This document shows, one piece after another, positions 1-37,067 of a stretch of DNA of 37,067 bases. The notes beneath the pieces were generated by a model, which was given only the letters and a program-made list of their open reading frames with translations, was not told the origin of the DNA and did not search any database. The translations under genes were made by a program, and so were the position numbers. Where the stretch lies: positions 1 to 37,067 of the forward strand of contig JAFWNS010000027.1 of the NCBI GenBank assembly GCA_017510225.1, given 5' to 3'. The stretch's first letter is position 1, and each line of letters opens with the position of its first letter. This DNA is from Bacilli bacterium. GTDB lineage: Bacteria > Bacillota_I > Bacilli_A > RF39 > UBA660.

Positions 1-186
1 GTAATTGCTAAAGTAACTAGAGACAATATGTTATATAAATTAGATAAGAAATATCCTATGTATGATTTTAAGAATAATAAAGGGTATCCTACTAAGAAAC
101 ATTTGGAAGCTATAGAAAAATATGGTATAATTCCAGAACACCGAAAAAGTTATGGACCAGTTAAGAAAATAATTGATAGGAAGTGA
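1..186 (+). CDS. rnhB: Ribonuclease HII, C-terminal part (cut by window edge)
   Basis: The reading frame is open from base 1 and ends with TGA at 184-186. Its 61 residues begin VIAKVTRDNM, the conserved C-terminal RNase HII motif (AKVxRD), and end with a tail containing YPTKKHLEAIEKYG, which is typical of the family. RNase HII cuts the RNA strand of RNA-DNA hybrids and starts removal of single ribonucleotides from DNA. The N-terminal catalytic Asp-Glu residues lie outside the window. The next gene starts 4 nt downstream, so the two are probably co-transcribed. In Bacilli rnhB commonly lies just upstream of dprA-topA, which fits the topA gene here. Confidence 0.9.
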   Translation, partial: VIAKVTRDNMLYKLDKKYPMYDFKNNKGYPTKKHLEAIEKYGIIPEHRKSYGPVKKIIDRK

Positions 187-190
187 TATC

Positions 191-895
191 ATGACGGAAT
201 TTAGTGGTATAAAAGGATCAATAAAATTAAAGCGTCTTAAAAAACTTAATGGTAAAGATATATTATTTAATATAGATCATAGTGTTATAGATGTTACTAA
301 TAATGATGGTTATGATATTCCAGGAATAATAAAAAAAGCAGAAACAAAAGAAGAATTTAGAAAATTATTAATACGTAAAATGGCTGCAAATATATATTAT
401 GGTAATCAAAATGATAATGCTAAAGATTTAAGTTTAATGATTGGTCTTAATTTTGATGTATTTAGACTTTATATGAATGGTGAAACTTTAGCGCCACAAT
501 TTAAAGAAGAGTTATTAGGACGTAATTTAAATAAAGATGATACTCAAAAAATAATAGATAATTATAAAAGTTATATATATTTATATGCAGAAAAAAATTA
601 TAATAATATGACTAAGGAAAGATTTGATTATATATTAAATAAAATGTCAAATTTTGATATTGATGAATTATATCCAGATAATTTATGGGATCCTAATGAC
701 ATGATATTTGCAATAGACATTGGTAAACTAATTATGGGTATTAAATTACTATATGATAGTGATGAAATAGCTGTAGAAAGAAATGATATACTAAATGGTA
801 TAAGAACAGGATATTTTATCAAATATTTTAATGATTTGAATAAAAAGTATTCTGAAAAACATCATAAAAAAACAAGTGAACATAAAATTATATAA
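191..895 (+). CDS. Hypothetical protein between rnhB and topA
   Basis: I do not recognise this 234-residue protein. The frame also has a TTG at 173 inside rnhB, but ATG 191 is preceded by AGGAAGTGA at a good distance and is the likelier start. The protein looks soluble, with no signal peptide or membrane segment. It is rich in Asn, Asp, Lys and Ile, with probable helices (KAETKEEFRKLLIRKMAANI near residues 55-75, then a long helical middle) and a basic, His-containing tail. There is no nucleotide-binding or nuclease motif that I can see. It lies 4 nt after rnhB and 32 nt before topA, the place usually held by dprA in Bacilli. It has no DprA Rossmann motif, so it is not a short DprA. Base composition matches its neighbours. 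Confidence 0.8.
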   Translation: MTEFSGIKGSIKLKRLKKLNGKDILFNIDHSVIDVTNNDGYDIPGIIKKAETKEEFRKLLIRKMAANIYYGNQNDNAKDLSLMIGLNFDVFRLYMNGETLAPQFKEELLGRNLNKDDTQKIIDNYKSYIYLYAEKNYNNMTKERFDYILNKMSNFDIDELYPDNLWDPNDMIFAIDIGKLIMGIKLLYDSDEIAVERNDILNGIRTGYFIKYFNDLNKKYSEKHHKKTSEHKII

Positions 896-927
896 GTATT
901 AATATAAATAATATAAGGAGGCATCTT

Positions 928-2949
928 ATGACAAAGAATTTAGTAATAGTGGAAAGTCCAAGTAAAAGTAAGACTATTGAAAAGTATTTAGGTAAAGACT
1001 ATAAAGTAGTTTCTTCTAAAGGGCACATTAGAGATTTAGCAACAAGTGGTAAATTTGGACTTGGAGTAGATATTGATAATGGATTTAAACCTACATATAT
1101 TCCTATTAAAGGGAAAACTAATGTTGTTAGAGAATTAAAGAAAGATGTTAAAGATAGTGATCTTGTATATCTAGCAAGCGATCCAGATAGAGAAGGAGAA
1201 GCTATTGCATGGCATTTAAAAGATACTTTAGGCATTAAAGATAATAATTATAAAAGAGTATTATTTAATGAAATTACTAAAGATAAAGTTATTAATGCTA
1301 TAGATAATCCTACTGTAATAGATGATAATTTAGTAAAGAGCCAAGAAACTAGAAGAATACTAGATCGTATTATTGGTTTTAGATTATCTAAATTATTACA
1401 AAGTAAAATAGGAGCTAAAAGTGCAGGTCGTGTACAAAGTGTAGCTTTAAAATTAATTGTTGATAGAGAACGTGAAATAGAAGCTTTTATACCAGAAGAA
1501 TATTGGACAATTATTGCTAAATTTTCTGAATATGAAGCTAAGTTATTTAAATATAAAGATGATGATATAGAATTAAAAAATGAAGATGATGCTAATAAAG
1601 TATTAGATTCTATAGATGATAAATATATAGTAGAAAGTATAGAAAAGAAAGCTCGTAATAAGAAGAGCAAATTTCCTTTTATTACGTCAACTTTACAACA
1701 AGAAGCATCTACTAAATTAGGTTTTCCTGCTAGAAAAACTATGAGTATTGCTCAAAAGTTATATGAAGGAATTGATTTAGGAGATGAAACAGTTGGTCTT
1801 ATTACTTATATGAGAACTGATTCTATTAGACTTTCTGATGACTTTGTTAATCCTGCTAGAAAATATATTGAAAAAGAATATGGTAAAGAATATGTTGGAT
1901 ATATAAAGAAAAGTAAAAAATCTGATAATGTACAAGATGCTCACGAAGCAATCCGTCCAACTAGTGTTTTAAGAGAACCTAAAAAAGTTAAACAGTATTT
2001 AAAACCAGATGAATTCAAATTATATAGTTTAATCTATAAAAGAACTATCGCATCTTTAATGGCAGATGCTAAAGTAAATCAAACAACTATTATATTTGAT
2101 AATAATGATTATAAGTTTAAAACTACTGGTCAATTATTAATCTTTGATGGATATTTAAAAGTATATAAAGACTATGAAGATAGTGAAGATAAAATACTTC
2201 CAGAATTAAAAGAGAAAGAGATTAAAGAAACTAAAGATGTTGAAAGTACACAACACTTTACTAAACCACCTGCTAGATATACAGAAGCTAAATTAATTAA
2301 AGAAATGGAAGAATTAGGTATTGGTAGACCTTCTACATATGCTCAAATAATAGATACTATTAAGAAAAGAAATTATGTAGAATTAGTAGAAAAAAAATTT
2401 AAACCTACTGAGATGGGAATAGAAACTACTGATAAACTACAAGAATTCTTTAGTGATTTAATTAATGTAGAATATACTAAAAATATGGAAGATGACTTAG
2501 ATAATATTGCAGATGGTAAAGAAGTATGGAATAAAGTATTAGAAGATTTCTATAAAATATTTGAACCACGTGTAAAAGATGCCTTTACAGATATGGAAAA
2601 GAAAGCCCCAGAAGAAACAGGAGAAACTTGTCCAGAATGTGGTAGCCCTCTAGTAATTAGAAATGGTAAATATGGAGAATTTGTTGCTTGTTCTAATTAT
2701 CCAACATGTAAATACATAAAAAAAGAGAAAAAAGAAGAAGTAGTAATTATGGATTGTCCTGATTGTGATGGAAAAATTATTGAAAGAAAAACACGTAGAG
2801 GAAAAGTATTCTATGGATGTAATAATTATCCAAAATGTAAGTTTGCTTCTTGGGATAAACCACTAGATGAAAAATGTCCAGAATGTGGTAAATATTTAGT
2901 AGAAAAAGATGGAAAAATCAAATGCAGTGAATGTGATTATGTAAAGTAG
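928..2949 (+). CDS. topA: DNA topoisomerase I (type IA)
   Basis: This 673-residue enzyme relaxes negative supercoils by cutting one strand through a 5'-phosphotyrosine. The N-terminal Toprim domain starts LVIVESPSKSKTIEKYLG and continues with SSKGHIRDL and the acidic triad region DPDREGEAIAWHL. The active-site region GLITYMRTDSIRLS places the nucleophile at Tyr294. The segment TEAKLIKEMEELGIGRPSTYA is the usual family signature. The C-terminus carries three zinc ribbons: CPECG...CSNYPTCKY, CPDCD...CNNYPKCKF and CPECG...CSECD. The length is normal for Bacilli TopA. AAGGAGG at 915-921 sits 6 nt before the ATG. The stop codon lies inside the 5' arm of its own terminator. Confidence 0.98.
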   Translation: MTKNLVIVESPSKSKTIEKYLGKDYKVVSSKGHIRDLATSGKFGLGVDIDNGFKPTYIPIKGKTNVVRELKKDVKDSDLVYLASDPDREGEAIAWHLKDTLGIKDNNYKRVLFNEITKDKVINAIDNPTVIDDNLVKSQETRRILDRIIGFRLSKLLQSKIGAKSAGRVQSVALKLIVDREREIEAFIPEEYWTIIAKFSEYEAKLFKYKDDDIELKNEDDANKVLDSIDDKYIVESIEKKARNKKSKFPFITSTLQQEASTKLGFPARKTMSIAQKLYEGIDLGDETVGLITYMRTDSIRLSDDFVNPARKYIEKEYGKEYVGYIKKSKKSDNVQDAHEAIRPTSVLREPKKVKQYLKPDEFKLYSLIYKRTIASLMADAKVNQTTIIFDNNDYKFKTTGQLLIFDGYLKVYKDYEDSEDKILPELKEKEIKETKDVESTQHFTKPPARYTEAKLIKEMEELGIGRPSTYAQIIDTIKKRNYVELVEKKFKPTEMGIETTDKLQEFFSDLINVEYTKNMEDDLDNIADGKEVWNKVLEDFYKIFEPRVKDAFTDMEKKAPEETGETCPECGSPLVIRNGKYGEFVACSNYPTCKYIKKEKKEEVVIMDCPDCDGKIIERKTRRGKVFYGCNNYPKCKFASWDKPLDEKCPECGKYLVEKDGKIKCSECDYVK

Positions 2950-2968
2950 ATTTTTATATCTACTTTTT
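2943..2968 (+). terminator. Rho-independent terminator after topA
   Basis: AAAGTAGA (2943-2950) pairs perfectly with TCTACTTT (2959-2966) around an 8-nt loop and runs into Ts. The topA stop TAG (2947-2949) is inside the left arm. Confidence 0.8.
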
Positions 2969-2971
2969 CAT

Positions 2972-3000
2972 TTGTAATAAGCATTTATTTATATTATAAT
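2972..3000 (+). promoter_or_regulatory. Sigma-A type promoter for the gene at 3019
   Basis: TTGTAA (2972-2977), 17-nt spacer, TATAAT (2995-3000). The start codon follows 18 nt later, so the 5' leader must be very short. Confidence 0.7.
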
Positions 3001-3018
3001 ATACATAGAGGTGATATT

Positions 3019-4440
3019 ATGGGACGTTATACAATTTATTATAGTACTAGACCACTTATCGATAAATATCAGAATTATATGGATAATCCAGACAATTATA
3101 ATGAATTCAATAAACCAGAAGAACCAGTTAAAATTAGATTAATTAATAATGAAGTTAGAAATGAGATTTTGGCTAAATTAGATGAAAGATTAGCAAAACA
3201 TGAAATTAGTAAAGAAGAACATGAAAGATTATTCTTAGAAGAAAGAAATAAGCATTTAGAGGAAAAATTCAATAAATATGAAATTGATTCTTTCTTTAGT
3301 TGTTTTAGAAGTGAAGAAGATTGTCTAAAAGCACTATGTCATCCTAGTTCCATGTGTCATGAAGATATAATTAAAGCTAGTAAAAACGGTAGACAAAATA
3401 GAATAATAATTCAATATAGATATAGAGGACGTAATAGAGAATTACCGGTAGTATATAATAATCCAACATTTCAAAAGATAGCTTTTCAATTTGCTAAGAG
3501 AAAAGCTAATGGAGAAACACCAAAAGAATTAAAATTAACTCCAGATATACAAGAAGAATACTATGCATATATTGAAAATGTTATTGAAGAGTATCTAAAG
3601 GACAGAAAATTTAATAGGGAACTTGCAAATCTTTTCCGTAGAACTGCAGAACATAGCGAATTACATAGGGGATTAGTAAGAGATATTGAAAGTTTTTATA
3701 CACATACTGAAGCAAGACAAGAACACCTTGATAGAGGTGATGATAGTGAATTAGATGAAATTAATAGAGAAATAGAAATTTGCTCAAATAATTTTAAAAG
3801 AGTATTTAAAAGATATGATATTTTAAGAGTAGTTGCTTTATGGGAACAAAATATCAGTATTAGATTAAGAAAGAAAAAAGAAGAAGAAAAAGCAGCAGAA
3901 AAAGAAGAAGAATACACACAAACAGAAATAGATATAGATAAATTATTTAAAAAAGATCCATCTAAAGCTCAAGAAGAAGAGGAAAAACTTATAAAAAAAA
4001 AGTTAATTGATGAAATAAAAAATATTGCTAAACTTGCAGAAGAAGAAGCTAAAAAGAAAGGTAATTCACTTACTGCAGGTCCTAGAAGAGAATTATTGAA
4101 GAAATTTAACTCTAGAGAATTAAATTTTATGTCACAAGATTTCTTAGATAAATACAATATAAGTATTGAAAAATTAGAAGAAAAAGAGAAAAGAGAAGAA
4201 AGAAAAGAATTAAGAGAAGATAGAGAAACAATAAAAGACCATGAAAATGATAAAATTTATAATTTAGCAAGTGAAGGTAAAACTGAAGGAGAAAAATACG
4301 CTAATGTAATTGAACATATGGATTTAGATGAAATGGCTACTAATTATCCAAATGAAGTTTTAGCAGACGTTGGTGTTTTACCAGATGGATTAGGTCTTGA
4401 TAAAAATGGAGAACCTATAAAAAATGGAAACACTAAATAA
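3019..4440 (+). CDS. Hypothetical highly charged coiled-coil protein
   Basis: I do not recognise this 473-residue protein. ATG 3019 has AGAGGTGAT upstream and its own promoter and sits between topA and xerC, where Bacilli usually carry trmFO. It has no FAD-binding GxGxxG and is not TrmFO. The N-terminal third starts MGRYTIYYSTRPLIDKYQNY and has a cysteine group at C95, C102, C107 and C113. From about residue 220 it is almost all Glu, Lys and Arg, with long predicted coiled coils (EEEKAAEKEEEY near 295 and EKEKREERKELREDRE near 390), and it ends in a Gly/Asn-rich tail. It has no membrane segment or signal peptide. A scaffold or structural role is possible, but that is a guess. Its last 17 nt overlap xerC. 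Confidence 0.85.
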   Translation: MGRYTIYYSTRPLIDKYQNYMDNPDNYNEFNKPEEPVKIRLINNEVRNEILAKLDERLAKHEISKEEHERLFLEERNKHLEEKFNKYEIDSFFSCFRSEEDCLKALCHPSSMCHEDIIKASKNGRQNRIIIQYRYRGRNRELPVVYNNPTFQKIAFQFAKRKANGETPKELKLTPDIQEEYYAYIENVIEEYLKDRKFNRELANLFRRTAEHSELHRGLVRDIESFYTHTEARQEHLDRGDDSELDEINREIEICSNNFKRVFKRYDILRVVALWEQNISIRLRKKKEEEKAAEKEEEYTQTEIDIDKLFKKDPSKAQEEEEKLIKKKLIDEIKNIAKLAEEEAKKKGNSLTAGPRRELLKKFNSRELNFMSQDFLDKYNISIEKLEEKEKREERKELREDRETIKDHENDKIYNLASEGKTEGEKYANVIEHMDLDEMATNYPNEVLADVGVLPDGLGLDKNGEPIKNGNTK

Positions 4441-5317
4441 TTACTTAGAATATTTAAAATATCAAAAAAACTATTCTCTCTATACTATTAATAGTTATAA
4501 AACAGATATATTAGAATTTCTTGATTATTTAGAAAGAGAAGATCTAAATTATAAAGAAGTAGTTTATAGTGATATTAGATTTTATTTAATGTATTTAAAA
4601 GAAGAAAGAAATGATATTAATTCTTCTATTGATAGAAAATTAAGTGCATTAAGAGGATTTTATAAATATATGGCTAATGAAAATATTATTAAGAGTAATA
4701 TATTTTCTTTAGTAAATGGTCCTAAAAAAGATAAAAAACTACCTAGATATTTTGAATATAATGAATTAGAAGAATTATTTAATGCATGTGATATATCTAC
4801 TAGTTTAGGACAAAGAGATTTATTAATACTTGAAATGTTATATGCAACAGGTGTACGTGTAGGAGAATTAGTAAATATAAAAGTTAATGATATAAATAGA
4901 TCTGAAAGAAAGATATTAATACTTGGTAAGGGTAATAAAGAACGAATTGTAGAGTATGGAGATTATTGTGAAGACATATTAGATTTATATTTAAAAGAAG
5001 GATATAGAAAATTAAATAAAGATAATAGTGAACATTTAATTCTAAATAAAAATGGAGGAGTACTAACTGAGCGAGGAGTAAGATACTTATTAGATAAAAT
5101 AATAAAGAATACTAGTATAAATAAAAATATATCTCCTCATATGATAAGACATTCTTTTGCAACCCATTTACTTAATGAAGGTTGTGACTTATTAACTGTT
5201 CAAAAATTATTAGGACATGAAAGTATAAGTGCTACTCAAGTATATACTCATGTATCTACTGACAGATTAAAAGAAGTTTATTATAATAGCTTTCCAAGAG
5301 CTAAAAAAGATGATTAG
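4424..5317 (+). CDS. xerC: Tyrosine recombinase XerC/XerD family
   Basis: A 297-residue site-specific recombinase, the standard length for Xer proteins that resolve chromosome dimers at dif. The N-terminal SAM-like core-binding domain covers about residues 1-95. The catalytic domain has Arg145 (ATGVRVGEL), Lys169 (GKGNKER), His239-x-x-Arg242 (HMIRHSFATHLL), His265 (LLGHESI) and the nucleophile Tyr274 (TQVYTHV), so the active site is complete. The start overlaps the preceding gene by 17 nt, with GGAGA at 4408-4412 as ribosome site, implying translational coupling. Its position downstream of topA matches xerC (codV) of Bacilli. I cannot tell whether it acts alone or with a second Xer encoded elsewhere, so the C rather than D label rests on context. 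Confidence 0.92.
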   Translation: METLNNYLEYLKYQKNYSLYTINSYKTDILEFLDYLEREDLNYKEVVYSDIRFYLMYLKEERNDINSSIDRKLSALRGFYKYMANENIIKSNIFSLVNGPKKDKKLPRYFEYNELEELFNACDISTSLGQRDLLILEMLYATGVRVGELVNIKVNDINRSERKILILGKGNKERIVEYGDYCEDILDLYLKEGYRKLNKDNSEHLILNKNGGVLTERGVRYLLDKIIKNTSINKNISPHMIRHSFATHLLNEGCDLLTVQKLLGHESISATQVYTHVSTDRLKEVYYNSFPRAKKDD

Positions 5318-5321
5318 TTAA

Positions 5322-5348
5322 AAAAAGTTAAGTTTTTCTTAACTTTTT
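5322..5348 (+). terminator. Rho-independent terminator after xerC
   Basis: A perfect 11-bp stem, AAAAAGTTAAG (5322-5332) with CTTAACTTTTT (5338-5348), around a T5 loop. The right arm supplies the T-run. It ends the topA-side transcription unit. Confidence 0.85.
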
Positions 5349-5369
5349 CTATTATGTTTGTAATATTTT

Positions 5370-5378
5370 TGATATAAT
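5370..5378 (+). promoter_or_regulatory. Extended -10 promoter for comN-secDF-rel
   Basis: TGATATAAT is a perfect extended -10 (TGnTATAAT), 29 nt before the comN start. The -35 region (TATTAT near 5350) is weak, as is common for extended -10 promoters. It follows the xerC terminator directly. Confidence 0.6.
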
Positions 5379-5407
5379 TAAGGTGGAGTCAAAGGATGTG
5401 AAATTCT

Positions 5408-5689
5408 ATGGATATTAAATTTAATAGTCAGGAAGAATTATATACAAGAGTTAAACCTGCATTAAATGCTAAACTTCAAGAATTACATCGTTTAGGGTTT
5501 TCTTATATTACTATAGATGATATATGGAATTATTTAAAAGAGTCTAAATGGAAAAATGGTAAAGATTTAACATTATCTGATATAGTTAGTAATATTATTC
5601 ATGTAGATAATAAAATGCTAGATGAATATTTAAAAGGTAAATTAACTAAGACAAGAAGATCTGAATACTTTGATGAGGATTTAATATAA
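5408..5689 (+). CDS. comN: ComN-like post-transcriptional regulator family protein
   Basis: A 93-residue soluble protein that fits the small Post_transc_reg family (ComN/YrzD of Bacillus subtilis). The family pattern is a helix with LxxKxxEFxxLGY, then a segment ending in W-x-x-L near a KW pair. Here it appears as LNAKLQELHRLGFSYITIDD followed by IWNYLKESKWKNG and SDIVSNIIHVDNKMLDEYL. In Bacillus ComN affects comE mRNA at the post-transcriptional level and is encoded immediately upstream of secDF. The secDF start is 11 nt downstream here, so synteny supports the call. AAAGGATGTGA (5391-5401) serves as ribosome site. No competence genes are in the window, so the target in this organism is unknown. 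Confidence 0.8.
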   Translation: MDIKFNSQEELYTRVKPALNAKLQELHRLGFSYITIDDIWNYLKESKWKNGKDLTLSDIVSNIIHVDNKMLDEYLKGKLTKTRRSEYFDEDLI

Positions 5690-5700
5690 GAGGTGAAAAA

Positions 5701-7986
5701 ATGGCAAAAAAAGAAAGAAAAAGTAGAAAAGGTAAGGTAATTACAACAGCATCTTTTTTAATTTTGTTAGTTGTTGGAATATGTTTTTTATTTGTACCTT
5801 TATTTAAGAGTTTAAAATTTGGTTTAGACCTGCAAGGTGGATTTGAAATATTATATAAAGTAGAATCTATAGATGGATCTAAAATGAATCATGATAAGAT
5901 AATGGCTACTTATAAGACACTTAGTAAACGTATTGATAGTTTAGGTGTTAGTGAGCCTGAAATAAGTATTGAGGGTAACAAAATACGTGTTAAATTAGCA
6001 GGTGTTAAAGATCCTGATGAAGCACGTAAACAATTATCTACGGTAGCAAGCCTATCTTTTAGAGATACTGAAGATAATTTATTAATGGATAGTAATGTAT
6101 TAACAGCAGGAGGAGCAAAAATATCACAAGATAATAGTGGTAAACCTGCAGTATTATTACAAGTAAAAGATAAAGATAAGTTCTATGAAGTTACTAATAA
6201 AGTAAAAGATTATGGAGATAATAAAAATCTTTTAGTTATATGGTTAGATTATGAAGACTTAAAAGATAGTTATGCTAATGAAGGTAAAAAATGTGGTACT
6301 AGTGAATCTAATTGTTTAAGTGCTGCATCTGTATCACAAGGATTTGCTAGTGATGTTATTATTCAAGGTAATTTTACTGATGAAGAAGTAAGTAATTTAG
6401 TTGATTTGATTAATAGTGGATCACTTCCATCTAAATTAACTGAAATATCTTCTAAGACAGTAGGAGCATCTTTTGGTGATGCAACATTAGAAAAAACTTT
6501 AATTGCAGGTATTATTGGTATAGTATTAATTATCTTAATATTAATTGGTGTATATCATTTTGCAGGATTTATATCATCAATATCTATGATGATATATGCA
6601 TTCTTAGTGTTTGCTATATTCTGGTTGTTAGGAGGAGTTTTAACACTTCCTGGAATAGCTGCTTTAGTACTTGGTATAGGTATGGCAGTAGATTCTAATG
6701 TTATAACTTTCTCTAGAATAAAAGATGAATTATATAAAGGTAAGAGTCTACCTGTTGCAGTCCGTGAAGGAACTAAATCAAGTTTTAGTGCTATAATTGA
6801 TTCTAATATTACTACTTTTATAGTAGCAGTAATAATGTTTATGTTTGGAGAATCTTCTATTAAAGGATTCGCAACTATGTTAATGATTACTATTATAGTA
6901 ACTATGTTTACAATGGTATTTTTAACAAGACTATTAGTTAAATTATTCGTAAAAACAGATTTCTTTAATGATAAAGTTAGATTATTTATAAATGTTAAGA
7001 AGGATGATATTCCTGATGTAAGTAAAAATGAAAAAGTTAAGAAAATACCATTTAAGAATACTAATTTCTTAAAACATAGCAAAGTATTTATAACTATATC
7101 ATTATTAATTATATTTGCTGGTTCTATATTAATTGGTACTAAAGGATTAAATTTAGGTATTGATTATCAATCTGGTAGTGATATTAGTATAGAAACTGAA
7201 AAAAATATTTCTACTAAAGAATTAACTAAAGATATAAAAGAATTAAAATTAGAAAAAAGAGATATAGAGAAGACTGATAATGAAGTTAATATTAGAGTAA
7301 CAAACGTATTAAATGGTAATCAGGTTAAAGAAGTAGTACATCATTTTGAAGATAAATATGATGCAAAAACTAATGTTGGAGTTGTATCTAATATAGTTAA
7401 AAAAGAATTAACTAAAAATGCAATTTTATCAGTATTACTTGCTATGATCGGAATAATTATATATATGTCAATTAGATTTAAATTTTCATATGCAATTGGT
7501 GGTGTAATTGCTTTATTCCATGACGTTGCTATAATCTTTGCATTATTTGCAATATTCCGTTTAGAAATATCTACTATGTTTATAGCAGCTATTTTAGCAA
7601 TTATTGGTTATTCTATAAATGATACGATTGTTGGATTTGATAGAATTAGAGAAAACTTACGTAAAGAAGATAGAAAGAAACTTACTAAAGAAGGATTAAA
7701 AGAAGTATGTAATAAGAGTATTAGAGAAACATTTACAAGAACAATCTATACTTCTATTACAACATTACTTCCAGTAATAGCTTTAATAGTATTAGGTTCT
7801 AGTGAAATATTAACATTTAATATTGCGATGTTAATTGGACTTATTGCTGGTACATATTCATCTATATATATCGCAACTGTTATGTTTACAGTATTAGAAT
7901 CTAGAAGTTTAGGAAAACCTGAAAAGAAAAAAATTGTATATACTGATGATATAGATGAAAAGAAGATTAAGGGAATAAACTGTTAA
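5701..7986 (+). CDS. secDF: Fused protein-export membrane protein SecDF
   Basis: This 761-residue protein joins SecD and SecF in one chain, as in Bacillus. It uses the proton gradient to help pull proteins out of SecYEG. The SecD half starts with a membrane segment (residues 14-35), then the motif FGLDLQGGFEILYKV, a large extracytoplasmic domain with a Cys pair (KKCGTSESNC), and membrane segments with GIGMAVDSNVITFSRIKDE. The SecF half begins near residue 460 (KVFITISLLIIFAG), has LGIDYQSGSDISIE, and ends with membrane segments bearing AIIGYSINDTIVGFDRIREN. Both RND-type conserved motifs, with their acidic and Arg residues, are present. It follows comN by 11 nt and is followed 16 nt later by the probable rel start. 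Confidence 0.96.
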   Translation: MAKKERKSRKGKVITTASFLILLVVGICFLFVPLFKSLKFGLDLQGGFEILYKVESIDGSKMNHDKIMATYKTLSKRIDSLGVSEPEISIEGNKIRVKLAGVKDPDEARKQLSTVASLSFRDTEDNLLMDSNVLTAGGAKISQDNSGKPAVLLQVKDKDKFYEVTNKVKDYGDNKNLLVIWLDYEDLKDSYANEGKKCGTSESNCLSAASVSQGFASDVIIQGNFTDEEVSNLVDLINSGSLPSKLTEISSKTVGASFGDATLEKTLIAGIIGIVLIILILIGVYHFAGFISSISMMIYAFLVFAIFWLLGGVLTLPGIAALVLGIGMAVDSNVITFSRIKDELYKGKSLPVAVREGTKSSFSAIIDSNITTFIVAVIMFMFGESSIKGFATMLMITIIVTMFTMVFLTRLLVKLFVKTDFFNDKVRLFINVKKDDIPDVSKNEKVKKIPFKNTNFLKHSKVFITISLLIIFAGSILIGTKGLNLGIDYQSGSDISIETEKNISTKELTKDIKELKLEKRDIEKTDNEVNIRVTNVLNGNQVKEVVHHFEDKYDAKTNVGVVSNIVKKELTKNAILSVLLAMIGIIIYMSIRFKFSYAIGGVIALFHDVAIIFALFAIFRLEISTMFIAAILAIIGYSINDTIVGFDRIRENLRKEDRKKLTKEGLKEVCNKSIRETFTRTIYTSITTLLPVIALIVLGSSEILTFNIAMLIGLIAGTYSSIYIATVMFTVLESRSLGKPEKKKIVYTDDIDEKKIKGINC

Positions 7987-8002
7987 GAAGGAGATGGTTC
8001 CT

Positions 8003-10147
8003 TTGCATACGATGGATGACATCACGTTTGATAGTGTGAAAGACAAATTAAAAAAATATATAGAAGAAGATAAGCTTGCTTTAATAGAGAAGGCCTATCT
8101 TTTTGCGTCTTTAAAACATGAAGGTCAATTTCGTAAGAGTGGGGAACCATATATAACACATCCTTTAAATGTAGCGTCTATTCTAGCAGATATTTATGCT
8201 GATGCTGAAACAATTATGGCAGGTTTAATGCATGATGTATTAGAAGATTGTGATTGTTCTCCAGAGGAAATGGAGAAGGAATTTGGAGAAGAGGTTACTA
8301 GTTTAGTAAAAGGAGTTACTAAGTTAAGTAAAATTAACTTTTCAACAGAAAATGATTATTTAATAGAATATTATAAAAAAATAATTGTTGGTATGAGTGA
8401 AGATGTTCGCGCCATTATAATTAAATTATGTGATAGATTACATAATATGAGAACACTATGGGCAGTACCAGCAGATAGACAAAAAGTAAAAGCCAAAGAA
8501 GCATTAGAAATACTTGCACCTATTGCTCATCATTTAGGTATTCATAAAATAAAAAGTGAACTAGAAGATCTAGCTTTAAGGTATTTAAAACCAGATGTAT
8601 TCTATGACATAGTAGAAAAATTAAATAACTCTAAATTAGAAAGAGATAATTCAGTAAATGATATGCAAAAAGAAGTAGTTAATCTACTTAGTGAGCATAA
8701 TATTAAACATGAAATAAAAGGTCGAGTAAAAAGTATTTATAGTATTTATAATAAACTAAATAAAGGGAAGAAATTTAGTGATATATATGATGTATTAGCT
8801 TTAAGAATATTAGTAAATACAGAACAAGAATGTTATCTAACATTAGGAATAATTCATTCTAAATTTAGACCACTTCCTAATAGATTTAAAGACTATGTTG
8901 CTATGCCTAAACCAAACATGTATCAATCTTTGCATACTACAGTATTTGGTGTAGATGGATTATTATATGAAATACAAATAAGAACATATGAAATGGATGA
9001 AGTAGCAGAAAATGGTATTGCATCTCATTGGTCTTATAAAGAAAATAGAGGATCTAAAACTAAAGCTAATTTACAATCAACTACAGAACAAAAATTACAA
9101 TTCTTTAAATCTATAATAGATTTATCTAAAGATAAGATGAGTAGTGAAGAATTTGTTAAAAGTGTAAAAAATGAAGTGTTAAATAATAATATTTATGTAT
9201 TTACTCCTAAAGGTGATGTAATGGAATTACCTAAGGGGGCAACTCCAATAGATTTCGCATACAAAATACATACTAAAGTAGGAGAAACTACAACAGGAGC
9301 TATTGTAAATAATAATATAGTTCCACTAAATCACGAATTAAAAAATAATGATATAGTAAAAATAATTACTAATAAAAACTCTAAACCATCTAAAGAATGG
9401 ATTAATATAGTAAAATCAACTCAAATTAAAAATAAAATAAAAAGTTTCTTCACTAAGAGTGAAAGAGAAATATATGTAGAGCGTGGTAAATATAATTTAG
9501 AGAAAACTCTAAGAAAAAGAAAAATACCTCTAAAGGAATTTTTTACAGATGAAAATATAAAGAAAATATGTGAAGAGATAAAAGTTAAAAATTTAGATGA
9601 AATATATTTAGTAGTAGGTAATGGTAAAAATTCTCCTAACTCAGTAATTAATATTATTCATAAACAAGAAGATAAGAATCCTAAAGTAGTTAAAGTTACT
9701 TCTAAAGAAAAAGAAGCCGATATAATAGTTAGTGGTATTGATAAAGTAAGAGTTAATTTAGCTAACTGTTGTATGCCAGTGTATGGTGATGATATAATAG
9801 GATATATATCTAAAGGTAATGGTATTAATGTACATAGAAGTAATTGTCATAATTTATCTATGTTAGAAAATAGAAATGTAGAAGTAAAATGGAATGATAA
9901 TACAAAGAATAGATATTTATCTATATTACTAATTTATTCTAATACACTAGATAATCATATAGTAGATTTAATACAAGCAATTTCTATGTTAAATGTTAAT
10001 GTAGATGGAATAAATACTATTAATAAAACAGAACAATTAACATATGAAGCACATTTATATGTAAATAGTCTAGAGCAATTAGATAAAGTAATAATTGCTT
10101 TAGATAAGTTAAAATATGTTACTAATGTAGAAAGGTTAATAAGATGA
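8003..10147 (+). CDS. rel: Bifunctional (p)ppGpp synthetase/hydrolase Rel
   Basis: Rel makes and degrades the alarmone (p)ppGpp on amino-acid starvation. ATG 7994 is directly adjacent to AAGGAG (7988-7993), too close for initiation. TTG 8003 lies 9 nt after it and is my start (714 residues). That numbering puts the HD hydrolase residues at His53, His77-Asp78 and Asp144, the positions known for Streptococcus Rel. Both halves look active: hydrolase motifs AGLMHDVLED and KLCDRLHNMRT, and synthetase motifs FSDIYDVLALRILV and LLYEIQIRT (Glu323). The regulatory part has a TGS domain (YVFTPKGDVMELPKGATPID), a Cys-containing segment (ANCCMPVYGDDI, then HRSNCHNL) and a C-terminal ACT domain. The end overlaps dtd by 4 nt. 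Confidence 0.95.
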   Translation: MHTMDDITFDSVKDKLKKYIEEDKLALIEKAYLFASLKHEGQFRKSGEPYITHPLNVASILADIYADAETIMAGLMHDVLEDCDCSPEEMEKEFGEEVTSLVKGVTKLSKINFSTENDYLIEYYKKIIVGMSEDVRAIIIKLCDRLHNMRTLWAVPADRQKVKAKEALEILAPIAHHLGIHKIKSELEDLALRYLKPDVFYDIVEKLNNSKLERDNSVNDMQKEVVNLLSEHNIKHEIKGRVKSIYSIYNKLNKGKKFSDIYDVLALRILVNTEQECYLTLGIIHSKFRPLPNRFKDYVAMPKPNMYQSLHTTVFGVDGLLYEIQIRTYEMDEVAENGIASHWSYKENRGSKTKANLQSTTEQKLQFFKSIIDLSKDKMSSEEFVKSVKNEVLNNNIYVFTPKGDVMELPKGATPIDFAYKIHTKVGETTTGAIVNNNIVPLNHELKNNDIVKIITNKNSKPSKEWINIVKSTQIKNKIKSFFTKSEREIYVERGKYNLEKTLRKRKIPLKEFFTDENIKKICEEIKVKNLDEIYLVVGNGKNSPNSVINIIHKQEDKNPKVVKVTSKEKEADIIVSGIDKVRVNLANCCMPVYGDDIIGYISKGNGINVHRSNCHNLSMLENRNVEVKWNDNTKNRYLSILLIYSNTLDNHIVDLIQAISMLNVNVDGINTINKTEQLTYEAHLYVNSLEQLDKVIIALDKLKYVTNVERLIR

Positions 10148-10578
10148 GAGTATTAGTACAAAGAAGTAATAACGCTAGTGTAGTAATAGATAATAAAATA
10201 TATAATAAAATTGATAATGGATTAGTTCTATTAGTAGGTTTTACTGAGGGAGATGATATAGAAAAAATTAAATATTTAGCGAGAAAAATAGTTAATTTAA
10301 GAATATTTCCAGATGAAAATGATATAATGAATAAAAGCATCTTAGATTATGGAGGAGAAGTTTTATCTATATCACAATTTACTTTATATGCAGATACTTC
10401 TAAAGGTAACAGACCAAGTTATATAAAAGCTTTAGGAGGAGAAGAAGCTAATAAATTATATGAGTTATTTAATAAAGAATTAGAAAAATATGTTAAAGTA
10501 AAAACAGGAGTATTTGGTGCGGATATGGAAATTAATATATCTAATATTGGACCAACTACTATTAGTTTAGAGAGGTGA
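10144..10578 (+). CDS. dtd: D-aminoacyl-tRNA deacylase
   Basis: This 144-residue enzyme hydrolyses D-amino acids from mischarged tRNA. It is a full-length DTD fold starting MRVLVQRSNNASVVID. It has the catalytic motif SQFTLYADTSKGNRPSY and the C-terminal cross-subunit motif, here NIGPTT instead of the usual NxGPVT, after GVFGADMEI. The start ATG overlaps the rel stop (ATGA), so translation is coupled. The rel-dtd pairing is standard in Bacilli. The stop codon lies in the ribosome site (AGAGGTGATAA) of the next gene. Confidence 0.96.
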   Translation: MRVLVQRSNNASVVIDNKIYNKIDNGLVLLVGFTEGDDIEKIKYLARKIVNLRIFPDENDIMNKSILDYGGEVLSISQFTLYADTSKGNRPSYIKALGGEEANKLYELFNKELEKYVKVKTGVFGADMEINISNIGPTTISLER

Positions 10579-10582
10579 TAAT

Positions 10583-11641
10583 ATGTCAAATAATAAAATA
10601 AATTATAGGTTGTTAAATGTAACACTTTTAATGGTACTTTTATTCATAGGTTTTAGTAATATTAATTTATGGATAAGAATAGTAGCTAAAATTGTATCTT
10701 TACTATTACCATTTATTATTGGGTTTGTTTTAGCATATGCAATACATCCAGTAGTACAATTCTTAGAAAAGAAAGGTGTTAGAAGATGGATTGCTTTAGT
10801 TGCAGTAATTCTATTCTTGGTTTTAGCTGTAGTAGGATTACTTATTATTACATTACCAATGTTATATGATCAAATAGGTTCTTTTGCAAAATATATAATA
10901 GAATTAATAGAAGATATTGGTACTAAATTCAATCTTAATTTAGCTGGGTTTGAAATAAAAATATCTGATTATTTTAATGATATTATTAAGTATGTAGGTA
11001 AACTTACATCATCAGGAGCAGGTAGTATAATTTCTGGTCTTATATCTTTTGCAGGAAGTTTTATATTAGGACTAGTTGGATTTATTTATTTCTTAGTTGA
11101 TATGGAAAAAATAAAAACCGGATTTAAACATATATTATTATCTATCAGTAAAAAAACATTTAATTATTTTAAGACATTAGATATAGAATTAGGAAATTAC
11201 ATAAAAGGATTATGTATGTTTATGGTAATTCAATTTTTTGAATATAGTTTCCTATTCTTTATAGTAGGTCATCCTAACTGGTTAATATTAGGACTACTTG
11301 CTTGTGTTACTACAGTTATTCCATATTTTGGAGGATTAATTACTAATTTAATTGCTATACTTACTGCATGTTTAATATCTACTAAACTAGTAATACTTAC
11401 AATCATTATTTGTTTGATATTCCCACAATTAGATGGATATATAATATCTCCAAAAATATATGGTAAAACTAATAATGTTAATCCATTAATTACCATTATG
11501 GTAGTTAGTATAGGTGGGTCATTAATGGGAGTAATTGGTATAATTGCAGCTTTACCAATATATCTATTAATAAGATCTACATATCTATTCTTTAAAAAAG
11601 ATATAGAAAAGAAAGTAAAAGAAGTTAAAAAAAGTATGTAA
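10583..11641 (+). CDS. AI-2E/PerM family membrane protein
   Basis: A 352-residue polytopic membrane protein of the PerM/YdiK/YtvI group (PF01594). About eight membrane segments are visible: two or three at the N-terminus with LPFIIGFVLAYAIHPVVQFLEKKG, which is typical of the family, a soluble middle domain (about residues 105-145), then a bundle with LGLLACVTTVIPYFGG and the conserved PQLDGYIISPKIYGKTNNVNP. The C-terminus is basic and cytoplasmic. Family members have been linked to transport of autoinducer-2, Na+/H+ exchange or other cargo, so the substrate cannot be assigned. It starts 4 nt after dtd, the last gene of the comN-secDF-rel-dtd unit, and its stop lies in a terminator stem. Confidence 0.88.
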   Translation: MSNNKINYRLLNVTLLMVLLFIGFSNINLWIRIVAKIVSLLLPFIIGFVLAYAIHPVVQFLEKKGVRRWIALVAVILFLVLAVVGLLIITLPMLYDQIGSFAKYIIELIEDIGTKFNLNLAGFEIKISDYFNDIIKYVGKLTSSGAGSIISGLISFAGSFILGLVGFIYFLVDMEKIKTGFKHILLSISKKTFNYFKTLDIELGNYIKGLCMFMVIQFFEYSFLFFIVGHPNWLILGLLACVTTVIPYFGGLITNLIAILTACLISTKLVILTIIICLIFPQLDGYIISPKIYGKTNNVNPLITIMVVSIGGSLMGVIGIIAALPIYLLIRSTYLFFKKDIEKKVKEVKKSM

Positions 11642-11652
11642 CTTCTTTTTTT
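11617..11652 (+). terminator. Rho-independent terminator closing the comN-perM unit
   Basis: AAAAGAAGTTA (11617-11627) pairs with TAACTTCTTTT (11639-11649), 11 bp with an 11-nt loop, followed by a T-run to 11652. The stop codon TAA (11639-11641) starts the right arm. Confidence 0.8.
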
Positions 11653-11664
11653 ATTTATTTGATA

Positions 11665-11693
11665 TTGCAAAAACATCTAAAAAATAGTATTAT
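11665..11693 (+). promoter_or_regulatory. Promoter for the T-box leader and glyS
   Basis: TTGCAA (11665-11670), 17-nt spacer, TATTAT (11688-11693). The predicted transcription start near 11700 gives a leader of about 145 nt before glyS. Confidence 0.65.
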
Positions 11694-11699
11694 AAGAAT

Positions 11700-11826
11700 A
11701 TAATAATTATATAAATGTGATGACCAGTGTGGAAAGCTGAGAGCAATATTTTAAAGTGATTCTTCTAGAATAAGTAAGGTGGAACCGCGGGAATAACTCG
11801 TCCTTACGTTTATCTAGGAGTTTTTT
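11700..11826 (+). promoter_or_regulatory. T-box riboswitch of glyS with very short Stem I
   Basis: The T-box core GGTGGAACCGCGGG (11778-11791) is unmistakable. The antiterminator pairs GTAAGG (11774-11779) with CCTTAC (11802-11807) around it. The competing terminator pairs AACTC (11795-11799) with GAGTT (11818-11822) and runs into T6. Stem III is ATTCT-TCT-AGAAT (11759-11771). Stem I is tiny: kink-turn-like TGATGA (11718-11723) and GAGAG (11739-11743) enclose CAG/CTG and a 9-nt loop, TGTGGAAAG. The loop contains GGA (11731-11733), a glycine codon followed by a purine as in specifier loops. Uncharged tRNA-Gly should stabilise the antiterminator and switch on glyS. The assignment of GGA as specifier is inference. 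Confidence 0.92.
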
Positions 11827-11843
11827 ATTTAAAGGAGGATAAA

Positions 11844-13208
11844 ATGGATAAAATAGTAAATTACTCAAAACAATATGGATTTATATTCCAAGGATCAGAA
11901 ATATATGGAGGACTTGCTAATAGTTGGGATTATGGACCAATAGGAAGAGAATTAAAAGAGAATATAAAGAAAGCTTGGTGGAAGAGATTTATCCAAGAAG
12001 AAAAGAATAGTTATGGCCTAGATGCTGCCATTATAATGAATCCAAATGTATGGGTAGCAAGTGGTCATGTAACTAGTTTTTCTGATCCATTAATAGATTG
12101 TAAAGCTTGTAAGATGAGACACAGAGCAGATAAGCTTATAGAAGATTTCACTAATGGTAAAGAAACTGGAGATGGATGGAGTAACGAAAAATTAGAAAAG
12201 TTTATAAAAGATAATAATATTACTTGTCCTAATTGTGGTAAGAGTGACTTTACAGATATTAGACAATTTAATTTATTATTTGAAACAAGTATGGGTGTAA
12301 CAGAAGATTCATCATCTAAAGTATATTTAAGAGGAGAAACTGCCCAAGGTATATTTACAAACTTTAATAATGTACAAAGAAGTATGAGAGCTAAAGTACC
12401 ATTTGGTATAGGTCAAATAGGTAAAGCTTTTAGAAATGAAATAACTCCAGGTAATTTCATCTTTAGAACACGTGAATTTGAACAAATGGAATATGAATTT
12501 TTCTGCAAGCCAGATACAGATTTAGAATGGCACAAATATTGGAAAGAAAAATGTTTGACATTCTTAGAAGAATTAGGATTAAATAAAGAAAACTTAAAAT
12601 ATAGAGATCATGATAAAGATGAATTATCTTTCTATAGTAAAGCAACTACAGATATAGAATATAAATACCCAATGGGCTGGGGAGAACTATGGGGTATTGC
12701 AGATAGAACAGATTATGATTTATCTGTACATGAAAAACATTCTAAAAAAGAATTAAAATATTTAGACCCAGAAACTAATGAAAAATATACACCATATGTA
12801 ATAGAACCAAGTGTAGGAGTAGATAGATTGTTCTTAGCAATCCTATGTGATGCATATAAAACTGAAGAATTAGATAATGGAGAAACAAGAGAAGTATTAA
12901 ACATATTACCATATCTTGCTCCATATAAAGCATCTATTTTACCACTTGCTAAAAAATATCATAGTAAAAAAGCAAATGAAGTATATGACTTATTATCTAA
13001 AGAATTTATGTGTAGTTATGATGAAACAGGATCTATTGGTAAAAGATATCGAAGAAGTGATGCTATTGGAACACCATTTGCTATCACTATAGATGATGAT
13101 ACTATTAATAATAATACTGTTACTATAAGAAATAGAGATACTATGGAACAAACAACATTAAACTTAGATGAAGTAGTAGATTATATAAAAGAAAAAATAT
13201 CATTTTAA
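11844..13208 (+). CDS. glyS: Glycyl-tRNA synthetase (dimeric alpha2 type)
   Basis: This 454-residue class II synthetase charges tRNA-Gly with glycine. It is the single-chain alpha2 form, not the alpha/beta form of B. subtilis. The N-terminus YGFIFQGSEIYGGLANSWDY is typical. An inserted zinc site has CKAC and CPNC pairs (near residues 92-132). Motif 2 is FRNEITPGNFIFRTREFEQM and motif 3 is GVDRLFLAIL. The C-terminal anticodon-binding domain includes YDETGSIGKRYRRSDAIGTP. AAAGGAGGA before ATG 11844 gives a strong start. Expression is controlled by the T-box just upstream, whose terminator ends about 17 nt before the gene. Confidence 0.97.
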   Translation: MDKIVNYSKQYGFIFQGSEIYGGLANSWDYGPIGRELKENIKKAWWKRFIQEEKNSYGLDAAIIMNPNVWVASGHVTSFSDPLIDCKACKMRHRADKLIEDFTNGKETGDGWSNEKLEKFIKDNNITCPNCGKSDFTDIRQFNLLFETSMGVTEDSSSKVYLRGETAQGIFTNFNNVQRSMRAKVPFGIGQIGKAFRNEITPGNFIFRTREFEQMEYEFFCKPDTDLEWHKYWKEKCLTFLEELGLNKENLKYRDHDKDELSFYSKATTDIEYKYPMGWGELWGIADRTDYDLSVHEKHSKKELKYLDPETNEKYTPYVIEPSVGVDRLFLAILCDAYKTEELDNGETREVLNILPYLAPYKASILPLAKKYHSKKANEVYDLLSKEFMCSYDETGSIGKRYRRSDAIGTPFAITIDDDTINNNTVTIRNRDTMEQTTLNLDEVVDYIKEKISF

Positions 13209-13212
13209 TATA

Positions 13213-13241
13213 TTGTTTAAATAAATTAGTTTTGATATACT
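13213..13241 (+). promoter_or_regulatory. Promoter for the gene at 13267
   Basis: TTGTTT (13213-13218), 17-nt spacer, TATACT (13236-13241) with an upstream TG that makes it an extended -10. It begins just after the glyS stop; no glyS terminator hairpin is evident. Confidence 0.6.
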
Positions 13242-13266
13242 AATTATATAAAATAGGAGAAAGCTT

Positions 13267-13872
13267 ATGGAGAAAAAGAATAAAAGTGTAATTCATAAAA
13301 TGAAAGTAAGAGAAGTTGAATTAATAATATTTTTTGTTATTTTAATAACTGCTATTGTTATTGGGATAACTTATTATATATTCGCATCATTTAATAAAAA
13401 TACTAATTATAATACATACACAGTAGGTGATCTAAAAGTAACATATAATAAAAATGATAATGGCATAGAAGATACTATTAATTTAGTAAATGAAACCCCA
13501 ATCAAAGATAATAAGAGTAGTGATATTAAACCAATAAAACTTATTATAGAAAATCCAAGTAATAAAAAAATTAATTATACTATTTATGTAGAAAAAGATA
13601 ATAATTTAATTGAAACAGATAACTGTAGTGATAAACAATATAATACTAAGTATTTAAAATATAAAATAAATAATAAACAGCCACATACTTTTAAAAAATT
13701 TAAATCTAATTACTTAGTATATAAAGGTAGTATAGATTCTAATAAGAAAGAAGAATATAGTATTAGAGTATGGGTTTCTAAGAATTTATATAATAAGAAA
13801 AATAAATTAAATAAACATTTTCATGCTAAAGTAGTAGTTCATACTAAAAATGAAAAGAAAAATATTCCATAA
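13267..13872 (+). CDS. Membrane-anchored extracytoplasmic protein, unknown function
   Basis: A 201-residue protein I cannot assign. It has a short basic cytoplasmic N-terminus (KKNKSVIHKMKVRE), one membrane segment (about residues 19-42, IIFFVILITAIVIGITYYIF), and an outside domain of about 155 residues, rich in Asn, Lys and beta-branched residues. The pattern after the anchor (YTVGDLKVTYNKND, then KPIKLIIENPSNKKINYTIY) suggests a beta-sandwich like that of TasA/camelysin-type surface proteins. This resemblance is by eye only. There is no cleavage site or sorting motif. AGGAGA lies before ATG 13267. It has its own promoter and a bidirectional terminator shared with the convergent hydrolase gene, so it is a single-gene unit. 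Confidence 0.75.
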   Translation: MEKKNKSVIHKMKVREVELIIFFVILITAIVIGITYYIFASFNKNTNYNTYTVGDLKVTYNKNDNGIEDTINLVNETPIKDNKSSDIKPIKLIIENPSNKKINYTIYVEKDNNLIETDNCSDKQYNTKYLKYKINNKQPHTFKKFKSNYLVYKGSIDSNKKEEYSIRVWVSKNLYNKKNKLNKHFHAKVVVHTKNEKKNIP

Positions 13873-13900
13873 AAGAGTTTTACTTTAAAAACTCTTTTAT
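13869..13900. terminator. Bidirectional terminator between convergent genes
   Basis: A perfect 13-bp stem, ATAAAAGAGTTTT (13869-13881) with AAAACTCTTTTAT (13888-13900), and a 6-nt loop. A/T runs on both sides serve both the plus-strand gene ending at 13872 and the minus-strand gene ending at 13880. Confidence 0.85.
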
Positions 13901-14635
13901 TATGTTATTAATTAATATAGGATAATCTAAATAGGGAAAGTGACCACTATTTGGAATAGTTATTAATGCAGAATCTTTGATTTTTTTGTTAATAATTCTC
14001 CCATGTTTTATAGGAGTATCTTTATCTAATAATCCCCATATAATTAAAGTATTAGTTTTTATGTTTTTTAAATACTTAGATAAATCTTCGTTAATAATAT
14101 TTTTAAAAGTATTTCTCATAGTAATAGGGATATTCTTATAATCAGTAGATCCAAATATAGATAATAGTTTATTTAAATATTTATTTTTATACGTATTAGG
14201 TAAAAGAAAAGATACTTTCTTTAATAGTTTATATATACTTTGTTTAAATTTTAAATAAATAGATTTTTTCTTAATAGGTGCAACATCTATCATAATTAGT
14301 TTGTTTATTTTAATATTAAAGTAACCATCTAATAAAGTGGAGATTCTACCACCAAAAGAATGAGATATAATTATGGGGTTAATAATATTGTTATATTCTA
14401 AAAATTTAATTATTATTTTAGTATAATCATATATATCTAAATCAGCTTTTGGAATAGAACTATTACCAAAACCAGGATAATCTAAAATATATATTGTATA
14501 GTTTTCTTGTAAAGAAAAAATCATATTATAAAAAGTATTTCTAGTATTACCCCAACCAGGTAATATAACTATAGAATTATTACTATTACCATATTTTTCA
14601 TAATAGATAGATAAATCATCAATATTAAAGTACAT
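13880..14635 (-). CDS. Alpha/beta-fold hydrolase
   Basis: A 251-residue serine hydrolase of the alpha/beta fold. The frame opens at a GTG (14644), but that GTG is part of the AGGTGA ribosome site, so ATG 14635 is the start. Seen in order: the oxyanion strand VILPGWGNTRNTF, LDYPGFGNSS, the nucleophile elbow IISHSFGGR (Ser93), a helical lid region (about 120-190), the acid in GLLDKDTP (Asp204 or Asp206) and the base in SGHFPYLD (His232). The full triad is present. There is no signal peptide, so it is cytoplasmic. The substrate is unknown; the family includes esterases, lipases and C-C hydrolases. It is transcribed alone and convergently with the anchored protein gene. Confidence 0.9.
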   Translation of the reverse strand: MYFNIDDLSIYYEKYGNSNNSIVILPGWGNTRNTFYNMIFSLQENYTIYILDYPGFGNSSIPKADLDIYDYTKIIIKFLEYNNIINPIIISHSFGGRISTLLDGYFNIKINKLIMIDVAPIKKKSIYLKFKQSIYKLLKKVSFLLPNTYKNKYLNKLLSIFGSTDYKNIPITMRNTFKNIINEDLSKYLKNIKTNTLIIWGLLDKDTPIKHGRIINKKIKDSALITIPNSGHFPYLDYPILINNIIKEFLK

Positions 14636-14685
14636 AATATTCACCTATAGTAAAATATTCAAGTAATTAAAATTTGTTAAAATAC

Positions 14686-14713
14686 TTGTATATAAAGAAA
14701 ATTGTGCTATAAT
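14686..14713 (+). promoter_or_regulatory. Strong promoter for the structured RNA
   Basis: TTGTAT (14686-14691), 16-nt spacer, TATAAT (14708-14713) preceded by TGC, a perfect extended -10. The expected start at about 14719-14721 coincides with the first base of the RNA closing stem. Confidence 0.7.
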
Positions 14714-14719
14714 ATAGGT

Positions 14720-14898
14720 GTCAGAGAGATGCGTGATTGTTCTCATATAAAACCCACTATAGTCACGATACGGGAGTCTTGATCAGTTATCCGTGTTGAA
14801 AACCTACCTCGAGTAGGGATCCTAAAGATGACGTACGGACACCCACCTGTAAAAATGCAGGTTTTATCGTTGAACACAGCGCTCTATCTGACTTTTTT
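14720..14898 (+). ncRNA. Structured non-coding RNA, candidate 6S RNA
   Basis: About 175 nt, clearly richer in G+C than its surroundings, with no open frame. The ends pair: GTCAGA (14720-14725) with TCTGAC (14887-14892), continuing through AGA/TCT and GCG/CGC, then a T6 run as terminator. Inside are TCACGAT (14763-14769) with ATCGTTGA (14866-14873), hairpin CCTAC/GTAGG (14803-14817), hairpin ACCTG/CAGGT (14845-14862), and TCCGT (14790-14794) with ACGGA (14835-14839). It has its own promoter, and the next gene has another, so it is not a simple leader. Length, closed ends and a location near tcdA (in B. subtilis I recall 6S-1 lying near aspS-yrvM) suggest 6S RNA. The central bubble is not clear-cut, so the family call is tentative. 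Confidence 0.6.
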
Positions 14899-14900
14899 AA

Positions 14901-14929
14901 TTGCAAAGCAATACTATATATGGTATAAT
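14901..14929 (+). promoter_or_regulatory. Promoter for the gene at 14952
   Basis: TTGCAA (14901-14906), 17-nt spacer, TATAAT (14924-14929) with an upstream TG. It directly follows the RNA terminator and starts a separate transcript with a leader of about 15 nt. Confidence 0.75.
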
Positions 14930-14951
14930 AACTCACGCGGGGTGATTAATA

Positions 14952-15770
14952 ATGTTGATATTACCAATAGTAAATAGAAGAAGAATACTTAATGTACAAA
15001 TCAGTTTAAAAAATGCTGAAAAGATTAGAGAAGGAGTAATATTAGAAAATACTAATGAAAGCGAAGTTCTAGTCAATAATAAGCGTTTTACAAAGTCTAG
15101 TTACAATAGAGTAAATAGTCAACATAGTGTGGTTGATTTTATTAGAAATGCATCAATTAAAACAAAGAAAGATTATTTTATTACTACTAGAGAAAATTCT
15201 GATTCTAATAAATATGATGTGTATGCAGTTTCACAACCTAAACCAAAGATTAATAAAGAATTAGATGATCTTTATGAAAGCGTTGTAACTGATATGAGAA
15301 AAGAAATACCTGGTATTAAAAGAGGTAGATATATTTCATTAAAGAAATTAGGATTAGATAAACATCTAACAGATGAAAAAATTGCTTTACTACAGCAAAT
15401 AGTAGAAGAAAATGATCCAAGCAAATGGCCATTATTATTTGCTAGAGCAGGAATAGCTGATTTAAAAGACACCTTAAAGTTTATAGATATGTTTGACTGT
15501 ACTGTTATAAGTAAAACAACTATTCCAGAGGATACACTAGTAAATACTATAGATTCATTAGAACCATTACAATCAAGAGACTATAGAAATTTAAAAAATT
15601 ATTATGAAATGGCTAAAGATAATACAGAAGTATATAAAAAGTTATCAAAAATAAATAATGTATTATATGATAAGCAATATGAATTAATACAAAGTACTAG
15701 ACAAAGAAAAGAAAAAGAAAAACAAAAAGTAAAAGTAAAGAAGGAAAATGAAGTCAATAAAGCAGCATAA
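14952..15770 (+). CDS. Hypothetical protein upstream of tcdA
   Basis: I do not recognise this 272-residue protein. GGGGTGATT (14939-14947) precedes ATG 14952, and a strong promoter lies just upstream. It looks soluble and cytoplasmic. The N-terminal part (1-100) contains VQISLKNAEKIREGVILENT and FITTRENSDSNKYDVYAVSQ, probably a small beta-rich domain. The middle (100-190) is helical, with KEIPGIKRGRYISLKKLGLD and DPSKWPLLFARAGIADLKDT. The C-terminus (from about 245) is a long Lys/Glu/Gln helix that could bind nucleic acid, but this is only a compositional hint. The last 23 nt overlap tcdA, so the two are probably translated together. No catalytic motif is visible. Confidence 0.82.
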   Translation: MLILPIVNRRRILNVQISLKNAEKIREGVILENTNESEVLVNNKRFTKSSYNRVNSQHSVVDFIRNASIKTKKDYFITTRENSDSNKYDVYAVSQPKPKINKELDDLYESVVTDMRKEIPGIKRGRYISLKKLGLDKHLTDEKIALLQQIVEENDPSKWPLLFARAGIADLKDTLKFIDMFDCTVISKTTIPEDTLVNTIDSLEPLQSRDYRNLKNYYEMAKDNTEVYKKLSKINNVLYDKQYELIQSTRQRKEKEKQKVKVKKENEVNKAA

Positions 15771-16437
15771 ATTTTCAAGATTAGAACAATTACTTGGTAA
15801 AGATAATCTTAAAGTATTAAGTAATAAAACTATATTAGTATTAGGTATTGGTGGAGTAGGAGGCTATGTAGTCGAATCTCTAGTAAGAAGTGGTATTGAA
15901 AATATTATTATAGTTGATAATGATATAGTAGATGAAACTAATATAAATAGACAAATAATTGCTCTAGATTCAACAATTGGTAAAAAGAAAGTTGATGTAT
16001 TGAAGAATAGAATAAAAGATATTAATAAAGATTGTAAAGTAATAACGATAGATAAGTTTATAACACCAGATAACATTAATATATTATTTGAATATAATAT
16101 AGATTATTTAGTAGATGCATGTGATCATATTGATACTAAGAAAGCTCTTATAAAAGAGTGTTTAAAAAGAAAAGTAAAATTTATTTCTAGTATGGCAACA
16201 GCTAAAAAGACAGATCCATCTAAGTTAAAAATAACTGATATTAGAAAAACTTATAATGATCCTTTAGCTAAAATAATTAGAAAATATGTAAAGGATGAAA
16301 AAATAAATAAAAAAATAGATGTTCTAACATCTACAGAAGTATCAAAGAAAACTGAAGGTTTAGGATCATGCATGTATGTTCCTGCAAGTGCAGGTATATT
16401 AATAGCAAGTTATATAATAAAAAAAATAATAGACTAA
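15748..16437 (+). CDS. tcdA: tRNA threonylcarbamoyladenosine dehydratase (ThiF/E1-like)
   Basis: A 229-residue E1-like enzyme that uses ATP to convert t6A37 of ANN-decoding tRNAs into the cyclic form ct6A. The nucleotide-binding loop LGIGGVGGYVVESLVRSG, the Asp of IIIVDNDIVDETNINRQ and the acceptor region LVDACDHIDTKKALIKE are classical ThiF-family signatures. The following SSMATAKKTDPSKLKITDI and the C-terminal GSCMYVPASAGILIASYI match the TcdA (CsdL/YgdL) subgroup. It has no rhodanese or Cys-rich extension, which argues against MoeB/ThiF proper. ATG 15748 has GAAGGAAA just upstream and overlaps the previous gene by 23 nt. It is shorter than E. coli TcdA and close to the Bacillus YrvM form. 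Confidence 0.92.
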   Translation: MKSIKQHKFSRLEQLLGKDNLKVLSNKTILVLGIGGVGGYVVESLVRSGIENIIIVDNDIVDETNINRQIIALDSTIGKKKVDVLKNRIKDINKDCKVITIDKFITPDNINILFEYNIDYLVDACDHIDTKKALIKECLKRKVKFISSMATAKKTDPSKLKITDIRKTYNDPLAKIIRKYVKDEKINKKIDVLTSTEVSKKTEGLGSCMYVPASAGILIASYIIKKIID

Positions 16438-16453
16438 CAAGTCTATTATTTTT
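16422..16453. terminator. Bidirectional terminator between tcdA and lexA
   Basis: A perfect 13-bp stem, AAAAATAATAGAC (16422-16434) with GTCTATTATTTTT (16441-16453), and a 6-nt loop holding the tcdA stop. It serves both convergent genes. Confidence 0.85.
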
Positions 16454-16455
16454 GT

Positions 16456-17073
16456 TTAAAACTTTCTATATAATCCAACAGCTTTACCTAATATAGTAAC
16501 TTCATCTAATATAATAGGTTCCATTGTATCATTTTCAGGTTGTAGTCTAAAATATCCATCTTCTTTATAAAACGTTTTTACAGTAGCTTCACCTTCAGCA
16601 TTCATAGCAACTACAGTTTCGCCATTTCTAGCAGTATTACATCTTTCAACTATTAATATATCACCATCATATATACCTACATTAATCATAGAATCTCCAC
16701 TAACATTAAGTGTAAATATTTCGTTTCTCGTATTAAATAGGGTAGTAGGTAATGAAAAATATTCATCAGGCATTTCAATAGCTTCAATAGGAGTACCAGC
16801 AGTTACTTTACCAAGTAAAGGTACATCAACTACATTTTCATCTTTTTCAATATATTCATTTGGTACTAATACTTCAATAGTTCTATTTTTACTATTACCT
16901 TTCTTTATATATCCTTTTTCCTCAAGTTTTGTTAGATGGAAATGTATAGTTGCAGGTGAGTTTAAATTAGCCTCTTTACCAATTTCTCTAACAGTAGGTG
17001 GATAACCATCTCTAGCAATTAATTTCTTAATTATTTGTAATATATCCTTTTGTTTATTAGTGAGTTTATCCAT
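16456..17073 (-). CDS. lexA: LexA repressor (SOS regulator)
   Basis: A 205-residue repressor of DNA-damage genes, full length. The N-terminal winged helix contains YPPTVREIGKEANLNSPATI and HLTKLEEKGYIKKG. The self-cleavage site is Ala92-Gly93 in GKVTAGTPIEAIE. The catalytic dyad is Ser128 (NVSGDSM) and Lys166 (ATVKTFY). RecA filaments on single-stranded DNA trigger its cleavage. The ribosome site AAGGAGGG lies at 17079-17086 on the minus strand. Its promoter (17095-17123) overlaps a LexA box, so it should be autoregulated. It diverges from the small membrane-protein gene at 17200, the classic lexA-yneA (Bacillus) or lexA-sosA (Staphylococcus) arrangement. Confidence 0.97.
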   Translation of the reverse strand: MDKLTNKQKDILQIIKKLIARDGYPPTVREIGKEANLNSPATIHFHLTKLEEKGYIKKGNSKNRTIEVLVPNEYIEKDENVVDVPLLGKVTAGTPIEAIEMPDEYFSLPTTLFNTRNEIFTLNVSGDSMINVGIYDGDILIVERCNTARNGETVVAMNAEGEATVKTFYKEDGYFRLQPENDTMEPIILDEVTILGKAVGLYRKF

Positions 17074-17094
17074 GTAATCCCTCCTTATGTAAAC

Positions 17095-17123
17095 AGTTTA
17101 ACATATAAAATGTAAAATGTCAA
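17095..17123 (-). promoter_or_regulatory. lexA promoter
   Basis: On the minus strand: TTGACA (17118-17123), 17-nt spacer, TAAACT (17095-17100). The -35 overlaps the LexA box at 17121-17134. Confidence 0.75.
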
Positions 17124-17134
17124 ACAAATGTTTT
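17121..17134. promoter_or_regulatory. LexA (DinR) box 1
   Basis: CAAACAAATGTTTT agrees with the Bacillus LexA consensus CGAACRNRYGTTYG at 12 of 14 positions. It overlaps the lexA -35 and lies 9 nt upstream of the -35 of the divergent promoter. Confidence 0.65.
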
Positions 17135-17142
17135 AATATCTA

Positions 17143-17171
17143 TTGACACGAACAGATGTATGATATATAAT
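17143..17171 (+). promoter_or_regulatory. Consensus promoter of the small SOS gene
   Basis: TTGACA (17143-17148), 17-nt spacer, TATAAT (17166-17171) is an exact sigma-A consensus. The spacer contains LexA box 2, so repression by promoter occlusion is expected and induction should be strong. Confidence 0.85.
17149..17162. promoter_or_regulatory. LexA (DinR) box 2
   Basis: CGAACAGATGTATG agrees with CGAACRNRYGTTYG at 13 of 14 positions. It starts directly after the -35 element and fills most of the spacer. Confidence 0.8.
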
Positions 17172-17199
17172 AAAAGCATAAAAGAAAGGAGTGATATAT

Positions 17200-17370
17200 A
17201 TGATGAAAGTTAAAAGAAATATTAAGAAAGGATTTACTATATTGCTGATATATACACTTATCACAGTTTGTTTGATGATGGCTTCCGCAAGAATTCAAAA
17301 ATTAGAAAATTCAAACAAAACTGATTTTAGAAATAAAAATAATAGCGTATTAGTCAATTTTAGTAAGTAA
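17200..17370 (+). CDS. Small SOS-controlled single-pass membrane protein (YneA/SosA-like)
   Basis: A 56-codon frame with an excellent ribosome site (AAAGGAGTGAT, 17185-17195). ATG 17200 and ATG 17203 are both possible starts. The protein has a basic N-terminus (MMKVKRNIKK), one membrane segment (GFTILLIYTLITVCLMMASA, residues 11-30) and a hydrophilic, Asn/Lys-rich tail of 26 residues. In Bacilli the gene divergent from lexA often encodes a LexA-repressed cell-division inhibitor with one membrane span: YneA in Bacillus and Listeria, SosA in Staphylococcus. This protein is shorter and has no LysM domain, so I infer the same role from position, topology and LexA boxes, not from sequence identity. 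Confidence 0.8.
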   Translation: MMKVKRNIKKGFTILLIYTLITVCLMMASARIQKLENSNKTDFRNKNNSVLVNFSK

Positions 17371-17393
17371 AATTAGTTAAATATAGATTGTTA

Positions 17394-17402
17394 TGATATA
17401 AT
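17394..17402 (+). promoter_or_regulatory. Extended -10 promoter for polA-mutM
   Basis: TGATATAAT is a perfect extended -10, 16 nt before the polA start. The -35 (TTAGTT at 17373-17378, 18-nt spacer) is weak. No terminator separates it from the SOS gene, so polA may also receive SOS read-through. Confidence 0.5.
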
Positions 17403-17418
17403 TTTACTAGGTGATACT

Positions 17419-20007
17419 ATGAATAAAATTATTTTAGTAGATGGTAACAATTTATTATTTAGAAGTTATTATGCAACTGCCTATCAAGGCGTAATTATGA
17501 AAAATTCAAAGGGTTTTCCTACTAATGCCTTATATGGATTTATTAATATGATGAATAAGATTATTTCAGAGGAGAACCCTTCTTATATTTTAGTAGCTTT
17601 TGATAAAGGAAAAACTTTTAGACACGAGAAATATGAGAGTTATAAAGATGGCCGAAGTGAAACTCCAGATGAATTAAAAATGCAATTTCCTGAAGCAAAA
17701 AAAATATTAAAAGCTATGGGTATTAAAAGTTATGAAATAGATAACTATGAAGCAGATGATATAATTGGTACTTTAAGTAGAATTGTTGATGAAGAAGATA
17801 AGTTTATTGCAACAATTGTAAGTAGTGATAAAGACCTACTACAATTAATATCTGATGAGGTAACAGTAAAACTATTAAAACAAAAAGGTCATATCATGAT
17901 GGATAAGAAAGAGTTTAAAGATACTTATAAAGTAGATCCAATTAGAATGATAGATTTAAAAGCTTTAATGGGAGATTCTTCTGATAATATACCTGGTGTT
18001 AAAGGTATTGGAGAAAAAACTGCAATTAACCTATTATCTAAATATGATAGTTTGGATAATTTATATAAAAATATAGATAGTGTTACAGGTAAAACTAAAG
18101 AGAAATTAATTAATGATAAAGATAATGCTTACATGAGTTATGATCTTGCTACTATCTATAAAGAAGTACCAATCGACTTTACATTAGATGATTGTAAGTA
18201 TAATGGAGAGAATAAAGATGAGTATGTTAAATTATTAAAAGAATATGAATTTTTCTCACTACTTAGAAAACTAGATGTAAAAGAAGAAAAGAAGGAAGAA
18301 GAAAAATTAGTTATTAAAGATATAAAAGATTTTAAAGAAAAAGAATTTTCATTTTACTTAGAAACAAGAGGGGAAGTTTATAGTAAAAGTGAAATCCTAG
18401 GAATAGGTATTTATGACGGTAAAAATGGTTATTTCATTAATAAAGATGAGATAAGTAAATATAAAGATATATTTAATAGTAAAGTAGATAAATATACATA
18501 TGACTATAAAAAGAACTTAGTTGTTCTAAATAATATAGTTAATTTTAATAATGTTTGTTTTGATACAGAGATTGCTACTTACCTACTTGATTATAATATA
18601 AAAGATGATATTGCATTTGTTGCTAGAGTATTTGATTATGATATAGATTTATATGAAGATATTTATGGTACTTTAAAAAGGCCTAAAGAAGTAAGTCTAG
18701 ATAAGCTTAAAGAAGTATGTATTAAAAAAGCTAAATTTATATATGAAACGAAAGATAGATTAGTTAAAGAATTAGAAGATAATGATGAAACTAAATTATT
18801 TACTGATATAGAAATGCCATTAACTGAGGTACTTGCTGATATGGAGTTAACTGGTATTAAAGTAGATAGAGGATATTTAGAGAACTTAGAAAAAGATTTA
18901 AAGAAACAAATGGAAGTATTAGAAAAAGAAATTCATGAACTTGCAGGAGAAGATTTTAATATTATGTCCCCTGCACAACTTTCTAAAATTTTATTTGAAA
19001 AACTAGAAATACCATATCCAAAAAGAGTTAAGAATGGTAAATATTCTACATCTAAAGATATATTAGATAAAATTAAATTTGTAAATCCAATAGTAGATAA
19101 AGTATTAGAATATAGAACACTTTCTAAACTATATACTAATTATGCAGTAGGTTTAATAAATGAAATAAGAGAAGATGGAAGAATTCATACTATATTTACA
19201 CAAACTCTAACTCGTACAGGAAGATTATCTAGTATAAGTCCTAACCTACAAAATATTCCTGCTAGAAGTGATTATTCAGCGTTAATTAGAAAAGCCTTTA
19301 TACCAGATGATAATTCTAAGTTACTATCAAGTGATTATTCACAAGTAGAATTAAGAATTTTTGCTTCTCTATCAAATGAAGAAAATTTGATACAAGCATT
19401 TAAAGATGGAAAAGATATACATGCTAAGACTGCTTCTGATATATACAATATAGATATAAAAGATGTAAAAAAAGACGAGAGAAGAACTGCTAAAGCAGTT
19501 AACTTTGGAATACTTTATGGAATAAGTAGTTTTGGTTTATCTGAAGATTTAGGTATAGATATGAAAACGGCTAAGGAATTTATTGATAAGTATTTAGAAA
19601 CATTCCCAGGAATAAAGAAATATATGGATAATTTAATATCTGATGCATATAAGAATGGATATGTTACTACTTTAATGAATAGAAAAAGAATATTAGATGA
19701 ATTAAAGAGTAAAAACTATATGGTTAGAAGTAGTGGAGAAAGAATGGCTTTAAATACACCTATTCAAGGAACTGCTGCTGATATATTGAAAAAAGCTATG
19801 GTAGAAATATATAGAGAATTTAGAGTAAGAAATCTAAAGAGTAAAATGTTAATTCAAGTACATGATGAATTAGTATTTAATGTTATAGAAGACGAATTAG
19901 AAGAGGTTAAAGAAATAGTTAAATATATAATGGAAAATACATATAAATTACAAGTACCATTAAAAGTAGATATAGAAGTAGGAAGTAATTGGTACGAAGC
20001 TAAATAG
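17419..20007 (+). CDS. polA: DNA polymerase I
   Basis: An 862-residue repair and primer-removal polymerase. The N-terminal 5'-3' exonuclease domain (1-290) has VDGNNLLFRSYYA, NYEADDIIGTL, SSDKDLLQLIS and MGDSSDNIPGVKGIGEKTA. The middle domain corresponds to the 3'-5' exonuclease, but its motifs are broken (FYLETRG where DxE is expected), so proofreading is probably absent, as in Bacillus Pol I. The polymerase domain is intact: motif A DYSQVELRIFASL (Asp639), motif B RRTAKAVNFGILYG (Lys692, Tyr700) and motif C QVHDELVFNV (Asp816, Glu817). AGGTGAT precedes ATG 17419. mutM follows after 9 nt, forming a base-repair operon common in Bacilli. Confidence 0.98.
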   Translation: MNKIILVDGNNLLFRSYYATAYQGVIMKNSKGFPTNALYGFINMMNKIISEENPSYILVAFDKGKTFRHEKYESYKDGRSETPDELKMQFPEAKKILKAMGIKSYEIDNYEADDIIGTLSRIVDEEDKFIATIVSSDKDLLQLISDEVTVKLLKQKGHIMMDKKEFKDTYKVDPIRMIDLKALMGDSSDNIPGVKGIGEKTAINLLSKYDSLDNLYKNIDSVTGKTKEKLINDKDNAYMSYDLATIYKEVPIDFTLDDCKYNGENKDEYVKLLKEYEFFSLLRKLDVKEEKKEEEKLVIKDIKDFKEKEFSFYLETRGEVYSKSEILGIGIYDGKNGYFINKDEISKYKDIFNSKVDKYTYDYKKNLVVLNNIVNFNNVCFDTEIATYLLDYNIKDDIAFVARVFDYDIDLYEDIYGTLKRPKEVSLDKLKEVCIKKAKFIYETKDRLVKELEDNDETKLFTDIEMPLTEVLADMELTGIKVDRGYLENLEKDLKKQMEVLEKEIHELAGEDFNIMSPAQLSKILFEKLEIPYPKRVKNGKYSTSKDILDKIKFVNPIVDKVLEYRTLSKLYTNYAVGLINEIREDGRIHTIFTQTLTRTGRLSSISPNLQNIPARSDYSALIRKAFIPDDNSKLLSSDYSQVELRIFASLSNEENLIQAFKDGKDIHAKTASDIYNIDIKDVKKDERRTAKAVNFGILYGISSFGLSEDLGIDMKTAKEFIDKYLETFPGIKKYMDNLISDAYKNGYVTTLMNRKRILDELKSKNYMVRSSGERMALNTPIQGTAADILKKAMVEIYREFRVRNLKSKMLIQVHDELVFNVIEDELEEVKEIVKYIMENTYKLQVPLKVDIEVGSNWYEAK

Positions 20008-20016
20008 GAGGTTATT

Positions 20017-20841
20017 ATGCCTGAAAAACCAGAAGTATTAACAGTAGTTAAAAACTTAAAGAAAAAAATTATTGGTAAAACTATTACTGATTGTAATATA
20101 TATTGGGATAATATAATAGCAAGTCCATCTCCTAAAGAATTTAAAAAAGAAATAATAAATCAAAAAATAAATTCTATAACTACTAGAGGTAAATGGATAG
20201 TTATAAAATTAGATAAATATAATTTATTAATTCATTTAAGAATGGAAGGTAAATTCTTTTTTAGAAAAAAAGATGATCCTAAAGAAAAACATGAACATGT
20301 AGAGTTTATTCTAGATAATAATATATCTTTTAGATTTCATGATGTTAGAAAGTTTGGAAAGATGTATTTAATAGAAAATTCTAAAGTAAATAGTGTAAAA
20401 CCATTATCTGATATTGGATTAGAATTTAATGATAAAAATCTTACTAAAGATTATTTATATAATCATATTCATAAGAAAAGATTACCTATTAAAACAGTAT
20501 TATTAGATCAAAGTATAATTGCTGGTATTGGAAATATTTATGATGATGAAATATTATTTATGAGTAGAATAAATCCTAATAGAAAATGTAGTGATATTAG
20601 TATTAATGATTGTTCTAATATAATTAAAAATACTAATATAGTTATGGAAAAAGCTATTAAATTAGGTGGTACTACTATTAAGAGTTTTACTAGTTCAGAA
20701 GGAGTTCATGGACTATTTCAAAATGAATTATTAGTACATGGAAAAGCAGGGGAAAAGTGTCCAGTATGTAAAACTATTATAGAAAAAACTAAAATAGGTG
20801 GAAGAGGAACCCATTATTGTCCTAAATGTCAAAAAAAATAG
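20017..20841 (+). CDS. mutM: Formamidopyrimidine-DNA glycosylase
   Basis: A 274-residue bifunctional glycosylase/AP lyase that removes 8-oxoguanine and formamidopyrimidines. The N-terminal catalytic Pro2-Glu3 is present (MPEKPEVLTVVKNL, a slight variant of MPELPEVE). Other family features are the catalytic Lys59 (TRGKWIVIKL), HLRMEGKFFF, FHDVRKFGKMYL, LLDQSIIAGIGNIYDDE and GGTTIKSFTSSEG. The C-terminal zinc finger is CPVC...GRGTHYCPKC. It is full length and starts 9 nt after polA with AGGAGG, so it is co-transcribed. A terminator follows at once. Confidence 0.97.
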   Translation: MPEKPEVLTVVKNLKKKIIGKTITDCNIYWDNIIASPSPKEFKKEIINQKINSITTRGKWIVIKLDKYNLLIHLRMEGKFFFRKKDDPKEKHEHVEFILDNNISFRFHDVRKFGKMYLIENSKVNSVKPLSDIGLEFNDKNLTKDYLYNHIHKKRLPIKTVLLDQSIIAGIGNIYDDEILFMSRINPNRKCSDISINDCSNIIKNTNIVMEKAIKLGGTTIKSFTSSEGVHGLFQNELLVHGKAGEKCPVCKTIIEKTKIGGRGTHYCPKCQKK

Positions 20842-20863
20842 AGAAGTTATACTTCTCTTTTTT
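20840..20863. terminator. Terminator between mutM and gmk
   Basis: AGAGAAGT (20840-20847) pairs with ACTTCTCT (20851-20858), 3-nt loop, followed by a T-run. A-rich flank on the left lets it serve the convergent gmk gene too. Confidence 0.8.
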
Positions 20864-21545
20864 AATCTATTTTTTTAGAAATACCTTCATTTATAAATTC
20901 TTCATCCATTAATAACTCATGTATTTCTTCTTCTTTAGTATCTAGATAAACTTCTTCAATACGATCAACTCTACATTTTTCTGATGTAATAATTGACTCT
21001 ACTTTATTAACAGCATCTTCTAACTTATCATTAACAACAACATAATTATATTTAGTTACTTCATTAATTTCATTGTATGCAGTATGGAATCTTTTAATTA
21101 TTTTATCATTAGAATCAGTTCCACGTTTTTTTAATCTTTTAACTAATGTTTTTAAAGAAGGTGGCATTATAAATATTAATAATGCTTCAGGTATTTGTTT
21201 TTTAACTAAACTAGCTCCTTGTATTTCAATAATTAATATAACATCTATTCCCTTATCTAAATTCTTCTTAATATATTCTTTAGGAGTACCATAATAATTA
21301 CCTGCATATTCTGCATATTCTAAAAAATAATCTTCTTTAATCTTTTCTTCAAACTCTTCTTTTGATAAGAAATAATAATCTACTCCATCTTTTTCACCTT
21401 TACGAGGTTCTCTAGAAGTAGCGGATACTGATACCCATCTATTAGTATCATCTTTTTTCATTAATTCTCTAACAACAGTATCCTTACCTGCACCAGAAGG
21501 TGCCGAAACAATAATTAATTGACCAGTTTTTTTACTCTTAATCAT
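20862..21545 (-). CDS. gmk: Guanylate kinase
   Basis: A 227-residue kinase that phosphorylates GMP to GDP with ATP. The P-loop is VSAPSGAGKDTVVREL (Lys21). The GMP-binding region is VSATSREPRKGEKDGVDYYFL followed by FLEYAEYAGNYYGTP, and the lid and core motifs IIEIQGA and IFIMPPSLKTLVKRLKKRGT are typical. It is about 20 residues longer than most family members because of an acidic C-terminal tail (KEEEIHELLMDEEFINEG). It starts 1 nt after the tmcAL stop on the same strand, so the pair forms one operon read from the promoter at 22711-22739. Confidence 0.97.
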   Translation of the reverse strand: MIKSKKTGQLIIVSAPSGAGKDTVVRELMKKDDTNRWVSVSATSREPRKGEKDGVDYYFLSKEEFEEKIKEDYFLEYAEYAGNYYGTPKEYIKKNLDKGIDVILIIEIQGASLVKKQIPEALLIFIMPPSLKTLVKRLKKRGTDSNDKIIKRFHTAYNEINEVTKYNYVVVNDKLEDAVNKVESIITSEKCRVDRIEEVYLDTKEEEIHELLMDEEFINEGISKKID

Positions 21546-21546
21546 C

Positions 21547-22686
21547 TTATTTCTCCTTAACTATTTTTTTATATTCTTTTTCTACTAAAGAAAAATCATC
21601 ATTACCTAAAGCATATACCTTAGTAGTTTCTAATTCATATTCCAACATATCAGGTTTATCTCTGTTTATTTTACTAATAAGTTCTACATCTAAATCTTTC
21701 TTTACACTATTTAAATATTTTCTCCCCTTATCATTAAAACCTAATATTCTAATATAATCTATATTTCTAAAACTTTTAGCTTTCTCTTTTGTAAAATTAC
21801 ATAAAATATGTAGTATTGTTCTAGTTAATTTATTATAAGTATATCTTTTAGTCTTAACATTATTTAAAAACTCATCATAACTATTAGAATTAATTATTTC
21901 TCTTTTTAATAACTTATCTAATCCTTCATCTACACCATGATATATTGATAAATCATCTTCTGTAATTATTTTATACTTAATATATTTAAAATAATCATCT
22001 ATAAAGTGTAAATCTTTTAAATATGGTATTACAAAACTTGGTACTGTTTTTTTAATATCTTTTTTATTCTTTAAAGCATCTCTAATAGCAGTAGCACTAG
22101 ATATTTTATTATCTATACTTTTATCATGATAACTATTTGTTCTTTTTATAGATATTGGTTCAATATTATAATTATTTTCTATTATAGTTTTTATATAACT
22201 AATAGCAAGTAAATCATTAGGATCTTTAATACTTTTATTAGTTAAATCTTTTAATGCTTTAGAAAGTGCAGTAGGATAGTTTTCTCCTAACTTAGAATAT
22301 ACTTTTACTAATTTTTCAAATTCTGGATTATTTATTTGCTCTTTAGCAATTAATTTAATATCATCTAAGTTATCACTTTCACTTCCGAAGACTAATCTAT
22401 CTACTTTTAATTTTTCAAGTATAGTGATTGCGCCATAACTAAAATAATCAGCACTTTGAGTAGCAAATGGAAAAGGTAATTCAATAACTAAATCTATTCC
22501 TGCTTTTAATGCGATTTCAGTTTTTTTCCATTTATCTATAATTGACACATCACCACGTTCTGTAAAGTTACCACCAAGTACTAAGATAACAGTATCATCT
22601 TTATACATCTCTTTAATCTTTTTTAAGTGATATAAATGTCCATTATGAAATGGATTATATTCAGCAATTATTCCGACACTTGCCAT
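21547..22686 (-). CDS. tmcAL: tRNA(Met) cytidine acetate ligase
   Basis: A 379-residue nucleotidyltransferase-fold enzyme (formerly YlbM) that activates acetate with ATP and makes N4-acetylcytidine at the wobble position of elongator tRNA-Met. The start VGIIAEYNPFHNGHLYHLKK holds the HxGH-type motif (His14, His17). It continues with VILVLGGNFTERGDVSIID, VIELPFPFATQSADYFSYGA and LVFGSESD, all specific to this family. The C-terminal helical domain (from about 250) binds tRNA in characterised members. AGGGA lies before the ATG at 22686. It is first in a two-gene unit with gmk and diverges from murG. Confidence 0.95.
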   Translation of the reverse strand: MASVGIIAEYNPFHNGHLYHLKKIKEMYKDDTVILVLGGNFTERGDVSIIDKWKKTEIALKAGIDLVIELPFPFATQSADYFSYGAITILEKLKVDRLVFGSESDNLDDIKLIAKEQINNPEFEKLVKVYSKLGENYPTALSKALKDLTNKSIKDPNDLLAISYIKTIIENNYNIEPISIKRTNSYHDKSIDNKISSATAIRDALKNKKDIKKTVPSFVIPYLKDLHFIDDYFKYIKYKIITEDDLSIYHGVDEGLDKLLKREIINSNSYDEFLNNVKTKRYTYNKLTRTILHILCNFTKEKAKSFRNIDYIRILGFNDKGRKYLNSVKKDLDVELISKINRDKPDMLEYELETTKVYALGNDDFSLVEKEYKKIVKEK

Positions 22687-22710
22687 AGTATCCCTCTTTC
22701 TTGTTAAAAT

Positions 22711-22739
22711 ATTTTATCATATTAATATTTTTTTTTCAA
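22711..22739 (-). promoter_or_regulatory. Promoter for tmcAL-gmk
   Basis: On the minus strand: TTGAAA (22734-22739), 17-nt spacer, TAAAAT (22711-22716), preceded by TGA as an extended -10. Confidence 0.7.
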
Positions 22740-22773
22740 TTTAACAACTTTTATTTATTTATTGTTATCTTTA

Positions 22774-22782
22774 TGATATAAT
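22774..22782 (+). promoter_or_regulatory. Extended -10 promoter for the murG operon
   Basis: TGATATAAT is a perfect extended -10 about 83 nt before murG. The -35 is weak (TTTATT at 22754-22759, 17-nt spacer). It gives a leader of roughly 75 nt. Confidence 0.6.
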
Positions 22783-22818
22783 TTGTATATAGATTATAGA
22801 AATAATAATAGTATTATA

Positions 22819-22847
22819 ATCTCTATGTTTTCATAAAATATAGAGAT
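22819..22847 (+). promoter_or_regulatory. Hairpin in the murG leader
   Basis: ATCTCTAT (22819-22826) pairs perfectly with ATAGAGAT (22840-22847) around a 13-nt loop. No T-run follows, so it is not a terminator. It ends 10 nt or fewer before the GGGGATG ribosome site, where it could influence translation or mRNA stability. Confidence 0.45.
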
Positions 22848-22865
22848 ATATAAGGGGATGTTTAT

Positions 22866-23954
22866 ATGAGAGCTATTGTAGTAGCTGGAGGAACTGGTGG
22901 TCATATATATCCAGCTTTAGCGATTATAGATAAGATATATGAAAAAGAACCTGATAGTGAAATTTTATATATTGGAACAAGTGATAGAATGGAAAAAGAT
23001 ATTGTTCCACAAAGAGGTATAGATTTTGTTGGTTTAGAGATGAAAGGTTTTGATAGAAAAAATCCTTTTAAAAATATATCTGTAATAATTAAAACAACAA
23101 AAGCTTATAGAAAAGCTAAAAAGATAATAAAGAAATTTAATCCTGATATAGTTATAGGAGCAGGAGGTTATATAACTGCACCTGTTTTATATGCGGCTCA
23201 TAGACTAGGTTATAAAACCTTAGTACATGAACAAAATTCAATACCAGGAATGTCTAATAAGTTCTTAGGCAATTTTGCGAACACTCTATGTTTGTCATTT
23301 GAAGAAAGCAAAAAATATTTTAAAGATGCTAATTGTGTATATACAGGTAATCCTCGTAGTGAAGAAATTACTAAAGTAAAAAAAGTTAGTAAAACTAAGT
23401 TTGGTTTTTCTAAAAATAAAAAATTAATAGTTATAGTTATGGGATCTTTAGGATCTACTACTATTACTAATAAATTAAAAGAAATGATACCTAATTTTAA
23501 AGATAAAGATTATCAAGTATTAATAGTTACAGGTAACTCATATTATAATAGTTATAATAATGTAGATGTATCTGATAACGTTAAATTAGTACCATTTTTA
23601 GATGATTTAATTAACTTAATGAAAGATACTGACTTATTAGTATCACGTGCAGGAGCTTCTACTATTGCAGAAATTACATCTATTGGTATACCATCTATTT
23701 TAGTACCATCTCCATATGTTACACATAATCATCAATATTTAAATGCGAAAGAATTAGAAAATAAAAAAGCATGTTTAATATTAGAAGAAGATAGTTTTAA
23801 TGCAGATAATTTAATTCCAATGATTGATAAAGTTATTAAGGATAAAAAATTATATAAAGAATTAAGTGATAATTCATATAAATTTGGAGTTAGAGATTCT
23901 TCTTTAAGAATATATAAAGAAATTAGAAAGTTACTGGGTGAAGAAGATGGATGA
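22866..23954 (+). CDS. murG: UDP-GlcNAc transferase MurG (lipid II synthesis)
   Basis: A 362-residue GT28 glycosyltransferase that adds GlcNAc to lipid I on the inner face of the membrane. The N-terminal domain begins VVAGGTGGHIYPALAI (His13) and has IGAGGYITAPVLYAA and HEQNSIPGMSNK. The C-terminal UDP-GlcNAc domain has VMGSLGSTTI, VSRAGASTIAEITSIGIPSI and THNHQYLNAKELE. All signature segments are present. A GGGGATG ribosome site precedes the ATG. It is the first gene of murG-murB-divIB, the order seen in Bacillus, and its end overlaps murB by 8 nt. Confidence 0.97.
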   Translation: MRAIVVAGGTGGHIYPALAIIDKIYEKEPDSEILYIGTSDRMEKDIVPQRGIDFVGLEMKGFDRKNPFKNISVIIKTTKAYRKAKKIIKKFNPDIVIGAGGYITAPVLYAAHRLGYKTLVHEQNSIPGMSNKFLGNFANTLCLSFEESKKYFKDANCVYTGNPRSEEITKVKKVSKTKFGFSKNKKLIVIVMGSLGSTTITNKLKEMIPNFKDKDYQVLIVTGNSYYNSYNNVDVSDNVKLVPFLDDLINLMKDTDLLVSRAGASTIAEITSIGIPSILVPSPYVTHNHQYLNAKELENKKACLILEEDSFNADNLIPMIDKVIKDKKLYKELSDNSYKFGVRDSSLRIYKEIRKLLGEEDG

Positions 23955-24852
23955 AGTAATTAAAGAATTAGTAAAAGCAAATATTGGAAAAGTTGAAAAA
24001 GATGTATTCTTAAGTAGGTATACTACTTATAAGACAGGTGGACTTGCAAAGTGTATAGTATATCCAAAAGGAGTAGAATCTTTAATTAAGACTATTAAAA
24101 TATTAAAGAACAATAATACTAAATATAAATTATTAGGTAATGGATCTAATCTATTATTTAGTGATAAAGTATACAATGGTGTTTTAATTAAATTAAATGA
24201 ATTAAACAAAGTAGAATTCTTTGAAAATAAAATACATGTAGAAGCAGGTTTTCCATTAATGAAATTGTCTCATTTAGCAGCTAAAAGATCTTTAACTGGA
24301 TTAGAATTTGCAGCTGGTATTCCTGGTACTGTAGGAGGAGCTGTATTTATGAATGCAGGTGCTTATAAGAGTGATATGGGATATATTACACAAGAAGTAA
24401 CTGTATTAACTCCAGATCTAAGAATAATAACTTTAGAAAATAAAGAAATGAATTTTCATTATAGAACATCATTTTTGAAAACACATCCAAAATATATTTG
24501 CTTATCTGCAGTTATTAGATTAGAGCACGGTAATAAAAGTGCAATTGAAAAAGTAATTAAAGATAGAAGAAAAAGAAGACAAGCTTCTCAACCTTTAGAA
24601 TATCCTAGTGCTGGATCAGTATTTAGAAATCCTAAAGATAAATTTGCTGGACAATTAATAGAAGAATTAGGTCTAAAAGGTATGAAAAAAGGTGGCGCAA
24701 TGGTTAGTGATAAACATGCTAATTTCATAATTAATAGAGATAATGCTTCTAGTAAAGATATAAAAGAATTAATTGAATATGTACAAGAAAAAGTATATAA
24801 AAAATATAAAATTGAATTAAAAATAGAACAAGAATTTGTAAATTGGGAGTAA
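23947..24852 (+). CDS. murB: UDP-N-acetylenolpyruvoylglucosamine reductase MurB
   Basis: A 301-residue FAD enzyme that reduces UDP-GlcNAc-enolpyruvate to UDP-MurNAc. The frame opens at GTG 23938, but that GTG belongs to the GGGTGA ribosome site, and ATG 23947 is 6 nt further on, so it is chosen. FAD-binding segments are LLGNGSNLLFSDK and AAGIPGTVGGAVFMNAGAY. The catalytic Ser lies in YPSAGSVFRNP, and GGAMVSDKHANFIIN completes the substrate site. It is the short type II form of Gram-positive bacteria. The divIB start is 2 nt after its stop. Confidence 0.96.
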   Translation: MDEVIKELVKANIGKVEKDVFLSRYTTYKTGGLAKCIVYPKGVESLIKTIKILKNNNTKYKLLGNGSNLLFSDKVYNGVLIKLNELNKVEFFENKIHVEAGFPLMKLSHLAAKRSLTGLEFAAGIPGTVGGAVFMNAGAYKSDMGYITQEVTVLTPDLRIITLENKEMNFHYRTSFLKTHPKYICLSAVIRLEHGNKSAIEKVIKDRRKRRQASQPLEYPSAGSVFRNPKDKFAGQLIEELGLKGMKKGGAMVSDKHANFIINRDNASSKDIKELIEYVQEKVYKKYKIELKIEQEFVNWE

Positions 24853-24854
24853 TT

Positions 24855-25544
24855 ATGGCCAAAAAATTAGTCAAAAAAAGAAAGATAAAACTATTTAGTT
24901 TATTTATAGTTCTTTTAATCTTTGGAGGACTAATTTTTATAGTGTATAGATATTTAGATACTAGTATTAAAAATATTATAATAACTGGAAATAAAAGATT
25001 AAATGATGATTATATTATAGAGCAAGCAGGTATTAAGAATTACCCTAGTTTTTATTTAACTTCTACTATAAAAACAAAAGATAAATTAAAAAAATCTAAA
25101 TATATAGAAGATGTAGAAGTACATAGAAAGTTCTATCATACTTTTGAGATTAAAATAAAAGAAAATCGAGCTCTATTTATAAATAATAACAAAAATAAAG
25201 TAGTATTTGAAAATGGTAAAACAGAAAAAATAGATGATAGATTAGATGTATATGATATACCTAGAGTAATTAATTATATACCAGATAATAAATATAAAAC
25301 ATTTACTAAAAAAATGGCTCAAATAAATGAAGATATATTATGTAAGATATCTGATATAGAATATAAACCTAATGATTTAGATAAAGGAAGATTCTTATTA
25401 TATATGGATGATGGTAATATGGTTTATTTAACATTAACTAAATTTAAAATGATTAATTATTATAATAAAGTATTATCTCAATTAGAAGATAAAAAGGGAA
25501 TTTTATACTTAGATAATGGAAATCACTTCCAAATAAAGGGGTAG
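24855..25544 (+). CDS. divIB: Cell division protein DivIB/FtsQ
   Basis: A 229-residue bitopic division protein. The frame also has TTG 24843 inside murB, but ATG 24855 follows GGGAG (24845-24849) at 5 nt and is the likely start. A basic N-terminus (KKLVKKRKIKLF) precedes one membrane segment (about 13-33, LFIVLLIFGGLIFIVYRYL). The POTRA domain follows, starting IKNIIITGNKRLNDDYIIEQ, then the FtsQ domain with KYIEDVEVHRKFYHTFEIKI. In known species it links FtsB/FtsL to the divisome and regulates septal peptidoglycan synthesis. It sits between murB and the three membrane genes, with 5 nt to the next start. Confidence 0.93.
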   Translation: MAKKLVKKRKIKLFSLFIVLLIFGGLIFIVYRYLDTSIKNIIITGNKRLNDDYIIEQAGIKNYPSFYLTSTIKTKDKLKKSKYIEDVEVHRKFYHTFEIKIKENRALFINNNKNKVVFENGKTEKIDDRLDVYDIPRVINYIPDNKYKTFTKKMAQINEDILCKISDIEYKPNDLDKGRFLLYMDDGNMVYLTLTKFKMINYYNKVLSQLEDKKGILYLDNGNHFQIKG

Positions 25545-25549
25545 GTACT

Positions 25550-26917
25550 ATGAAAAAGTATAAACCAAATATTAAATATATAATATTCTTTATATATTTT
25601 TTCTTATGTCTAGTTTTTTTCTTTACTACTAGTAGAGGAGATACATTTGTAAATTATGGATTTAGTTATGCAATTAGATTAGGACAAATACCATATAAAG
25701 AATTTAATATGATAATTACACCATTATCACCATTTATATATAGTATTAGTTTAATATTATCTAAATCTATAATATTTTACTATTTATTTCAATCACTACT
25801 ATTAACAATAACAACATATTTTTTATTTAAATTATTAGATAAAAAAGCTTGGATATTTTTACTTTTATGGATTGTTCCATATCCAGTAGCTATATGTTCT
25901 ACATTATTTCCAGGTTATAATTTCTTATGTTTTTTATTATTAATAATATTGTTTTATTTAGAAGAAAACAAAAAAAGCAATTATTTAATAGGTATAATAC
26001 TAGGATTATTATTTTGTACAAAACAAACCATAGGTATAGCATTATTTATACCAACAATATATTATTTATTTAAAGATAGAAAAAAAATTATAGAAAGATT
26101 TATAGGTTATATAACACCAATATTTATATTATTTATATATTTGTTATTAACTAATACATTTACTACTTTTATAGATTTATGTTTCTTAGGACTATTAGAC
26201 TTTAGTAATAGTAATAATCAGTTTGATATATTTTATTTAGTATTGTTTATATTTAGTATTATTTATTTAATTAGAAATGTTATTAAAAACAATAATATAA
26301 TATCTTATTATTCATTACTTTTTATAGTAATAGCTTTACCAATAATAGATTATTATCATGTATCAATCTTACTACTAATAGTAATCTATAATATATTAAA
26401 AAATTCTAAATTTAAATTAGATTCAAAATATATAAAATATATAATAATTGGTATTATAAGTTTAACTAGTATATGGCAAATTATTCAAATAAATTTCTTT
26501 AGTAATTTTTCTGATAAAAACAAAGTAATAATAACTAATTACAATAATTTTCCACTACTTGTATTATCCACTAAATATAATAATAAAGTAAAAGAGTTAA
26601 ATAATTATACTAATAAATTAGATAAAGAAGTTATTTATTTAATGAGAGGTAGTGAAAATTATTTTTATAAAATAATTAATAATAAAAAAATTACTTATTT
26701 TGATTTACCAAACTATGGTAATTATGGTTATAAAGGTACAAAAAGAATTATTAATAAATTAGATAATATCCATAATAAATATATAATTATAGATATTAAT
26801 TTACTAAAAGATCATAATAAATCACAACAATATATAAAAGAGTTAGCGATAAAAGTTAATAAAGAGTGCAAAAAGAAAAAGGTAATAGGTTATTACTATA
26901 TATATTATAAGGAGTAA
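25550..26917 (+). CDS. GT-C-like polytopic membrane protein (paralogue 1)
   Basis: A 455-residue protein with about 10-12 membrane segments and a C-terminal domain of about 110 residues that probably lies outside. The first outer loop carries Asp31 in TSRGDTFVNYGFSYAI, then PYKEFNMIITPLSPFIY. An acidic residue in this loop is the catalytic feature of GT-C enzymes (PMT/ArnT/GT39/GT87), which use polyprenyl-phosphate sugars. A later FPGYNFLCFLLLI and CTKQTIGIALFIP are shared with the next gene. I infer a lipid-linked sugar transferase for a wall polymer or glycoprotein. Donor and acceptor are unknown. It is translationally tight with divIB (5 nt) and the next gene (2 nt). Confidence 0.75.
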   Translation: MKKYKPNIKYIIFFIYFFLCLVFFFTTSRGDTFVNYGFSYAIRLGQIPYKEFNMIITPLSPFIYSISLILSKSIIFYYLFQSLLLTITTYFLFKLLDKKAWIFLLLWIVPYPVAICSTLFPGYNFLCFLLLIILFYLEENKKSNYLIGIILGLLFCTKQTIGIALFIPTIYYLFKDRKKIIERFIGYITPIFILFIYLLLTNTFTTFIDLCFLGLLDFSNSNNQFDIFYLVLFIFSIIYLIRNVIKNNNIISYYSLLFIVIALPIIDYYHVSILLLIVIYNILKNSKFKLDSKYIKYIIIGIISLTSIWQIIQINFFSNFSDKNKVIITNYNNFPLLVLSTKYNNKVKELNNYTNKLDKEVIYLMRGSENYFYKIINNKKITYFDLPNYGNYGYKGTKRIINKLDNIHNKYIIIDINLLKDHNKSQQYIKELAIKVNKECKKKKVIGYYYIYYKE

Positions 26918-26919
26918 TC

Positions 26920-28242
26920 ATGAAGAATATAATAAAAAACAATTATAAATATGTATTAATATTTATGTTTATATTAATATTTGGTTTAATAGTCATTCCG
27001 GGTGATTTAGATGAAATTTGGAGTTATGGTTTTACCCATAGCATATACAAAGGATTAATACCATATAAAGACTTTAATATGATAGTAACGCCACTATATC
27101 CATTCATATTGTCTCTTCCATTTCATATATTTGGATCTAGTATGTTAGTGTTTCATATTACCCAAGCTTTATTATTTACCGGATTATCATATTTTTTATT
27201 TAAATTAATAGATAAAAAAGCCTGGATAATTATATTATTATTCTTTTTTCCAGTGGCAATATTTTTTCCAGGATATAATTTATTAGTGTTCTTTTTATTA
27301 ATAGTAATAATATATCTAGAAAAGAATAACTATAATGATATATTAATTGGTTTAGTAATAGGATTATCATTTTTAACTAAACAAACATTTATAGTCTTTT
27401 TATTACCTAGTTTAATGTATATACCAAATATAAAAAAGATAAGTAAAAGACTATTAGGTTTTATAATACCTAATATAGTATTTTTAATATATTTAATTTG
27501 TACTAAATCATTTAATAGTTTTATGAATTTATGTATCTATGGACTATTTGATTTTACTTCTGGTAATGGTAAATTATTTACAATATGGATGTTTTTAACA
27601 ATAGTTTTAGTGCTAATAACTATAATATATATTAAAAAACATAAACAAGATATTATGCCATATTATGTAATATTATTTTATACTTTATTAATCCCTTTAT
27701 TTGATGTTAAACACTTTATGGAAGCATTACTTGCTTTCCTATTTATGATTCTTTATTACACAAAAAAAGAAATAAGAATAAACTATGTTTTAGCCTTTAT
27801 AATTATAATAATTTTTGAGTCATGTATAATAATTAGTGATAAAACAAAAACAAAATTACAATATCCAAATAAAATAAATCATTTTGAATATAAATTACTT
27901 GATAAATTTAGTATTGATATTACTAATAGTGTTAATAAATATATTAAAAATAACAAATATAAGAAAATAGTATTTATGGATTCAAACGGTTATTATTTTA
28001 AAATAGTAAATGATTTAAATATAGAATATACTGATTTGCTTAATAAAGGTAACTATGGGTATAATGGAAGTAATAAATTATTAAATGATATTAAGTCTAA
28101 AAAAGATTATATATATTTCATAGATAAACAAGAATTAAAAAGGCCAAAACAAACAGATAAAAGAGCAATTAAGTATGTTTTAAAACATGGAAAGAAAATA
28201 GATACAGTAAAATTATATGAAGTATATACTTTAAATAAATAA
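26920..28242 (+). CDS. GT-C-like polytopic membrane protein (paralogue 2)
   Basis: A 440-residue paralogue of the preceding gene, likely from tandem duplication. Shared blocks are YGFTHSIYKGLIPYKDFNMI, TPLYPFI, FKLIDKKAWI, FFPGYNLLVFFLLI, FLTKQTF and the C-terminal LLNKGNYGYNGSNKLLNDI. The first outer loop has Asp31-Glu32 (PGDLDEIWSYGF), the acidic pair expected for a GT-C catalytic loop, whereas paralogue 1 keeps only the Asp. About ten membrane segments are followed by a soluble C-terminal part. AAGGAG lies before the ATG. The same reservations about donor and acceptor apply. Conserved pairing suggests two related but not identical acceptors or steps. Confidence 0.75.
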   Translation: MKNIIKNNYKYVLIFMFILIFGLIVIPGDLDEIWSYGFTHSIYKGLIPYKDFNMIVTPLYPFILSLPFHIFGSSMLVFHITQALLFTGLSYFLFKLIDKKAWIIILLFFFPVAIFFPGYNLLVFFLLIVIIYLEKNNYNDILIGLVIGLSFLTKQTFIVFLLPSLMYIPNIKKISKRLLGFIIPNIVFLIYLICTKSFNSFMNLCIYGLFDFTSGNGKLFTIWMFLTIVLVLITIIYIKKHKQDIMPYYVILFYTLLIPLFDVKHFMEALLAFLFMILYYTKKEIRINYVLAFIIIIIFESCIIISDKTKTKLQYPNKINHFEYKLLDKFSIDITNSVNKYIKNNKYKKIVFMDSNGYYFKIVNDLNIEYTDLLNKGNYGYNGSNKLLNDIKSKKDYIYFIDKQELKRPKQTDKRAIKYVLKHGKKIDTVKLYEVYTLNK

Positions 28243-28252
28243 AGGTGATATT

Positions 28253-29668
28253 ATGAAGAAAACTAAAAGATTAACTGTTTTATATATACTACTTTTAATA
28301 GCATTCAGTTTTTTATTAATGACTTTTCTAAATAAAAGTTATGATTATTTTTGGCATATCAAAGCAGGGCAATATATGTTTAAAAATAATATAATATTAA
28401 CTCATGATGTATTTTCATGGATAGTTCAAGGTAAATATTGGATATCACATGAATGGTTATTTGAAGTAATAATATATGGTTTAAAAATAGTATTTGGTAA
28501 TATACATGGATTAATATATGTATTTATTAATATATTATTACTTAGTGTTATATTGTTTTATACAAATAAAAAAGAATATTTAAAAAACATTCCTTTTAGT
28601 TTATTATGGATAAGTTTAATGATGATATTTATTGGTTTTATTCAAGTAAGACCTCATCTAATTAGTTATAATTTAATTGCACTTACTATTTATTTATTAT
28701 ATGACTTATATAAAAACAAAGATTCTAATAAAATATATTTATTACCAATACTTAGTATTATATGGTCTAATGTACATGGTGGTTCTAGTAACTTAGTATA
28801 TATTTTAACTATTATATTTTTAGTTAGTGGATTATTTAAATTTTCATATAAAAAGATAGAATCTACTAGATTAAATAAAAAACAAATACAAAAATATATT
28901 ACTGTTATTATATTATGTTTAGTAGGTATATGCATAAATCCACATGGATTAAAGATGCTTATATATCCATATCAAAATATAATGAATAATACTATGTTAA
29001 ATAGTATAGCTGAATGGCAACCTACTAATTTTAGTAATTTATCTCATATACCATATTTGTTATTAATAGTTATAGTAATATTTACTTATCTATTTAGTAA
29101 TAAAAAAATTAGATTAATAGATTTTTTATTAATTGGATTTTCTATTGTATTAGGACTAAAAAGTATTAGATTTTGGCCATACATATATATAATAAGTACT
29201 TATAATATTTTCTACTATATTAATAAAAGAAAATTAGATAAAGGTACTGATTATATATTAATATTACTTATAATTATTATCTTATTACTAGGAATTTTTA
29301 ATTTAAAACATTTAAATAAAACTAATCATATAAAAGTAATAGATAATAAAGCAATTAATTATTTAAAGAGTAAAAAACCTAAGAGATTATATAATTATTA
29401 TGACTATGGGGGTTATTTAGTTTATAAAGATATAAAAGTATTTATAGATGGTAGAGCAGACCTTTACTCAGAATATAATTATAAAGATTATTTAGATATA
29501 TCTAGATTGAATAATAATTATAATAACCTAATTAAAAAATATAATTTTGATTATTATATTATTCCAAAAAAGATAAAATTAAATAAATATTTATCTAATA
29601 GTAATAAATACAAAGTAGAATATAAAGATAATAAGATTATAATTTATAAAAATATTGAAAAAGATTAG
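28253..29668 (+). CDS. GT-C-like polytopic membrane protein with DYFWH motif
   Basis: A 471-residue membrane protein not closely similar to the two before it. It has about ten membrane segments. The first outer loop holds Asp31 in KSYDYFWHIKAGQYMFKNN, then DVFSWIVQGKYWISHEWLFE. This WH-containing loop, the QVRPHLISYNL and INPHGLKMLIYP segments and the C-terminal VFIDGRADLYSEYNYKDY are, as I recall, conserved in a large uncharacterised bacterial GT-C-like family. I infer transfer of a sugar from a lipid carrier outside the membrane, without evidence for the substrate. It starts 10 nt after the previous gene with AAGGTGAT. The ftsA promoter -35 and -10 straddle its last codons. Confidence 0.72.
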   Translation: MKKTKRLTVLYILLLIAFSFLLMTFLNKSYDYFWHIKAGQYMFKNNIILTHDVFSWIVQGKYWISHEWLFEVIIYGLKIVFGNIHGLIYVFINILLLSVILFYTNKKEYLKNIPFSLLWISLMMIFIGFIQVRPHLISYNLIALTIYLLYDLYKNKDSNKIYLLPILSIIWSNVHGGSSNLVYILTIIFLVSGLFKFSYKKIESTRLNKKQIQKYITVIILCLVGICINPHGLKMLIYPYQNIMNNTMLNSIAEWQPTNFSNLSHIPYLLLIVIVIFTYLFSNKKIRLIDFLLIGFSIVLGLKSIRFWPYIYIISTYNIFYYINKRKLDKGTDYILILLIIIILLLGIFNLKHLNKTNHIKVIDNKAINYLKSKKPKRLYNYYDYGGYLVYKDIKVFIDGRADLYSEYNYKDYLDISRLNNNYNNLIKKYNFDYYIIPKKIKLNKYLSNSNKYKVEYKDNKIIIYKNIEKD

Positions 29669-29683
29669 ATTTATTAGTATAAT
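29655..29683 (+). promoter_or_regulatory. Promoter of ftsA-ftsZ
   Basis: TTGAAA (29655-29660), 17-nt spacer, TATAAT (29678-29683), 25 nt before ftsA. The -35 lies inside the end of the preceding coding region, so ftsAZ can be expressed independently of the murG operon. Confidence 0.75.
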
Positions 29684-29707
29684 TAATATAAAGATAGGAG
29701 GATTAAA

Positions 29708-30949
29708 ATGGGTAATATATATACTAGTATCGATTTAGGTACTGATAATATTAAAGTATTAGTTGTAGAAAAGCATAATGATAATTATAATATTTTAACA
29801 TCCGTAAGTAGTCCTTCTAAAGGTATTAGTGATGGTGGTATAGTTGATATTAAAGAATGTGTTTCTAGTGTTAAGAAGGCTTTAAAAAAGGCTAATGATA
29901 TGCTTGGTACTAAGATTACTAAAGTAATTGCTTGTGTATCACCAGCTCATTGTAATTTTGATATAGCTATAGGATCAGTAGATGTAGAAGATTATAATAA
30001 GATAACTGGTAATGATATAAGTAATGTATTAAGAGATGCAGTTATAAATCAAATAGATGAAGAACATGAATTAATAACTGCAGTACCAATTAGTTTTACT
30101 ATAGATGATGAAGAAAATATAAAAGATCCTAAAGGACTAAAAGGAAAAGTATTAGAGACTAAAATAGTTTTAGCTACTTCTCCTAAAGAAGAATTATATA
30201 GAATATTAGAAGTGTTAAAACTTAGTGGTGTAGAAGCTATAGATGTAGCATTTACTTCTACTGGAGATTATTATTCTATAAAGAATTCTAAAAGAGATAA
30301 AGAAGCAGGTGCTATTGTTAATATTGGTGAAAATACTACTAATATATCTATATTTAATAAAGGTATTCAAATAAAGAATAAAACTATTAATCTTGGTAGT
30401 ATTAATGTTGATAGAGATTTATCTTTTGTATTTAATATTGATATAGAAACTGCTAAAATAGTTAAAGAAACTTTTGCAATTAGTATGGAGGCTTATGCTG
30501 ATATTAATGATACTAGAGAAGTTAGAACTAAAGATGAGTCTGTAAAGGAAATAGATCAAGTAGAAGTATCTAAAGTAGTTGAATCTAGACTAGTAGAAAT
30601 ACTAAATTTAGTAAAAAAAGAGATAAAAAACTTAACAAATAGAGAAATACGTTATATAATAATAACAGGTGGACTTAGTGAGTTAGCTGGGTTCCAATAT
30701 ATTGTAGATGAAGAACTTGGTTTTAAAGCTAAAGTTTGTAATATTACTGCAGTGGGAATAAGACATAATAAATATAGTAGTGTTTATGGTACTGTTAAAT
30801 ATTTTGATGACAAAATGAATTTAAGAGGAAAGAATACTACAATGATTTCCCCAGATAGTATGAAATCTATTATTAATACAGAAGAAAAAATTGTAAATAA
30901 TAATACAAATATAATAAGTAAAGTGTTTGGGCATTTTTTTGATAATTAA
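29708..30949 (+). CDS. ftsA: Cell division protein FtsA
   Basis: A 413-residue actin-like ATPase that tethers FtsZ to the membrane. The phosphate 1 loop is YTSIDLGTDNIKVLVVE, the 1C (SHS2) domain follows near residues 85-165, phosphate 2 is GAIVNIGENTTNISIFNKG and the adenosine motif is IIITGGLSELAGFQ. The C-terminus after a variable linker ends NIISKVFGHFFDN, a short amphipathic helix that should bind the membrane. AGGAGG precedes ATG 29708. ftsZ follows after 12 nt. Confidence 0.96.
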   Translation: MGNIYTSIDLGTDNIKVLVVEKHNDNYNILTSVSSPSKGISDGGIVDIKECVSSVKKALKKANDMLGTKITKVIACVSPAHCNFDIAIGSVDVEDYNKITGNDISNVLRDAVINQIDEEHELITAVPISFTIDDEENIKDPKGLKGKVLETKIVLATSPKEELYRILEVLKLSGVEAIDVAFTSTGDYYSIKNSKRDKEAGAIVNIGENTTNISIFNKGIQIKNKTINLGSINVDRDLSFVFNIDIETAKIVKETFAISMEAYADINDTREVRTKDESVKEIDQVEVSKVVESRLVEILNLVKKEIKNLTNREIRYIIITGGLSELAGFQYIVDEELGFKAKVCNITAVGIRHNKYSSVYGTVKYFDDKMNLRGKNTTMISPDSMKSIINTEEKIVNNNTNIISKVFGHFFDN

Positions 30950-30961
30950 GGAGGACAAGAT

Positions 30962-32083
30962 ATGTTAGGCGGATTAGAAATGGATCAATTAGCAAAAATT
31001 AAAGTTATAGGACTTGGTGGCGGTGGAGGAAACGCCGTTAATAGAATGGTAGAGTCAGGAGTAAAAGGAGTAGAATTTATTGCTGCTAATACTGACTTAC
31101 AAGTTTTAAATTCATCAAAAGCAGATGTTAAGATTCAAATTGGAGCATCTTTAACTGATGGATTAGGAGCAGGAGCTAAACCAGAAATTGGTAAAGAAGC
31201 TGCAGTAGAATCTAAAAAAGAGATAGAAGATGCTTTAGCAGGAGCAGACATGGTATTTATCACTTGCGGAATGGGTGGAGGTACTGGAACAGGAGCTGCA
31301 CCAATTATTGCAGAAATAGCTCAAGGTTTAGGAGCATTAACAGTAGCTATAGTTACTAAACCATTCTCATTTGAAGGTAAAAGAAGAATGGATAACGCTC
31401 TAAAAGGTATTGAAGAATTAAGAAAACATGTAGATACACTAATTGTGATTCCAAATGATAGATTAAGAGAAATAATTGATAAGACTACACCAATGTTAGA
31501 AGCATTCAAAGAAGTTGATAATGTACTTCGTCGTGGTGTTCAATCAATATCAGATTTAATTGCTGTTGTTGGACTTGTTAACTTAGACTTTGCTGATGTT
31601 AAAGCAGTTATGAAAGATAGTGGACATGCAATTATTGGAATTGGTATTGGAATGGGTGAAGATAGAGCAATCGAAGCTGCTAAACAGGCAGTATCATCAC
31701 CACTACTTGAAACATCAATCGATGGTGCGACAGATGCAATTATTAATATTACAGGTGGAGTTAACCTAACATTATTCGAAGCAGAACAAGCTGCAGAAGT
31801 AGTTAGAAGTGCTGCTAATACTGATATTAACACAATCTTTGGTTCTGTTATTAATGAAAACTTAAGTGATGAAGTTATTGTTACTGTAATTGCTACAGGA
31901 TTTGAAAAGAAAGAACCTAAAAAAGAACAAAAAGATCCAGTATTTAGTAATGCTGCATCTGCTAGAAGAAGTGCTTCAAACTCACATCCTGAAGTATTAA
32001 CACAAAAGACTAAACCAAAAGAAAAAGAAGAAGAGGAAGACGACTTTGATTTTCCACCATTTCTAAGAGATAGAAATTATTAA
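30962..32083 (+). CDS. ftsZ: Cell division protein FtsZ
   Basis: A 373-residue tubulin-like GTPase that forms the division ring. GTP-binding segments are [13 protein letters not shown] and the tubulin signature [19 protein letters not shown]. The T7 synergy loop is [12 protein letters not shown] Lys/Glu-rich linker leads to the conserved C-terminal peptide ([14 protein letters not shown]) that binds FtsA and other partners. AAGGAGG is 7-8 nt before ATG 30962, so this start is preferred to ATG 30980. The gene is visibly less AT-biased at codon third positions than the membrane genes before it, as expected for high expression. A strong terminator follows. Confidence 0.98.
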
Positions 32084-32088
32084 AAAAT

Positions 32089-32114
32089 AAAACTAGGATT
32101 TATCCTAGTTTTTT
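32089..32114. terminator. Terminator between ftsZ and the arginase-like gene
   Basis: A perfect 10-bp stem, AAAACTAGGA (32089-32098) with TCCTAGTTTT (32103-32112), 4-nt loop, then a T-run. The A-rich left side allows it to act for the minus-strand gene too. Confidence 0.85.
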
Positions 32115-33021
32115 AATATATTTTATCAAAATGTTTACCTTTCTTATTAGCAGCATTTATAACTTGAGCTAATAAGTTTAAAGCAATTTGTTCAGTTTTT
32201 CTATTTTCATCTCTTAATGAGTTAAAATCAATTAAATCATAAGCCATAATATCTTCAATATGTTTTAATATTTCTTGATTAAGTGTCATTCCTTCTTCTT
32301 CAGTTAAACCTTCAAATTCAGGTATAGATACACCAGGTGCTACATCTGGATCAAATATATCTAAACAAAAGCAAACATGAATACCACTTGTTTTACGAGA
32401 AGCAATTTCAAAAGCTTCTTTTATTACTGTTTCAATTCCTTTAGATTTAATATCTTCAGTAGTATAAGCATTAATAGAAGCATATCTCATATTTTCAGAC
32501 TCTCTATCATCAGTATTTCTAGTTCCAACAATAACGGATTTAGCAGTTTGAATAACATTTCCATCATGGAAATATCTTAATTCATGATTTTTATAACCAT
32601 TAATAGCACTCATACTAAGACCAGCAATATTACCAGTGATAGTAGAATCAAAAGTATTATAATCTGCATGTGAACTAATCCATATGATTCCAGTATTATC
32701 ATTACCATTTCTTTTTGCACTAGCTAAGGCAGAAGCAACCGCAACAGATTTATCTCCTCCAATAGTAATAGGAAATACATCTTCTTTAGTTTTTTCTAAA
32801 ATAGTTTTATATAATTCTTCATTAAATTTTTCGATTTCATATTCATTTTTTCTACGATCAGATAAATTTCTACTCTTAATAACATTCTCATCTTGTTTAA
32901 ATTCTATTATTTCGTCTTTATAAAAACTTTTCAAATCTTTCACTAATTGAACAGGTCCTAAAGAAGCACCATCTATATGAACTCCTAAATCACTACCTGC
33001 ACCCAAAATAACAGTCTTCAT
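32113..33021 (-). CDS. Arginase/ureohydrolase-fold protein with degenerate metal site
   Basis: A 302-residue protein with the overall arginase/agmatinase/formiminoglutamase plan: start VILGAGSDLGVHIDGASLGP, then ITIGGDKSVAVASALA, WISSHADYNTF, FCLDIFDPDVAPGVSIPEFE GLT and YDLIDFNSLRDE. Compared with arginase, the ligand His of GGDHS is Lys91, the first Asp of DAHxD is Ser116, and the first Asp of SFDxD is Cys219. His118, Asp120 and Asp221 remain, and the catalytic-site Glu of MEVNP is Asp265. Three of six manganese ligands are therefore lost, including both that bridge the two metals. I infer a non-canonical enzyme or a regulatory or binding protein, not an ordinary arginase. GGTGAT precedes the ATG, and the gene stands alone, divergent from murE. 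Confidence 0.88.
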   Translation of the reverse strand: MKTVILGAGSDLGVHIDGASLGPVQLVKDLKSFYKDEIIEFKQDENVIKSRNLSDRRKNEYEIEKFNEELYKTILEKTKEDVFPITIGGDKSVAVASALASAKRNGNDNTGIIWISSHADYNTFDSTITGNIAGLSMSAINGYKNHELRYFHDGNVIQTAKSVIVGTRNTDDRESENMRYASINAYTTEDIKSKGIETVIKEAFEIASRKTSGIHVCFCLDIFDPDVAPGVSIPEFEGLTEEEGMTLNQEILKHIEDIMAYDLIDFNSLRDENRKTEQIALNLLAQVINAANKKGKHFDKIY

Positions 33022-33073
33022 ATTATCACCATAACTATTTTATCATAATTTATATATCATATACATAAAAGTA

Positions 33074-33102
33074 TTCAATTTTATCGTAAAATAATGTATA
33101 AT
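33074..33102 (+). promoter_or_regulatory. Promoter of murE-flippase unit
   Basis: TTCAAT (33074-33079), 17-nt spacer, TATAAT (33097-33102), 16 nt before murE. The arginase-like gene must have its minus-strand promoter in the same 97-nt region. Confidence 0.6.
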
Positions 33103-33118
33103 AAGAATAGGTGATAAC

Positions 33119-34525
33119 ATGAAATTATTAAGTGAATTATATAGTGGATATCCAGACATAGAAATTAAAGGAATAAAAATAAATTCAAAACAAATAGAAC
33201 CAGGTGATATTTTTGTATGTACTATGGGTGTTACTGCAGATAGACATGATTTTATTGATGAAGCTATCTCTAATGGTGCAAGTGCTATTGTAGTAAGTAA
33301 AGATGTAGAATGTAATGTCCCAACTATAAAAGTGGATAATACAAACGAAGAGTTAAGAAAATTAGCTAAGAAATTTTATGATAATGCAGACGAAGATTTA
33401 AAACTCATCGCAACTACTGGTACAAATGGGAAAACTACTGTATCTAAATTAATACAAGATTTAATGGGTGAAGATATATGTGGTTATATGGGAACTTCTG
33501 GAATAATTTCATCAAAATTTAACGAAAAAATAATAAATACAACTGCAGATGCAGATAGATTATATATGTACTTTAAAATGTTTGTAGATGCAGGATGTAA
33601 GTATTTAAGTATGGAAACATCTAGTGAAGCATATTTTAGACATAGATTAGATGATATATACTTTGATATTGGTATAGTAACTAATATTACAGAAGATCAT
33701 TTAAATATCCATAAAACTGTAGAAAATTATGTTTCTTGTAAAAAAGAGATGTTAGATCACATAAAAAAAGATGGTTATGCAGTATTAAATACAGATGATA
33801 AATACTATGAAGAGTTTAAAAATAATGTTAATTCTAATTTAGTAACATATGGTATGAATAATGCAGATTTCTTAATAAAAGATTTAGAAGTAACTAATAA
33901 AGATACTAAATTTACAATAGAATATAATTCTAACGATTATAAAATAGTTAGTCCATTATTTGGAGATTTTAATGCTTATAATTTAACTGCAGCGATTGCA
34001 ACATTAGTATGTTTAGGTTATAAAATAGACGATATTATAGAAAAAATACCTAATATAAAACCTTTAGCTGGTCGTGTAGAATTTTTAAATTATGGACAAA
34101 AATATGACATAGTATTAGATTATGCTCATACTACAGATTCATTTTTAAAATTATATCCAGTACTACATAAAATAAAAAGAGGTAAAATAATTACTGTTAC
34201 AGGTTCTGCAGGAGGAAGAGAAAAAGAAAAAAGAGGACCTATGGGTAAAGTAGTATTAGATAATTCTGATTATGTTATATTTACTATGGATGATCCTAGA
34301 AATGAGGACGTTAATGAAATTATAGATGATTTAGTATCACTATCAGATAAATCTAATTATGAAAGAATAATTAATAGAAAAGAAGCTATTAAAAAAGCTT
34401 TTGATATGGCAGAAGATAATGATTTAGTATTAATTGCTGGTAAAGGTAATGATAATTATATGGCAATTGAAGATAAATATGAACCATATTGTGATTTAGA
34501 TGTTATAGAAGATTACTTTAAATAA
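33119..34525 (+). CDS. murE: UDP-MurNAc-tripeptide ligase MurE
   Basis: A 468-residue Mur ligase that adds the third amino acid to UDP-MurNAc-L-Ala-D-Glu in the cytoplasm. The N-terminal UDP-binding domain has IKINSKQIEPGDIFVCTMG. The ATP loop is TTGTNGKTTVSKLIQ, followed by METSSEAYFRHRLD and TNITEDHLNIHKTVENYVSC. The C-terminal domain has DYAHTTDSFLKL, VTGSAGGREKEKRGPMG, MDDPRNEDVNEI and LIAGKGNDNY. The amino-acid-specificity motif reads DDPR: the Arg of the diaminopimelate-type DNPR is kept but the Asn is not, so whether the residue is mDAP or a basic amino acid such as Lys stays open. GGTGATAAC is the ribosome site. Confidence 0.93.
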   Translation: MKLLSELYSGYPDIEIKGIKINSKQIEPGDIFVCTMGVTADRHDFIDEAISNGASAIVVSKDVECNVPTIKVDNTNEELRKLAKKFYDNADEDLKLIATTGTNGKTTVSKLIQDLMGEDICGYMGTSGIISSKFNEKIINTTADADRLYMYFKMFVDAGCKYLSMETSSEAYFRHRLDDIYFDIGIVTNITEDHLNIHKTVENYVSCKKEMLDHIKKDGYAVLNTDDKYYEEFKNNVNSNLVTYGMNNADFLIKDLEVTNKDTKFTIEYNSNDYKIVSPLFGDFNAYNLTAAIATLVCLGYKIDDIIEKIPNIKPLAGRVEFLNYGQKYDIVLDYAHTTDSFLKLYPVLHKIKRGKIITVTGSAGGREKEKRGPMGKVVLDNSDYVIFTMDDPRNEDVNEIIDDLVSLSDKSNYERIINRKEAIKKAFDMAEDNDLVLIAGKGNDNYMAIEDKYEPYCDLDVIEDYFK

Positions 34526-34538
34526 TAAGGAGAAACAC

Positions 34539-35951
34539 ATGAGTAAAAAGAAAGAATTAATGAAAAATACAATTATAATATTTTTAGGTAGGGTATGTAC
34601 TCAGTTAATTTCATTTTTCTTATTACCACTATATACTAGTTTTTTATTAACAAAAGAGTATGGTGTTGTTGATTTAATAACTACGTATGTAACATTATTA
34701 GTTCCAATTATTACATTAGAACTAGAAATGAGTGTCTTTAGATACTTAATTGATGTTAGAAAGAATGAAAAAGAAACTAAAAAGATACTTAGTAATAACT
34801 TCTTAGTATTATTAGTATCACTATTACTATTTGGATTAGCCTATATAATAGTAACATGTTTCTGGCATTTTGATTTTAGATGGTTAATATTATTTGATAT
34901 TATAGTATGTACATTCTCAGGAAACTTCTTACAGATTGCTAGAGGTTTAGGAAGAACAGTCGATTATGCAATAAGTTGTATAATTACTGGAGTATCTACA
35001 ATACTTTTAAATATATTATTTATTGTAGTATTAAAAATGGGTGCTTTTGGAATGATTATTTCTATGGCACTAGCTAATGGATTTGGAGCACTATATTTAT
35101 TTATTAGATTAAAACTATATAATAAAATAAACTTTAAATTAAAAGATACTAAACTTATAAAGAGTATGTATAAATATTCTATTCCTTTAGTACCTAATGG
35201 AGTTAGTTGGTGGGTAGTAAATGTATCAGATAGAACAATTATATCTATAATATTAAGTACTGCTGCTAATGGTATATATGCTATTAGTAATAAATTCCCA
35301 ACTATTATATCTAGTTTATTAGGTATATTTAACTTATCTTGGTCTGAAAGCGCTGCACTACATATAAATAGTCCTGATAGAGATAAATTCTTTACAGATG
35401 TATTAAATACAGTTACTAAACTATTTACATCTCTAGGAGTAGGAATGATAGCTTGTATGCCATTTGTATTCCCAATACTTATTAATCATAAATATGTAGA
35501 TGCATTTAACTATATACCTATCTTAATAATTGCAACAGTATTTAATGTAGCCATTTGTATGTATACAGGTATTTATATAGCTAAGAAAATGACTAAACAA
35601 GTGGCATCTACTACTATAATAGGAGCAATAATTAATATAGTAATAAACTTACTATTTATTAAACTAATAGGTATATATGCCGCAGCTATCTCAACTGCAG
35701 TATCTTACTTTGCTATGATGGTATATAGACACATTGATTTAAAGAAATATGTAAATATTAAATATGAAAAGGGATTAATTATTAATACAATTATAATATT
35801 TACTTTCTCAATCATAATCTATTATCAACATATCTTTGTATTAGATGTAATCAATTTATTAATAGTAATTATTTATGCATATATAATTAATAGAAAATTT
35901 TTAAAGAATTGGAAAAATATTATCTTTAAAAAATTAGGTTTCAAACAATAA
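34539..35951 (+). CDS. Wzx-type polysaccharide/lipid-linked oligosaccharide flippase
   Basis: A 470-residue membrane protein of the MOP superfamily (polysaccharide biosynthesis type), with about 12-14 membrane segments. The N-terminus KNTIIIFLGRVCTQLISFFL followed by LPLYTSFLLTKEYGVVDL is the usual PST/Wzx start. The central YSIPLVPNGVSWWVVNVSDR and FPTIISSLLGIFNLSWSESA also match that family. Such proteins flip undecaprenyl-linked glycans to the outer face. It lies 13 nt after murE and shares its transcript, so the cargo could be lipid II or another wall glycan. This is inference: MurJ proteins belong to the same superfamily but a different branch. A terminator follows directly. Confidence 0.88.
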   Translation: MSKKKELMKNTIIIFLGRVCTQLISFFLLPLYTSFLLTKEYGVVDLITTYVTLLVPIITLELEMSVFRYLIDVRKNEKETKKILSNNFLVLLVSLLLFGLAYIIVTCFWHFDFRWLILFDIIVCTFSGNFLQIARGLGRTVDYAISCIITGVSTILLNILFIVVLKMGAFGMIISMALANGFGALYLFIRLKLYNKINFKLKDTKLIKSMYKYSIPLVPNGVSWWVVNVSDRTIISIILSTAANGIYAISNKFPTIISSLLGIFNLSWSESAALHINSPDRDKFFTDVLNTVTKLFTSLGVGMIACMPFVFPILINHKYVDAFNYIPILIIATVFNVAICMYTGIYIAKKMTKQVASTTIIGAIINIVINLLFIKLIGIYAAAISTAVSYFAMMVYRHIDLKKYVNIKYEKGLIINTIIIFTFSIIIYYQHIFVLDVINLLIVIIYAYIINRKFLKNWKNIIFKKLGFKQ

Positions 35952-35979
35952 ATGTCTAGTATGTAAACTAGACATTTTT
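35950..35979 (+). terminator. Terminator after the flippase gene
   Basis: A perfect 11-bp stem, AAATGTCTAGT (35950-35960) with ACTAGACATTT (35967-35977), 6-nt loop, ending in T5. Confidence 0.85.
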
Positions 35980-35993
35980 ATATAGTAAAAATA

Positions 35994-36022
35994 TTGTAAA
36001 TTTACATACTTTAATATATAAT
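35994..36022 (+). promoter_or_regulatory. Promoter of the secreted-protein gene, with overlapping palindrome
   Basis: TTGTAA (35994-35999), 17-nt spacer, TATAAT (36017-36022). A perfect 12-nt palindrome TGTAAATTTACA (35995-36006) overlaps the -35 and could be an operator. Confidence 0.65.
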
Positions 36023-36047
36023 AATTATATATAATAGAGGTGATAAT

Positions 36048-37037
36048 ATGAAAAATAATTATATTAAAATATTATTAATAGTTATATTGGTATTCATATT
36101 TGGAACAGTAAATGTTAATGCTAAAACATTATGTAAAAGAGCTAAAACTCTTCATACAGAAATATGTAATCAAACAGATACATCACATGCATGTTCATCG
36201 AAACATACTACAGGAAGAACTATAACATACGGAAATTTAGGAACAAAAGGAGTATTTAAAACAGGTGATGCATTTGACTGTGATGTAAATGGAGATGGAA
36301 ATTATGACGCTGAATCTGAAAGATTTTACTATATAGCTGGCTTAAATACTGATATAAACTATGCAGTATTAGTATATTATAATAACGTATCAGGAGGAAC
36401 TCCAAGTAATAATACATCTTTTGCTTATAGTACAGATGGATGGCCAAAAGTAACTGGTCCTGTTACAGCAAAACTACAATTACCAACAACAACACAATGG
36501 AAAAACACAGCACTATCCAATGTAACAAGAAAAATTAAAAATGAGTTAGGAACAGAACTTTTAGATTTTTCTTATGATGGATCTGCAGCTAGATTATTAA
36601 CATACCAAGAAGTATCGGCTTGTGGTAGTGGGACTGCAGAAATGGAAGGATACTTAGATAATTGCCAATTTTTAATGGAAAACACAAAATATTCAAGTGA
36701 AGAACAAAAATATGGATATTGGCTAGAAAATCCAAGTACAAGCACTGGAAGAACAGGTGTAGAAGAGTACGCTTATACAATAAATGGTTTCGTAAGATCG
36801 ACTAATGGTATTGCAAAAGGAACTGATATAGAAGATTATGGAGTTCGTCCAGTAATAGAAGTAAATACAAATGAAATTGAAGATTGTATAGTAGACCCAA
36901 AGAAAGAGGAAGTAGTTTCAGTTCCTGATACAGCAGCTTCTGTATCTAAAATAATTCTTGTAAATGCAATTATTTGTATTTTAATAGGAATAACAATCAT
37001 TTCACTAAATACAATTCATAAAAGAAAAAGAAACTAA
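36048..37037 (+). CDS. Secreted surface protein with VPDTA sorting-like C-terminus
   Basis: A 329-residue exported protein. A signal peptide (KILLIVILVFIFGTVNVNA, cleavage probably after residue 25) is followed by a Cys-rich start (LCKRAKTLHTEICNQTDTSH). FDCDVNGDGNYDAESERFYY contains a dockerin/EF-hand-like calcium loop. YGYWLENPS and EDYGVRPVIEVNT resemble the repeating ends of DUF6273-type surface proteins in gut Firmicutes. The C-terminus has VSVPDTAAS, a membrane segment (about 300-322) and the basic tail HKRKRN, which is the layout of a sortase signal, with VPDTA where LPxTG is usual. No sortase gene is in the window, so covalent anchoring is inferred. It has its own promoter and AGAGGTGATAAT ribosome site. 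The last 30 nt of the window hold nothing I can identify. Confidence 0.82.
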   Translation: MKNNYIKILLIVILVFIFGTVNVNAKTLCKRAKTLHTEICNQTDTSHACSSKHTTGRTITYGNLGTKGVFKTGDAFDCDVNGDGNYDAESERFYYIAGLNTDINYAVLVYYNNVSGGTPSNNTSFAYSTDGWPKVTGPVTAKLQLPTTTQWKNTALSNVTRKIKNELGTELLDFSYDGSAARLLTYQEVSACGSGTAEMEGYLDNCQFLMENTKYSSEEQKYGYWLENPSTSTGRTGVEEYAYTINGFVRSTNGIAKGTDIEDYGVRPVIEVNTNEIEDCIVDPKKEEVVSVPDTAASVSKIILVNAIICILIGITIISLNTIHKRKRN

Positions 37038-37067
37038 AATATTACAACAAAATTAGACATATAATTA

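Follow-up and report, generated by a model that had tools for sequence, protein, structure and literature searches.

At least four classes of T-box have been described, and the features credited with strengthening tRNA binding in them are the IDTM and the Stem II S-turn, present singly or together (PMC10482949). Class II is defined by a long Stem I that bears the IDTM and carries the specifier in an internal loop (PMC10482949). An ultrashort Stem I with an apical specifier has been reported mostly in translational T-boxes, and the IDTM is regarded as essential for transcriptional T-boxes, its disruption having abolished readthrough in one of them (PMC7583486). According to the same publication, a truncated Stem I hardly bound tRNA without Stem II, and Stem III was termed indispensable; the shortening of Stem III in glyQS had only a minor effect, which is milder than that statement (PMC6197855). 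The classical expression platform has a terminator whose 5' arm consists of the 3' strands of helices A1 and A2, and a "C rule" for the specifier has been ascribed to the Stem II S-turn (PMC7583486). Sequences with a truncated Stem I have been mentioned without details (PMC7778990), and TBDB likewise mentions such sequences. No description of the ultrashort glycine form presented below was found in the literature searched, which consisted mostly of titles and the beginnings of abstracts, and older descriptions are not excluded.

The window, i.e., the whole stretch of DNA analyzed (37,067 nucleotides), derives from a genome assembly of 850 kb in 50 contigs with an estimated completeness of 64%. 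On its + strand, positions 11711-11826 were recognized by their T-box anatomy and by comparison with relatives as the glycine T-box leader of glyS (11844-13208), which encodes a class II glycyl-tRNA synthetase (GlyRS) of 454 amino acids (Pfam PF00587 and PF03129). The leader is likely to be a glycine T-box in which Stem I is ultrashort and Stem II absent, and through which the transcription of glyS is controlled. Its anatomy, glycine specificity, covariation and terminator built from the Stem III strand are shown by the sequences, and its response to tRNA is inferred without any experiment. The leader possesses the features that define the T-box superfamily, namely a glycine specifier with a cognate tRNA-Gly and a UGGN bulge between A1 and A2. 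In a search with RF00230, as proposed in the original prediction, nine T-box matches were detected in the source genome, the weakest of which was the glyS leader (11668-11808; 39.9 bits, E 1.6e-7 in 461 nt); this score falls far short of the required gathering score of 93 bits. An ORF upstream of the leader (10583-11641), which we take to be an AI-2E-type permease-like protein on the basis of its sequence, without a database search, lies on the same strand as the leader and glyS, and a 6S RNA (RF00013, 55 bits) is located 3' of glyS, at 14716-14897 of the + strand.

The comparison with related leaders, also called for in the original prediction, included 110 glyS loci (some of them mutual copies), 30 from 193 genomes of the family and 80 from a scan of named genomes. 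The core pattern was detected 5' of glyS in 81 of these loci, representing 73 distinct leaders, all of which share the ultrashort form. Seven additional leaders were recognized by a model (L018, L020, L035, L038, L054, L064 and L087, the last being the named copy of L038). No T-box was found at 20 of the 110 loci, all of which were searched with the model and, with the exception of L081, also with Rfam, and two others (L033, 2891-2997 of the - strand, and L095, 1357-1449) carry degenerate leaders, in which remnants of a short Stem I or a terminator are visible without a usable UGGN bulge. Since 22 of the 110 loci thus lack a T-box or retain only a degenerate one, this form of control is dispensable. 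The relatives that bear names, such as Candidatus Ventrenecus avicola, belong to the Bacilli, were sampled from gut and rumen and are uncultured, and we take them to represent the GTDB order RF39. At four loci (L010, L017, L054 and L243), a gene with a PGGxGT-like motif is located between the glycine T-box and glyS; in the L243 copy its product matched PF03641 (Lysine_decarbox) and SLOG cluster4.

Stem I (11711-11749) comprises ∼39 nt in the window and 37-42 nt in all 73 leaders, among which its two helices covary. It is closed by an outermost lower helix (11711-11713 with 11747-11749), and the lower helix continues with the strand UGU (11716-11718), paired with GCA at 11743-11745, the first pair of which is AU in 42 leaders, UA in 22, GC in five and CG in one. 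A kink-turn-like element follows, GAUGA at 11719-11723, with its G-A partner at 11741-11742. The corresponding arrangement is GA...GAG in 53 leaders; in 16 others (L015, L025, L041, L076 and L098 among them) the 3' side is CAG, such that the bend is possibly formed differently, and four carry other letters. The upper helix of 4 bp (CAGU, 11725-11728, with GCUG, 11736-11739) shows changes on both sides in every pair, and the terminal loop that it closes, GUGGAAA (11729-11735), contains 7 nt. The loop closing pair 27-37 was present in 40 of the 73 leaders, while the loops were wider in 33. The specifier GGA (11731-11733) is complementary to the anticodon of tRNA-Gly(UCC). In each of the 73 distinct leaders the specifier is located in the terminal loop and is a glycine codon, GGA in 59, GGC in 13 and GGG in one. 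These letters were partly selected for, in that the specifier was located by the pattern TGG[ACG]A and the bulge by N = A or G. However, no leader failed either filter, and in lists compiled without the filter only UGGA, or in one case UGGG, occurred directly 5' of glyS.

Downstream of Stem I, a connector of 9 nt ends in the RRRxG purine motif AAGUG (11754-11758), the full form of which was found in 58 of the 73 leaders and was missing in 15. The connector between Stem I and Stem III measures 9-15 nt in the entire set, which leaves no possibility of a Stem II. The Stem III hairpin AUUCU-UCU-AGAAU (11759-11771; covariation helix 3, 92.6% of cells paired) is followed by AA, and the 5' strand of helix A1, GUAAGG (11774-11779), pairs with 11802-11807 (helix 4, 99.3% of cells paired), all six of its pairs having changed on both sides. 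The T-box bulge UGGAACC (11780-11786) contains the UGGA that is complementary to the UCCA at the tRNA 3' end and is retained in 72 of 73 leaders, and helix A2 (11787-11801; helix 5, 97.5% of cells paired) has a terminal G-U pair. One locus for tRNA-Gly(UCC) and two for tRNA-Gly(GCC) are present in the source genome, and each of the encoded tRNAs ends in UCCA. The discriminator U of both types matches the UGGA of the bulge, and the GGA specifier is an exact match to the UCC anticodon. As judged by eye, the loop sequence UGGAA is complementary to UUCCA in the anticodon loop of tRNA-Gly(UCC), and a longer contact is therefore possible. UGGAA occurs both in the specifier loop (11730-11734) and in the bulge (11780-11784), and UCCA is likewise present twice in tRNA-Gly(UCC), in the anticodon loop and at the 3' end; in principle, either site could thus take the other end of the tRNA.

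The original prediction of a T-box core, antiterminator, terminator and Stem III held, with each element at the coordinates given in this report. Its Stem I of about 45 nt was partly correct, as the element is indeed short but is closed at ∼39 nt by the lower helix, and the postulated 3-bp stem and 9-nt loop are replaced by the CAGU/GCUG helix of 4 bp and the 7-nt loop GUGGAAA. The kink-turn-like flanks were confirmed as GAUGA/GAG, as were the absence of the distal portion of Stem I that would stack on the tRNA elbow, there being no room for an IDTM, and the glycine specificity with a specifier in the terminal loop. The statement that ultrashort Stem I elements are known mainly from translational ileS T-boxes agrees with the published account (PMC7583486). 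Three features had gone unrecognized in the original prediction: the lower helix, the unusual nature of the terminator, and the fact that some relatives have lost Stem III.

In terms of covariation, 93.5% of the cells were paired when the ON structure was imposed on the 73-row alignment, and 20 of its 26 pairs have changed on both sides. Cells with changes on both sides numbered 222, versus 60.5 in shuffled alignments, and none of 500 shuffles reached any of the measures; sliding of the partner strands lowered the pairing to 41-50%. The folding energy of the leader was ordinary for its composition (z -0.81), and the case consequently rests on comparison and not on stability.

A -10 box, TATAAT, was assigned to 11699-11704 (+ strand) from the clustering of its position relative to the specifier. 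Among the 71 leaders with sufficient upstream sequence, to which the count was restricted, the -10 box of the best -35/-10 pair was situated 31-33 nt 5' of the specifier in 52. The joint -35/-10 score was no better than that of shuffled sequence (71 versus 68.3 of 71), and the fixed position is thus the only evidence. From this conserved position, and from sequence alone, transcription is inferred to start at about 11711, at the base of Stem I; with the -10 box at a fixed distance, a longer Stem I could not be accommodated. Two observations would have refuted the original prediction, a start further upstream with formation of a normal long Stem I and free substitution of GGA by non-glycine codons in relatives, and neither was made: the -10 box is in place, and the only specifiers seen were the three glycine codons.

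The terminator is composed of a 5' arm, CUUCUAGA (11762-11769), which overlaps Stem III, and a 3' arm, UCUAGGAG (11813-11820), followed by the U-tract UUUUUU (11821-11826). The minimum-energy fold of every one of the 73 leaders joins the 3' arm to the Stem III side, and none uses the classical partner, i.e., the 3' strands of A1 and A2. A control set of 33 T-boxes that have a long Stem I, collected from the source genome and the family, comprised six with a terminator involving the Stem III strand, 23 with a classical one and four mixed cases. The two arms have co-evolved: own arms pair with a mean of -12.3 kcal/mol, compared to -7.8 (sd 0.24) with permuted 3' arms, a result that none of 2000 permutations matched, and this also holds for the 42 leaders that lack the common TCTAGA. 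When the Stem III strand was placed in the terminator, as in the OFF structure, 84.8% of the cells of the 73-row alignment were paired; the two terminator segments of this structure were weaker (75.9% and 60.5%), which is probably explained by poor alignment of the 3' end. Two T-boxes of other genes were also inspected. In the source genome, the terminator of L002 (C22:10508-10693), before a pheS-like ORF, is likewise formed from the Stem III strand, and in L006, before a hisS-like ORF, the T-box core itself apparently serves as a terminator arm.

Because the Stem III strand provides the terminator with its 5' arm, A1 and A2 lie within the terminator hairpin, at its tip, and readthrough would require that the segment connecting Stem I to A1 be kept from zipping. 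Both A1 and A2 are paired in the predicted ON and OFF states, and the predicted OFF state is the more stable by a median of 10.8 kcal/mol (-20.0 versus -11.2 in the window). The Shine-Dalgarno sequence of glyS, AAAGGAGG (11831-11838, + strand), is located 3' of the U-tract, with a mean unpaired probability of 0.77; the median was 0.75, and values below 0.5 were obtained in 17 of the 68 leaders in which such a sequence was found. The transcriptional action postulated in the original prediction is supported by the U-tract and the mostly unpaired Shine-Dalgarno sequence and is considered likely, as an inference from sequence alone.

A subgroup of leaders lacks the Stem III hairpin. By pattern search, these were detected in 14 of 372 family genomes, distributed among six genera, and at the named loci L054 and L064. 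They retain the short Stem I and the glycine codon, and their connector still pairs with the 3' arm of the terminator. For the 16 leaders without Stem III, none of 2000 permutations was as good in arm complementarity, which is evidence for the terminator role of the connector strand that does not depend on Stem III. The Stem III-less state required nine changes on a quick GlyRS tree, of which at least seven were forced, and its patchy distribution may reflect repeated loss or leader transfer.

A model of the ultrashort T-box matched 301 of 386 family genomes, in 126 of 150 genera, at E<=1e-9, a few of the weakest matches (e.g., those in G179 and G199, read as L220 and L222) being ordinary T-boxes of other genes. 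When 395 genomes were drawn from the class, all 38 matches of at least 70 bits belonged to the family of the source genome; the best match outside the family (L203, 64.5 bits) is an ordinary T-box, and matches below 65 bits reflected mostly the common T-box core, with no ultrashort Stem I in the 18 inspected. Likewise, a sample of 392 genomes from the phylum yielded 13 matches above 70 bits, none of them outside this family. Comparison of sequences thus shows the glyS leader to be a real, widespread and strongly reduced glycine T-box, the dependence of which on tRNA is inferred. Five genomes (G011, G109, G121, G183 and G204) each contained two strong matches to the ultrashort model, and in the cases inspected (L224, L225 and L227) GlyRS follows.

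Long forms of Stem I were observed in the glyS leaders of two other families (L204, L205 and L212; L218) and in one member of the family itself (L210, genome G036), and these matched the Rfam model from end to end with 65.8-105.2 bits. The presence of the long form before glyS in other families and in this member suggests that the short form is derived, with the regulation of glyS having been kept. A single origin of the short form was not shown on the quick GlyRS tree (120 rows, many weak forks), in which the long-form L210 is placed among short-form rows with a support of 82.

In the proposed mechanism, the terminal specifier loop would be bound by the anticodon of uncharged tRNA-Gly, and the T-box bulge by the UCCA end of this tRNA, which would favor a compact discriminator composed of Stem III, the purine string and A1/A2. 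The tRNA that bridges the loop and the bulge, together with Stem III, would hold the connecting strand apart from the 3' arm, so that the two could not zip together and readthrough into glyS would be possible; the bridge would act in this manner because the strand between Stem I and A1 is itself the 5' arm of the terminator. The 3' end of charged tRNA could not be seated, whereupon the arm would zip and RNA polymerase would terminate. A1 and A2 may remain paired in both states, and the choice would be between Stem III (or a free connector) and the terminator. Since the predicted OFF state is far more stable than the ON state, a kinetic, co-transcriptional decision is inferred to be likely, in which tRNA would have to bind before the last ∼20 nt are made. 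Several objections remain: the median OFF-ON gap is large for a single tRNA to overcome, and the published requirements for the IDTM, Stem II and Stem III (PMC7583486) lead one to expect weak tRNA binding in this leader. The ordinary folding energy, the CAG variants of the kink-turn, the leaders without a full RRRxG and the family loci without an intact T-box also weigh against the interpretation.

Several other explanations were considered. The locus could be an ordinary glycine T-box with a long Stem I located further 5', as suggested by the RF00230 alignment, which stretches Stem I over AU-rich sequence from 11668. However, the -10 box with its conserved spacing falls inside that stretch, the short stem covaries, and the true long forms elsewhere score 65.8-105.2 bits and align end to end; this possibility is all but ruled out. 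A translational T-box of the actinobacterial ileS type, in which the ribosome site is masked, would accord with the literature, in which the ultrashort Stem I with an apical specifier is mainly translational (PMC7583486). It is rendered very improbable by the hairpin that ends in a U-tract and by the Shine-Dalgarno sequence 3' of it, which is predicted to be largely unpaired in the window and in most relatives.

The pairing of A1 and A2 in both predicted states would also be compatible with an inverted logic, in which tRNA stabilizes A1 within the terminator hairpin and promotes termination. Such a device would shut off GlyRS when the glycine tRNA is uncharged, and no T-box is known to us that acts in this way; moreover, the conserved RRRxG/AA motif fits the usual ON core, and we regard this reading as highly unlikely. 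Also highly unlikely is a decayed T-box, the hairpin of which terminates constitutively without regard to tRNA. In its favor, the elbow contact and Stem II are missing, and family loci without a T-box, or with a degenerate-looking one, do occur. Against it, the specifier remains a glycine codon, the UGGA bulge and all of the helices covary, and the matches extend through most of the genomes and genera of the family. The preferred interpretation is therefore still a transcriptional glycine T-box that promotes readthrough upon binding of uncharged tRNA.

The leader seems to respond to uncharged tRNA-Gly with far fewer parts than the T-boxes described, and it thus provides a natural test of which parts a T-box needs. 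A widespread family without the IDTM and Stem II, including a subgroup without Stem III, implies that a smaller RNA may suffice or that another contact replaces these elements. With GGA as its dominant specifier, the family does not follow the "C rule", and loss of the rule fits the absence of Stem II. A switch of ∼115 nt would also be convenient for structural work and for the engineering of tRNA sensors. In a bolder reading, which we hold to be as likely wrong as right, these leaders constitute a fifth class of minimal, transcriptional T-boxes that dispense with the IDTM, with Stem II and, in certain lineages, with Stem III as well. The antiterminator of this class would be built into the terminator hairpin, and the tRNA would serve as a strut that bridges the specifier loop and the bulge against zipping.

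With neither an IDTM nor a Stem II, the leader does not meet the full definition of any of the four published classes, as its sequence demonstrates. The features of class I are absent, Stem I (37-42 nt) being too short for the long form with the IDTM and the connector (9-15 nt) lacking Stem II. With class II, represented by glyQS of B. subtilis, it shares glycine specificity, transcriptional action, the absence of Stem II, a single-stranded linker, Stem III with RRRxG/AA, and A1/A2 with the UGGA bulge. It differs from glyQS in that the distal part of Stem I with the IDTM is missing, the specifier is in a terminal loop and is mostly GGA rather than GGC, and the terminator uses the Stem III strand. 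The short Stem I without the IDTM, the specifier in the apical loop and the kink-turn are shared with class III (ileS of Nocardia farcinica). In contrast to class III, which needs Stem II, the leader lacks this element, is glycine-specific and transcriptional, and has an apical loop of 7 nt in the window and 7-9 nt in most relatives, versus 5-6 nt. The T-boxes of the source genome and family with a long Stem I differ in that stem and, in 23 of 33, in their classical terminator, while they share the discriminator core and, in six of the 33, including that of pheS, the terminator formed from the Stem III strand.

What the first reader, a model, noticed from the sequence alone, without database searches (positions are those of the whole stretch)
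32113..33021. Arginase-fold protein that has lost both bridging manganese ligands
The fold signatures are clear, but GGDHS is GGDKS (Lys91), DAHxDxN is SSHADYN (Ser116) and SFDxDxxDP is CFCLDIFDP (Cys219). Half of the six canonical Mn ligands are replaced, including both Asp residues that bridge the metal pair, and the substrate-site Glu is Asp265. His118, Asp120 and Asp221 are intact, and the reading frame is undamaged, so the protein is maintained by selection. It may be a ureohydrolase using a single or different metal (Cys could favour Zn or Fe), another amidinohydrolase-like reaction, or a sensor. The gene stands alone beside ftsZ and murE, with no arginine-catabolism genes near it.
Basis: partly seen in the sequence, partly recalled or inferred. 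Interest (0 to 1): 0.72.

Follow-up and report, generated by a model that had tools for sequence, protein, structure and literature searches.

The report
Dead arginase beside a swapped MurE
A gut bacterium keeps an arginase-shaped protein that has lost its metal-binding catalytic centre; in related bacteria the working version sits beside, and almost never without, a particular cell-wall enzyme, which suggests it once made ornithine for the wall and was retired when the wall chemistry changed.

Summary
In detail: window 32113-33021, minus strand, encodes a 302-residue arginase-fold protein with His91>Lys, Asp116>Ser, Asp219>Cys and Glu265>Asp. The same five replacements occur in two other species of the genus although the proteins are only 67-71% identical, so the altered site is itself conserved. 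It is almost certainly not a Mn arginase. Pseudo-arginases with lost bridging Asp are known (Fusobacterium ODA domain, T. brucei, MetCb), so this part is a variant of a known kind.

The new part is the context. In relatives, intact arginase is divergently paired with a MurE paralogue ('MurE-E', Glu-Asp-Pro-Arg motif): 33 of 33 intact loci have it, against 1 of 15 degenerate ones, over at least 9 independent losses. No genome checked has DapF. MurE-E has Glu/Glu where the other MurE has Asp/Asp at the two side-chain-amine contacts, as expected for a diamino acid one carbon shorter. I infer that arginase fed ornithine to an ornithine-adding MurE. The window genus has lost MurE-E and carries the Asp/Asp MurE at that spot; its arginase became a pseudoenzyme. 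What it does now is not shown.

The parts
32113..33021 (-). Arginase-fold pseudoenzyme, 302 aa (P0001)
   Evidence: PF00491, arginase top hits in PDB by sequence and fold
32749..32751 (-). Codon of Lys91 (canonical Mn-A ligand His101 in rat arginase)
   Evidence: Lys in all three species of the trio, His in all intact homologues
32674..32676 (-). Codon of Ser116 (bridging ligand Asp124)
32623..32625 (-).
32365..32367 (-). Codon of Cys219 (bridging ligand Asp232)
32227..32229 (-). Codon of Asp265 (guanidinium-site Glu277)
33022..33118 (.). Divergent intergenic region between arginase and MurE starts; -10-like boxes for both genes kept, the arginase -35-like TTGATA of relatives lost in the trio
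   Evidence: consensus match only
33119..34525 (+). MurE ligase of the 'MurE-D' type (DDPR at 391-394, Asp445), occupying the position held by 'MurE-E' (EDPR) in relatives with intact arginase
30962..32083 (+). ftsZ, convergent neighbour (about 30 bp gap)
   Evidence: order kept in many relatives
29708..30949 (+). ftsA-like gene, context only

Best explanation
The protein is a catalytically dead descendant of an arginase. In its relatives the working arginase is divergently paired with a MurE paralogue (MurE-E), and I infer that it supplies L-ornithine which MurE-E adds to the peptidoglycan stem. In the window's genus MurE-E is gone and the ligase at that spot is the other MurE type (MurE-D, inferred to use L-lysine), so ornithine production is no longer needed. 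The arginase lost the binuclear Mn site, the catalytic His and the guanidinium-site Glu, but kept the fold and the residues that in arginase hold the amino-acid end of the substrate. The conserved new pocket (Lys91, Ser116, Ala133, Cys219, Asp265) suggests a non-catalytic role, most likely binding a basic amino acid as a sensor or protein partner, with Lys91 possibly standing in for the metal charge. Shown: residue changes, repeated losses, the MurE correlation, conservation of the new site. Inferred: ornithine and lysine as the MurE substrates, the replacement history, loss of activity, and the present function.
For: Five catalytic residues replaced identically in three species; a neutral model gives P about 6e-7 (5e-4 at half the rate) that all five stay the same. 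Active-site positions lost in excess of other invariant sites (5/8 vs 15/107, p=0.004), while N122, T127, T129, N131, R168, D/E171 and E174 (amino-acid end) are kept. No second PF00491 protein in the genome or in G004. At least 9 independent ligand losses in the clade. Canonical MurE-E neighbour: 33/33 intact, 1/15 degenerate, Fisher p=3e-11; phylogenetically independent pairs 6:0, p=0.03. MurE-E is one supported clade; contacts equivalent to S. aureus Asp406/Glu460, which bind the lysine amine (PMC3829189), are E/E in 54/54 (one gap) MurE-E and D/D in nearly all MurE-D. DapF absent in 45/45 genomes, OTC/ATC absent in 35/45, OKR decarboxylase and PF02784 nearly absent. Window MurE is closest to T. 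maritima LD-lysine ligase. The pair recurs in another family of the class (L182).
Against: No biochemistry: neither MurE substrate is known, and no MurE from an organism known to have ornithine in its wall could be compared. L094 has a degenerate arginase with an intact MurE-E. Intact but more distant arginases (L060, L080, L091, L097, L100, and G221 at a contig end) lack a detected MurE-E, and G436 has an EDPR MurE without adjacent arginase, so the link holds within a clade and not for all arginases. dN/dS of the trio is two- to threefold that of most intact pairs and its -35-like box has decayed, which would also fit a gene on its way out. Ornithine aminotransferase was not tested. Some genomes are MAGs below 95% completeness.
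Confidence: 0.62

Rival explanations
1. Decaying relic: once MurE-E was lost the arginase became dispensable and is drifting towards loss, with no present function.
For: Raised dN/dS (0.24-0.32 vs mostly 0.03-0.15 in intact pairs); -35-like box lost; most genomes of the family have no arginase (56 of 243 have a match); arginase split over two contigs in G220.
Against: Full-length frames in all four species of the genus; dN/dS well below 1; the five replaced residues are identical in three species; the rest of the invariant scaffold is mostly kept (92 of 107 sites).
Confidence: 0.22
2. An active hydrolase with one metal (for example Zn or Fe held by His118, Cys219 and Asp221, with Lys91 in the other site) acting on a guanidino or related substrate.
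For: His118, Asp120, Asp221 and the new Cys219 are conserved in the trio; amino-acid end of the pocket kept.
Against: Catalytic His>Ala and Glu>Asp; the sister species L025 has Asn219, not Cys; known proteins with lost bridging Asp are inactive (PMC12826042, PMC11271267).
Confidence: 0.1
3. Inactive subunit of a mixed hexamer with an active paralogue, as MetCb with MetCa.
For: MetCb is a metal-free ureohydrolase subunit (PMC11271267).
Against: Only one PF00491 protein in G000, and one each in G001, G002, G003 by protein search and in G004 by family search.
Confidence: 0.03

Closest known systems
RocF-type arginase (TIGR01229; B. caldovelox 2cev, B. subtilis 6dkt)
   Same: Fold, length, substrate amino-acid-end residues, best family match
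   Different: Three of six Mn ligands, catalytic His and guanidinium Glu replaced; TIGR01229 score 149 against a cut-off of 227.6; even the intact homologue P0004 scores only 198.6
[quoted passage not shown]
   Same: Best sequence hit in the PDB; Asp>Ser at the position of Ser116; reported non-functional (PMC12826042)
   Different: Fused to ODC; its second loss is Asp>Asn at the position of Asp221, whereas here it is Asp>Cys at 219; His ligand not Lys
Trypanosoma brucei arginase-like protein
   Same: Arginase-fold protein without a binuclear Mn cluster (cited in PMC11271267)
   Different: Eukaryotic; residues not compared here because the paper is not held
MetCb of metformin hydrolase
   Same: Metal-free pseudoenzyme of the ureohydrolase family
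   Different: Works with an active paralogue MetCa; no paralogue here
MurE of Thermotoga maritima (4bub, LD-lysine ligase)
   Same: Closest solved relative of the window MurE; DDPR motif
   Different: Second amine-contact residue Asp in the window, Glu in T. maritima (alignment)

Membership tests
Arginase (EC 3.5.3.1) | Ureohydrolase fold | tested here: met
Arginase (EC 3.5.3.1) | Six Mn ligands (three motifs) | tested here: not met
   K91, S116, C219 in place of H, D, D
Arginase (EC 3.5.3.1) | Catalytic His141 and guanidinium Glu277 | tested here: not met
   A133 and D265
Arginase (EC 3.5.3.1) | Residues binding the alpha-amino/carboxylate end of arginine | tested here: met
   N122, T127, T129, N131, R168, D171, E174 present
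Arginase (EC 3.5.3.1) | Score above the curated equivalog cut-off TIGR01229 | tested here: not met
   149.2 vs 227.6
Arginase (EC 3.5.3.1) | Arginine hydrolysis | not testable with these tools
   needs an assay
Pseudo-arginases (metal-free arginase-fold proteins) | Arginase fold with loss of bridging metal ligands | tested here: met
Pseudo-arginases (metal-free arginase-fold proteins) | No metal bound, no activity | not testable with these tools
   needs purified protein
MetCa/MetCb-type heteromer | Active paralogue in the same genome | tested here: not met
   single PF00491 hit
MurE ligase (window neighbour) | TIGR01085 above cut-off | tested here: met
   407 vs 257 bits

The most novel reading that the evidence does not exclude
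After the wall changed from an ornithine-using to another MurE type, the ornithine-making arginase was turned into a non-catalytic sensor or partner for a basic amino acid that controls the neighbouring MurE step, with a lysine replacing the metal charge in the old active site.
Probability: 0.25. Interest if true: 0.8.

Novelty: new variant of a known kind. Interest (0 to 1): 0.6.

Why it matters
If right, it links arginase to peptidoglycan chemistry through a dedicated MurE, gives a sequence signature (EDPR with Glu at both amine contacts) for an ornithine-adding MurE, and offers repeated natural experiments in which loss of the partner goes with loss of arginase catalysis. It also bears on a reported puzzle: these uncultured Bacilli orders were predicted to have m-DAP walls with missing precursor steps (PMC10868615), whereas the genomes checked here lack DapF and carry DDPR/EDPR MurE. 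I found no paper in the held library that connects arginase with MurE in this way.

Tried and rejected
Sequencing or assembly error: rejected, identical set in separate MAGs. Pseudogene in the strict sense: rejected, full frames and dN/dS well below 1. Mixed hexamer with an active paralogue: no paralogue. Different residues filling the ligand positions: motif alignment is gap-free at these sites, so no shifted acids. IQ-TREE codon omega could not be read from its output, so only NG86 pairwise values are used; dS is near saturation. One search was a mistaken query (a made-up 62-residue peptide); nothing is drawn from it. The Trypanosoma structure paper is not held. Coordinates of the AlphaFold model were not available, so the position of Lys91 could not be measured. 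The placement of L053/L054 beside the window genus in the arginase tree may be long-branch attraction, as their MurE lies elsewhere.

Full report
What is there. Window 32113-33021 on the minus strand encodes a 302-residue protein of the arginase family (PF00491, E=1.8e-44; closest equivalog TIGR01229 arginase but below its cut-off). An AlphaFold2 model from 21 sequences has pTM 0.84 and its best Foldseek matches are bacterial arginases. By the gap-free motif alignments, Lys91, Ser116 and Cys219 stand where arginases have the Mn ligands His101, Asp124 and Asp232 (rat numbering; the two Asp bridge the metals: established knowledge). Asp265 replaces Glu277. His118, Asp120 and Asp221 remain.

It is shared and conserved. 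Homologues come from MAGs titled uncultured Bacilli, Bacillales or Erysipelotrichaceae, with genomes of about 1 Mb. Two other species of the window's genus, 67-71% identical in this protein, carry exactly the same K91/S116/A133/C219/D265; a fourth (L025) has S116/N133/N219 with H91 and E265 kept. Of the seven residues shared by the trio and never seen in intact homologues, five are these catalytic positions. Under a simple neutral codon model with the observed dS, the chance that all five stay unchanged in all three species is about 6e-7, or 5e-4 at half the rate. NG86 dN/dS is 0.24-0.32 in the trio against mostly 0.03-0.15 in intact pairs (dS near saturation). So constraint is relaxed but not gone, and the altered pocket is held. 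The residues that in arginase grip the amino-acid end of the substrate are kept in the window protein.

Loss is recurrent. Among 81 homologues, at least nine separate losses of metal ligands occur inside one clade of about 50 sequences; none is seen among the more distant ones. The replacements differ from case to case (for example H118Q+D120N in L031, D219S in L037, D221G in L007).

The partner. The arginase gene is nearly always divergently transcribed, about 100 bp away, from a MurE ligase, also in homologues only 40% identical to the window protein and whether or not ftsZ is near. These MurE proteins fall into two types. MurE-E has the motif GERDxxKRP...EDPRSEDP...GKGNETY and forms one clade; MurE-D has GGREKEKR...DDPR...GKGRDNY and is found both in arginase-free genomes and as a second, unlinked copy in many genomes that have MurE-E. 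By my reading of the truncated list, 24 of 33 MurE-E genomes also show MurE-D and nine show only MurE-E; where MurE-E is alone it must serve as the cell's MurE. The window genus has MurE-D at the arginase locus and no MurE-E hit. In the clade of homologues at least 47.5% identical to the window protein, 33 of 33 intact arginases have a canonical MurE-E neighbour, against 1 of 15 degenerate ones (Fisher p=3e-11; phylogenetically independent pairs 6 to 0, p=0.03). L043 has a degenerate arginase beside a MurE-E that is itself degenerating on a long branch. The pair with intact arginase also occurs in another family of the class (L182).

What it likely means. S. aureus MurE binds the side-chain amine of lysine with Asp406, the first residue of its DNPA motif, and Glu460 (PMC3829189). 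At these two places MurE-E has Glu/Glu (54 of 54, one gap) and MurE-D Asp/Asp. A longer acid at both contacts suits a shorter diamino acid, hence ornithine; this is inference. DapF is absent from all 45 genomes checked (the control search found it in E. coli, B. subtilis and T. maritima), so m-DAP made through DapF is unlikely. OTC/ATC-type carbamoyltransferases are absent from 35 of 45 and the two decarboxylase families tested are nearly absent, leaving arginase as the likely ornithine source and MurE-E as its likely sink. The window MurE is closest to the T. maritima LD-lysine ligase. The simplest history: ornithine-type wall with arginase plus MurE-E, then dual MurE, then loss of MurE-E, then loss of arginase catalysis. 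The order of these steps was not tested.

What the protein does now. Precedents show that arginase-fold proteins without bridging Asp are inactive: the ODA arginase domain of F. nucleatum (PMC12826042; PDB 8d27, the best PDB hit), the T. brucei protein and MetCb (PMC11271267). With the catalytic His also gone, hydrolysis is unlikely. A mixed hexamer is not supported because no paralogue was found. I favour a non-catalytic binder of a basic amino acid, perhaps acting on the adjacent MurE step. This last step is a guess, and slow decay is the main rival: the -35-like box before the gene is lost in the trio although most other degenerate homologues keep it.

Limits. No assay exists. L094 breaks the rule, several distant intact arginases have no MurE-E, and G221 ends at a contig edge. 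MAGs can be incomplete. The taxonomic order of the window was not established by a tool; similarity to the RF39-type gut Bacilli of PMC10868615 is inference from genome size and MAG titles.

Noticed in passing
L043 (G243): Degenerate arginase (D120G, H133Q) sits beside a MurE-E that has itself lost motif residues (NGDILNR, QDPR) and lies on a long branch: both genes appear to decay together.
   Followed up: partly
L053, L054 (G214, G088): All six metal-ligand positions plus the catalytic His and Glu positions are changed, yet the frames are full-length; their neighbour MurE is a basal MurE-E relative with DDPR.
   Followed up: partly
45 genomes, all but two of the window's family: No DAP epimerase in any, although a published survey (PMC10868615) predicts m-DAP type walls with missing steps for related orders.
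   Followed up: partly
L184 (G436): EDPR-type MurE without an arginase within 1.5 kb, in another family of the class.
   Followed up: no
window 33022-33118: Compact divergent promoter region; the arginase-side TTGATA -35-like box of relatives is lost in the three-species trio, while most other degenerate homologues keep it.
   Followed up: partly
window 34539-35951: Flippase-like membrane protein following murE; a homologue lies near the arginase locus in many relatives.
   Followed up: no
window 26920-29668: Two large multi-pass membrane proteins with homologues upstream of ftsA in several relatives; function not examined.
   Followed up: no
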